64,000 nucleotides of DNA from Arabidopsis thaliana (taxonomy: Eukaryota; Streptophyta; Magnoliopsida; Brassicales; Brassicaceae): positions 1,251,001 through 1,315,000 of the forward strand of contig NC_003071.7 of assembly GCF_000001735.4 (NCBI RefSeq), in the 5' to 3' direction. Made by a program: the position numbers and the translations under genes. Shown piece by piece: positions 1 to 64,000 of the stretch. The first letter of the stretch is position 1; each line of letters starts with the position of its first letter. A model generated the notes under the pieces. It was not told the origin of the DNA. It did no database searches and saw only the letters and a program-made list of their open reading frames with translations.

Positions 1-566
1 ACAACAGGAATTAAATTTGTCAACAAAAACTTTAAGACTTATTAAGATAATTATATACTTTAAACAATATACTTCCCAGTTAAACTAAAACAATGTACTT
101 CCCAGTTAAACTAAAATTGAGTAATAATAAATATGCATGATAATTACTAAAATTGAAGTTAGCATTACTAAAATTGAGTAATAATAAATGATAAATAAGC
201 ATTAAACAAAAACTAAAATTGAGTAATAATAAATAGTAATAGTTAAACTAAAACATTTCCACAGCTTCGTCCACTTTTCCATGAAACTAAAGACAATTAT
301 CTGTTATTTGTTTTTAAGTATATTTATTACTATTACTCAATTTTAGGATAAAACTAGATTTTAAAAATAAATGTTAAAATAAAAGGTTGAAAGGAATGGG
401 AAAAAGGTGGTCCACACTCCAGACAGTAATGGTATTAAGTTTTGAGAATGTGGCAACAAAAGAGGGAGAAAAGGTAGGGAGGGCCTAATGGCAAAAACAT
501 AAAAATGAAAGAGACAAAGCAATCAATATTCAAAAAAAAAAAACACCTGATGCATAGTACTCCTTA
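1..566. repeat. AT-rich flank with short interspersed repeats
   Basis: No gene is visible. A short unit, aaattgagtaataataaat, occurs three times between about 110 and 235. A second unit, tacttcccagttaaactaaaa, occurs twice between 70 and 115. An inverted version of the first (ttactattactcaatttta) lies near 325-345. This looks like a local duplication cluster or the remains of a small inverted-repeat element. Confidence 0.5.
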
Positions 567-2002
567 ATGAGTATATCATTATCCCTTTAACGAAACCTCT
601 CAGACACCATTATCGAGGTCGCATCGAAATTTAACTTCTCCGGCGCCGGTAGAGCCTTTGCTCGCCGGCGTCGGGACTCCTCTCTTCCTTTACGCTATCG
701 TTTCAAAAAAACTGTTGTTGGGCTCTATTTTTCTCCTGTTCTCCGTAAACTCTCCCACATATCCAAAGTTATCTCGGGTTTTTCGGTCGAGATCTTGCTC
801 ACGTTTTCCTTAAGATCCGTTACCCCGAAAACCTTCGCGATTCTCGTCGTTCGTCCTACTTGTCGTCTCCCCTCGAAGTCAAAACCAGCACCTCCTGACT
901 CCTCGCCGTGGGATTCAAATCCCACCACTAAGTTCTTTGCTTGGATGTTGCGGGACCAGAGCTCTGCATTGACGCTGGAGTCGAAAAAGCAAAAGACGGC
1001 GGAAGAATCATTCACAGCAGCTCGATCATCATCTTTAGAAGCTCCAACCCTACTAGATCTTGCCACAGAATTTCAATCTATGTTGACCGGAATTGTTTCG
1101 CCGCCTCAGATTGGGAGGAAGACAAAGGTAAAGCTGCTTAACCTAATCATGCTGAATGTCTCTCAGTTTGGGCCAGGCCCAAGAGTGCTCTACATCCCCT
1201 GCAGCCCATTAGACATTCTGTCTCAGCCCAACAGGAAAGTCTTCGGCAGAAGCCCAACTTTCATAAGGCCCAGGTCTGTTCTTTTTTTCTTATTGGCAAG
1301 ACAACGTTTGACGATCTCTTACTCGGTAACAGAGGGTAATGGACGCCTTCTTAGTTTTGTAGTGAGAGAGTTAGGTTGGTCTTGTCTTTCCTTTTCATAA
1401 AACCTGGTGGTTACTTTAACTCGGTGGTTAGTTTAACTCGGTGGATAATCGTTCTTAATCATTCCGTCTCAAGCATAAGGGACGATGCATCTCAACTCTC
1501 TCGAACATTTCTGGAGAAACGGCCTTGGTATGTGCAACTTAACTCTTTCTCAAGCCCTTATACTTCAATGATGGATGGTAGTCTTTCGATTGGCCATGGA
1601 CACCAATCTAGCTTCGCATCTTTCATTTGGTTATGGCATTGTGATTATCTATGGCGTTTCCCACAAACCTTCTTCACCCTTTGGCCATTAATTCCATCGA
1701 AATCCTATTTAGAACTTTTCAAAAGCTCTTATGCGTCGACCGCACGAGCCTTCATTGACCACCAGCTGGTCCGGGAATCCTCGAAGCTCGTCTTCAACCA
1801 TGTTTACCTCTTGGTTTCAACAGATTCTCCAAGTCTTGCAAGCTTCTTAAAGCCGATCACAACTTTGGAAAACTCATGGAACCCTTATCTTTATGTTCCT
1901 TATAATGTTTTACTTTTAGTTTGTATGAATTCTCCTCCTTTGAAGTTTTAATGAATGAAAGTATTTTGCCCAAAAAAAAAAAAAAAAAATGAGTATATCA
2001 TT
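567..2002 (+). mobile_element. LINE-type retroposon with perfect target-site duplication
   Basis: A 1.4-kb insert is bounded by the same 14 bp, atgagtatatcatt, at 567-580 and 1989-2002. It ends in a poly-A run (1971-1989) preceded by a tail-like sequence near 1950-1968 that resembles Arabidopsis LINE 3' ends. The 5' part (600-1100) is GC-rich. Frames at 795-1400 and 1376-1951 give proline/serine-rich and hydrophobic sequence without a recognisable enzyme. The poly-A and target duplication are the marks of non-LTR retrotransposition. At 1.4 kb it is far shorter than a full LINE of about 6 kb and shows no reverse transcriptase, so it is probably an internally deleted or non-autonomous copy that needed enzyme in trans. 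Confidence 0.75.
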
Positions 2003-2602
2003 TTGTACAAATTCCAAAAACATATTGTTTTAAAGAAAAACTAATAGTCATATCTGAAAAAATACTTTAACAATAGTTTACGTATGAATGTATGATTGTT
2101 AAATATCTCATGTATAGTTTATATTTATATTTTTGTCTATATTAAAAAATATTCACATCAATAAATAAGAAACTATAATCTTCAATAATTCCTATGATAC
2201 TTTTCTTCAAAGCAATCATAAATCTATTTGATATAAAATTCACCAAATATAAAATAAATACATATAAAATAATAAGTCTATATTTAAAAAATTAAAAATT
2301 ATAAACACTAACCCGTCCAAACAAAAAACTCTTCGAACTTCAAAAAATAAAATGGGTTGACTCTTGCTCTTGTAATTATAAGTTGTTAATTAGGCTTTAT
2401 TATTAAATATTTAATTTTATTTTTAAATAAATCTTAAATAAAATAAAAGATTTTATCGGGCTGTAAAAAACAAGACGGAAAATTAAAAACTCAGAACTAT
2501 TAATTGTAAGAATTATTAATGAAATCTTTATTTGACAATGATATTACTTGTATCTATATTAATATTTTTGAAGTATATTTTAAGTAATTCAATCTGGTCG
2601 AT
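2003..2602. other. AT-rich spacer, nothing recognised
   Basis: About 80 percent A+T with no coding signal, repeat ends or structured RNA that I can see. Confidence 0.5.
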
Positions 2603-3474
2603 TTGTTTTTAATTGATTTAGGTATCTCCTCTACTTGCGCAGTTGCTGAAGCCCTCTCAATGCACCGTCGTCATTGTCATAGGTCTGTTTTGCTCAACCA
2701 GATTGAGGATGAATTAGAGTCCCTAAACTCACGTTCTACTCATTCCGGGAAGGACGTTTCTCTTTGGAAAAGAAACAATGGCACTTTCAAGAATGTTTTC
2801 ATCTCAAGTGAAACTTGGCATGAGATACGACAACCTAATCCAATATGTGAATGGTACAAAGGTGTATGGTTTCCCAAATCTACACCTAAGTACTCTTTCA
2901 TAACATGGATCGCAGTTCATAATCTCTTAGCGACTGGTGACAGAATGCTCAAATGGAATGCTGCCGTAAGTGGTAACTGTGTCTTGTGTGATGAGGATAT
3001 CGAAACAAGGGACCATCTCTTCTTCTCTTGTTCATATTCGCCTCAGGTTTGGTCCGCTCTCACCCGAAACTTGCTTGGACAACACTACACAACTCATTGG
3101 GAGTCTCTGATTTCCATTCTTATGGCTTTACCAACTCCAAAGCTCCATCTCTTTGTCTTGCGTTATGTGTTTCAGTTATCTATCCATAGTGTATGGCGGG
3201 AACGAAATGGGAGGAAACATGGGGAACCACTAACTCCACCCAACATGCTAGCAAAAATGGTCGATAAAAATGTCTGAAACCGGCTTAGTACCTTGCTGGA
3301 CTCCCCTGCATACGAAGGCGGGCTACGATATTGGTTCCATACTCATCCGCACTAACTATTTTTCAGTTGTTCGTCTTTAATTTTTATTCTCAAACCTTCA
3401 GCTTGATGTTGCATTTATTGTAAAACTGTCTTTTTTGGTGAATAAATTTAACATTCATACCAAAAAAAAAAAAA
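2603..3474 (+). mobile_element. 5'-truncated LINE, zinc-binding C-terminal end of reverse transcriptase ORF
   Basis: One open frame (2603-3277, 224 aa) matches the C-terminal part of plant LINE ORF2. The first 45 residues (LIDLGIS, AVAEAL, then LLNQIEDELESL) resemble the end of the reverse transcriptase region. Residues about 80-160 form the zf-RVT domain: WIAVHNLLATGDRM, then CVLCDEDIETRDHLFFSC with the paired cysteines and the H/C pair. A 3' untranslated stretch and a poly-A run (3461-3474) follow. No catalytic reverse transcriptase motif is present, so this is a dead 3' end. I found no convincing target duplication. Confidence 0.85.
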
Positions 3475-3539
3475 ACATGTTCACATGTATAGTGGTTTGA
3501 GTGATATAAGTATCAAAAGAAAATCACTAAGGGAGAGAG

Positions 3540-4230
3540 GCTAAACTTAGGAAGTAAGGAAGAAGAAAAGATGCGGTAGTGAATGGAAGTAGAGTTTGGG
3601 GGTCAATATAGGGTTCTGGGAGCATCGGGTTGTCACCATTCTTGGAAATTGCAATAAGTGTGAGGAGCAAAGAATACTCACGAGGATCAAACAAAGTGGA
3701 CGTAATTAATCTTGATCAAGTCAATGGAGAACATCTTGTCAATTTTCAATAATGCTTAGCCACTTTTGTGGTTAGTGAACCGCTAAACGTGTTGCATACC
3801 ATCTCCATTTGTCTCCGAAATCCACACGACCGGGGTCATCGTTAGGCTACCTATTTGCATATAAGTTGATGCTGCCTCAATAATCGGATTGGGAACTACT
3901 GGAAACATCTTCGTGTGAAGATCAAAAGCAACCAACTTAGTCTTCTCTGGCCTGAACCAATAAAGCCATCCGTTTGCAAAAGTTGGTACTTGAACGTTTT
4001 GTGTCCATTGAAAAGGAGGAGGAAGCGGAGTCACCTGCCTCCATCGCTTGACACGAAAATCGAAATCCTCCCGCGATGAGGTGTAGTTGTCGTTATTCTT
4101 ATGTAACTAGACTAGTCTTTTCCAAATCCTGGGAGAGAGAACTCTACGTTGTCCTAGGATCTAAATAATGCTTCTTCTCCATCGATTATAGGATTGTCTC
4201 TGTGTCTCCTTATAAACGAACACATGATAT
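3540..4230 (-). pseudogene. F-box protein gene fragment (F-box associated domain)
   Basis: Read on the minus strand, 4100-3783 encodes SREDFDFRVKRWRQVTPLPP, then NGWLYWFRPEKTKLVAFDLH. This is the kelch-like strand pattern of the F-box associated (FBA) domain of the large Arabidopsis F-box family. The reading continues out of frame after a break near 3780 as KMFSIDLIKINY and DPREYSLLLTLIAISKNGD, down to about 3560. Upstream pieces near 4100-4200 (NVEFSLPGFGKD) are separated by a stop. The N-terminal F-box itself is missing. The interrupted frame and absent F-box make it a pseudogene of a substrate-adaptor gene for SCF ubiquitin ligases. Confidence 0.75.
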
Positions 4231-4388
4231 GTCTAACCTTCTTGAAATAAAAGAAATGTAGTTTTGGTTTAGAAAAAAAATGTCGTGGATCCCAAAGACT
4301 ACATACTCAAATCAGACAAAGACCTATTATATACACATATTAAAGACCTAGAAAAAAAAAATATATTGATTACTGCTGCCTCAGTTGG

Positions 4389-5520
4389 TCAAACTTCTCT
4401 GATATCAACAAAAGGTTTTCCTCTATAGCTTTGTAGTTTATGAATGAATCTTATCAGTTGAGTCAACCAAATATAACACCTGTTATTCAAACATATAAAT
4501 ATCAGATATAAAGCACAAATCCACAATCTTTTTATGAAGATGAAATGGATATTAAGGGTAAACCTTAGTAGTTTGTGGCACTTTCTCCAAGAAATAAGAG
4601 TAGTCACTTTTGAGAAGGTAGTAAATACTCGTTTGGCTCTCTCCCATATGATCGATGTATTCATCCAAGCTTGTCAATTCTTCACTCTTTGAAAAAAAGA
4701 ATCTGAGCAGTGGCATTATGAGTCTATGGTTATCGATATCTTCTTCAATGCAACCCCATTTTAGGAATCTGCCATAATTGTAGTAAAAATTCTTGTAACC
4801 CTGGCCATCAATCCCCACAGAAATGTCAGACTTTATCAGCTTCAATCCCCACATAAATGTCAAGAATTTATCAGCTTAAGAAAACAAAAACTAGTAAAGG
4901 TAAATGATCTACGGACCTCTTTGTCTTCACTTTGAGAGATCTCTTGGATCAAGTCAAAAGTTTTTCTTTGAGCCTCTTTACGATTCTGCAGATTTTTGAG
5001 CTTTCATGTAGAGTTTCACAGGAATCACCAAAAGGAACATCAGTCCACCACAACCCTCATAAAGCTAAAGTACCTTGGACCTGCAAAAGATTGCGAGACA
5101 AGTTAAAACAAGAATGGAAATATATATACTTTAAAAGAGACTGTACAATACAAAAACATGAACTCACCATCTCAAAATCAGAGGCAAACACACGTTTAAC
5201 AAAGAATTGAATGTTGCTTTTGACATTGAAACATCCATCGCAGGGATGAACAAGATTGTCCTGAACTCAATCTCACCCTTCTTAGCCTTCAAGAAATCAC
5301 AAATATAATGGTTCCACTCAAAAGAACCTAAGTATTGTAACTAAAAGGTACAAAGCAAGCACCTCATTTTAAAAGTTTTTGTAAGCCATGATATCGACAA
5401 AGTGGAAAGATTTTTTTTATAAAATTTATTGTATTCGCCATCTTCATAAGTCTTGAATATCTTAAACGCCTGATCGTACTTGTCTTTCTCATTGGATGAC
5501 ATTACTCTTTCATATGTACT
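4389..5520 (-). pseudogene. Decayed HSP90.5-like fragment (equivalents of exons 10-15)
   Basis: The minus strand carries pieces of an organellar HSP90 in the correct order. From about 5470 down: GEYNKFYKK; then GEIEFRTILFIPAMD and FFVKRVFASDFEM (5270-5150); PRYFSFMRVVVD (about 5080-5040); KTFDLIQEISQSEDKE (about 4965-4918); GRFLKWGCIEE and LTSLDEYIDHMGES (4780-4620); and VLYLVDSTDK (about 4480-4450). Each aligns with the live HSP90.5 gene at 30983-34909. Four introns sit at matching positions, while the one between exons 12 and 13 is absent. Frameshifts and stops interrupt it, and the ATPase and C-terminal domains are missing. A 35-bp direct repeat at 4806-4877 has duplicated an exon edge. 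A DNA-level partial duplication is more likely than a retrocopy. Confidence 0.85.
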
Positions 5521-5850
5521 TTTCTTTATTGAATAGATGGTGACTTTTCATCTATATGAGATGGCGTCGGATTGAATAGATGGGACGCTTAAGTTGTATG
5601 AAGACTTGAGAAGCATGTGTTTCAAAGAGACTTTGAAATTTTTATACTTTACTATTATCCTCTAGGTTCCAAGCCTATAAAGTAAAATAGCAAGAAGAAA
5701 AAGATTGTCGGCTACCTGAAATATTGCAGAATACATGGCCATACGCGCCAAGTAAACTAAAAGACTTTCAACTACCAAACATATATGGACTGCATGACCA
5801 CATATATGAATTATATGGTGTCATGTCGTCAACATCATAAACATATAATC
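5521..5850. other. Spacer, nothing recognised
   Basis: No coding or repeat signal seen between the HSP90 fragment and the foldback element. Confidence 0.4.
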
Positions 5851-6627
5851 TCAGGTTAACTGGTTGACTAACTCCGCCATTGACCAATAAAATATTTAAA
5901 ACTAATTTTTAATATTAAAAATATTAATTTTATTTGATATTGTATAACAAAAAAACACATTTAATATCCAATATAAATATATTTTGTATATTTATTTAGT
6001 GCATTAATTCTTATAATAGTTAGTTATTTTTTCAATTTCAAAACTAAATTAAGAGAATAAACATTTTTTAAGATATGAACTATTCATGTATTAATAGTTA
6101 GTTTTTTAAGAAGTTCTTTGTTTTATTTGCTAAATATTTTTAAGCAATAGTAACTTTTTTCTTATAGTATCAATTCAAAAATTTTAACTTTAAATTTGAT
6201 TAAATATTTATTAAAATTTTATTTTTGAATTTCAAAATTTATGGTGCAAAATTTAGACGAAAAAGTTATATACTCAATTATTTTTCATATTACTTTCTTA
6301 TGTAACTCATATAATCATGTGTTTTGGGTTTTGGGTTTAATTGTAATGATTTATTTTCTAATGAAAAAAAGTTCCTATACTTAATTGTTTCTAATAAGAT
6401 TGTTTTGGTTTTAATTTAAATTTTTATATCTTAAAAATTTTAAATCATTTTTTAACATTCTTAGTTTAGTTTTGAAATTGAAAAAGCTAACTATTATAAG
6501 AATCAATGTATTGAATATATATGCAATATATATTTATAGTAGGTAGATTTTTTTTTTTTTTGATTATACAAAACCAAATAAAACTATAGTATTTTTTAAT
6601 ATTAAACCAATTGACCGGTGAACCTGA
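5851..6627. mobile_element. Foldback-type DNA element with long inverted repeats
   Basis: The two halves read as inverted copies. The outer end tcaggttaactggttga (5851) pairs with the complement of the right end near 6607-6627 (tcaggttcaccggtcaatt). The inner block at 6010-6055 (attcttataatagttag, then tttcaatttcaaaactaaa) pairs with 6462-6506. The element is about 780 bp, extremely AT-rich, and encodes nothing. Long terminal inverted repeats around a short middle are typical of Mutator-like or foldback MITEs. I could not confirm a target duplication. Confidence 0.65.
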
Positions 6628-6955
6628 CTTTTATTACGTTCATAGCCGTCATCTTTAATAGGGGTGGGAATTTTAACCAAACCGAACTGATAACTCAATG
6701 TATTTATTTAATTAATTAATAATATTACATATTATTAAATATGTAATTGCTTGCACTTTTAATTTTTTCATGGTTTATTTGAATTATTAAACTTAAATTT
6801 ACAACTTAAACTTGTTGCTTAAGCAAACGATAATGAACGAAATAATTTTTTTTGGTTACATTGATTAGTCTTTTAAAACCAAATTAAAACCAAACCAAAC
6901 CAAACCAAACCAAACCGAATATAGATTGACCCAAACTCAAACCAAACCATACTAA

Positions 6956-8001
6956 GAGTGCCTCTAATGTAGGGTTGTAATGCAATTTTTCAGAGGTTCT
7001 CTTGATATTTTGGATCAAAAATAAATCAAAATAGAATTAAAATGATAGAGGCGTTGGAGATAGGCGACACGTATCTAAATTGTATTGGTTGTGCATGGAT
7101 AATTTTTTTTGTCTCTTAAAAGGTTTTGAAAATATATGATTATTAGTGACATAATATTTAGTCTGTGATCGACTATATTGACATAAAAACGACATAATTG
7201 TCATCCTTTTCACTATGTTTTGTATTTATAATTATTGAATGCTTTAAATATTTGGAGCAGTCACCTAGCAAAGTTATTGAATGGGTTCGTTCAGTGGTAC
7301 ATAAATGATAAAAATTCTCAAAGGAGAATCATCTTTATTTGCATCATATCAAGAAGTAATTTGTAAAGATGTCGAGCGTGCATTTGGAGTATTGCAAGTT
7401 TGGTTTCACATTATTAGAAACCTAACTCTTATTTGGGATAAAGAAAAAAATAGGAAATATTATGTGAGCATGTATCATGCTGCACAATGTAATTGTTGAA
7501 GACAAACGAGATAGATACACTCTGTTTGATGTTGAGAAATTCAAGTTGAAGCAAACCAAACTTCAAAAGTCGATTTATCGTATTCTACATGTATGCCTAC
7601 AAATCTCAGAGATTTTATGAGCATTCAAAATCAAGTTTGTGATTGAGAGATACATCTACAATTGAAAGGTGATTTGGTGAAATCTATATGAAAAGAAATG
7701 CATAACAATCAACAGAATAACTGATCGTTTTTGTTTTTTTTTGTTTTACATCTATTTTAAAACATTTCAAAATAATATATTTTTAATATTTTATGCTTTA
7801 ATAATTATTAAGTTTTATAAAATAAAATAATTTTATATTAAATTTTTTTCTTCAGAGAACTACTCTAAGAGATCCTACCATTTAAGTATGAAAAATAAAA
7901 AACAAAAAAAAAACACAAAGCTCTTTGGTTAATTTTTCTGAAATTTAATTATAGAAAAATGGAGAGAACCCTTAGAGAGGCTCTCTTCTTTGGAGGTGCT
8001 C
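6956..8001 (+). mobile_element. PIF/Harbinger element nested in the hAT MITE
   Basis: The termini are gagtgcctctaatg (6956) and the complement of tttggaggtgctc (ending 8001), giving inverted ends of the GAGTGCCTC/GAGCACCTC type. Both flanks carry taa (6953-6955 and 8002-8004), the 3-bp target duplication of PIF/Harbinger elements. The 1046-bp insert carries a transposase remnant. Because it interrupts the hAT element, it is the younger of the two. Confidence 0.8.
7305..7720 (+). pseudogene. Harbinger transposase C-terminal remnant
   Basis: The frame from 7305 reads FASYQEVICKDVERAFGVLQ then FHIIRNL, matching the final DDE-region motif of plant Harbinger transposases (ALP1-like; the usual form is KDVERAFGVLQARF). 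After a frameshift at about 7497 the family tail continues: VEDKRDRYTLFDVEKF, then MPTNLRDFMS and QLKGDLVKSIW up to about 7710. The N-terminal catalytic aspartates are absent, so it cannot be active. Confidence 0.8.
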
Positions 8002-8823
8002 TAATTTCGGTTGAGTTTAGTTAAAGTTTTACAAACCCAAATAAACAGAACCGAACCGAAATAAAAGAAATGCCAACCCCTATTCTGTAATGAAATTACA
8101 TTCTACAATTTATTGACCTCTCAACTACATTTACTAATCTTATCATTTAATGCATGCTATAAATAAATAGCTTTATCTTGTGGTACGTCTTTCTTTTTAT
8201 GCATCTCCTTCAAAGGTTCATTTTCTTTCATTCTGAGTTTGTTCCATCGGTACTTCCTTATACTTTCTCGTTTCATTTTCGAGATTTTTTTGTTTTTAGT
8301 GTCCTTACAAGTAACATCATACTTTGATTACTAATAGTTTCATGATTCATCATTGTTGTTCATCATCTAATGCTCTCATTTCCTCACGCAGCTCCAACTT
8401 TCAAACACAAGTGCTTTTGTCTTAAGACCTTTTCTCTTCGGGTTCGTGAGTTAAGGTAACAACATTACTGATGATTTTGGTACAATTAATAAATTTCCCT
8501 AAGATTTTTTTAGGATATTATAAGCTTAATTTTTAATTTGTATAGCTGATGAACAATAAATCACATTTATTGTAGCCCCATGAAGCATGTCTCAATTGAC
8601 TTTTCTTGCTGCGTTTATACCATTAGATAATAGATAGCGATAAGAAAATTAAATGGCCAAGAAGCATTGAATAACTACCACGTTTTAAAATGGTATGTAC
8701 ATTAGGTAGGCACGCAAACTAATGTTACTACACAATAGTCCATTTTTATTTGTTTAGATATGTAAAAATCGTGTCCCAAATTTCTTCTATTATTTTGTCG
8801 TATAGAAGAAAGAAACCTTTCAC

Positions 8824-9140
8824 GGGATATGATTGGTTGGACTTTAAAATTTTTTTAAAGTCATTAAAAAAACTATAACCTCAAAATTGAAACAATTATG
8901 ATATAGCTTTTCTATTTTTTCTCACAGCCTAAATAATATTTTTTTAATTATTTTGGCTGTAAGTACAAGTTATTCTAAAGCACAAGTTTATGGTTCTTTT
9001 TTTCTTTTCATTTTATTTTTATTTTTGTAAAAACATTACTATAATTTTCATATATATATATATATATATTAAATTTAGTTTTATGGATATAAATAGTAGA
9101 TAAATATCTACTTTATGACATATATATATATAACTCACAT

Positions 9141-9179
<39 letters not shown>

Positions 9180-9425
9180 TTAAATTGATATTTGTGAATA
9201 ATATTATATAACACATAAATACATTTTACAAATAATATTTTTTTTGTTTAAAAATACATACAACCAAAATCTTATTTCTACAACCAATTTCTTTAAGTAA
9301 TAATATTATATTAATAAAATCTACAATCTAATTTCTAAATCAATAAAACCTACAGCTACAACCATCACACCTACAACAAAAAATATACAAAAATAAATTT
9401 ACAGTTACAGACGAACCAATCACCC
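8824..9425. mobile_element. Possible MITE in the leader intron
   Basis: The leader intron of this GDSL gene is about 950 bp longer than in its paralogue. Within it, gggatatgattggttgg (8824) pairs loosely with the complement of the sequence ending near 9425 (gggtgattggttcgtctg). This suggests a Tourist-like insert. No target duplication was found, so the call is weak. It contains the TA microsatellites at 9045-9176. Confidence 0.3.
9045..9176. repeat. TA-dinucleotide microsatellites
   Basis: Three runs of alternating TA lie at about 9049-9069, 9119-9132 and 9151-9176. They are unstable low-complexity DNA inside the leader intron. Confidence 0.9.
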
Positions 9426-9804
9426 ACATAGCTTCCATTTTTAAGGTATATAGTCGTCTAGATTACTATCACAACAATTTAAAAAATCTAGCTTTTTTTG
9501 TTTTTGATGTAAAGAAATCTTTATTATATATTATAGACTAAAAACGCTTTTTTAACACATGTACGAATCCAATTTCTTATTTTTGGAAACTAGTGTTAAC
9601 TATTTATCTCTTCAAAACAGCTAGAATTTTTGGTTTTATGTTTTAGTGATGCAGAATTACAACGCAATGTTAGGTATATATTAATTACTAAAACAATGTC
9701 TTGATGCATAAAACGTTGGAAATGTTATTTTTAGGCACATATAGGTTTGTTAAAATTAGTTAGCTGTTTTTTGTTGTACTATTAATTTTTTTTAGTATGT
9801 GTAA

Positions 9805-11408
<1,604 letters not shown>

Positions 11409-12000
11409 CTTTTGTCGGCAACAATCTTTTTTGTTTGTTTTAAACACCAATTTGGTTGTTGTTTGTTGCTTTCAACTTTTCAATATCATCAGAACTTTTA
11501 AGATTACCACTTTGGCATACTTGGGGATTAAGCACTCTATTTTTTTTTTGTTTATTGTGTTGTATTCCTTTCTTTTTTAAAACTAAACAACTACACCGAA
11601 ACTCGTCTTGGTCTCGTGGATCCAAGCGCGTCCTCTCTTAAACAACATTTGCTTGGTTATTGTGTTGTATTTCAGTACTTCATTATGTCCCTTTCAATCA
11701 AAAAAGAAATTCATAATTATAAATTCAAAGCTAAATTAAATGGAAATAATGATAAAAACTTTAAATGGACCAATTCCAACCTTGGAGTCTATCGCCTCTC
11801 GGTTTCACGTAATTAATAAACAAAATTATAATGTTGATGATTCGTTTACATATATATCAGATTATAGGTCTTTAATCGACTTTAAAATAAAGATAAGTGA
11901 GCTTGCAAAAGTGACCAAAAAATGACAACTAAAGATACGTGAAAGATTTGTCTAAACAGATTATTGCTCTATGATCATGTAAATTACCAAAAAAAGAAAG
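11409..12000. other. 3' flank of the GDSL gene
   Basis: Contains the probable 3' untranslated region and T-rich sequence. No further gene is recognised; the short open frames here show no family motif. Confidence 0.5.
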
Positions 12001-12003
12001 TAA

Positions 12004-12504
12004 AGAGGTGTTATTCGTTTATGATTTTAAAAGAGTTTTAGTGATTTAAATTGTCATGTAAAATCTGTTGTTATTCAATCAAGATTTTTTAAAAGTATGT
12101 TAAAGTTTTGTGTTATTCATTTAAGATTTGTAAAAAATAATCTAAAATCTTCATAAATTTTGGGTTATTAGATACATACTCTTATAAAGTCATTAAAAGT
12201 TTTGTGTTATTCAATTAAAACAAAAGAATCTTTGATTGTTAATGATTGTTAATAATTTAAATTATTGTGTTATTGATTCATGACTTCTTACATTTTGTTT
12301 TTACAAAATAATGTCATGGAAAGTCATGAAAAATATTATCAAAATAAAGAGATTGTTTGAGAAACTTTACAAGATTATGAAAAACTAATCAACAAGATTA
12401 TAAGAAATTCTCTAACAATCGTTTAAAATCTTTCATTTCTTTACTTTCAAGAATTTAATTGAAGTGATCAAAATTCCTTATAAATTAAGAACCAATAAGA
12501 TACG
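12004..12504 (+). mobile_element. Tourist-like MITE, copy 1
   Basis: A 500-bp AT-rich element, nearly the same along its length as copy 2 at 60250-60714. Shared blocks include aaagttttgtgttattcaat and ctaaaatcttcataaatttt. It begins agaggtgttattcg after taa (12001-12003). Its right end resembles the ccaataacacccc terminus of copy 2 but is degraded. The ggtgttattggtt inverted ends and taa flank suggest a PIF/Harbinger (Tourist) MITE. Confidence 0.7.
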
Positions 12505-12839
12505 TCTGGACATTAGCCATTACTATTTTGTTTTAAAATTAGCCTAAAAAGGAAGTTCTCAAAAAATATTAAAATAAAATATGGCAGCTGTCCTGAATAA
12601 ACGAAGATCGTTTCCTTGAATATTGAAAATGTATATGATAAGTCAATGATCACGACAGCGATGATGATCACTGGCTGAGGCACGTTAAAGTTAGTGGGTG
12701 TATTTGACACCATTAAACTTTGTAAAAACGTTTTAATTACATTAAATTTTTAATATATATGTTTAATTATGAAGCTTTAACCTAATCTAATCTTTAGAAT
12801 CCAATTTATTTGTAAGTTTTTTTTAGTCGTGAATTTATT
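12505..12839. other. Spacer before the MULE, nothing recognised
   Basis: AT-rich with no supported gene or repeat. It ends in the 9-bp target copy aaataaaaa (12840-12848). Confidence 0.4.
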
Positions 12840-12848
12840 AAATAAAAA

Positions 12849-13250
12849 AGGTGAACGATCTGTGTCCGTCTAGAAAGTTTCATATAGCACTATAACTACA
12901 CAAGATTCGAACCTCTATCTCAGTTTTCACAAAATGGAAGTTAAAGTTCAATTTCTCCCTAAATCGAAAGTTCGAATCATAGATCTCTATAAATTCGTAT
13001 TTCACGGTTTATCTTTGGTTTACTGTATCAAACCCAATATCAAACCAAAATTAAATAAACTTAACCGAATTAAAATCGATTTAAGTTATCCCAACCCAAA
13101 ATAAATACCAAATGTAATTATTTAACATCAATAATAAAATCTAAATTCTAATGGATTTAGAAAGTTTTAAACAATTACTATAAAAAAAAGGCAAAAAAAA
13201 AAAAATGAATCTCCTTTCGTCTTCTTCTGTTCTTCCTCCTTCCCTTTTCA
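12849..13250 (+). repeat. Left terminal inverted repeat of the MULE
   Basis: Pairs with 20850-21212. Easily matched segments are gattcgaacctctatctcag, aaaatggaagttaaag, tttctccctaaatcgaaag and tttcacggtttatcttt. There is moderate divergence between the two copies, so the insertion is not very recent. Confidence 0.88.
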
Positions 13251-14117
13251 AATCCCAGATTTTTTCTGGAAAAATAAATAACAATATACAAGTTCATGGA
13301 TTCGTAAAATCTTCTCCATGTGAATTGATGTTAATCAAAACCCAAATTTAGAATTGATGTTAAATTCGAATTTTGCAATTTTGAATCAAATCCAAAATCA
13401 TTTTTTTCTCGAAATGACATTAATTCACATGAGAAACAACTTCTAGATTTCGAATTGATGTTAAGATGAAATCAAATTTCGCAAATAGTCTCTATCTCAA
13501 TTAACATCAATACACATCTACCATTGAAAGCTCGAGTAATTGAATCCATTAGTGCCGCCGGTTCAATCTCCCCAACACACCGCAACAAATCCCAGCCATT
13601 ATATGTCAAACACCATCATCACAAAACCTTTCCTCCAATTACAGATCAAATCAAACAAGTCTTAGCAACTCTACGATTTTGGTTTTAACTTGTGATGTTG
13701 TCAAAATCTGGGATTATTTGGAAAAATCGTCTGGCCAGTCCCTTTTTTACAAAGAGTAAGCCAAAAAATCCATGTAAAAAACAGAAACAATTTTTGATTT
13801 TTTAAATTCGAAATATATGGATATTACTAGTATATCCCCATCTGAATCTATTAATTACCAGAAAACCCATGGTTCGTTTCCGAACCAAACCACCCGAATC
13901 ACTTTTACTCATTATTTGAAAATCAAATAAAAAAAACCCTAATATTTTCAGGGATTTCCCAATTCGAATTTCATTCTTTTTCTCATTACAACCGTTTTTG
14001 ATTTTTCTTCTTCTTCTCCTTAGTAACCGCTGAAATTAACCGCAACATTCCATATTTCTTTAAATTCAATCGATTGTTCACCAGTATTTCTGTTCTATTT
14101 CCGATTCGAAATCAGTC

Positions 14118-16299
14118 ATGCCGCCTAAGACGCGTGGAGGAGGTCAAGGGAAAAGAAAGGAGAGAGAAGCGTCGGCGCCGGCAAAGACAGAGAAAGTTAA
14201 GGCGCCGGCGGAGAAAGTGAAGGAGAAGGTGCCCGCGAAGAAAGCGAAGGTTCAGGCGCCGGCGAAGAAAGCGAAGATTCAGGCGCCGACGAAGAAAGTG
14301 AAGGTTCAGGCGCCGGCGAAGAAAGATAAATAGAAAGTGCCGGCTGAGGAGCAGTCGCCGGCACAAACGACTGCGACGGCGATGCAACCAATGTGGCTCC
14401 AACGACAGCGGCTCCAACGACAACGGCTCCAACGACGGCTCCAACGACGGAGAGCCCGTTGCTTGATGATTCTACATTTTATGATGCTCTGAAGCATATT
14501 CCTGCTGAAGAAATTCAAGAATATGCAAACTGATGAGGTGGAAGATGAAAATGAAAAAGAAGAAGCAAGTGAAGAAGAAGAATCAGGGAGTAGTAGCCGA
14601 ACCTTGGGCTCCGATTCCGATTCAGAGGAGACGGAGACAAACAAAGAACTCGCGTGTGCTAATCCCGTGGAAGAGGCGGAGAGACAAGATGACAGCCTAG
14701 CCGTTATCGAGGAGGAGGACGAGAGGAGCTTCGCGAGCGACGAGGACGTCAATGTGGATAAGTCCATGGAGGATGAGGGAGACGAGGACGAGAGATACGA
14801 GGACGTGATAGTGGAAAAACCCGTGGAGGAGAGGACCATAGACGAGGACATCGCAAATGTGGTAAGTATTCCATTCGTAATACCGATCTAATTGGGTAAT
14901 AATGCAATTGTGAACTGTGGACAGTACTAGTAACATTGGGAAATGCTATGTTGATATTTATGTAATATAGGCGGATGTGGGTAATACCTTAGAGTAATAC
15001 TACAATTGTGATTTATCGATAGTTAGTACTAATAACTTTGAGAAATACTACATAGTAAAATAGGAGTATCTGTGTAATACTGGTAATTACGGGGAATACT
15101 TCTGAGAAATACAGAGTAATACTGTGGTAGTACTATTTACAATTGAGTGATATATGAATAGTAGGATTTGTGTAATACTGGTAATTTCGGGGAATACTTT
15201 TTGGAAATACAGAGTAATACTGTGGCAGTACTATTTACAATTGAGTGATATATGAATGAATGTTTGTTTCTTTCAGGATATGGAGGAAGCGATGGCAATG
15301 CAGCCACTTGGTATGTACTTCCCGGCGTCGGAGTATACCAAGAAGATGAAGTTAGCAACGAGGTGTTATATCTCGGAGGTGTTGAAGACCTTCGCTGACT
15401 TGGAACATCCTCTAACAGATGTTGAGAAGAATTATTTTATGGAGCATCCGAGTTTCAAGCACATCTACCACCTGCCTTCCGGATATACCCACAAGTTAAT
15501 GGAGATGTGGATGCTTTTTCTTCGAATGGCATCTATTGAGAAGAAGAAGGAGGTTTGGTTCGTTGTTAATGGAGTTCTCATCCGCTATGGTATTAGGGAA
15601 CATGCTTTGATCTCTGGTTTCAACTGCAAGGCCTATCCAGCTAATTATCAGAGTGCTGGTAATATGAACTTCGCCAACAGGTACTTCAAAACCGGGGTAA
15701 TTAGACGTGAAGACGTGAAAACCAAGCTAATGGAGATGGAACCGGCTAGATCAAAGGATAGGTTGCGGATGGCGGTCCTCTATTTTCTATCAAGCATCAT
15801 TGTCGTGCCTACTAAGACCGGAGAAAGGGCTAGTCCAATTGATGATTTCTGTGTTAGGGCTGGGCTGCAAGTGATCTTACGTTTTGTAAGACATTTCCAT
15901 GGGGGAGATATTCATTTGAGTACATGTTAAAATCGATCTCACACACATTGGATCATTTTAACGGTGTCGTCCCGAACACTCAGTCACCATGGCCTGTTCC
16001 CGGATTCTGTGTGCCGCTTGAGGTAAGTCACATGTTTTATCCTTATGGAAATGGAGGAAAAACAAGCAACGTTCAAAGCATTTATGGATGAGATGAAAGC
16101 CAAGGTAAATCTGGGTAATACCGGATATACTGTTCCTTAATTGGTAATATCGCGTTACCAAGGTTTAACTAAATTAACAATGCAGATGTCTCATAACCCA
16201 CCAGATGATGAGGAATCAACAACCAAGGACAATGCGACTGCTCCTGTTGTGCCCAAACGAGTGACCCGTTCAACCCGTGCAAAGTCTAGTAACGTGTGA
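14118..16299 (+). pseudogene. MULE accessory gene with DUF1985-like domain
   Basis: The N-terminus (14118-14333) is a lysine/alanine/proline repeat (KAKVQAPAKK-type units), broken by a stop at 14331. A strongly acidic segment (14523-14863, with EEEESGSSSRTLGSDSDSEE) follows, ending at donor gtaagt. The next exon begins at 15277 after ctttcag. It reads MEEAMAMQPLGMYFPASEY and continues through FKHIYHLPSGYTHK and WFVVNGVLIRYGIREHALIS, the pattern of the DUF1985 domain of Arabidopsis MULE proteins. Near 15895 a one-base shift throws the conserved PWGRYSFEYMLKSISHTLDH out of frame. Small 3' exons (about 16050-16112 and 16186-16299) end in KRVTRSTRAKSSNV. Such proteins accompany Ulp1-like proteases or VANDAL anti-silencing factors; which this was cannot be told here. 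Confidence 0.72.
15070..15260. repeat. Tandem duplication in the MULE intron
   Basis: Two nearly identical copies of about 89 bp, 15070-15158 and 15171-15259, lie inside the intron before the DUF1985 exon. Each carries two gtaatactg motifs. Confidence 0.9.
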
Positions 16300-16435
16300 A
16301 AACTATTCGTGTAACTTCTCCGGATTTGTATTTTGATTTCTTGTACTTTGACTTTGTTTTAGGATTTCGCAAGTACTCGTAAAACTATGTTTGGATTCAA
16401 TTAATGTATTAGGATGTTTTATGATATTGTTAACT

Positions 16436-16725
16436 GAAATACGGGAAATACCTCGTGCTACTACTACTAAGATATTGAATTTTACTGAAATACTGGAAAT
16501 ACCTCGTACTACAACGACTAAGAGATATACTGGAAATACAAAAGGCTACTACAACTAAGAGATATACTGGAAATACAACATGCTATTACTATTAAGAGAT
16601 ATACTGGAAATATCAAACTGAACAACCATAGTATTACCAATCAAAGAGAAGTCTTACAATCAAAGGGAAAGTCTTACAAAGCATACAGAAAGTCTTACAA
16701 AGCATAGGGAAAGTCTTACAAGCAA
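16436..16725. repeat. Two short tandem arrays between MULE genes
   Basis: Units of about 40 bp containing gagatatactggaaatac recur at about 16436-16615. Units of about 26 bp containing gaaagtcttacaaagcata recur at about 16647-16725. They lie in the gap between the convergent MULE genes. Confidence 0.8.
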
Positions 16726-16761
16726 ATTAACAATAAGATTAAGGAACAATAGGATAACACA

Positions 16762-17337
16762 TTACTTCTTTGGAGCCATAAGATTACGGAATACCACTTT
16801 GCTCACGTTCACAATCTCTGCACGGTGGGCTTTCAATCCTTTTTGCATTTCTTCTATGAGATATTCATGATTTAGAACTTTCTTCCGATTGTAATCAACA
16901 CTCTCCCTTAAGCTACTCACCTCTACTTCCATAGCCTTATCCCAAAGTTTACGGATGTGCATACAATCAGTTCTATCATCCAACAAAGTACCAAATATTT
17001 ATCAAATATAGATCTAGATCTACAAAAACTAGAAAAACTTGTGCAGTATTACTTGTTCTAGGCAGTATTACCAAAACGGGAAATACTCTAAAATACCAAA
17101 TATATCTAGATCTAGATCTACACAAACTTGAAAAACTTGTGCTCTACATCAACATACCTTAAACTTCTCGCATTGATAGTATCTCTTTTCATCCTTTCGA
17201 GTGTCGACAATGCTACCACCACATGGACAAAACTTAGGAATCCCTTCCATCATCGCAACCATTTCCATTTGCGCAATGGCTCTCTTCACCACTTTCATAT
17301 CATCGTAGTAGGGGTCTCTCTCACACAGTCTATCCAT
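16762..17337 (-). pseudogene. MULE small gene: CPCGG zinc-finger plus coiled coil
   Basis: Exon 1 (17337 to about 17157) encodes MEGIPKFCPCGGSIVD, then KRYYQCEKFK, a GRF-type zinc-binding pattern, followed by donor gtatgttg. Exon 2 (16982-16762) encodes MHIRKLWDKAMEVEVSSL and a charged helical tail ending NLMAPKK. Small proteins of this design are common in Arabidopsis MULEs. The intron's 3' end, at about 16985, reads ttg where an AG is expected, so splicing may be lost. The role is unknown. Confidence 0.6.
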
Positions 17338-17945
17338 GGTAGAAATATGAAAGAAAGATGAGAGATGTGAGAGAATTCGAGTCGAAGAGAGAGATGAAAG
17401 ATGTGGGAGAAGAGAGATGAGAGATGAAAGAAAAAGAGGAAAGAAGATGAAAGATGAAAGAAAGTTGTAAGAAGAGATCGAAAAAGAAAGAGGAAAAAGA
17501 AAAAAGTGAAATTTTTGGTTTTGGAGGGAATCTCAAAATTTGTTAGGCGCCAAAAATTTTGGGGGAAAACCAAAAAAAATAATTCCCCACGTGTGCGCCG
17601 TTTTTTGGAGATTTTTGACATGTGCGCAGCCTTTTTACAGCATAGTATTTCCTAAAGTTTTGGTAGTGCCAATTTCTCAAATAGTATTACTTTCCATGTT
17701 TTTCATGTTTAGCAGTATTTCCTATATTTACAATTTGTTTATTTAGTAGTACACTGGATTGAACTTTATAAATATAGAGGTTTAAATATTTTATGCAATT
17801 ATAAATTAAATATATGTAGCAATATGAATTTTTCATTTTAAGTTGGTGATAATATTAAAATTGAGCTTAAAAGTATGAGGGATATGTTGTATTGAGTCTA
17901 CTAAAGATAAGTTAAAACGATTTAATATTAAAATTTCTAACTTAA

Positions 17946-20157
17946 TTAAGTATAAATGATTAATAATACATTTTTATCTGTTAATAACTCACTGTATTCA
18001 TTTTCATTGAGTTTTGATGTAAACAAATTCGAACTCCATAACACCAACTTAGTATTACCAGTAGTACTAATATGACCACAAATTCGACAGAAACAGACAT
18101 GATATTCATCATCCATAATGTTAATGAAAGCGGCTAATGCATGAATACAAGGATATTTTTGGATATCGAAAATCTTGCAACTGCAAGTTTTCAAAAGCAA
18201 GCTCACCGTATAATCTACTCCTTTGTCGCATGTGACTACATATTCACGATCGAATGAGTTTAGCTCCACCACTTTCAGCTTCTCGGCAAAAACCAACAAA
18301 TCATGCAAATAATTCTCGACCAAAGTCACCATCTTATTTTCTAAGGATCCAGACGCGGCTTCCATCCGATGTTCATTAAACCAAACGAAGATTTTTGTGA
18401 TGATCGCATCAAGCATTGGTATTAACGAGTATTTCCTTGCGTTTTTAAACACATTGTTCAAAGATTCCACACAATTGCTTGTGTATAAGTTGTATCTTTC
18501 TCCGGGAAAACCACACCTTGCCCATTTTTTTTCACGGTTGTATCCTCCAAATACTTGGTCGCCTTATGATATCTCAACTTAAACCCGTCATACGCTCGGT
18601 TGAAGTCCGCCACGACGTAGATCCGACTTAACTCCTGAAACTTCCATGCGAGTACGTCTCGATTGGTGTGAGTAGCATGACTTTTCACATTTTAGGACAA
18701 ATGCCAAATACAATACCCGTGATGAGCCGCGGTATACACGTTCCGTATGGCCTTTATGAGGCTTGCATTTCTGTCCGTCATGAAAACCAATTCTAAGTAT
18801 CGGGTACAACCGTTTTTAGCTTCTCGAAAAACCACTCCCAACTAGCATCATTCTCACCGTCGAGTACGGCAAACGCTATGATGTAATGGTGACGGTTAGG
18901 ATCTTGAGCCGAGGCAAACACTAGCACTCCGCCATATCCGTTCTTCAAATGTGTTGCATCCACAATTAAAACTTTCCTCATCACTCTAAAACCTTCAATG
19001 CTAGCTCCCAAAGCTACGAATACGTACTGAAATTTATCATTCTCATCCAATTTCAGATAAGTAACTGTACCATCATTTACCTTCTTCAACATGTATAAAT
19101 AACAATTGATATCCTTGTAGCTTTCTTCCGGGCTACCTTTTAAATCATAAATCGCATGATATTTCCCCCTTAGCGCTGTCGAGTATGATACTTTCACACC
19201 TAATTTCGTCTGAACTAGCTCCATGATAATTTTTGGAACCGGAGTTTCCAACTGTCCCAGAAAATGATCATGAAGGAGAGCTGCGACTAATTGTGGGTTG
19301 CCTTTTCTTTTCCTGAGCCTACTACTACCTTTACTTAGCCGAGTGCAACTATGCATCTTATTGTACCTTCTAATCGAGAATATATCAGTATTACTGATAT
19401 TGGACGCTCGTAAACGCCAAGAACAACTCTCTTTGGCACACTTTAGGACATAACGCTCCTTATCCGACTTCTTAATCACATAAACAAAACTGTTAGCAAA
19501 TGCAGCTCTATCCACCACCTCGTGCAATGCCGCCTTGTTTGGAAATTCTTGACGTAAGGTCAACCCAATTCCGTCTTTCCATTCTTTTTTAAACATACCC
19601 GGTTCTACAGCAGGTGGCGACTCAACATACTGTTCCCCCCTATCAGAATTATCCATAGACTCATCATAGCGTGTTTCATCTTCTTGAGTCCCGTGATCCT
19701 CCACTATTGCCTCAAGTTGATGTTGAGTTCCTTGTTCCTCTTCTAATAAGACGATGAGTGCACCATCATCCACTCTCATTTCATCCTCCTCTGAATTCAA
19801 CTCCGTATAGTTCTTACCAACAGAACTGTTACCAACTCTAGACAATTGCTCGGGCAATTGCTCCGGCTCGGGCGGTTTAGAGATCTCCTCCACAACCAAA
19901 ACACTTCTCTGGTTATTTTTTGCGGATGTTACATAAACAAAGACATCCTCATCATCACAAACGTTCATTTCTTCCTCTACTCCGAACAACCGTGGATTGT
20001 ACCTCATATGCAATTTTACCTTATTTGCATTTAATCCAAGCTTCGTTATTATCCTATCTTCTAACATTGAGAGAGTAATCTTCTCCCCTAATGTCTTCAT
20101 CATCACATTATACATGCGACCTTGGAATTTAAAATATATGATCACGTTCTCTTTCAT
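17946..20157 (-). pseudogene. MuDR-type MULE transposase
   Basis: The main frame runs from the ATG at 20157 to 18793. The N-terminal region (MKENVIIYFKFQGRMYNVMM) is PB1-like. An acidic linker and the MuDR DNA-binding domain follow (GIGLTLRQEFPNKAALHEV, then CAKESCSWRLRA and MHSC). The catalytic core starts with VLIVDATHLKNGYGG, the first acidic residue. After a frameshift at about 18793 it continues as FMTDRN (second aspartate) and CIWHL, then VESLNNVFKNAR, and ends with the SWIM zinc finger CSCKIFDIQKYPCIHAL (about 18180). At least two frame breaks (about 18793 and 18470-18530, the latter at an A-rich run) inactivate it. A 5' intron probably ends at the ttggcag just upstream. This is the mobilising enzyme of the element. 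Confidence 0.88.
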
Positions 20158-20849
20158 TGTAACCTGCCAAAACAATACACATACTCAGTCAATATTACTA
20201 GTATTACCGATTCTAGTACATTTTCAGTAATACTAGTACTAATTCTGAAATATTACATGTGTGAGTAATACTATTACATATATGAAATAATACGTGTCTA
20301 AGTAATACTGGTGCTATTAAAACATACTATCTATATAAATTACGGTACTACTATAGCTAGTTCGACCAGTATTATTTTCGCGACAAGAACAAATATTCGA
20401 TTTGAGTTCAATTTAGTGTGAATCAGCATGTGAAATCAATTGCTTACCCATTAACAGACCAAATGAAGCCTAAATCTATACTTAAACTTCTAATGTAGGT
20501 GCTAAAACACAATAACCCAAATCTAATTGGATTGAATCTCAAAATCCTCAAAATATGTAATTCAAAGCTTTTGAAGCTCTCTCCATACCTGGACTTAGTA
20601 GATTGATGCAGCTTGCAGGAGGAGAAAAACGACAATGCGGCTCGCCGGAGGAAGAAGCCCGAAGAAGAACGAGCTCGAGCTTTTTCTTTTTCTTTTTCCG
20701 TTTTTTTTTTTCAAAATGTTTAGAAATACAGGGGTAAATTCGTCTTAACACAATTCCTTAACACAAAGGGGATATGAAGACTCTAAAGTGGTTTTGCAGA
20801 TTAGTTGTCCCACAAAAGGGACACAAGAGATGATCATTCGATTATAAGA

Positions 20850-21212
20850 GGGAGGAAGGAAGAAGACGAAGGAGATGTATATTTATTTTTAATTCTTTTC
20901 ATCGTTTTTAAATAATTATTTAAATTAGATTATATTATTAATATTAAATAATAACATTGTATTTATTTTGGGTTGTGATAATCAGGTTTTAATTCGGTTT
21001 AGTCTATTGGGTTTTGGTTTGACATGGGTTTGGCACAGTAAATCAAAGATAAACCGTGAAACTCAAATTTATGGGGACCTAGGATTCGAACTTTCGATTT
21101 AGGGAGAAATTGGACTTTAACTTCCATTTTGTGGAGACTGAGATAGAGGTTCGAATTCTGTGTAGTTATGGTGTTATATGAAACTTTGTAGGGAGACACA
21201 AGTCGTTTACCC
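20850..21212 (-). repeat. Right terminal inverted repeat of the MULE
   Basis: Complement of the left repeat at 12849-13250. It ends gtcgtttaccc at 21212 and is followed by the second 9-bp target copy, 21213-21221. Confidence 0.88.
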
Positions 21213-21239
21213 AAATAAAAACAATTAAAAATTACACAA

Positions 21240-22010
21240 AAATATTACGAGGATACGCATACCCGTTAATGTCTTCTAATAAAATCAGCAAAACAAACTC
21301 TATGTTCAATGCAAAGCCTCCTCGCAAATTCCCGTCCCCATCTCGTAGCACTCCTCCCGCCGATGCAAGTCATGGATTACCCTTAGAAACACTGTCCGTA
21401 TTAAGTTTAGTCCAGCCCACATAAGGTGGAGACCGTGCAATCAACCTTGTTACCCACGCAGGTTTGATCACCCTTCCCATCATTACGAAGCTCCATTATG
21501 TGGTAACCTACATCTTTAAGGATATTCATGAAACTCTTCGATTGAGGAATAACGGCATTATGACCCGTCTTCAAAGAGCAGTGGTTACCGAAACTTTCTC
21601 TTTCATTCTCTCCAACCACATCCGACTATAGTTCCGTAGTCACCCTTCTCCTTGTTGATGAGCAAATTCAAGTAGCTCTTCTCGTGCCAGCGAGTATCTC
21701 GGCCATGGAACCTCATCAACGTCACTTAATCTATTGACTATGACTATTGTATCGTCTACCGCTTTACCCGTGGATGATGTGTCGACAAACCGTGTTATCA
21801 CTTGTGCCAATTAGCTTCTTAGAGTTGGCTTCCAAGCTTTCATGGATCCTTTCTCGATTTCTTCTAGCTATCCTTTTGTAGCTTTTGCTTGTCCCTTGTT
21901 CTTATGTTGTTTCTGCCTTGTTCCTAGCCTTATAACCCTTGCATTTGTGGTAGTTCTGGTTCTTCTTATATTATGATGAATGAAACAAGTATTTTGACCC
22001 AGAAATTTTC
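21240..22010 (+). mobile_element. Probable LINE 3'-end remnant
   Basis: The sequence ends (about 21965-22005) with atgatgaatgaaacaagta then ttttgaccca. This is the same kind of tail as the retroposon at 567-2002, but the poly-A is eroded. The body is more GC-rich than its surroundings and resembles LINE noncoding 3' sequence. No domain is recognised in the short frames. Confidence 0.45.
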
Positions 22011-22690
22011 TTTCATAAACCGTTTTTATTAATATGAATTATATTTGGTTATCCTAAATTATTTTTGGTTATATTAAAATTAACGCGACTTGATTATATA
22101 TTTGTATGTTATATTTAAATATGGTTATATTAAGTATGTTAAACATGAAACTTGATGAGTATATATTAATATCACCCATAAATTTGCAATTTGTACCCCA
22201 AGGTGGTGCATATATCAAATACTTTTGATTATCTTTAAACTGCACAAACTTTTTCGATTTCCAGACTAATACACCAATTAATAGGCTATTATATGCCTCA
22301 AACCGACCATTTTCATGGTGCCTCCAACGTTCACATTTGGATAAATCGGAAAGAAATAGAAAACCAGACCATAAATTTTAGTCAAACCAAAAATTAGAAA
22401 ATTGGCAATTGATACCAGACAAAAAAAGATATGTTACCTCTGTGTCTAACGCTATATTCTCTCCTTTGTTATTTATCTACTTGGATTGTAAATTTGGCTC
22501 CTAGTTCTATATATGAAGGAACATATCCAAGGTATGTGTTATTTGTTAACTTAATCATTCACTAGTTGTTTCGTATCCAAAACAAGAGTTGTTGAAATCT
22601 TCAGACACACTAACTATTCGGCTCCGGGTTCTATCAAGATCCAAAGTATGTGGTATAAACTCTGTCATTCCACACTAATTATTTAATGCT
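22011..22690. other. AT-rich upstream region of the second GDSL gene
   Basis: No gene seen. Two degenerate copies of a phrase (ggctcctagttctata near 22496 and ggctccgggttctatc near 22620) suggest a local duplication of about 120 bp. Confidence 0.4.
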
Positions 22691-23426
22691 ATAAATAGCT
22701 TTGATCTTCTCCATATTTCTTTATTTAAAGATTTGGCTTTTTTACCTTTGCTTTCACTTCTATTCATTGTCTTCCTCTGTTCCATTGGTAACTTCCTTGT
22801 TCTTTCATCTAAGTGTTCTTTTATCATAGTTCTTTTACTGACACTTTATACTTATCTAGTGCTCTCATTTCCTTACGCAGCTCCAAATTCAAACACAAGT
22901 GATTTTGTCTTAGACTGTCTCATGCGATAAGGTAACACTACTATATATTTTGGTGTATTTCATAGATTGCCATAAGATTATATATTTTAGGATTAAAAGC
23001 TTAACAATATTTGATAGAAGTACGTGGGAATTAGAATTTCAATATCCTTACGTAGATTCGTTTAAAGAATAACTAATTCTAGGCTTTTGCATGGTGTATT
23101 TTTATTTTTAGTGTGTTTGACTGTTTGTTATTTTGTAAATCAATTATAATAACCAACTTTGGATTCAGTGTTGGAGCTAGTTATCTTCGATGCATAATTT
23201 TGTTTTAAACTTTCTCTTAAATTTTTCAAAGTTTTTAATTTTCTTTTCAATTACCGAAGCACAAGTTGTAAAAAAAGTTTATATTTTTTTTTCTGAATAT
23301 AATTTAACTTTATATTAAAAAAAAAAATGATTATAATTAACTTTTCGCCATCATGATTTTTTTTCGCAGGGTTTATTTCTTTTGAACTCTTTGCTCTTAA
23401 ACCGGTGGAAAAAAAAATATAAAGAA
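22690..23426 (+). promoter_or_regulatory. Promoter and spliced leader of the second GDSL gene
   Basis: TATA-like ctataaatag (about 22689-22698), a first leader exon ending at 22786 (donor gtaact), a second leader exon 22881-22931 between acgcag and gtaac, and an intron to 23369 (ttcgcag). The second leader exon is nearly the same as 8392-8442 upstream of the other GDSL gene. Joined, the two leader exons give a short frame with a hydrophobic stretch (PLLSLLFIVFLCSI) that ends in a stop at 22929, but no ATG starts it. Confidence 0.5.
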
Positions 23427-24524
<1,098 letters not shown>

Positions 24525-24837
24525 AAGAAGCCTGCCTGTTATGAAGAAAAAATTAAACAACACTTCTTTTTTATACTCTGATTACTTCAAGTTCATGTTG
24601 GGACTAAGAGGACCTTCGACCAATCGATATAGTTCGAATCTATTGAACACGACAGGCCCGTGTTGTCCTTTAGATTATGATGGAAGTTTAACTTCAAGTT
24701 GCAAGCGCAGGTCAAAAACGTGTAAAGCACCAGATTCTACTCATATTTTCTTTGATCCGCGTCATCCGACTCAGTTGGCGAATTTCATGTACTCCATTGC
24801 GTGTTTCGACGAGAGAACTATTTGCCATGTCGTGTGA

Positions 24838-25254
24838 TTTAAATTTAACACCAATTTAGTTGTTGTTTATTTCTTTCCGCATGACTTCTTTTGAACACTT
24901 TTCTACCAAGTCTTGCCGTTTTTTGAATATTGAATTCAACGTGATTGCTTTTTGAATATCAATGTTCTATAAATAGGTCACTCAAGCAGTCGAAACTCAA
25001 AACTCTATAGTGAGAAAAAAAAAAAACTCGGTTACGCGAATTTAAGTGGAGAGGCTTATTTGGCTGGATCCTATTCACTTTCGCATACATTTCTTAAAAA
25101 TACAATTATTATGAAAAAATAAAGCTTTAAATTATTTCTTGTTTTACCAAAAACAGTTATTTTACCTATTTCTTGTTTTTATATTACTCAAACAGTTTTT
25201 TTTTCTTCTTCTTAATTTAAGAATAATAATTCGTTTCAAAAAAGAGAAGTCATA
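24838..25254. other. 3' flank of the second GDSL gene
   Basis: T-rich 3' untranslated-like sequence and an A-run (25016-25026). No gene recognised. Confidence 0.4.
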
Positions 25255-25262
25255 GATCATAT

Positions 25263-25676
25263 CAATGTTAAAGAGAGCGCTAGGCGATAAGCGGCAATGA
25301 CCCAATGCCTAGCGCCTAAAACGCTTAATCGGGGCCTAAGCGATTTTAGGCGGTTAGTGCGTTTATAATATAAATACTATAAATATGATTTTATACATAA
25401 ATATTATAGAAAATATCTATAAAAATAGTAAATATGTTAAATCATAAAAACAAATTAGACAAAATATATATTCATTTAACTATATCAAACATTAATTATA
25501 TGAACATTTATAATTATTTATATAAATATAAACTTAGTTAAAAACTAGAAAAATACACTAAACAAGGTATAGTATATACAATTTTAAGCAGGTTAGACGG
25601 TTGTCCAGGCGTCGCATGAATGCCTAGCGCCTAGTCGGGGCCTAAAGGCCCGCGTAAACCCTTTTTTCAAACACTG
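25263..25676. mobile_element. hAT-like MITE, 414 bp, GC-rich ends
   Basis: Flanked by gatcatat (25255-25262) and aatcatat (25677-25684), which match at 7 of 8 positions as for a hAT target duplication. The ends caatgttaaag and the complement of cttttttcaaacactg form short inverted termini. Subterminal GC-rich segments (gcctagcgcctaaaacgc and its inverted counterpart near 25620) can fold back on each other. No coding capacity. Confidence 0.7.
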
Positions 25677-25898
25677 AATCATATACATAACATATATATA
25701 TATTAAAGAAAGCTTCAAAGGTTCAAAATTTTGGTTTACATGTAAACCATTAAACAAGCCGTTACAACGTAAACAAAACTTCAAAAGCATATTAATTAAA
25801 CACACCATATAACAAACATATTTCACTTAATATTATAAGGTTATATATCTATAGAGATATTCATATGTAGAAGCTGGCATGCTTATTATTATTTTATA

Positions 25899-26678
25899 TT
25901 AGTTGTTCTTGGGAGGATGATGCTTAGCTCTCCAATAATCAGCAGTGTAAGCTACAAGTCCATCTTCTTCAACACTTTTGCTTGAGTTTCTCTCTGTCTC
26001 TCTATTTCCTCTCTTCATCTTCGTTTCAGCTTCTTCTTTTTCGCCACTTGCCATCATCAGTTTTCGTCCTCGTATCATCTTTTTCATCACATCACCATAT
26101 TTAATCGCCTGCTTTAACAATTACCAACGGTTTTGGCGAATAACTTGTTTGCTTATATGAATAAAAAACATCACAAAAATTTCCTTTGGTAACTCGAGAT
26201 ATAGTAAACATTTAAGAGTTCAGGAATTGAATATACGTGATTGATAAAATCATAAGAAAAACATGAAATTTTGACGTGAAACTATTTACAATTATGTTGT
26301 TTCTCAAGTTACCGATTTTCAACAGAGATTTGTATTATATATATATACCTTAGCAGTTGAAACGAAGTCACGGCTTGACTGTTGATTCCCATCTTCTAAA
26401 ACCATAGAACAAACAATTAGGTTATTATTTATCTACACTTGAGTAGTGATTCTAGTAAGACAATAATTGTCATGCATGCATGTGTATGTATAATTATGCA
26501 TGCAACTAAAAGTAAAATAAAAGTTAGAGACTATATAGGCTTTATGATTTTGCTCTTTTAGATGCAAAAGAAGATACTGTGAGGAGAGAGAAACACACAA
26601 ACCATGAAGTGAATAGCGAAAGGAGAAACATAAAAGAAGAATGATCAACACACATAGAATCTTTGACAAAGTAGTCAT
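25899..26678 (-). CDS. RGF3: Root meristem growth factor 3 precursor, 3 exons, 110 aa
   Basis: Minus-strand exons are 26678-26603, 26395-26349 and 26108-25899, all GT-AG, totalling 111 codons. The precursor has a signal peptide (residues 1-25, [14 protein letters not shown]) and a basic/acidic variable region. The last 13 residues are [13 protein letters not shown], the RGF/GLV/CLEL signalling motif. In this family the tyrosine after Asp is sulfated by TPST, a proline is hydroxylated, and the peptide is released to act through RGI receptor kinases and PLETHORA factors in the root stem-cell niche. No cleavage or sulfation residue looks damaged. The spacing of a secreted leader, a variable middle and a C-terminal hormone is standard for the family. 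Confidence 0.95.
25902..25940 (-). other. Mature RGF3 peptide coding segment
   Basis: Encodes the 13-residue [13 protein letters not shown] at the extreme C-terminus, directly before the stop. It has the Asp-Tyr sulfation site and the HHPP core shared by RGF peptides. Confidence 0.93.
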
Positions 26679-28650
26679 GACTCTTTTATATTCTCCTTCA
26701 AAACTTGATATCTTCCTTTATTTTTCTGATAATATTTTCTTACAATTTAAGCAGGAGGTAGAATTATTAAAAGCAAGAGATGCGTCTATATATAGGAGAT
26801 TAGTGGCCATATGTTTTAAGTTCGTGTATCTATAATTAGTCTTTGACCATGTGTCTCTGTTAACGTGTAATGTATGAATTCTTACGATGAAAAGTTGTAC
26901 TTGTAAATATTTACGATTCCTGCCATAACGTCCATATTCAAATAACTCGAAATATATTTATATTGTGACATACACATGTATATCTTATATCTATATGTTT
27001 TTTTTAATAAATCTCATCGACTGATCCGGTATAAAAACGCATTAAAGTGTTTCAGAGTAAATTTTTTTCCGAAAGGTCACCACATTGTCTATTTCGAGTT
27101 TGAAATGTTTTCTGACTAGTATCAGGGGTAGCCAGATTAGATATTACCTACTACAATGTAAACTTTTTGGCCCAAATCCAGATTTCTCACATATATATAA
27201 CTTTTGTTTTTAAGATGAATTTGAACTTGAGTTAGTTTCTTCAAAGCTTTCCCCAATTTTTCCTTACCACTAGCCCACAACTGTTTCTTATATGGTATAT
27301 CGTGTTTTTATTTTTTCAGTTTGTACTTTCGTCAAGCCTAAAGTCGTAAAATATAAATGAAGTTGTGATTTGTGAATACTTTCTAACAAGTAGGGAAATG
27401 TATTAAAAGTGGAATTTTAAGAGATTTGTGTAGAATCTATTTATGGACCTTTAGCAAAAAACAACCAAACAATGATCTGTTTATGGGTTCGAAATGGTAA
27501 TAGTAGAATGAGTATAGCTCACAACGAGAATAAACGTAGATAGTCCAGTCCGAACCTAATATAAACAAAATTTGAGTAGTGAATATGATGCGAATATAAC
27601 TATTAGATTTTCACTAATTTTATAACCTTTGGAATAGTCGAACTTTTATTGATTAAACTTGTATCAGTATACAAAGTTAAAATTATATTTTTTAAAGTTG
27701 TATTTCTACTGCTCTATACACCATATGTATTGTTCAAATAATTTATAAGGTAATAAATGTTAAGACCTAGGAGATCAAAAGACTCAAACTATGTCAACAA
27801 CAATTCTTTTCTTCCCATGATTTTTTAAAAAGTTATATTCAAGTATTCTCGCAAATTGATAAAACAAAGGGAGACTAGTCTGCATAGATGCTCGAGTTTG
27901 CACATGTTTCTCTATTTTGTGGAAAGTAATTTGTTAATCTCAATGCCCTAATTTCTATTTATGTTTTGTTAAACTACTAGATATCTCATAATCCTTCGTT
28001 TTTCACAAAGAGTCCTCGGTACTAAAAAAATGAACTTTATATTGTACGGACAACATAGAAGAAGAATAAGCTGAAATTAGTTACCTTTTTTTCTCTGACA
28101 AAATGAACTTTATAAACAATACATAATTCATCTCTCTTAAATTTCCAAAATCTAAGAGATCCGTTTTATTCTAAACTTTGATTTATAATTTAAGAGATTT
28201 AAAGTTTGATCAATTTTTTTTTGTTGCGTCTAAAAATCTCTAAACATCGAAGGATGGAGACTGAATTGTGGTCCGTTAAAAATTGGTATTTGTAAACAAG
28301 AAAACAACATTACGTAAATTGTAATTCATAAATTTGCGTGCTTTGTGCTTGTCTACCTCCACACCGGCTTACGATGAACCACACTCTTTTTAATATTCAA
28401 GACTTCTATATAATCATTATATCGTATATTCATATATATATATATATATATATTATATAAATAAATATTCTTTTCTGTTTTCTGTGTTACTAACTTTTAT
28501 TATATAGAGAGAGATATTCAATTATACCCAATACAAGCCTATATAATTATCAAAATTAAGTGGTTTTTTATTTACCAATTTGAATTCTCTAGATATCTTA
28601 CATACGAGGATGTGCTTTTAGTCAAATGGACTTAACCATTTGATTCCGCC
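26679..28650. other. RGF3 upstream region, AT-rich
   Basis: Two kilobases without a recognisable gene. It should contain the RGF3 promoter (reading leftward), but no motif stands out. A TA microsatellite lies at about 28432-28452. Confidence 0.45.
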
Positions 28651-29350
28651 TTCTCCACCGGAATTCGATTTCACTAAGTTGCGTTATCCCGCAATCCCGC
28701 ATAGTAGGGATTGAGTATTGATCGGGTCTTGTCGATACAAAGATGTAAAAAAAAAAATTTTACATAGTCTTTTTTTTCTGTTCTTATTCTTTTTTTTGGG
28801 GGTAAATATCTGTTATTGAACATTATAATTCAAACACTTCCAAAACTTTTTTTACCTTGTTCTGATATTGATGCAGCGTATCTTGAAGACAAATGCTCCT
28901 CCGGTATTCATCACGTCCGAGGAGATTGTTTATTGCTTTACTTTTGGGTTTAGTTTCATATGGACTTAATTAATGTATATTTGGGCTTTGAATATTTGAT
29001 ATTAGTTTGCTTATTCTTTAGGCTAGGGTTTCCATTCTTTTTCTCTTATTTTAAGAGATGTAATTCATTATTGTAATTAGTTTTTGATTATTGAATAAAC
29101 GAGTTTTAAGAGAGCTTGTCTAAAGCCTAGAGAGGAGGACTCTCAACCCTAAAAGCTTGTGTTCAAGCCCTGCAAGGAGGATTTGCAAAACCTCATCGAT
29201 ATCGTTATCGATCTCGACCTTATCTCTATTGCTTCTTCATCAAGTTTCGGCGTTCTAAACAAAATCCGTTCGTTAATCCGAGTTCTCATAGAGATTTTGT
29301 GTTTTCGTCCGTTATTTAGCTTCCGCTCTCCATCAGATATTACTTTTGTT
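28650..29350 (+). mobile_element. Possible LTR-retrotransposon fossil fragment
   Basis: A stretch with promoter-like AT-rich sequence, a gggtttcc segment, a polyadenylation-like tgaataaacg (about 29093) and GC-richer downstream sequence resembles the end of a plant LTR and leader. No inverted TG/CA termini, primer site or target duplication could be fixed, so family and limits are uncertain. Confidence 0.3.
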
Positions 29351-29867
29351 CAGTAGACCATTCATAAATACCTGCCTTGGATCCAAAAATAGGACAAATA
29401 AACATCATTTGCATCATTTTATTATTCTTAAAAGAAATTGCAAATTTTTGACCAAATTGCAAATATTTTGTTTTTAGGTTATACCCAATACCCACATACT
29501 GTATTATAGTCGTAATAAAAAAAGGAAAAGTTGCAAAATAAGTAGAGGACAGTGAGAAGTTGGTAACTATATATGTTTTGGTTAATTTAGTTATGGGTAT
29601 GGAGTCTATAACGTATGGTTTCGATATTTCCAATAATTAGCAATCGTGTATCTTCGTTAGCATCAACATTGTTGTATTTTATTTAGTGCACACCTTCTCA
29701 TAATTTCTAAATCAATAAAATTTTAATATCATTTTATCTTGGTATATGTCACTATGTATGTGGTTATTTTTATGCTTCCATGTTTTTATTTTTTTTGCCA
29801 TGGAACCATTAGCTTAGGTTGAAAATCATCGATTGTAAACCTATCATGTTTTCATTTTTATGAAATA

Positions 29868-29895
29868 TTAGGTGATCATCCGCGCTACACCACGG
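29868..29895 (-). mobile_element. Helitron-like 3' terminus (minus strand)
   Basis: Read on the minus strand, a GC-rich hairpin (ccgtg gtgtag cgcgg) is followed 9-10 bases later by ctaa and a T, fitting the CTRR-T end of Helitrons. The element would extend to the right; its 5' TC end was not located. Confidence 0.45.
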
Positions 29896-30151
29896 TTTTT
29901 TCGGATGTTTTTGTATTGTTTAATTTAAATATAATTTTTATTTATCTTATCATTTACTCATGCAATAAGCAATTACATTTAGTATTAAAATATTTTTTTC
30001 TAACCACATTCTCAACAATGCATCATACACATAATTTCTAAACAATGTTTATCTTAAACCAATTTAACAGAGGGTAGTGTTGGATTCTATAAACCTAAGA
30101 ATTTAATGATGGAGCTCCTTACATATTCTTCACCCTCAGTTATTTATTATA

Positions 30152-30220
30152 TAAATATCAATTTAAGAGAATATAAACATCAATTTAAGAGAATATAAAC
30201 ATCAATTTAAGAGAATAACT
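30152..30220. repeat. 22-bp tandem repeat, three copies
   Basis: The unit atcaatttaagagaatataa (with a/c spacing) recurs three times at about 30157-30216 in AT-rich spacer. No function is evident. Confidence 0.85.
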
Positions 30221-30599
30221 TAGTTAAATTATTAAGTAATATACTCATACTTTGAGTTTGGATTACCATAAAAATCTTCGAGTATGAGAAAACTATTAAA
30301 ATGATTTTATTAAAAAATCATGTGATATTAAAATAAATTTAGTAAAAGTACAATTAAATATGTATAATAAAATAATATGTAAAATTAAATATAAATATAT
30401 CATTAAACTATAGATTTGAAATTGAAGAGATTACATTAATTATTTAATAAACACATGTCAAATGCTAAAGTGATGATGTGTCTATCATATGAAGAGAGTT
30501 GGCCAACTTTCATATATATAATTTACGAAAAAAAAAAAAAAAAACAAATATTCAAGATCTCTTTCTTGATATGGGCCAATTTGATACGAAACATTTTCC

Positions 30600-30982
30600 A
30601 GCCATAACCTTTCGTTTTACTTTATACGGGCTATAGGCCCATTATGGGTTAACGTGTAGGCCCAATAAGGTGTTTTTTCAATTTGGTTTGCATTTGGTGT
30701 GTGTGTGTGTGTCAGCTACAATTTCTCAAGGAGAGGCGCGTGTAAATCAAACGGATAATCCTACGGTTTTGATGAAATGGCTTCTCGTAGACCTCACAAT
30801 CTCTAAACATCTCTTCTCTTTATACGCTCTTCTTCTAGAAACCTCTCTTACCTCACTCTCCTTAAACCTTTAATAGGGTTTTTAGGTTACTCTTTGTTCA
30901 ACTACTACAAACTCTTTTCTCTTTAGAGATTGAGAGATTGTAAAAAAATCTCAAATCTTTTCCTTCACAACTTTCAAATCTA
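30600..30982 (+). promoter_or_regulatory. HSP90.5 promoter and 5' leader
   Basis: Two aggcccat/aggcccaat motifs (about 30634-30641 and 30658-30666) match the TGGGCC/AGGCCCA site II type that binds TCP factors and is common upstream of plastid and housekeeping genes. A TATA-like ctttatacg lies near 30818, and a CT-rich leader runs to the ATG at 30983. A heat-shock element sits at 30833-30840. Confidence 0.55.
30833..30840 (+). promoter_or_regulatory. Candidate heat-shock element
   Basis: ttctagaa is a perfect nTTCnnGAAn core. It has an extra ttc immediately upstream (ttcttctagaa), giving close to three alternating units, 143 bp before the start codon of an HSP90 gene. Confidence 0.55.
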
Positions 30983-33900
30983 ATGGCTCCTGCTTTGAGT
31001 AGAAGTCTCTACACATCTCCTTTGACTTCAGTTCCAATCACTCCTGTCTCTTCTCGTCTCTCTCATCTGAGAAGCTCGTTTCTCCCACACGGCGGCGCTT
31101 TAAGAACCGGCGTTTCGTGTAGCTGGAATCTCGAAAAGAGATGTAACCGATTCGCCGTGAAGTGTGACGCCGCCGTGGCGGAGAAAGAGACCACTGAAGA
31201 AGGGTCAGGTGAGAAGTTTGAGTACCAAGCTGAGGTGGGTTCTCTTTCATATCTCCTAAAGTTTCAATCTTGTTTTCTGGGTATCTCTCAACTTGATGGG
31301 GATATAAAGTTTTAAGATTTGATTGTTGAAATCTTATCACAGGTTAGTAGATTGTTGGATTTGATTGTTCATAGCTTATACAGTCACAAGGAGGTGTTTC
31401 TCAGGGAGCTTGTAAGGTGAGTCAATTTTGATGGATTGTTTTGGAAATGATTTGTGTGTTTCTGTCAAAATCTGATTTTGAATGTGTCTGTGTATGTTCA
31501 GTAATGCAAGTGATGCTTTGGATAAGCTGAGGTTCTTGAGTGTAACAGAGCCTTCTTTGCTTGGAGATGGTGGAGATCTTGAGATTAGGATTAAGCCTGA
31601 TCCTGATAACGGCACCATCACCATAACGTATGAGAGACTTCTCATTTTTTGTTTTACTTAAGTATTGAAAATTGAATAGAACAGGTTTACTTAGAGAGGT
31701 TTGATGCGTATATGCAGTGATACTGGTATTGGAATGACAAAGGAAGAACTTATTGATTGCCTTGGAACTATTGCTCAAAGTGGTACTTCGAAATTCTTGA
31801 AGGCTCTAAAGGTTTTTTTTCCATCTCTTTGAAAACCTGTTGCTAGCAAATCTTTGATGTCATGTTTTCGGACTCATTGTTTTATTGCTCTCTTTATTCA
31901 GGAAAACAAGGACCTTGGTGCTGACAACGGTTTGATCGGACAGTTTGGTGTTGGGTTTTACTCTGCTTTCTTAGTTGCTGAGAAGGTGAAGACTTTCAAC
32001 TTTTGTTTTTTAGTGTCTTCTGGTTAATGTATTTCTTACGAGGAATGGACGTACAATTGTCTTTGCTTTCAGGTTGTTGTGTCCACCAAAAGCCCCAAAT
32101 CTGACAAGCAATATGTTTGGGAATCGGTTGCCGATAGTAGCTCGTATCTGATCAGAGAAGAAACAGACCCTGATAACATTCTACGTCGTGGAACACAAAT
32201 CACCTTGTATCTGAGGGTACTTTTCTTTATTCATTCATCCTTTCATTTGATGCGTCAGATCTCTTATAGTTTGTTTGACTGCTTATTCCTGGCTGCAGGA
32301 GGATGATAAATACGAATTTGCGGAGTCTACAAGGATCAAGAACCTCGTGAAGAATTACTCTCAGTTCGTTGGGTTTCCTATCTATACATGGCAGGAGAAA
32401 TCAAGGACTATAGAGGTGAGGATGAAAGTTTTGTTTTTGTAATCATATTAGTGTATTCACATTGCTAATATGGTTTAAAATTTGTAACTTGTGGTAGGTC
32501 GAAGAGGACGAACCAGTTAAGGAAGGAGAAGAGGTAAAAAAATTATGTTGTTTTAATTGTGTGTATCAACTATCAAACAGTCACAACCAAAAGACTGTTC
32601 TAGAATTTTGTTTACTGAGTTGATTTTGTTACTTGTTTGTTTCCAGGGTGAGCCAAAGAAAAAGAAGACCACTAAAACTGAGAAGTATTGGGATTGGGAA
32701 CTAGCCAACGAGACCAAACCGCTATGGGTAAGCCTTGGAGCTTTAGCCTGCGTTTTGTACTTTTCTTTCAACATGTTTACTGATTATTTTGTGTCTTTGA
32801 ATAGATGCGCAATTCGAAGGAAGTGGAAAAAGGAGAGTACAATGAGTTCTACAAAAAGGCTTTCAATGAGTTCTTGGATCCACTTGCTCACACACACTTC
32901 ACAACTGAGGTCTTTATACTTATACACTATACACTATATTTATGTCAATTTATGAATTCTTCAATTGGTGCTTACTAGTCTCTGTATTGTCTTGATTATT
33001 AAAGGGTGAGGTTGAGTTCAGGAGCATTTTGTACATCCCTGGGATGGGTCCTCTTAACAATGAAGATGTTACAAACCCGAAAACAAAGAACATTCGTCTC
33101 TACGTGAAGCGTGTGTTTATCTCTGACGATTTTGATGGAGAGCTTGTGAGTCTTTTATGGGTTCTTTCTTATGTAGAAATCTCTTTAGATTTGTGGTTCA
33201 ATTTTTATCTGACTATGTTACCTAATCTGTTTGCAGTTCCCGAGATATCTGAGCTTTGTGAAGGGAGTTGTGGACTCTGATGATCTTCCTCTTAATGTTT
33301 CTCGTGAAATTCTCCAAGAAAGCAGAATTGTGAGTGGTGCAACTGTTAGTGATACAAATGTTTATCATATATGAATATCACAAATTGTAACTGTACTATC
33401 TTTCGTGATAATGTTCAGGTAAGAATCATGAGAAAGAGGCTCATTAGAAAAACCTTTGACATGATACAAGAAATCTCTGAGAGTGAAAACAAAGAGGTAG
33501 GTATCTCATTATCCTAATTTTGTTTTGAGCTCATTTGAAAGCCAGGGATATTCATGTTGTACAAACAATTCTAGGATTACAAGAAATTCTGGGAGAACTT
33601 TGGTAGATTCCTTAAATTGGGTTGTATTGAAGACACCGGTAACCACAAGCGTATCACACCGCTACTTAGATTCTTCAGTTCCAAGAATGAAGAGGAATTG
33701 ACAAGCTTGGATGATTATATCGAGAACATGGGAGAGAACCAAAAGGCGATCTACTACCTCGCAACTGATAGTCTTAAAAGTGCCAAGTCTGCCCCTTTCT
33801 TGGAGAAACTAATCCAAAAAGATATCGAGGTATATGCTTCAAGACTTGTTTTTCAACTTCGAGTTTCTGTTTAGATTTGACTTTCTCACCACTTGCTTTT

Positions 33901-34909
33901 GTTAATTATAGGTTCTATATTTGGTTGAACCAATCGATGAAGTTGCTATTCAGAATTTGCAAACCTACAAAGAAAAGAAATTCGTTGATATCAGTAAAGA
34001 AGATTTGGAACTCGGTAAGTATGGTTTAGCACTGCTGACTGCCCGCACATTTCTCTCAACCATTTGTTTGTAACAAAACGTGTCCATTCTCGCAGGAGAT
34101 GAAGATGAAGTAAAGGACAGGGAAGCGAAACAAGAGTTTAACCTTCTCTGTGACTGGATAAAACAGCAGCTCGGTGACAAAGTTGCAAAAGTCCAAGTCT
34201 CAAACCGTTTGAGCTCTTCTCCTTGTGTGCTTGTCTCTGGCAAATTCGGGTGGTCAGCTAATATGGAAAGGTTAGTACTTCAGCAAAAGCTTTATAACCT
34301 GAAATCCACATACCATAAAACTTATGTGCTTGTTCATTGACTTATGTGCTTATTCATTGTGAAAGGCTAATGAAGGCACAGGCTCTTGGAGACACTTCAA
34401 GCCTGGAGTTCATGAGAGGTAGGAGAATACTAGAGATCAATCCAGATCATCCCATCATCAAAGACTTGAACGTAAGTGTGTGGTATAATATTCTCTCAGA
34501 AATCTCTTGTCTCGAAAAAGCCTTATTAATTTTTGTATTCTTTTGGTACAGGCTGCTTGTAAGAATGCACCAGAGAGCACTGAAGCAACAAGAGTGGTCG
34601 ATCTCTTGTATGACACTGCTATAATATCAAGTGGATTCACTGTAAGAAATCTGAAACCTTTCTTGTTTCCCAGTAAAAGTCTTGGACCATTTTACTCACT
34701 TATATGTGTTTGTTGTACAGCCTGATAGCCCGGCCGAGCTCGGGAACAAGATATATGAGATGATGGCAATGGCGGTTGGAGGAAGATGGGGCAGAGTTGA
34801 AGAAGAAGAAGAAAGCTCGACTGTGAATGAAGGAGATGACAAAAGCGGAGAAACAGAGGTAGTTGAACCATCTGAAGTGAGGGCAGAGAGTGATCCTTGG
34901 CAAGATTGA
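30983..34909 (+). CDS. HSP90-5: Chloroplast HSP90 chaperone, 19 exons, 780 aa
   Basis: Exons: 30983-31234, 31343-31416, 31502-31627, 31718-31811, 31902-31985, 32073-32216, 32299-32415, 32498-32533, 32647-32727, 32805-32909, 33005-33145, 33237-33329, 33419-33496, 33575-33829, 33912-34014, 34096-34270, 34366-34471, 34552-34641, 34721-34909. These give 2343 nt in frame. A Ser/Arg-rich transit peptide (about 60 residues) precedes the GHKL ATPase domain, with [25 protein letters not shown] (about 152-162) and [16 protein letters not shown]. The middle domain follows ([13 protein letters not shown], then [16 protein letters not shown]), then a C-terminal dimerisation domain with no MEEVD or KDEL, ending SDPWQD. 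That fits the stromal paralogue (CR88, EMB1956, AT2G04030), needed for plastid biogenesis and protein import. Confidence 0.97.
34321..34360 (+). repeat. 20-bp tandem duplication at an HSP90.5 intron end
   Basis: cttatgtgcttgttcattga and cttatgtgcttattcattgt are adjacent just before the acceptor of exon 17 (exon starts 34366). Confidence 0.9.
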
Positions 34910-35902
34910 TCCTTTTTTACCTTCTTTTGTTTGCAGTGATTTTTTTTTGACAGAACGCTTTATCTTTCCATTAGCAGTATCATGGGCCTAATGAAAGCCC
35001 ATAATTAAATCACGCGTGAACGAGATTTATCCAATACAGTATTTGTAGTTTTTTTTTGATAATTAAAATAATTTTAGAGAATTTACACAAAAAAAGCTTT
35101 TAACAAAAATATTTACGAATATTTGAAAAATATTTGCATTTGAGTTGTATTAAATATTCTGAATTTACATCCTCTTATTATTAAAAAGAAAATACAAATT
35201 GAAAAATAGTCTAATCTGCCATCAATTTTCAATTTTGGATTTTGTACATTATTAATCAAAATCGTCTATGGTAATTTGGTCATCACTCTATATTCCTTAA
35301 ATACACTATATTTCAAATTTAAATAATATTTCTTAAACACACTATATTCAATACTTATCACCTATTTATTGTTTTTTCAAAGATTTAAAAAAACTAAATA
35401 TAAAAAATCAATCTAAAATAAACCAAAAATATAGTTATTAATTTTACATATTTTTTATTAAAAATATTATGTTGGCAAACAATATTAAGAGCTCGCGAAT
35501 TAATTAGTGGAGCGGATTAGAATTTACAATAATTCATAATTATGCATATGGAATAAATTATATTTAAAAATCAATATTCGATATATCAAAATATGGTACA
35601 ATCACACATTTTCCGGATATTATTTAAACTAATAATCTTAACGGTCCATTAAAACTTTCCAAATCAAAATGATTTCCAAATCAATCATTTGATGGAAAAT
35701 TTCTTGGTCAAAATTTAAATCAAATACCGACCTGCAATAATGGGTTAGAATTTGTATTTATTTGATAGAGAATGAGTAAAATGGAATTGTTAATGACCTT
35801 GGACATATCTAAATTTATAATTACAATACTAATTTGGACGTAACACGAGTTAAACTAAATTATATAATTCTAATACTATTTTGACAACTGTACAAATAAA
35901 AA
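34910..35902. other. AT-rich spacer downstream of HSP90.5
   Basis: Holds the 3' untranslated region, then AT-rich DNA that may be the body of the Helitron ending at 35936. No coding signal. Confidence 0.45.
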
Positions 35903-35904
35903 AA

Positions 35905-35937
35905 TCTCCCGCGGTAAACCGCAAGTTTAATCCTAGT
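35905..35937 (+). mobile_element. Helitron-like 3' terminus (plus strand)
   Basis: The hairpin gcggtaaaccgc (35911-35922) is followed 10 bases on by ctag (35933-35936) and a T. This is the usual 3' end of Arabidopsis ATREP-type non-autonomous Helitrons. The 5' end upstream was not found. Confidence 0.55.
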
Positions 35938-36248
35938 ATTATTTATTTGGTAATACTTTAGTAGAGCAATTCTGATTTTTACTTGTTTGATGTATAGAAA
36001 ATGTATAAATATAAGAAAATTCTGGTTACATAAATTTTGGATTTTTATAATGTTGGAACAATCGTTAACCAAACAATTAGAAAAAAAACTAATTAATTTC
36101 CGTTGAGATAATTATACTTTCATAAAATAAAAAGGAAATTAAGAAAAAAAAGAAACTTTACTTTTCCTAATAGTAAAATTGTAACACTGTAAAACCATCA
36201 AAATCCTATTAGAAAAATAAATTACCTAACTCGCATCCTCTATAAATA

Positions 36249-36800
36249 CAGTAGAAACTCTATAAATTAATAATGTTGGGACCATAAAATTTAATTAATT
36301 TATAGTGATATTAATTTATCCTATAAATTAATATTTATTAATTTATAGGATAAAATAATAAATATTAATTTATAGAAATATTTACGTAAAATACAATACT
36401 AAAGTCTTTTAAAAATGTTTATTAATTTAGTTTTTCTTATGTTTTGTTGTTTGTATATTCAATTCTGTTAAAAAAATTATTTTTCTCTTGACTTTTTAAT
36501 TTATTTTTCTACAATATATTGTGTCCGTATATTTACGACGTTAACGTGAGGCTTAATCCAAATTTTCTTTATCCAAATCTTACCAATGATTAAAAAATGT
36601 TACAAAACCAAATATGACGGATAAAATGCGCAAAGAGTTACGTGAGTACAAAAGAGATCATACCAACGGTACTCTAAAGAGAGTTGTAATTGTGACTTGA
36701 ATAAAAGTTTCATATAAAATTAGTGTTAGAATCTATGCTTAGATTTATGATTATTAATTTATGATATTATTGGGACCATATTTTTACATAGGGATTTTTA
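36249..36800 (+). mobile_element. Pogo-like MITE with strong internal palindrome
   Basis: Begins cagtagaaactctataaatt then aataatgttgggacc after ta (36247-36248), matching the CAGTAAAACCTCTATAAATTA terminus of Arabidopsis pogo/Lemi elements and their TA target. The repeated attaatttata units and a 38-bp palindrome (36316-36353) are typical. A second tattgggaccat near 36768 suggests the right part ends close to 36800, but the right terminus is not clear. Confidence 0.65.
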
Positions 36801-37139
36801 AAAAATTATCATCTTATTATCTTATCGATTTTGGTTAATTTTTACACGATAAATTATCCATCAGAGCAAATGGGGAAGGCCAAAAATCACAAACAATCCA
36901 AAACTTACCGCAGCACTAGTACTAGAGCAGCCACATCAATCATATCCCTAACAGAGGTATAGATTCATGTTAAAATGCATGGGAAATCTCACTGATGCGA
37001 AAGAAACAATCTCGACAGACATCCTCCAAACACACGAATCATCACGAGGTGAAACTATAGATAAACAAGAGACCTAGAGTATTACTACAAACATATATAA
37101 GTAGAAACGAGAAGAGTCTTGTTAGTTAAGAGGGATTCA

Positions 37140-38038
37140 CCTTCAGGATGGTATATTGGATTCTGGCCCGGGACAAGTCATCTCTATTGTGGTACCATTT
37201 TATGGAGAGCTGATTCGATATTAAGATAAATGGAATCAAGATTGGCACTTCTAGTTCTAAGGATTGGATAATCCTCCAAGTTCGAGAAGACAACTGTCTC
37301 ATCTTCTTGACATATCAATAAATGCTGGCGCAGTAAAGTCCACACCAGAGTCCATTGTCCATATAAGAATGTCATTGAACATTCTCATAGCGGGATTTTT
37401 GCCTCGGGAAGGAAGTATATTCTTGCCTTCCACGTCTTGTTACATAAAACTTACCCCATGTGGAAACTTTCTTATCGTTAACATGAGCCCAAATTGACAT
37501 CTTACCGCTAAAGCCGATCTCAATAAGAGAGGATTCGATTTTCTGATAGATCAAATCAGGACTGTTACTATCACTCTATCAGGGAATGGGTTAAGTAACC
37601 CAGAGGTCCCAAAAGATGTCCATCTTAGCCCCTTCCACGGGTGTGATAGGTTCTGCATAGGTTAGTGCAGGGCCGGCCCAAGTGTTTTTGTTGCTTAAAG
37701 CAAAAATGTGTTTGGCCCATTAACAATGGGGTGTTGAAAAAAAAAACAATTTTTGACAAAAGTTTGACTCGAACTAGACACATAGAAAAAGATTATTAGT
37801 ACTGTTGACCACTATACCACCAACAATTTTAAAATTTGATGCCCCAAATTTTGTTAATAAAATCTGATGCCTAAAGGCTTAGCTTCACCATCTTTAGCTC
37901 TGGGCGGGCATGGGTTAGTGATCCATTAACCGTTAATCATTACTATTGACAGATCGATCAACAAACAATTTCAGGTAAGAGATGGAGAAAGATCTTACTG
38001 GTGAAATCTTTGATCTCAGAGAGATCTTCTTCGCCCAT
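37140..38038 (-). pseudogene. NYN-domain (MARF1/limkain-type nuclease-like) gene, broken
   Basis: The minus-strand start ATG at 38038 opens MGEEDLSEIKDFTS, then donor gtaagat. After an intron holding a 245-bp MITE (37668-37912), the next exon begins after atgcag near 37648 with MDIFWDLW. The NYN pattern continues: DLIYQKIESSLIEIGFSGKM (about 37560-37505), then FNDILIWTMDSG and FTAPAFIDMSRR (about 37380-37325). This resembles the Arabidopsis 'putative endonuclease or glycosyl hydrolase' family (WWDIENC, then ISSALLKM and GDRDFS). Stops after WDLWVT and between the blocks, and the lack of the GDRDFS aspartates, indicate a pseudogene. Confidence 0.6.
37668..37912. mobile_element. hAT MITE, 245 bp, perfect 8-bp target duplication
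   Basis: ggttagtg occurs at 37660-37667 and 37913-37920. The ends cagggccggcccaag and the complement of the right end (catgcccgcccagag) are imperfect inverted repeats of hAT type. It lies in the intron of the NYN-domain pseudogene. Confidence 0.82.
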
Positions 38039-38099
38039 GGTTCGACGAAGAGAATTAGAGATTCGATTTCAATAGAATGAGGTTTGTTCAAACCCTAAT

Positions 38100-38943
38100 A
38101 TAGGGGTTGATTATTATTCAAGAAACATCTGATGTCAGGGTTAGGCCGGTTAAATTTTAATTTATTTGGTTTGTTATGTGGTTTTAGACTTTTAGTTGGG
38201 TTGGATTATTTTCTATTGATTTGGGTGTGATTTCAATTTCTATTGATTTGGGTGTGATTTCAATGTTTGTTTAATTGTTTTTCTTTAACTCTAATCAACT
38301 AGTTATGTCACAATTAGGCAGGAAATGCGAGGGAATTAACCAAAAACAAATATATAGAAAAAATACAGAGATATTTTTTTGAAGCATGTCCATACATTAG
38401 TTTTTCTTTTTTCTTTTGTGAGTTAAACATATATACATTGTTTTAATGGTCATTTTGTAAGAATTCTTATTCATTTTGAAAAGAAATAATAAATATTTAA
38501 AAGTAATGTATCCAGTATTTAAAATATTTTATTAATATATATTGGAGAAAATCTAAATCAATTTTCTCCTTTTTGTTAGGAAATAAGTTTTGTGAAAGTC
38601 TGCAAGATACATACTGTATATCTATTTGGAGGAAACAAATTCTGAATTCTTTTTATATCAAAGTTTTCACCAAAATTAAAATCTCACACTTTTTAATATT
38701 TCAACGTGGCACTTCCACTGCGTCCACATCATCGTGACGTCACCAAAAAGTCACTTTGATCTAAGCATCGTGTTAGGAAAAGTATGTACGGATGGAGACA
38801 ATATAAGACAACATATGTTGTCCACAACCTTAAGTTTCATTTTTTGTGTTACAATCTTTATAAATTTGAGACGAAATTATTTTCTCCTATAGTCTTCATC
38901 GCAAAAATAAACAGTTAAGAAAGCTTTCTTTTCACTTTCTCCA
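38100..38943 (+). promoter_or_regulatory. ZIP7 upstream region
   Basis: TATA-like tataaatt (38858-38865) lies about 80 bp before the ATG. A cgtgacgtcacc motif (38732-38743) is a good bZIP/TGA (ACGT-core) site. A 26-bp phrase, tctattgatttgggtgtgat followed by ttcaat, is tandemly duplicated at about 38212-38263. No exact zinc-deficiency element (RTGTCGACAY) is present. Confidence 0.5.
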
Positions 38944-40251
38944 ATGGCTTATTCTAAAGCATGTTATAAACTCACCACCATTACAATTCTTCTTCTATCC
39001 TTCACATTACCCTCTCTTGCCGGTAACGCTGAAAACGCAGATGTAAGTGAATGCAAAGCTGAATCTGGAGATCTATCATGTCACAACAACAAAGAAGCAC
39101 AAAAGCTTAAAATCATTGCAATCCCATCTATCTTAGTGGCGAGCATGATCGGTGTTTCTTTACCGTTGTTTTCTCGTTCCATTCCTGCTTTAGGACCCGA
39201 TCGAGAAATGTCTGTGATCGTTAAGACTTTAGCTTCGGGTGTAATTCTGGCAACCGGTTTTATGCATGTGTTACCGGACTCTTTCGATGATCTCACATCC
39301 AAATGTTTGCCTGAAGACCCGTGGCAGAAGTTTCCTTTCGCCACTTTCATCACGATGATCTCGGCTTTGCTCGTTTTAATGATTGAATCGTTTGCGATGT
39401 GTGCGTATGCGAGGAGAACTAGTAAGCGTGAAGGAGAAGTCGTACCGTTAGAAAATGGATCTAATTCTGTGGATACACAAAACGACATCCAAACCCTAGA
39501 AAATGGATCTAGTTATGTGGAGAAACAAGAAAAGGTCAACGAAGATAAGACAAGTGAACTTCTTAGGAATAAAGTCATTGCTCAGGTGAATTTATAACTG
39601 TATATATATATTTTTAATATCATTTCTTAATTCTTGTTTTGTAGTTGAAGCTAGAGATCTATTTTTAATCTAGTCCAATGAATATTTTTAAACGATCATT
39701 TTGGTGCAGATATTGGAACTAGGTATCGTAGTTCACTCGGTTGTGATCGGTCTTGCTATGGGGGCTTCTGATAACAAATGTACCGTACAATCACTCATCG
39801 CAGCGCTTTGTTTCCATCAACTCTTTGAAGGAATGGGACTCGGTGGTTCCATCTTACAAGTAAATTCAGACTATATACGTATTAATTTGATAGTTAAATT
39901 AACAACATGTCTATAACATATAAATATATTTTTTATTTATTATAGGCGCAATTTAAAAGCAAAACAAATTGGACAATGGTGTTTTTCTTTTCGGTCACAA
40001 CACCATTTGGGATTGTTTTAGGGATGGCCATACAAAAGATATATGATGAGACAAGTCCAACTGCGTTGATCGTTGTGGGGGTCTTGAATGCGTGCTCTGC
40101 AGGATTGTTGATTTATATGGCCCTTGTTAATCTCTTGGCTCATGAATTCTTCGGACCAAAGATACAAGGGAATATTAAACTTCATGTCCTCGGTTATGTT
40201 GCTACCTTCACAGGTGCCGCAGGAATGTCTTTGATGGCTAAGTGGGCATAG
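38944..40251 (+). CDS. ZIP7: ZIP-family metal transporter 7, 3 exons, 365 aa
   Basis: Exons are 38944-39585, 39710-39859 and 39946-40251, totalling 366 codons. The protein has a signal peptide (to SLAGNA), an extracellular Cys pair ([12 protein letters not shown]), and about eight membrane spans. Span 4 has the family signature [12 protein letters not shown] with its metal-site His, and span 5 has [11 protein letters not shown]. The cytoplasmic loop between spans 3 and 4 (after [14 protein letters not shown], to about residue 215) is usually His-rich in ZIPs. Here it has no histidine and instead a duplicated LENGS. The family imports Zn2+, Fe2+ or Mn2+ across the plasma membrane. The length equals ZIP7 as I remember it (AT2G04032). 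Confidence 0.95.
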
Positions 40252-41640
40252 AACTCTTGAGTTAGACTCATCTTTACTTCTGTCCTTCACTTTGATTTTC
40301 GATCATTGGTACAATAAAATCTTGTACTATTTTGTTTTGCACAATTGCTTTTATTTGTGGAATGAAGTTTGAATTTTTACATATTTATTGGAACAAGAAA
40401 AATACAAAATAACTTTTAAAAGGAAAACTGAATATAAAATTTTCCAAAATTTTACTTTTCTGAAGCTTAAAAGTTAAATTATCATATTTCAAAAGGATTT
40501 TAAACTGTCTTTCTTTAATTTTGTGCCTGTGATGTTGTTAGTTCTTACCATCAACTGGTCGAAACAAGGGTTTAGTTGAAGTCTCAATCGACTAACACAA
40601 TGCAGTCGATATTCTTAAGATACGAAATCGAAATTTCGCTTGATTCTAAGTTTAACCGAGAAAGAGAGAAATTTGATGATTATAGAGAAGAATTTCAATG
40701 ATTCGATCAACCATTGATTACAATCGGCATCACAGCTTTGAAGTCATGGTCACCTAACCGAAATTGAATCTGGTAGTGATATACATTTACTACTAATTAT
40801 GGCATAATTAGATATAAATCCTTTTCTACTAATTAATATTCAAATCTTCAACAATTTTTAATTAATAGAGTAATTTTCAGTTTCAACAAACCATATAATG
40901 ATAAAATTTCAAAGGCTCTACAAGTCTCGAGGCATGGATATCACACGTTTATAAACAAATTAAAATTTGAAGATATACTTTCACTTAACATTGGTCAACA
41001 ATATAATAAATATGATATGCCCTCATTACCGATATATTAGCTTTGAATGATAACCATCAAACAGAAAAAGAAGATAAACATTGTTTTTCTTTAGTTTTCA
41101 AAGAAGTACGTAGTATATTTAATACATATAGATTCCACAAAATTTCTCGTCATTCTTTTCTATATGGAGGATTATACAACAAAAGTATTGCTTACCAATT
41201 TGGTGAGAAACAAGAAAACCAAATATATCAACAAAAAAATAATTATTAAAAATTAAAAATATTGTAGCAATTATAAATTTACTTAAACCAGTAAATGAAT
41301 ATTATACTATAAATTAATATTTTTGAAATAACTTTTCTAAGGTATAGAATTGCGTTTAAAACAAAATTTCATCTTCAGACAAATATTGTGATTTGATTTT
41401 AAACTAAAATTGACAAGTAATTAATTTTTGAAGATATATTTATTATATATGAAGTAAAATTTATGAATCTCAAATACTATCCATAATATCTATTACTTTA
41501 AATTTAATCTTGAATACTAATAATTTTAAAATTCTTTTTATTTTCTAAAGAATTACTTTTATATAAATAAATCTAAAATTTCTTGTAAAACAAACTCAAT
41601 AATCGTCACCATATTAAAAAAAGCTTTTTAATAGTCAACA
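40252..41640. other. AT-rich spacer
   Basis: ZIP7 3' end and about 1.3 kb of AT-rich DNA. No convincing gene or transposon end was seen. Confidence 0.45.
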
Positions 41641-42500
41641 TATTCAAATTATTTCATTAAAAAGTCAGAAAATCCATTAATAAAATATAGTCTATATTTT
41701 AATGAAAAAATAAATATCTACCATCCAATATATATGTACATCTATGTATATCTATATGCTTTAGAAGTTTTCAATTTATATTTAAACTGAAAATAATAAG
41801 AGAAAAAATCTTATATCAATGGTTCAGATCCGCTAGAGAAATTGGCGGTGCCAACTTTGCATGATTATTTCCATTTTTCTACGAAGTATTTAGAAGGTAG
41901 TGTTGACCAAAAAAATCTAATATTAATTGGTTACCTAATAAGCAATGACAAAACAACGAAAAACTTTTGAACAACCAAATTAAAAATGGAAATATTGCAA
42001 AGACCACAATAAGTATTTGAACAATCAAACAGCTATTTAATCACTGAAATCATTTCTCAAACACACAAAATTTGAGAATACTTATTTACCTTTTAATATT
42101 CTAATCTATCAGTGACGTCAAGAGCAAGATCACTTTTCATTTTCTTCTTTCTCATTTCTTGTAAGTTTTTATCTTTATATCTCTATTATACGCATCTAAA
42201 ACAACACTAATTCTAAAAGATGTTTAAATGTGATGGTTAAATAAATCATTTGTACATCATGTAGGTACTTTCATGTTGCTTGAAACCGATGCATCAAGAA
42301 ATAAGCCTAGTAGCTATATTCCGTTGTGCGGATCAGACAATTCTTGTGGTGGCTTATGGTGTCCTAGAAAAGGAGGAAAGTATTCATGTATCAGTATGAC
42401 TTGTGACATTCAGGAAGATTGTCCGAAACTTGTTCGTTGCAAAGACTCTCCAGGTCCTTATTGTATGGAAGGATTTTGCACTTGTTAAAAAAAGTGCTTT
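41640..42500 (+). repeat. Segmental duplicate, left copy (defensin-like unit)
   Basis: This stretch and 45690-46560 align along their length. The alignment runs from noncoding blocks (ccatccaatatatatgtaca, then gtagtgttgaccaaaaaaat) through both exons and the intron of the defensin-like gene. One segment was copied as DNA about 4 kb away. Confidence 0.85.
42112..42488 (+). pseudogene. Defensin-like gene copy with lost start codon
   Basis: Exon 1 (42112-42160) and exon 2 (42265-42488) match the intact copy at 46161 in structure. Where that copy has ATG, this one has GTG at 42112, and an in-frame stop lies just upstream, so the signal-peptide exon has no normal start. The rest is open: TSRARSLFIFFFLIS, then PLCGSDNSCGGLWCPRKGG and a cysteine-rich tail ending GFCTC, with about ten cysteines in the defensin-like (DEFL) pattern. 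The next ATG (42273) would make a protein without a secretion signal. Probably recently inactivated. Confidence 0.75.
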
Positions 42501-42566
42501 GTTTTCTTATAATGCATTAATTAATGAAATAGAATATTTTATTGGGTAATCCATTTCCCAAGCCTT

Positions 42567-43491
42567 TTTGTTTTGTCATCAGATTTTATTTAGAGCTCAA
42601 AAGAGCCAATTCTGAGGAAAATTGTTTACATAAGTGATATGAAGCGGTTCAGTACAAATTTTATGTGCCAATTTGTCCGCATTTACATATGCAGTTTGAG
42701 AAATTAAAGATAAAGAAAATCTTGTGAATTCTTCCTTATCGGTCTTGAATTCCTCCAAATAAATTGAAAACGCTGGCCATTCGGTTGGGGAAGACACCAT
42801 CTTCACCAGGTCTGAACAGTCTGTAAAAAATGCTACTTCTTGGTTGTCGGCACCAATTATACACTTCATCGCCCATAGTAAAGCTTCGAATTCTGTGTGG
42901 AGTGGAGAAAGACTTCTACAAAGATTAGCAGCTCCCATGGTTGGCGAGTCTCCATTTGATGATGTGCAAAACCACCCTAATCCAGAAAACTTATCGCTTC
43001 CTTTCCAAGATCCGTCCACAAAACAACGAAAACCAGAATAGATTATCGTGTGATATATTCTGAACCCAAATTTGTTTTTCCGATCCCATGGAACCGTTAT
43101 CTTCGGTATTGAGCTCTAATTGAGCTTACTGCCATGATTGTGCCTCTTTTCTGCTAAATATAATACGTCTAACGGATCTTTATCCACATTTTCAAATATT
43201 TTTTCGTTCCTTGCTTTCCATATATACCAGATTATCCTTGGAAATGAAGATGAATCAACTTTTGAAGGTATTCTTGAGAAGATCCAAATTCGTAAAAATA
43301 GAATCCGTAGGAAAAATTCCTGGAACCGTAGGAATCTTTGAGAGAGCCCATATCTGTCTCGCCGGATGACATTGGAAAAGGGTATGGTTTATTGTCTCCG
43401 TAATAGCGCCACATCTGACACATCCTGTATCACAATTTATACCTCTTCTTCGTAAATTCTCTGTGACAGGTACACAATCTGACAATGTTTG
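42567..43491 (-). mobile_element. 5'-truncated LINE with 18-bp target duplication
   Basis: Minus-strand sequence encodes the zinc-binding tail of reverse transcriptase (CVRCGAITETINHTLFQC, about 43420-43365). After a frame break it encodes an RNase H-like domain (42597-43019; GLGWFCTSSNG, then EFEALLWAM and FFTDCSDLVKMV), the end of plant LINE ORF2. Both sides carry atccatttcccaagcctt (42549-42566 and 43492-43509). The minus-strand 3' end is A-rich (acaaaacaaaaa) at the left copy, as expected for target-primed insertion. The catalytic reverse transcriptase part is missing. Confidence 0.85.
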
Positions 43492-43509
43492 ATCCATTTC
43501 CCAAGCCTT

Positions 43510-45690
43510 ATAGTCGAGATATGAATATAATCGCAATAATAAGCACTATTTGGACTGAAACCATGTTGACTGCTATGTTAGCAGATTTTCCTTAAGGTGA
43601 AAGATATGAATTTAGAAAAGTTTTATAAAGGTTTAGATATGTATGAAAACATTTGGCTTATAAAGGTAATCTATTTTTGATAACCAAGTCTTATGATATC
43701 ATGCATTCACCTTTTATTAATACGGTAGTATAGTGTGTTTGTTCATGTGTTCTAATGCAAGGGGTAAGCCAAATATTTATAAAAACATCAAAATGTTAGG
43801 ATAACCAGTTAAAATTCTGTAATATGTAAAATTATATTAATATTTTGAGAATTCTTAAAGTAACCACATATTTAAGTATAATGCCAAATCAATTTTTGTA
43901 TTTTCAAAATATACAAAGAGAAAAAAATAAACCTCAAAATATATGAATGTCTAACTAAATTCAACAAGAAAATGAGAAATAATTAATCAATTGTTTTTCT
44001 AAAATATTAATTAAAGAAAACTAATTCATGAATTCTTGCTAAAGATTTGTTTGTATTAATTACCCTTTAATAACACATATTTAGTTGAGTAATGTATCAT
44101 TAAATTTATCTTTTCTTGTATGAAAATATGATTAAGATTGTTTCTTTTATTTTTGATTTTAAATATTTTTTTGAAATAGATAAATTAATGAAAATACAAA
44201 ACTTTAAAACGAAGAAATACAATGAAGTGTGGATATTTTATTTGACAATGCTTTGGAAAAGTTTTCTTTGTAATATTTGTTATGTCAAGTATAGTACTTG
44301 ATATCAGATATATTTCTTTTTAATGTAATAATCTAAAAATTAAAAGTGATTAACTTCAAAATAATATTAAAAACAAATTCAAAAATTTCAAATAAATACT
44401 ATATATTACAAAGGTTATGGAGACTTATTCTGATATTATTTATAATCAAGTCATAAAAAATGATACCACAACCAATAATCTCTCTTCCTCGTTTTGCTCT
44501 TGATAATGTCTCACAAGTCTTTCAAGGTTTAAGTAAATATTTGTTGGATTTCTACATAGCATATATCTTAGTTAGGACTGATATGTTTCGTTAGATGTAT
44601 GGATGTTAGGTACACCAACCACAATAGCTCAGTCTGCTTGAATGTTTGCCCCTAGAGAAGAATGCAATGATATGCCGCCAATTGTGCAAGCAGAAAATCT
44701 CTAAGGGAAAAAATGCCATTGTATCAGTTCATCCACTCATCCTGCAAAACTTGACAAAGAAAAGATGGTGGAAGATTTAAGCAGTGCTAGGTAAAGATTT
44801 TCCAGTGATTCTATCTTATGAGGTTGGAATCCATTATGTCTTATTTGTGTGTAAGATGGACTTTTTCTACATAATATAGCATATATGAGTAGAACTTGGT
44901 GTAATTCTAGGAAAAAAGTAATTCTGCAATTGTGTTTTATTTTATCGCATGGAAAACTTTGCATCTATGATAATTGATCATTAAAGTAGTTCTACAATTG
45001 TGTTTTGTTTTTGTATTCTTATTGTGTTTTAGTGGTCACCTATGTGTCTTCTTGAAGTGTCAACTTATACCCTTACCAAGAAAATGACATATAAAGCGAT
45101 TTCAATCAGTGATTCTTACACGTAAGTCTATCTCATCTCTCGAATAATTATTTCCATATAAAATTTAATAAAAATCAATTTGGTTTCAAATTACTAATGA
45201 TATCAATGTCTCGATATTAGGCATGAGATAAGTGAGTATACCTAGAGCTAAGTCCCAAGTACAATATCATAACTGCTCGACCTAAGATGATTGCCAAGGT
45301 GTTTATTGTATGGTCGCATCAGTAAAATCTATAGACTTATAATGTCAGAGTTTACTGATTTCATTACATTAAAACAGAAAAAGTCTTAATCTAAAACTAG
45401 CTGAAACCCCCATTACTTTGCACAACAACAAGATATTGTAAGGATAAGCTCACTTGTGTTCTTGAAAAAATTATTTGTAAAGATTCACAATGTCAATCCT
45501 TAAATGGTTAGAGACTTAGAAAACTGAAAATTATTTTATGCCTTTGGGTGACAGTTTTTATCTTTTTGTTTAATAATTTTGGATTTATGTATATGAAACT
45601 TTCAATTTGTTTTATAAATAGTAATGGTTATTAAAAATTATTGCGGTACTTTTACCTTTAATATATATTCTTTTCGAAACAACTCAACAA
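43510..45690. other. AT-rich spacer between defensin-like copies
   Basis: No supported gene. Short open frames at 44116 and 44737-44964 lack family motifs. 44480-45540 is somewhat less AT-rich and may be old repeat DNA. Confidence 0.45.
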
Positions 45691-46560
45691 CAATCACCAT
45701 ATTCAAATTTTGTTTTTTGGGTCAACCATATTCAAATTCTTTCATAAATATAATAGGAAAAACAATATTTACCATAAATTAAATATATCCATCCAATATA
45801 TATGTACATGTATGTTTATATCCATATGCTTGGTAAGTTTTCAATTTTGATTTCATATGCAAAAACAAAAAGGAAAGAAATCTTAGATCAATGGTTCAGA
45901 TCCGTTAGAGAAAGTGGGATCGCCAACTTTGCTTGATTATTTCCATTTTCTGCTAAATATTTAGAAGGTAGTGTTGACCAAAAAAATCTTATATTAATTG
46001 GTTACCACACATTAACTGTTTAAACAATCATACAACGGAAATATTTTAAAGACCTCTAGAAACATTTGAACAACCAAACAACTATATAGTAACATACATC
46101 ATTCCTTGAAAGTATAAAATTTAAAAATACATATCTATCTTTCCATCTTCTAATCTATCAATGGCGTCTAGAGCAACATCACTTTTCATCTTCTTCTTTC
46201 TCATCTCTTGTAAGTTTTTTATCTTTATATATCTATTATACACATCTATAACATCACTAGTTCTGGAACACATTTAAAGTGATTGTTAAATAATCTATTT
46301 GTACACCATGTAGGCACATTCATGTTGCTTGAAACCAATGCATCAAAAAATAAGTCTCGTAGCGATCTTCCATTGTGTGGATTTAGAGAACATTGTGATG
46401 GCCTATGGTGTCCTGGAGAAGGAGGAAAATATTCATGTATCAATTGGTCTTGTAACTTTATTGAAGATTGTGAGAAGCGTATCCGCTGCGAAAAAACAGG
46501 ACCTTGTTGTTTCGATGGATTATGCGATTGTACTAATTTTTAAGAATCCTTATTTAGTTG
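45690..46560 (+). repeat. Segmental duplicate, right copy (defensin-like unit)
   Basis: Partner of 41640-42500. It holds the intact gene at 46161-46543 and about 470 bp of shared upstream DNA. Confidence 0.85.
46161..46543 (+). CDS. Defensin-like (DEFL) secreted cysteine-rich protein, 92 aa
   Basis: Exon 1 (46161-46209) encodes the signal peptide MASRATSLFIFFFLIS. The intron splits the codon after a single T, a position conserved in Arabidopsis DEFL genes. Exon 2 (46314-46543) encodes the mature chain with eleven cysteines: PLCGFREHCDGLWCPGEGG, then YSCINWSCNFIEDC, RCEKTGPCC and GLCDCTNF. Such peptides fold by disulfides and act outside the cell in defence or pollen-pistil signalling; which applies here cannot be told. 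It is the intact partner of the copy at 42112. Confidence 0.88.
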
Positions 46561-46718
46561 AGTTATATATCATTAAAATTAATTAACTTTTCTTCTATGA
46601 AAATATGATTTAATATTTATATTTTTAAAGACTGATGATATTTTGTAGTTTAATGTAAATTCATTGTTTTAAATCTGTGTGGCATATAGTATTTGATGTT
46701 TTCAAAGTGAAAATTGTA

Positions 46719-47475
46719 CAACTACAAGAAAACAGCCTGATAACGACTACCGCTATAGTCGCTTTGTAGTCGTTATTTTGGATTTTACGACTCTTTGGCG
46801 ACTAGTGTGAGTAGTTGTAAATCAATAGTCGCTAAAATGAGTAGTCGCTAATGTAGTCGTTAAATGGCGACTAATTGCCGACTATGACAAATGGTGATAA
46901 GTTAGTCGTTGCATGACTCGAGCCGCCAACGATAACTATGACTGGTCTTCACGACAACCATCGTATAATGGATTTTTTGCACCTTCTAACAAGTTGTAGA
47001 ATTTCTTTGAATGGTTACGTATCGGTTCTTCCACATTCTGATAACTACCTTCCTCATTATAGTTATCATCAGACCCCACGTTATAACGAAATGCATCATT
47101 CACCATATCAACAGATGCATCTTCTACAACATTACCCATATATTCATTATTTTGATCACTTAGATAACTCCTATCTTCCATGTTTATACCAAACATAATA
47201 ATCATGCATAAATCATTGACTAAACAAATGACTACCAACTCTTCTACCCGAAACGATATGTTTTTCATTTTTGCACACACTACAAGGACAATGAGATTTA
47301 CCCCGATTACTCTGTACTATTGACTGGGTATTAGCATGCGTCATGAATTCCTCCACTCTTGCGACGTATTCTGCTGTTAGATTCTCCGTCACTTCGTCAA
47401 ACCTCTTATACATCCACTCCCGATAATAACCTCCATTACCACCATAAATTATAATTCTCCGCCATTATAAGAATA
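46719..47475 (-). mobile_element. CACTA (En/Spm) fragment with TIR, subterminal repeats and transposase-associated domain
   Basis: A CACTA-type end (caactacaagaaaacagc) lies at 46719, followed by clustered tagtcgct/tagtcgtta subterminal repeats to about 46930, where transposon proteins bind. Minus-strand frames (47413-46936) encode the transposase-associated domain: EYVARVEEFMTHANTQS, then CPCSVCKNEKH, and later VNDAFRYN, KKFYNLLEGAKNPLYDGC. This is the N-terminus of an Spm TnpD-like protein joined directly to the element end, so the transposase core has been deleted. Confidence 0.85.
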
Positions 47476-49740
47476 ATATAAATTAATTAGATTTTGCTGT
47501 TGATATCGTTCCAAAGAAGCAGTTTCAGGGAGGATATCAACAACAACAGTAAACACCTTGTTTCCCACCACATCAACATCAAGCACCTTCGCCTCAGGAT
47601 TCAGACATGAAGAACATGCTCAGCAGATCATTCAAGGACAAGCCACATGAGCAATAGAAATCGCAAAGAAGATGGCATAATTAAACAACAAAGTCGACCA
47701 CAACTTCAATGATCTTACCAGCAAGTTCGAATCACTAAACACTAGGATGACACCTGGAAGGCAACCCCGTTACAACATCCGTTTCCAGCAACCTAGGCCA
47801 GCTTACAGGGAAAGCAATCCAGAACCCAAAGGAGTATGCCACTGCTCATGCTATCACTATTAGACATGATCGAGAGCTGCCAACTCGACATGTCCTTACG
47901 TCAATCATTGGGACAGTGTAAATCAAGATGGGGAGGATTTCGTTCAGAATGAAGTTACAGCTGAAATAGCAATAGAGGAGCCCATACTAGATGATATAAC
48001 CCTATTTTTACTGTTTTTAACTATGTTTTAGATATTGGTTTTTGAGTCTTTTTGTTATTTCCAGATTCTTTTTAGAGTCTATTAAGTTATTCTATGGAGA
48101 GGGGCAACAATGAAGATGAGAAGACATTTTGGATGAATTCACTTTCAAATCCAATTGAGTGTCGATCGACACCAGTTGCGGCCTAGAAAAGTCCATGACG
48201 CTTTTAAGTTTGAAGTATTGGAAATTTGCCCCAAAAGACTCCCCTATTTTCATTAGTAGTCTCTACACGTTTTTAGGTCATATATATAGTCTTAAAGGTC
48301 ATTGTTTAGACCTACCAAGCTTTTTATCAAGTTTCCTAGCAACCAAGTTATTTTCTTGAGCACTTTCATAAGCTATTCACCCCTGTTTTCAGAGTTTCAT
48401 TAGAGATTTCAATAACAGTGAAGAGATCTTTTCTAACTCTTTTCTCTATTGATTTGTTTATGCTTCCTTATTCATACATGTTTGTTTCATCCATCATGTT
48501 TGAGTAGTCTGCTTGTTAAGGTTAGGGTTTCTCACTAGGGAGTCATATGATTTAGTAGATTACCCCCGCTAGGTTATATGTAGGATTCTTCTTCTTTAGT
48601 TGTTCTTAATGCTAGTTCTAGAGTAATTAACTAGAACTTGATTCCAGATAATAGATATACCCACCATAGATATCTATTACCAGAACTGCTATTTGATAAA
48701 CCTGGTTTATAGATGTGTAATAAAAATCGGCCTATCTACTAAGGTGAACTTATTGAACTCTTTAGCATGCATGTTTAGGTACATGATTTCACGGCATATC
48801 ACCGGGAATCTTGGTTCTAGGCATAATGAGTTTCACGGAACATCATCGGTTATTATAATATTAGAGTTTGAGTTTAATAACGGTTCGATAACAACCTAAC
48901 TATATCTAGATCTACTAATCATTTTTTCCTAAGAATACCCTAAACCTGACGTTTCATTATCTTGAATAACAACCAACCAACTTACTATTTTCTTACTTTA
49001 CTTTCTTTTTATTTTTCTTATACTCTTCTAGCTTATTCTTGATACTTAGCTTATTGTGTGAACAAAAGAATTTTGTGGAATTCGACTCTTGAGTACTATC
49101 GACGATCTCTTATTTGAGAGTGTGGTTTAAGGGTAAGTTGACTTATATCACTAGATCGTAGTACCCGATCCCCTACTCAGGCAATACCTCCTTATATTAA
49201 AAAGCATGTCGCTGCTAAAACCAAGGATAAAGTCTTTGTTCCTCCACCCTACAAGCCTTCACTACAATTTCAAGGAAGATTCAATAAGCAACTGATAAAG
49301 AAGTAAGAGCCTCTCTTAGATTAACAAATGAAAGATCTTGAAGCCACAATGCCTCTAGTGGATTATTATGCGCTAATACAAGATTCCCACAAATACATAA
49401 AGGATATGATTACAGAGAGGATCAAAGAAGGTCAAGGAATGGAGGTGTTAAGTCATGAGTGTAGTGCAATCATCGAAAAGAAGATTATACACAAACGGAT
49501 CGACTAGCTGATGAACTACTAGAAGAGCTTGTTGAAGAAGATCACCTTCAAATTGCTTTGACCAAGAAGGGTGAAGCTAGGTATCTCCCTAGTGAGACCT
49601 TAAGCTATGATAAGTCATTGGACTCACACATGGCAGTAGCAAGAACATAGTTCTTTAGACCAAACACAGAGGTTATGGCATCGAACGAGGAAAAGTCAAC
49701 TCATACTCGACCACTATGCTCGACCGTTAACTTGAGTATA
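47476..49740 (+). mobile_element. Athila-like Ty3/Gypsy gag-region fossil, split by a solo LTR
   Basis: Pieces on both sides of the solo LTR (47992-49150) resemble the Athila gag region. The left side has gag-like QQP-rich segments. The right side reads PPYKPSLQFQGRF, then MITERIKEGQGMEVLSHECS. The element is old and broken, with many disruptions. No ends or terminal repeats of its own were identified. Confidence 0.7.
47992..49150 (+). mobile_element. Solo LTR (Gypsy/Athila-type), perfect 5-bp target duplication
   Basis: Starts tgatataa and ends ttatatca, perfect 8-bp inverted termini with TG/CA. It is flanked by ctaga at 47987-47991 and 49151-49155. The 1159-bp sequence has plant Gypsy LTR character, including the tgtcgatcgacacc palindrome near 48160 and a final segment like Athila-group LTR ends. 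No internal region remains, as expected after LTR-LTR recombination. Confidence 0.85.
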
Positions 49741-51330
49741 ACACCCGTCCCCCCAAACAGGCCAAGATAGCGTGTTATTCATTCGGTCTTGCCAAACCTT
49801 TTCTTTATTTAAAATTCACCAACGAACAAACTTTAACCGCAATTTTTGAGACTTACTAACCTGGAGAAAAAGGGAAAAAGGGGTGAGTAAAACAATTTTA
49901 CTCAGTGAGGAGATCAAGTCTGTCCATTGGACATACAGTAAAAATGTTCCAAATATAATTAACGACCATTACTTAGCATAGATTCAGAATGTCTAACAAT
50001 CAAACAAACAAACATGCGCTCTTGCTCACAACAATATATTTTACTTTCATTTTCAGTTTTAGTATTTTACTTTATGGCTTCACAAGCCTATATTAACTTT
50101 GGCTACTCAAGCTTATTAATCTTGGCTACTCAAGCCTATTTTCTGGAAGAAAACGGCCCGTAACTCGATCTTTCCTCTCATTGCTCGTTAGCGGTTAATG
50201 ACCTGTAATGGACCGTCGGCCCAATTACAGTCCAACATCCTTAAATATCTTTTCCATTCTTTTTAGTTTTATAATCTCATATACATAATAATTTCTGTAA
50301 TTTAATATATAATAAATATATCAAATCATGTCACCAATGCATTTCAAATATCATGTTACTAACAACCTATCTTCACACAAATTCAAATAAATTAACAAGG
50401 AAAATTCTCGAGCCTATACTCAGCAACTATCAAAGAGTATATAAGGAAATAATTCATTGCATATCCGCAAATACCACCCTCACATTAGCCTAGTTGAAGA
50501 TGAAGAACAACTCTCTTCTCCTTTCTCCTTTAGACAAGTTACTAGCTTGCTTCCAAGCTCATACTATTGAACACCATCTTGGCTCTCCATCAACCAAGAA
50601 CTAAAACACTGAGTCTTGAAGACTCCTGCAAAGCTTAGGCTCAAACCTATCTTGTTTGCCCAACCAAACAATAAAACTCGTCATGGTTACTCCATACAAA
50701 ACCGTCACAGTAACATACTTATAAGTCAGGAACTAACCGTTAGAAACGTGATCCGACCGTTGATTATGTAGCCGATAGTATCATGAATAACTCCACCAAT
50801 TTACTATATGATCTGACTTCTATATAAGCTCCAAACGCTGTCGTCAACAAGCCATCTCGAACTGTTTTTTGGGGTTTTCTGGATTTGACAGACTTTGCAA
50901 ATATTTGTCCAGAAAGAAACGTGCATAACTTCTTGATTTTAAGTCTTATTGAAGATCCGTCAGTTGCTGTGGATTCTTGACAGCGTGTTCTTTCCAGTGA
51001 CACCTTAGTCCTTATCTGAGTCCTTCTGGTCTGTCGGGAATTTAGCCTGTAAGAAACATTCTTGAAACTGTTCTTCCTTTTCCTCCTTTCTCTTCTTCTT
51101 TGTTCTTTTTCTTTCCTTCGACTGATCACAACATCACCATCTATGATCTGCTACAAAATATACTCATCACTGGTTTGCCATCATCGTTGAACGGTCTCGT
51201 CTCCGTCGCCATTTGTTTTGGTGGTGAAAAGTTAAGATCTGTGACGTCTCCTCCATCACCGCTTCCATTTTCTTCGTCACAACCGATCTCTTCCCATCCT
51301 TCTATTCTTCTCCAGTCATAACGTGTCCTC
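49738..51330. mobile_element. Probable LTR-retrotransposon LTR fossil
   Basis: Begins near tataacacccgtcccccc and contains the gtgagtaaaa and actcagtgag pair common in plant Gypsy LTRs. The rest lacks coding sequence. Its ends and any target duplication were not resolved, so the limits are approximate and the element looks broken. Confidence 0.4.
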
Positions 51331-51357
51331 TTAATTAGATCAAGTTCTATTATCCAA

Positions 51358-51960
51358 CTAGATTTTGACCCGCGGTATACTGCGGGGCTAGATTTTTAAT
51401 AAAATTTGTTATATAAAATGTATATGTAGATATTTGCTTTATTAATATTGTTTGTTTTGTTTAATGTTTAAGATAATGTATATATAGATTTTAATTGTTA
51501 TATCTAGGATTTCACCCGTAGTATATCGTTTCGTATTATTATCGATCCAAACCCGTCATACCATCTAATCCTGCACAGTGAAATTAAACATATCTAATGG
51601 ATTTCACTTGTCTTGTAATACTATCGACCAAACCCGTCCTACCACTACACCCGTTCGGTAAAATTAGACATTATTTTGTTATTTTTGTTTTAATAATACT
51701 TTAATTTAAAAAATATTTAATTCAAATCAATTTAAAAGTTTTATTTTGAATGGTTATTTAATTGTTGTAAAGTTTATATATTATAATATTATAAACACGT
51801 CCTACCATCTAGTCCTACTATCTAATCCTATTCGGTAAAATAAATTTTTATTTTTTTAATAATATTTTTATTAAAAGATTTATAATTTAAATCAATTTAA
51901 AGTTTTCTTTCAAATGATTATTTAATTTTTAAATATTTTAACTATTTTGGCAAAAATAAT
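51358..51960 (-). mobile_element. Helitron (ATREP-like) 3' end, with a second nested end
   Basis: On the minus strand, a GC hairpin (complement of cccgcggtatactgcgggg, 51369-51387) is followed by tcaaaatctag and T, a classic Helitron CTAG-T terminus at 51358. A second, weaker terminus lies at 51504-51530 (ctaggatttcacccgtagta, read as its complement). The body to about 51960 is AT-rich and noncoding. The 5' TC end was not found. Confidence 0.6.
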
Positions 51961-52439
51961 TAGGCCATGGAATAATAGCATATTCCTTTGAATAAGATTT
52001 GCTTTGATTTGGTAGTTAATTTTCGCATTGAATAAGCCTGTGGCAGCCATTGTAAATAAGTTCCAACTCCAGAATTTATTTCACAAAATGGCTGCAAAAA
52101 TGTATATGTAGATGGTGGTTCAGCTCTCTCAGTCATATCTCCACGGATGACCTATCACCATGACAACAACGAAACAGTGGCTCACGATCTCTTTCTTTTA
52201 ATGAACGAATGACATCAACAGCACTAGCACAACTATAGCTTCTCCACTCTCAATGATTTTAGTGCTGCTCTTCTCAAGGGGTTTTGATTCATTTTTCTCT
52301 TTGACGGCACACTAAGAAGGAGATAGATACACCATTTTATATAGACACACAACACACGACAAAAACCCTTGTCGTATTATAGTAATGGGCCCTAATGGGT
52401 TCAACTCATAATGTTAAAACACAATTGTCTAATATGATC
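51961..52439. other. Spacer, nothing recognised
   Basis: Moderately complex sequence without a supported gene; possibly retroelement-derived. Confidence 0.35.
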
Positions 52440-52461
52440 GGGAGGGGGGTGGGGTGGGGGG
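52440..52461 (+). other. G-quadruplex motif
   Basis: Four G runs (3, 6, 4 and 6 Gs) are separated by single A or T bases, an almost ideal quadruplex-forming string in an AT-rich genome. It may lie within retroelement debris. Confidence 0.8.
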
Positions 52462-52479
52462 TTACATTGAGTAACCTTT

Positions 52480-52980
52480 CAACTCGTCCACAAAACTCAT
52501 GCTCCACCAAACAGCTTCAATCAAGCATTCATGAATGAAATGATTGGTAAGAAATCAAGGAGAAAACTAGAGATCGCTAATGGTGATTAGGTATGTGACT
52601 AGCTATGCTTGAGGGGTTCTATCACGGTAGTGAATTAATCTGTTATTGAACTTGTTGTCTAGGGATAACTTCTATGAAGTTTTGTTAACTGTCTGAATAA
52701 CAGATTACCCCATTCTTTGGAATCTTTTATCCATTTGATTGCCTGTTATTTACCTGCTCACTTATTAGTCTTCGTGTTATTGCCATTTCACATTTCAGTT
52801 TCATTTCATTTTTAATATTTCACACTAGGATTGTTAGAAACCAACAAATTTCTGCTTGGCTTGACTTAGTGAATTTTGATCATATCTTATTTGTTTGCAT
52901 CATGCCAGATTGGATTGACATCCTTAAGTACTACAACGACATGATAGTGCTTTTAGGTTAATTTATCAATTGACCCTAAA
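52480..52980 (+). mobile_element. Possible Gypsy LTR/leader fragment
   Basis: Sequence such as ttgtctagggataac and the segment ending aagtactacaacgacatga resembles the 3' portion of Athila-type LTRs. Limits and terminal repeats were not resolved. Confidence 0.35.
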
Positions 52981-53323
52981 AATCTATTATAACTTTTTGT
53001 GTACGATCAATTTGCACTTTTCTTATAATGGATAAAATACACATATAAATTAAATTTTATATCAGATTATCTCAAAATTGTATTTTGAATTTCAAACATT
53101 TTATCCATCACTACGAGACCATATTGTATTTGAAAGTCATCATTTTTCATATGTTTCTTCAATTTTTGTTAGAGTCATTCGAATGATGAATGAAAACATA
53201 AAATATTACATGAGTCTGTTTTCTTGATTACCAAAAACAAAATGCATGATGTTTTATAATGATCACAATCAAATTAAAAAAACGCATAAACATATCTGCA
53301 TGAGGGAATATTATTGTATTGGT

Positions 53324-53779
53324 TTAAGGTTCGAAAGAGACCGGAGCACCAATCTCCATCCCAACTCTACGGACACAATCATTCCATGTCTGTTTACTTT
53401 TTGGAATAGCCTTAGATGCAATTTTTTTATAATCATTCGTGGAGAATATGATTTTAACCAATGCAAGGTGACAATCTTTGCCAGTCTTCAATATATCATG
53501 ACAACATTCATTTGTCACTGGCGTCGTCCCATCCAACATGTTATTGAAAATCTCATCATCGCATTTGGAACTCGGCTTTTTAGGGCAAGCCAGAATATAA
53601 TCTTCATGTAAGCGGTGAGCAAGCTCTATCTCATATTCTGTTGTGGGTGAATCAGTTCCTTCCACTGGAGTTGGAGATATGTCTATATCTTCTAATATTT
53701 TATTCCGAGAGTAAATTGGACGAGCCATGTAAAATATTATTATAGATACAAGCATTACCATGGAAAAAGACTTTGCCAT
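53324..53779 (-). CDS. Prolamin-like (ECA1-type) secreted protein, copy 1
   Basis: Intronless, 151 aa from the ATG at 53779. A start at 53815 is also possible, but the 53779 start gives a clean signal peptide (MAKSFSMVMLVSIIIFYMAR) and is shared by all three copies. The mature part has six cysteines in the order ACPKKPSSKC, NECCHD, DCHLA, NDC. This is the Arabidopsis prolamin-like (PF05617, ECA1 gametogenesis-related) pattern, with conserved GTTPVTNECC and IPKSKQTWNDC. The family includes egg-cell and synergid secreted proteins that act at fertilisation. Function of this member is unknown. Confidence 0.82.
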   Translation of the reverse strand: MAKSFSMVMLVSIIIFYMARPIYSRNKILEDIDISPTPVEGTDSPTTEYEIELAHRLHEDYILACPKKPSSKCDDEIFNNMLDGTTPVTNECCHDILKTGKDCHLALVKIIFSTNDYKKIASKAIPKSKQTWNDCVRRVGMEIGAPVSFEP

Positions 53780-54662
53780 ATTTGTTTTTAGTTTTAGATG
53801 TAAGATTGGTGACATGAAACAAGAAAAGAAGAGATGTTATAGGACAATCGATAATGGTAATTAATTGATAAAACATTTATTCATTAATAGTTTTATGTTA
53901 CTGATATCATAAACCTCAACATTTAATAGTTTTGTTTAGAATATGTTTACATAAAAGACATAAGAAATTACAAGTAACATCAAAACACTTCCTCTCTCTT
54001 GAACTTGTTTTTATGTAAGACTTGTTTTACTGAATGTAATATTATTGTTCTGTAATATCTATGATTTGTGAAATAAAAAATATTATATATAAATTCAATT
54101 AAGCAAATTCTACAAAAAGTATTTTGAATAGATTTATTCAGCAAAAATAAGTTATAATATAATATTCTATATTTTAAATAATGTGTTACAAGAAAATATA
54201 TGAAAAGAATTTGATTAGCAGTATAATTGAACGACGTATATTAGCATATCAAGAAAATTTTATCTCTATAGGGTGACCCTATTATAGATGCGGGTAACAT
54301 TGTTTTTCTAAAAGCGCCATTAAACATCTATTTTAAAGGTCTTGTGTATAATCAATTTGCATTTTTCATTTAGTGTATAGCGTCCATATATAACTTAGAT
54401 TTTATATCATATTAGATCAAAATTGTATTTGGAATTCCAAACATTTTAACCACCCATGCGAGACAATGTTGTATTTGAAAGTTATTTCATATGCCTTTTT
54501 AATTAGTTTTTGTTAAACTTATTCGAATGATGAATAAAAACATAAAATAGTGCATGACTCTATTTTCTTGATTATCAAAAATAAAATGGTAGACGTTTTA
54601 TAATGGTTACAATCAAATTAGAAAAAGGCATAGACACATCAGCATGAGAGAACATTATTGGT

Positions 54663-55136
54663 TTACTGTTCGAAAGAGATCGGAGCACCAATCTCTTTGC
54701 TCACTCTACGAGCACAATCATTCCATGTTTGTTTACTTTTTGGAATAGCTCTAGATGCAATATTTTTATAATCATCCGTGGAGAATATAATTTTAACCAA
54801 TGCAAGATGACAGTCTTTGCCAGTCTTCAGTATATCAAGACAACATTCGTTTGTTACTGGTGTCGTACCATCCAACATGTTCTGGAAAATCTCATCATCA
54901 CATTTGGAACTCGGCTTTTTAGGACAAGCCAGAATATAATCTTCATGTAAACGGTGAGCAAGCTTTATCTCATATTCTGTTGTGGGTGAGTCAGCCCCTT
55001 CTACTGAAGTTGGAGATATGTCTACATCTTCTGATATTTCTTTTGAATAATGATGAATTTTCTGGGAGCAAATTAGACAAACCATGCTAAACGTTAATAT
55101 AGATACAAGTATTGCCATGAGAATAGACTTTGCCAT
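54663..55136 (-). CDS. Prolamin-like (ECA1-type) secreted protein, copy 2
   Basis: Intronless, 157 aa, starting MAKSILMAILVSILTFSMV at 55136. Same six-cysteine frame as copy 1. It differs by an insert after the signal peptide (IHHYSKE) and by a changed tail (RRVSKEIGAPISFEQ). Flanks up and downstream align with those of copies 1 and 3, so it belongs to a tandem DNA duplication of about 1.2 kb or more. No disabling change is seen. Confidence 0.82.
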   Translation of the reverse strand: MAKSILMAILVSILTFSMVCLICSQKIHHYSKEISEDVDISPTSVEGADSPTTEYEIKLAHRLHEDYILACPKKPSSKCDDEIFQNMLDGTTPVTNECCLDILKTGKDCHLALVKIIFSTDDYKNIASRAIPKSKQTWNDCARRVSKEIGAPISFEQ

Positions 55137-55837
55137 ATTTACTTTTAGTTTTAGATGTAAGATTGGTGATATGAAACAAGAAAAGAAGAGATGTTATAAG
55201 GCAATCAATGAGTTTATTTGGTTGATAAAACGTTTATTCATTAATAGTATTACGTTACTTACATCATAAATCTCAGCATTTTATAGTTTTGTTAAGAATA
55301 CATTAACAGAAGAAACTTATAAGATTTTCAAATGTAACTTTTAACATTTTCTTGGATCGAACATATTAGATTTTTGCGAAACTTGACAACAAAAACACTT
55401 TCTTTTTCTTCAAACTATTACAAATTAAAGTGATAGATTAAAGATAAAACAATTAAAAAAAAAGGTTTAAATGATTCTATTTGTTTTAATGAAGATGATT
55501 ATGAACGTTTAAATCCAAAATGAAACGGGCTTTATACTTGCGAATATCTATGAGCCTTACATGGTGATAACAGTAGGTGTTTTCGATTTTACTTTGGGCT
55601 TATCGTTACCTTTTTTCGTCTCGAGTTTATTGATTAGTTGGACTATGTAAATCTTTCTTTGATCCATCCTAAACCGCTAATAGAATTTCCATCTATATAT
55701 TCCACTGTTAGCCCTCTAGGCCTTAGCCTACTCCAATTTGTTCCACAAATGCAAGTTTTTGCTTCATCATGGAGGGTCGTCTTTACAAGTGATTCGGTTC
55801 AGACGCTACCCATCCTTATGGAGTACCAATTAAAAAA

Positions 55838-55985
55838 ATTTCTCCTTTATGGAGAAATCAATCCCAAATAAAAAAATTCCTCAAGGAGAGGTCATTCTTG
55901 TAAAAGTTCTCCTTTATGGAGAGATCATCCCTAAATACGTTCTCTTTTATAAAGAGATCAATTCAAAATTTCTCTTCTTTATGAT
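55838..55985. repeat. Degenerate tandem repeat around tttatggagagatca
   Basis: About four units of 35-45 bp, each with a ctcctttatggagagatca-like core, lie here. A related array is at 58253-58390. Each core is a near-inverted ctcc/ggag. Confidence 0.75.
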
Positions 55986-56506
55986 GATAGTGACTTCAAT
56001 AATAGCCTCTGTTTTGGAAAGATTTGTTATAAGCTCTATTTCTGTTTCAGTCGTACGAACGTTTATTGATCACTAATTGGTCACGATGTTGAGTTTATGG
56101 ATACAAATTACCAAAACGAGATTAAAACAAAATCACACATTGTCGTCAACAAGTTGTATGAGTCCACAAAAAGAAATGGTTGACTAACTATGTTAAAGTT
56201 AATGTGGTTTCCTGCTCAAATTTAATAGTCTAAGTAGTTTATTTGAATTTTTTTAGCCTTTTAGTTCAACACTAGGTGATTAAGTGTGAAAATAAGAAAT
56301 CTACACAAAAGAAATCAAGTATTCCTAACCAAAACAATGATGATGGACAAGTTTTGAAAAAGTTTATGTAACACTTTTTTGGTGAATGTAATATTACTCT
56401 TATGTAATATTGATGATTTGTGAAATATAAAATTATATATATAAATATATATATTTTCAAGTAAATATATTCTACAAAACGTGGTTATATATATATATAT
56501 ATATAT

Positions 56507-56543
<37 letters not shown>

Positions 56544-56690
56544 GTGATAAAAATCAAATTAGATATATTTATTCAACGAAAAAAATTACAAAATAGCAAC
56601 ATCATTAAACATGTGTTAAAAGAAAATATATGAATATATGAAAGCATTTGATTAGCTTTATAATTACACGACGTATGATTGCATGTAACA
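55986..56690. other. AT-rich spacer with TA microsatellite
   Basis: No gene. Alternating TA runs at about 56485-56507 and 56512-56538. Confidence 0.5.
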
Positions 56691-57088
56691 AATATTCTAT
56701 TGTATAGGTTAATCGATGGAGATAATAGTGTTTACAAAAATGCTATTAAACACCTATTTTTAAGCTTTGTATACAATGAATTAACATTTTTCTTGTAGTG
56801 TATAAAGTGTATATATAACTTAAATTTCATATCAGATTAGGTAGAATTTTTATTTTGAATTCCTAACATTTTCTACAACCTTGTGAGGCATGTTGTATTT
56901 GAAAGTTATCACTTTTCATATGCCTCTTCAATTTTTGTTAGACTCATTCGAATGATAAAACGAAAACGTAAAATATTGACTGGCTCTATTTTCTTGATTA
57001 GAAAAAATAAAATGGAAGCTGTTTTATAATGGTCACAATCAAATTAAAAAAACACATAAACATATCTTTATGAGGGAATATTATTGGT

Positions 57089-57544
57089 TTATGCTTCAAA
57101 AGTGACCGGGGCACCAATCTCCATCCCAACTCTACGGACACAATCATTCCATGTCTGTTTACTTTTTGGAATTGCTCTGGATGCTTTACTTTTATACCCA
57201 TCCGTGGAGAATACAATTTTAACCAATGCAAGATGACAATCTTTACCAGTCTTCAATATATCACGACAACATTCACTTGTCACTGGTGTCGTCCCATCCA
57301 TCATGTTATTGAAAATCTCATCATCACATTTGGAACTCGGCTTTTTAGGGCAAGCCAGAATATAATCTTCATGTAAACGGTGAGCAAGCTCTATCTCATA
57401 CTCTGTTGTGGGTAAATCAGCCCCTTCCACTGAAGTTGGAGCTATGTCTATATCTTCTGATATATTTTTCTGGGAGTAAATTGGACAAGCCATGTAAAAC
57501 ATTACCATGGATGCGAGCATTACCATGAGAAAAGACTTTGCCAT
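57089..57544 (-). CDS. Prolamin-like (ECA1-type) secreted protein, copy 3
   Basis: Intronless, 151 aa from the ATG at 57544; an in-frame ATG at 57595 would add an unlikely non-hydrophobic leader. Signal peptide MAKSFLMVMLASMVMFYMAC, then the same six-cysteine framework (ACPKKPSSKC, SECCRD, DCHLA, NDC). It is closer to copy 1 than copy 2 at its C-terminus (RRVGMEIGAPV). The three genes point the same way and share promoters by descent, so they probably share expression. Confidence 0.82.
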   Translation of the reverse strand: MAKSFLMVMLASMVMFYMACPIYSQKNISEDIDIAPTSVEGADLPTTEYEIELAHRLHEDYILACPKKPSSKCDDEIFNNMMDGTTPVTSECCRDILKTGKDCHLALVKIVFSTDGYKSKASRAIPKSKQTWNDCVRRVGMEIGAPVTFEA

Positions 57545-58252
57545 ATTTGCTTTTGGTTTTGGATGTAAGATTAGTGACATGAAACGAGAAAACAAGAGAT
57601 GTTATAGGGCAATGGGTAAGGATGTTTAATTGATAAAACATTTATTCAATAATAGTTTTATGTTACTAACATCATAAACCTCAACATTTAATAGTTCTGT
57701 TTAGAATACGTTTACATAAAAGACATAAAAATGTACTAGTAACTTTTAACCTTATTTTGGATCGAACGTATTAGATTTTAGGCAAACTTGAAGACAAAAC
57801 ACTTTCTTTTTTCTTCAATATATTACAAGTCAAAATGACAGATTAGAAATAAAACAATACAAATATATTAAGATTGGAAATATTTTGATTGTTCATAATG
57901 AGGATGATCATGGACGCTTTCAATCCAAAATAGAACGAGCAGTGTACCTGTGAACTATGATCCTTTCATGGTGATAACAATAGGTTTTTTTTATAAATGG
58001 GCTTAGCCTATAAACATGTCACCTTGGACTTATTATTACATAATTCCTTTCTAGTTTAAAGATTGGTTGGCGTGTAACTCTTTCTTTGATCAGCCTAAAA
58101 CCGCTAATAGAACCGCCATCTCTATCTTCCACCCTCAGCTTACTCCAGTTTATTCCACGAGTGCTAGCTTTCTCTTCGTTATGGAGGGTTGTCTTTACCG
58201 GTGTGTGGCTCAATTGATGTCCGTCTCATCCACGCATGGGGTACAATTTCAC

Positions 58253-58390
58253 AATTTTTCTCTTTTATGGAGAGATTGATCCCATTTTTTCTCTTTACGC
58301 AGATATCATTCTCGCAAAATTTCTCCTTTATTGAGAGATCATTCCCAAAAATTTCCTCTTATGAAGAGCTCAATTCATTTTTTATGAAGA
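58253..58390. repeat. Degenerate tandem repeat, second array
   Basis: Matches 55838-55985: units with ttctcttttatggagagatt and ttctcctttattgagagatc. It lies at the same position relative to prolamin-like copy 3 as the first array does to copy 2, so it was duplicated with the gene. Confidence 0.75.
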
Positions 58391-58720
58391 TATTAAATTC
58401 GTCTATAGCTTCCTTTCATATCCAACCTCTTTTATGCAATCTATGTTCAATTTCGCAATCATCTCTCCAGTTTTAATTTCGCCATCTATTAATTGCCCTT
58501 AACATCATTGAACCACTCTCATTTGTAACAATGAAATTAAATATCGGCCTTCAGTGTGGATCTGACCAACCATCACTACATTGCCTAACATCTTTTTGTT
58601 TCCATGAGTTCTTCAAATGTTGCAAGTGCATTTCGATGATTTTTCATTCTTTTTGAAGAAGCCCAGTCTTCAATGCATTATATTAAGGGGGAACATATCC
58701 TAGAATGTTTGATGCTCGCA

Positions 58721-59540
58721 TGTAACGCCTCGACCGCCCCTACCAGTGGACCCCCACGTTCTCTGGGCCCACCTCTATCTGATGGTCAGTACGCCACATC
58801 TGGGAGAGGTTTAAAAGAATTGATTTGGCCACCTATGTCACCAAAGTGCACTTATCTTTTCGGTCAAAGGTCCTAAGAGAACTGCACAGTTAAGCGTGCT
58901 TGAACTGAAGTAGTTTCAGGATGGGTGACCTTCAAGAAAGTGATCGTCAAAACCATGCGAGTGAGGACAAAGCATGGGGAAAGATCATTTGGTGATTTTT
59001 AAGATCGGTAACAAGTCTTTAAAGCCTCCTAGACATGGCACACCGACTGTTAGATAGGGGTGGGCCCATGGGCCTAAGAGAGGACGTGGGGCCCACTGGT
59101 AAGGGCGGTCAGGGCGTTACAAATGGTATCAGAGCCCAACCCATACGAGTGTGGAGTCAAGAAGGCTCACCTTATAGGGGGTGACAGTCTTGGTGCGCAA
59201 CGAGGACGTTGCGATCTATTACCCTGGGTGAATTGTTACACCCCGAATTCATGAATATGGTGGTGCATGCGAAGAGATTTAAAAGAATTGAATTTGCCAG
59301 GTATGTCACCAAATTGCACTTATCTTTTTGGTCAAAAGTCCTGAGAGAACTCTACAGTTAAGCGTGCTTGAGCTGGAGTAGTTTCAGGATGGGTGACCTT
59401 CCGGGAAGTGATTGTCGGAACTATGCGAGTGCAGACAAAGCATAGGGAAAGATCATGTGGTGATTTGTAGGGTCGGTAACAAGTCTTGAAAGCCTGCCAG
59501 ACGTAGCGCACTGACCGTCAGATAGGGGTGGGCCCATGGG
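58721..59540 (+). mobile_element. Cassandra-type TRIM retrotransposon
   Basis: A short LTR (58721-59121) starts tgtaacgcc and ends ggcgttaca. It is followed after two bases by the initiator-tRNA primer site tggtatcagagc (59124-59135). A short noncoding interior leads to a second LTR starting tgttaca (59234), which is incomplete at its right end near 59540. Both LTRs carry 5S-rRNA-like sequence, the hallmark of Cassandra. It encodes nothing and would have depended on other elements. The LTRs differ noticeably, so it is old. Confidence 0.85.
58872..58941 (+). other. 5S-rRNA-like segment in the Cassandra LTR
   Basis: gagaactgcacagttaagcg then tgcttg and aggatgggtgacct match the 3' half of plant 5S rRNA, including the internal control region read by RNA polymerase III. 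A second copy lies at 59341-59409 in the other LTR. It is not a 5S gene: the 5' half and flanks are absent. Confidence 0.85.
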
Positions 59541-60246
59541 AGGTGACATTTTTTTATGTTATCTCTTTGTTGGGAGGTGACCTTCAAGCGTTCTTTAATT
59601 CCCTTAGTCCCATCTGTTAACAAATGACCTCACACTCTGCTATAAGAACCAGAAAATTTAATCTTAAAAAACTTTAGAACCTTCATAATCCTCCTCATGC
59701 AAGCTTCTCCAACTTATTCACATAAATCCACAAAGGTGACTTAATAAATAATTGTGCGTGTTTCGTATCCCTCATATTAATTAGGGTTTTAAAATTATAA
59801 AAGTATCATATATCTACTTATATTTTGAAATGATATAACTTTTCTATTTTTTTTTATATATTAAAAAGTCTCCAATACTTTTCCAAAATGTACTCTTGTG
59901 TTTCCAAAATAGAAACGTCCGTTTCCATCACGTTTCCAAATTGAGTTTTTTAAGAAACGCGATTCTAAAGCGTTTCCAAGTATTTGCATTTTCGAACAAT
60001 TTCTGAAATGGGAAAGATACGTGAAACGGACATCAAATAATTTTTCCATGCAACGTAAGGATGGATTGATTTTGTTTGGTTATAATGAGGATGATAGTGG
60101 ACACTTTAAATCCGAAATAGAATGGGCAATATACTTTTAACTTTGACTTGTATCTATTGATGTTTATATGGGTTTAATAGCTCATTTAATTATATGGGTC
60201 TGTTTTTAAAAAAGCAGTCCATGTAGACCCATTTATCAAAATATAC
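59541..60246. other. Spacer after Cassandra
   Basis: No gene recognised. 60068-60130 repeats the aatgaggatgat, then ggacac and aatccgaaatagaatggg block seen at about 55490-55540 and 57896-57950, showing wider local duplication. Confidence 0.45.
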
Positions 60247-60249
60247 TAA

Positions 60250-60714
60250 AGAGTTATTGGTTTATGATTTCAAAAGAGTTTTAGTGATTTAAAATCTCAT
60301 GTAGAATCTGTTGTTATTCAATCAAGATTTGTTAAAATTATGTTAAAGTTTTGTGTTATTTATTTAAGATTTATAAGATGTAATCTAAAATCTTCATAAA
60401 TTTTGGGTTATTGGATTCATACTCTTATAAAGTCATTAAAAGTTTTGTGTTATTCAATTAAAACAAAAGAATCTCTGATTGTTAATGATTTCAATTATTA
60501 TGTTATTGGTTCATGACTTTCTACATTTTCTTCACAAAATAAAGTCATGGAAAGTCATGAAACGTATTATCAAAATAGAGAGATTGTTTGAGAAACTTTA
60601 TAAGATTATGAAAAACTAATCAACAAGATCAGAAAAAAACCCTCTAACAATACTTTCTAGGATGTGATTGAAGTCATCCAAATTCCTTGTAAATTAGGAA
60701 CCAATAACACCCCC
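60250..60714 (+). mobile_element. Tourist-like MITE, copy 2
   Basis: Flanked by taa (60247-60249 and 60715-60717). It begins agagttattggtttatg and ends ccaataacacccc, so the ends pair as ggtgttattggtt. Nearly the same as 12004-12504 in the same orientation. About 465 bp, noncoding. Confidence 0.75.
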
Positions 60715-61601
60715 TAAATGAGTTTAAATGGAGGAGCCCAACTAGACCCAATAATTAAATGGGGTTTTCTCAAAATAATTGAATACCCATTTTTTTGCCA
60801 AATAGAAGAATTGAAAATGAGTTCCGACGTTCTTTCCGATCTCAAGCCAACATCCTCTTGAATTTTTTGAACCTCGACAAATTTCAGTGGTGGGTTTTTC
60901 TCTTCTCCTCTAGGGTTTTCTGGTTTTGATTATCTCTGACCGAGAGCTGTTCTTTTTCTTCTCTTTCACAGATTCTCAAGTCTCTAACTTGGAGGAGATA
61001 GAAGAAATCTCATCATCAATCTCCATATCCAATCCCATTTCATAGGTATTTCTTATTAACCATTATTTTCCTCATATTTGTTCCATAGACTGCATCTTCA
61101 TAGGTATTTTCGATTGATTGAACAAGTAAACAAGAAAATAATTTAAGGTTTTTTCTGATTCTGAAATTCTAAATTCTAATCCTTTTGATGAAAATATGTT
61201 AGTGGACTTTTGATGAAGATATGTTGGTGTGTTTTGTGAATAATGCTTCGCAGAATTCTAAATTAAATGATAACTAGTTATTTTGATTTTAATTTTGCTT
61301 TGAAATCAAGTGCATTGAAAAACATTTATCCTAAATCAATTAGTCATGCTGCTATTAATAATTGTTAAAGTAGACCCTTATTTCTACTTGATAAGTACGG
61401 TTCCATAACTATTCCACATTCTCTGTATAAACTATAAAGGAAACACCTTTATGAACTGAAATATATATATTGAAATTTTGTGTTTTGGTGTGCAATTACT
61501 TAGTCACTCATGTATAGTCTTCAACCTCATAGTTTCTTTTGTTGATGATTCATAAAACTGATTATCATACTGAAGTTAATGTGTTTGTTCTGTTTTCCAG
61601 A
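60715..61601 (+). other. 5' region of the hAT transposase gene
   Basis: Likely untranslated leader with introns (acceptor ttttccag at 61600). The 5' terminus of the transposon was not identified. Confidence 0.4.
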
Positions 61602-63060
61602 ATGGATTTAGAGTCTATACAATTAATGGCACTTCTCAATGCACAAAATGACTTAATAGATATGAACGAGGAAGACGCAGAAGTGCAAGCACCGGAGCAA
61701 AGTGAAAAACAAATTCAGCCAACTCAAACTCAAGTTCCACGAAAGAGAGGCAAAACTTCAACTGTGTGGGACGATTTTATTTCAATAGGATTAGGAAATA
61801 ATGATAAATAAAGAGCTAAGTGCATCCATTGTGGTGTAAAGTTGGTGATAGGTACTAGTAGTAAACCACATGAAAATTATGGAACAAATCACTTAAGTCG
61901 CCATTTAAGTAGGTGTCCTAAGATGCCTAAGAAGATAGAGAGGCCGGTATATGATCATAAGATTGATCGAGAGATGGTTAGTCAAATAACTATCTATCAC
62001 GATTTACCTTTTCGATATGTAGAATATGAGAAAGTTAGAGAGAGACAAATATTTGAATCGCGATTATCAGTGTATATGAAGGCAAACTGTTGTTGTTGAT
62101 GTTTTTGTGAGATATGGAATAGAAAAGAAAAAGTTAAATGAGGTTTTCACAAAACATCATGGTAGAGTTTGTTTTTCTTCAGACTTGTGGTCAGCTCGGC
62201 CTAGTATGATGAGTTATATCTGTGTAACTGCCCATTCATTGATGATAGTTGGCATTTACATAGTTATATTCTAGACTTTGTGAGTTAAAGTCCCCGCACA
62301 CCCGTGAACATGTTGCTAATAGGGTTCTTGATTGTTGAAGGAATGAGGACTAGAAGAAGTGTTTTCTATCACTCTCGACAATGCTATTAATAATAATAAT
62401 ATGCAGAAAATCCTCAATGGTCAGCTTCAAATGATTAGTGGCAGTAATTTGTTTTGTGATGGGAAATTTATGCGCATTAGAGGTTGTGATCATATTCTTA
62501 ACATCATTGTGAAGAAAGGTTTAAAGTTAGCTAAGGATGTTTTACATAACATTCGAGAAAGTGTTCTATATGTAAAAGCATCTTCTCAAAGGAAAGAAGC
62601 CATTGCAGCATGTGTAGAGAAGTGAGGATAAGAACTGGGGCAGAGTTATCTCTTGATTTTTGTACTAGATTGAATTCAACTTATGAAATGCTTGTTAGAG
62701 CATTAAAGTTTAGAAAAAGCATTTAATAGCATGAAGGGTTTCGACATAAATTATAAGTCTTTACTATTAGATGAGGAGTGGGATCGTGGTGAAAAGATAT
62801 GTGACTTGTTGAAGCCATTTAGTGTAATTACTACTTACTTTTCAGGCTCTAAATATCTCACGTCAAATGTATATTTCACCCAAGTATGGAGGATTGAATT
62901 AATACTGAAAAAGTATGTTGCTTTTAGTGATGATGATATAGAGCTAATGGCTATGGAAATGAACATTTAGTTTGATATAAATATTGGGAAGATTACAGTC
63001 TTATTTTGGCTATTGGAGCAGTTTTAGATCCAAGACTATGAAGAACTTTGGAATAAGCTG
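61602..63060 (+). pseudogene. hAT transposase with BED zinc finger, broken
   Basis: ATG at 61602. An acidic N-terminus precedes the BED finger: TSTVWDDFISIG, a stop at 61809, then AKCIHCGVKL and NHLSRHLSRCPK. The catalytic region follows in several frames: RVCFSSDLWSARPSMMSYIC (about 62165-62225), SITLDNAINNN (62368), CDHILNIIVKKGL and FSVITTYFSGSKYLTSNVYF (about 62820-62878). Ends near IGAVLDPR (about 63040), before the C-terminal hAT dimerisation motif. Multiple stops and shifts make it inactive. The Copia LTR begins a dozen bases later and may have cut it off. Confidence 0.85.
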
Positions 63061-63072
63061 TGTTGACAAAAC

Positions 63073-63291
63073 TGTTATGAATAATAGATGGATGCCCATT
63101 ATAAGGCCCATCATTTAAATGTCTATAGAATTACTTGTATCTAGGGAATTACTTGTATCTAGGAAATTACTTGTATCTAGGGTTTTACTTGTTACCAAGT
63201 AAAATCCTTCCCTTGTACTCCTATATATAGGACTCTTTATTCAATGGAATAATACACTCATTTTCTTCTATCTCTTTCTCTAGTTATAACA
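63073..63291 (+). mobile_element. Copia-type LTR with primer-binding site
   Basis: 219-bp LTR with termini tgttat and ataaca, a TATA-like tatatatag near 63224, and a following cgttatcaacacgc that fits the partial initiator-tRNA primer site used by many plant Copia elements. Interior sequence downstream (63292 to about 63780) is noncoding. The element is incomplete. Confidence 0.65.
63129..63181 (+). repeat. Triplicated 18-bp unit in the Copia LTR
   Basis: aattacttgtatctaggg is repeated three times in tandem with slight variation, within the LTR upstream of its TATA-like sequence. Confidence 0.9.
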
Positions 63292-63787
63292 CGTTATCAA
63301 CACGCTTTAAGGGTAAATAATATTCTTACTTTTTTTAGAACCATGTTTACTTAACGACTCATGGTTCATAGTATTTATTTTTTTATTAAAACAAAACACT
63401 ATGAGTCGATCGATGATTATGGTATATATCGGTAAAAGCATGATTTCAATGATTCAATAAAAAAGAGCATCATGCTTATATTTGTTTCTCTAATTATTAT
63501 TCCAGGATTCAATGATTCTACAAATAAAATCATTAAAGAAGAGAATCATGCTTGTTGATTGTTGATTATTAATTGTTAATTTTTCTGAAATCTACTACAT
63601 TCTATTTATGACTGATATCTGTTATATATAGAATTTTTCTTATTATATGCCAAAAATGTCACTAAAGATTTGAAGTCATTAAATAAAAAGATCGCAATAA
63701 AAATCATAAAGTTCAAAGAAACCATAAATATAAAAAGCCTATGAGTTTTCACTACCTTTGATAATAAACTTCAAACATAATTACAAA
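63292..63787. other. Copia interior remnant and promoter of the last gene
   Basis: AT-rich, with repeated aatgattcaataaaa / aatcattaaagaagagaatc and atcatgct phrases. No coding sequence. It presumably supplies the promoter of the cysteine-rich gene at 63788. Confidence 0.4.
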
Positions 63788-64000
63788 ATGGCATCAAAAA
63801 TCACATTCGTCTTCCTCGTTGTTGTCGTTATCAATTGTAAGTCTCTATAGTCTCTATAACATGACTCAAGCATACTTATTTGATTCGAAGTTTAAACATA
63901 ACATTATTATATAATTTTTTGGTCATGTGTTCATAAGGTGCGATGATGTTGAGTATGCCAACAGCAGAAGCTCATAACTTTCTTCCTTGCGTTATAACGA
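63788..64000 (+). CDS. Secreted cysteine-rich (defensin-like/LCR-type) gene, 5' part only
   Basis: Exon 1 (63788-63836) encodes MASKITFVFLVVVVIN and ends within a codon before gtaagt. Exon 2 starts at 63938 after cataag and continues CAMMLSMPTAEAHNFLPC to the window edge. A hydrophobic signal peptide ending at AEA, with the intron splitting the codon late in the signal, is the standard design of Arabidopsis DEFL/LCR genes. Only the first mature cysteine is visible, so the class cannot be fixed. Confidence 0.65.

Follow-up and report, generated by a model that had tools for sequence, protein, structure and literature searches.

Two nested transposons at the locus

The window, a 64-kb stretch of DNA (contig C2:1251001-1315000), holds one transposon nested in another. 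The inner element (C2:1264721-1271839) retains remnants of VANA, VANB and VANC, the gene set of VANDAL21, and its non-coding DNA is rich in YAGTATTAY. The features are listed in window positions, with "motif" standing for YAGTATTAY.

12840-12848, no strand: left 9-bp target-site duplication of the outer MULE, AAATAAAAA (exact 9-mer at 12840 and 21213)
12849-13720, no strand: left arm of the outer ~1.24-kb TIR MULE with terminal inverted repeat (89% to C4:1487745-1488604; no motifs)
13712-13720, no strand: left target-site duplication of VANDAL21, GATTATTTG (7/9 match to the right copy, GATTATAAG)
13721-20839, plus strand: nested VANDAL21 (Hiun-type) copy, 7,119 bp, as judged from termini, 98.0% VANA-region identity and tree
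14112-16300, plus strand: VANC21 pseudogene (DUF1985 recognised, DUF287 part deleted; stops and frame disruptions)
14862-15276, plus strand: VANC intron with five minus-strand motifs (splice-like ends GTAAGT and CAG)
16629-16637, plus strand: motif in the VANC-VANB spacer
16765-17337, minus strand: VANB, two exons, with motifs at 17044 and 17063 in the intron (tblastn)
17682-17690, plus strand: motif upstream of VANB
18050-18058, plus strand: motif between VANB and VANA, next to the second deletion
18105-20184, minus strand: VANA transposase pseudogene with a motif at 19386 (PF10532, PF03108, PF10551 and PF04434 on two fragments)
20199-20375, no strand: VANA-upstream array of five motifs, partly in ~37-38-bp repeats (aligned in 12 copies)
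20840-21212, no strand: right arm of the outer MULE (90% to C4:1487367-1487749; no motifs)
21213-21221, no strand: right 9-bp target-site duplication of the outer MULE, an exact repeat of AAATAAAAA

The earlier note had taken the whole composite for a single 8.4-kb element. When the genome was searched with this span, two kinds of match were found, the inner part matching VANDAL21 copies and the ends matching one 1.24-kb element (40 of 104 first-look candidates were scored, and the list of relatives is perhaps incomplete). The span ends 12850-13716 and 20840-21210 both match C4:1487367-1488604 (89-90%), and the two matching parts of that element join at the insertion point with a 5 bp overlap. 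A single 8.4-kb TIR element was ruled out by this match of both ends to one element elsewhere, which, together with the target-site duplications, indicates that a small TIR MULE was present first and that the VANDAL21 copy landed in it later. The motif-bearing part is therefore 7.1 kb, and no YAGTATTAY was found in the outer ~1.24 kb or in three related stretches (L020-L022). The inverted repeats at the ends of the composite belong to the outer element and not to VANDAL21. The VANDAL21 duplication is imperfect here, with seven of nine bases matching, and its right copy GATTATAAG forms the first 9 bp of the right arm; exact 9-bp duplications are readable at two other VANDAL21 loci (L010 and L013). 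At the target site, the unoccupied relative of the outer MULE at C4:1487367-1488604 (L020), which is another copy of the element rather than the empty allele, reads GATTAGAAG. The outer duplication AAATAAAAA is A-rich and is thus weaker evidence than a complex 9-mer would be.

Identity and decay of the inner element

Judged by its sequence, the inner element is a VANDAL21 copy of the Hiun-type subgroup. It is 98.0% identical to a copy at C2:10.00 Mb over 2,069 aligned bases of the transposase (VANA) region, and 97.3-98.0% identical to five Hiun-type copies in the transposase region. We infer from its position, its open 793-aa transposase frame and its gene order that the C2:10.00 Mb copy is Hiun; the numbering in passages of PMC10398659, which give Hiun as AT2TE42810, VANC21 as At2g23480 and VANB21 as At2g23490, fits this copy. 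A transposase-region tree was built from the window copy and 15 of 16 loci tried (L028, with an aligned piece of 485 bp, was excluded, and L017 was not tried). In this tree the window copy adjoined the Hiun-type copies, with local supports of 0.75-0.90 near it, and lay far from five loci bearing T-type motifs (YAGTATTAT), which are 76.6-77.2% identical to it in the same region. Its termini resemble those of other VANDAL21 copies, and its array sequences are shared exactly with other copies. The identity to the presumed Hiun, the remnants of VANA, VANB and VANC, the non-coding YAGTATTAY sites, and the termini with a 9-bp duplication (7/9) are all those of VANDAL21, and the C-type motifs without T-type accumulation, together with the grouping with Hiun, are those of VANDAL21_1. 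A figure legend (Fig 3B) of Sasaki et al. 2023 (PMC10398659) names the methylation patterns of Hiun, AT2TE05755 and AT2TE06955; from identifier order the window copy is probably AT2TE05755, and AT2TE06955 is probably the copy at C2:1.505-1.514 Mb.

The earlier note had been right to see a VANDAL-type MULE, as identity, termini and tree placement agree; its suggestion of another family with the same or a sister motif was not borne out, since identity and tree place the copy within VANDAL21 itself. VANC6 motifs are not enriched. The window copy agrees with VANDAL21/Hiun in the order and protein domains of its genes, in its termini, and in its motif type and the regions that carry motifs, but differs from it in lacking ~1 kb in two places, in its broken VANC and VANA, and in being nested in a MULE. 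The VANDAL21_2 subgroup, as described in sections of PMC5735166, shares YAGTATTAY-family motifs and tandem arrays. We assigned L023-L028 to this subgroup by motif type and divergence; these loci hold 3-8 T-type sites each, in counts that take in flanking DNA as all our per-locus counts do, whereas the window copy has one. VANDAL6 and VANDAL8, targets of VANC6, have the same kind of anti-silencing system with a different motif, AGTTGTCC/AGTTGTAC, according to parts of PMC5735166. The arrays of AGTTGTCC/AGTTGTAC that mark the VANDAL6 type were not found, the element having one and no such sites, respectively, and the remaining window two.

The genes of the copy are damaged. In VANC, DUF1985 (PF09331) was recognised at 15256-15930 by Pfam domain match (E 1.9e-19), and ~0.6 kb is gone at 16042-16044; at this point the C2:10.00 Mb copy carries PF03384, the DUF287 part of VANC. 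In VANA, tblastn gave three pieces in three frames with one stop, and the final ~100 residues are missing, while matches to the MULE transposase and SWIM domains persist. The second deletion, at 18101-18106, removed ~0.43 kb, which in the C2:10.00 Mb copy contains three motifs together with the C-terminus of the transposase. Similar-sized gaps appeared against most other long copies, indicating that both deletions are losses in the window copy. VANB exon 2 matched at 93% without stops when the reading frames of the C2:10.00 Mb copy were used in tblastn, and exon 1 is open from the first Met in the printed frame; the exon-1 VANB frame of the C2:10.00 Mb copy had no Pfam match. With stops, frame disruptions and two deletions in VANC and VANA, the copy is a fossil, as the earlier note had proposed.

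Motif density and position

A pattern search of both strands of the window found 19 exact matches to YAGTATTAY, compared with a mean of 3.9 and a maximum of 9 in 100 window shuffles. Sixteen of them start between 14994 and 20367, inside the VANDAL21 copy, and the others lie at 35934, 51615 and 55245. The earlier note had counted the same 16 by eye; 15 of its positions are exact, and the one given as 20209 should read 20199, 10 bases away. Sixteen sites in 7,119 bp amount to 2.25 per kb. Dinucleotide shuffles of the element (n=2,000) averaged 0.31 sites and never held more than 4, and the whole-genome rate (5,445 sites in 119.66 Mb) predicts 0.32, so that the 0.3-0.4 expected agrees with the proposed chance level of about one or less. 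Outside the composite, three sites were found in 55.6 kb, and the density in the element thus exceeds that of both shuffled sequence and flanks. Among 140 rearrangements of AGTATTA between two Y's, the real motif alone reached 16 in the element, the runner-up reached 5, and the mean, with the real motif counted in, was 0.56. Genome-wide, YAGTATTAY is not over-represented (5,445 vs 6,841 for the pattern read backwards), and same-strand pairs 1-30 bp apart number 80 vs 30 for the backwards pattern.

The proposed concentration of the motif in introns and spacers was also upheld. Non-coding DNA makes up 2,896 of the 7,119 bp, with borders judged from reading frames and splice-like signals and accurate to a few bases, and it holds 15 of the 16 sites; the sole coding site, at 19386, is within the transposase remnant. 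Four of the five VANC-intron motifs sit in a 98-bp tandem duplication (15059-15254). Fifteen sites are C-type and one is T-type, the latter common to 11 of 12 aligned copies.

Probable VANC21 docking sites and rival readings

The YAGTATTAY of the element is the published VANC21 binding site, as the earlier note had suggested from the form of the motif. In sections of Hosaka et al. 2017 (PMC5735166), YAGTATTAY is the top over-represented motif of VANC21 ChIP-seq regions, is arrayed in the non-coding DNA of VANDAL21 copies, and binds VANC21 drastically less in vitro upon single-base changes, with a published EMSA; VANC21 expression leads to loss of methylation along whole VANDAL21 copies. The sequence identity, the enrichment of the motif, the nesting and the damaged genes were all observed here, and on these grounds we consider the array to be a set of docking sites for VANC21 in an ordinary, though decayed, Hiun-subgroup VANDAL21 nested in a TIR MULE (probability about 0.95). 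Binding of this particular copy by VANC21 is what we infer. VANC21 from a copy elsewhere that still works would bind the clustered sites in trans, and once bound would strip DNA methylation from the window copy. Since its VANC and transposase are broken, the window copy can only be a target, and most likely a purely passive one in trans.

Conservation counts against the functional reading. In each of four regions tested, conservation of the motif columns did not exceed that of random 9-mers, the motif mean being reached by 420, 2589, 3314 and 1790 of 5000 random placements, with 12, 8, 6 and 8 of the 12 sequences used, as copies not spanning a region were dropped. Purifying selection on the motifs is accordingly unsupported in all four regions. 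This lack of extra conservation would also be expected if tandem repeats had simply expanded in AT-rich DNA and raised the motif density with no selection for binding, and the 98-bp duplication and the 37-38-bp repeats do supply part of the count. However, the sites are spread over five separate non-coding segments whose flanks differ, rearranged versions of the motif never come near the real count, and efficient VANC21 binding in vitro requires the motif (in parts of PMC5735166), which makes expansion by itself an improbable explanation.

Two further readings are more improbable still. A separate VANDAL family that relies on this motif or a sister of it could be imagined from the length of the composite, which exceeds that of VANDAL21 copies, and from the inverted repeats at its ends, but these repeats are those of an outer element of another kind, and the closeness of the inner part to the five Hiun-type copies and the exact sharing of array sequences leave it almost no room. 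Likewise, the apparently open VANB and the long stretches of VANA and VANC that can still be read would fit a copy that still makes working VANC or transposase; against this stand the stops, several frame disruptions and two deletions, which cost VANC its DUF287 part and the transposase its C-terminus, and such activity is hardly credible. Docking sites for VANC21 supplied in trans are the reading we retain.

Beyond the 9-mer, GTATTTC-type variants are enriched in the element as well. AGTATTTC occurs 7 times in the element and 0 times in the remaining window, and GGAAATAC (reverse complement of GTATTTCC) occurs 9 times vs 0.06 expected from the remaining window, these variants having been chosen from many k-mers with the remaining window as the sole background. 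Spacing of AGTATT[ATC][CT] neighbours was analysed in the window element together with L009-L019 and L023-L028 (18 sequences in all; L001-L008 were left out), grouped by context because loose-threshold clustering of spacers merged unrelated short ones. The commonest spacing was 19 bp (6 of 50 distinct-context groups, spacings 9-60), a modest signal, as the next most common spacings had 3 groups each; the remaining window has no neighbouring sites within 60 bp. The repeat units are not independent, so that the 19-bp spacing is a lead only. It is conceivable, though unlikely, that VANC21 recognises a wider site family than the 9-mer, with AGTATTTC/GTATTTCC among its members, and that it binds as an ordered multimer to sites ~19 (or 38) bp apart, spacing and density both setting target specificity. 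The main text of PMC5735166 nowhere uses "spacing", "interval", "dimer", "19 bp" or "38 bp", and it defers the protein regions for target specificity to future work.

The motif observation is thus correct, the system behind it is already known, and the anatomy is corrected. The case confirms the published system and adds a clear example of a copy that has decayed to target-only status and lies within another transposon. The lead on variant sites and spacing would bear on how VANC proteins pick their targets and, if it is true, the decayed arrays of the window copy would be natural test substrates.

Genes flanking the nested transposons

The nested transposons are flanked by a pair of similar genes (9829-11408 and 23349-24830), presumably GDSL-type lipases, which lie in the same orientation about 13.4 kb apart and share 76-91% identity in blocks.

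Tandem repeats and motif sites

14147-14335: 27-bp coding tandem repeat, about six units, in VANC exon 1
16436-16617: 37-bp tandem repeat in the VANC-VANB spacer of the window VANDAL21 copy
20367-20375: sole T-type site (YAGTATTAT) of the VANDAL21 element, CAGTATTAT

The spacer repeat carries GGAAATAC, a variant of the YAGTATTAY motif, and comparison of the two copies showed that the C2:10.00 Mb copy, taken to be Hiun, lacks a counterpart of window positions ~16453-16591. Elsewhere in the genome assembly, three YAGTATTAY motifs occur in steps of exactly 19 bp at C5:13498184-13498230, a locus absent among the matches listed for the 8.4-kb composite span (40 of 104 first-look candidates scored).

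Age of the T-type site

YAGTATTAT was present at the position of window 20367-20375 in 11 of the 12 aligned VANDAL21 copies, and this sharing indicates, from sequence comparison, that the site predates the split of the Hiun-type copies.
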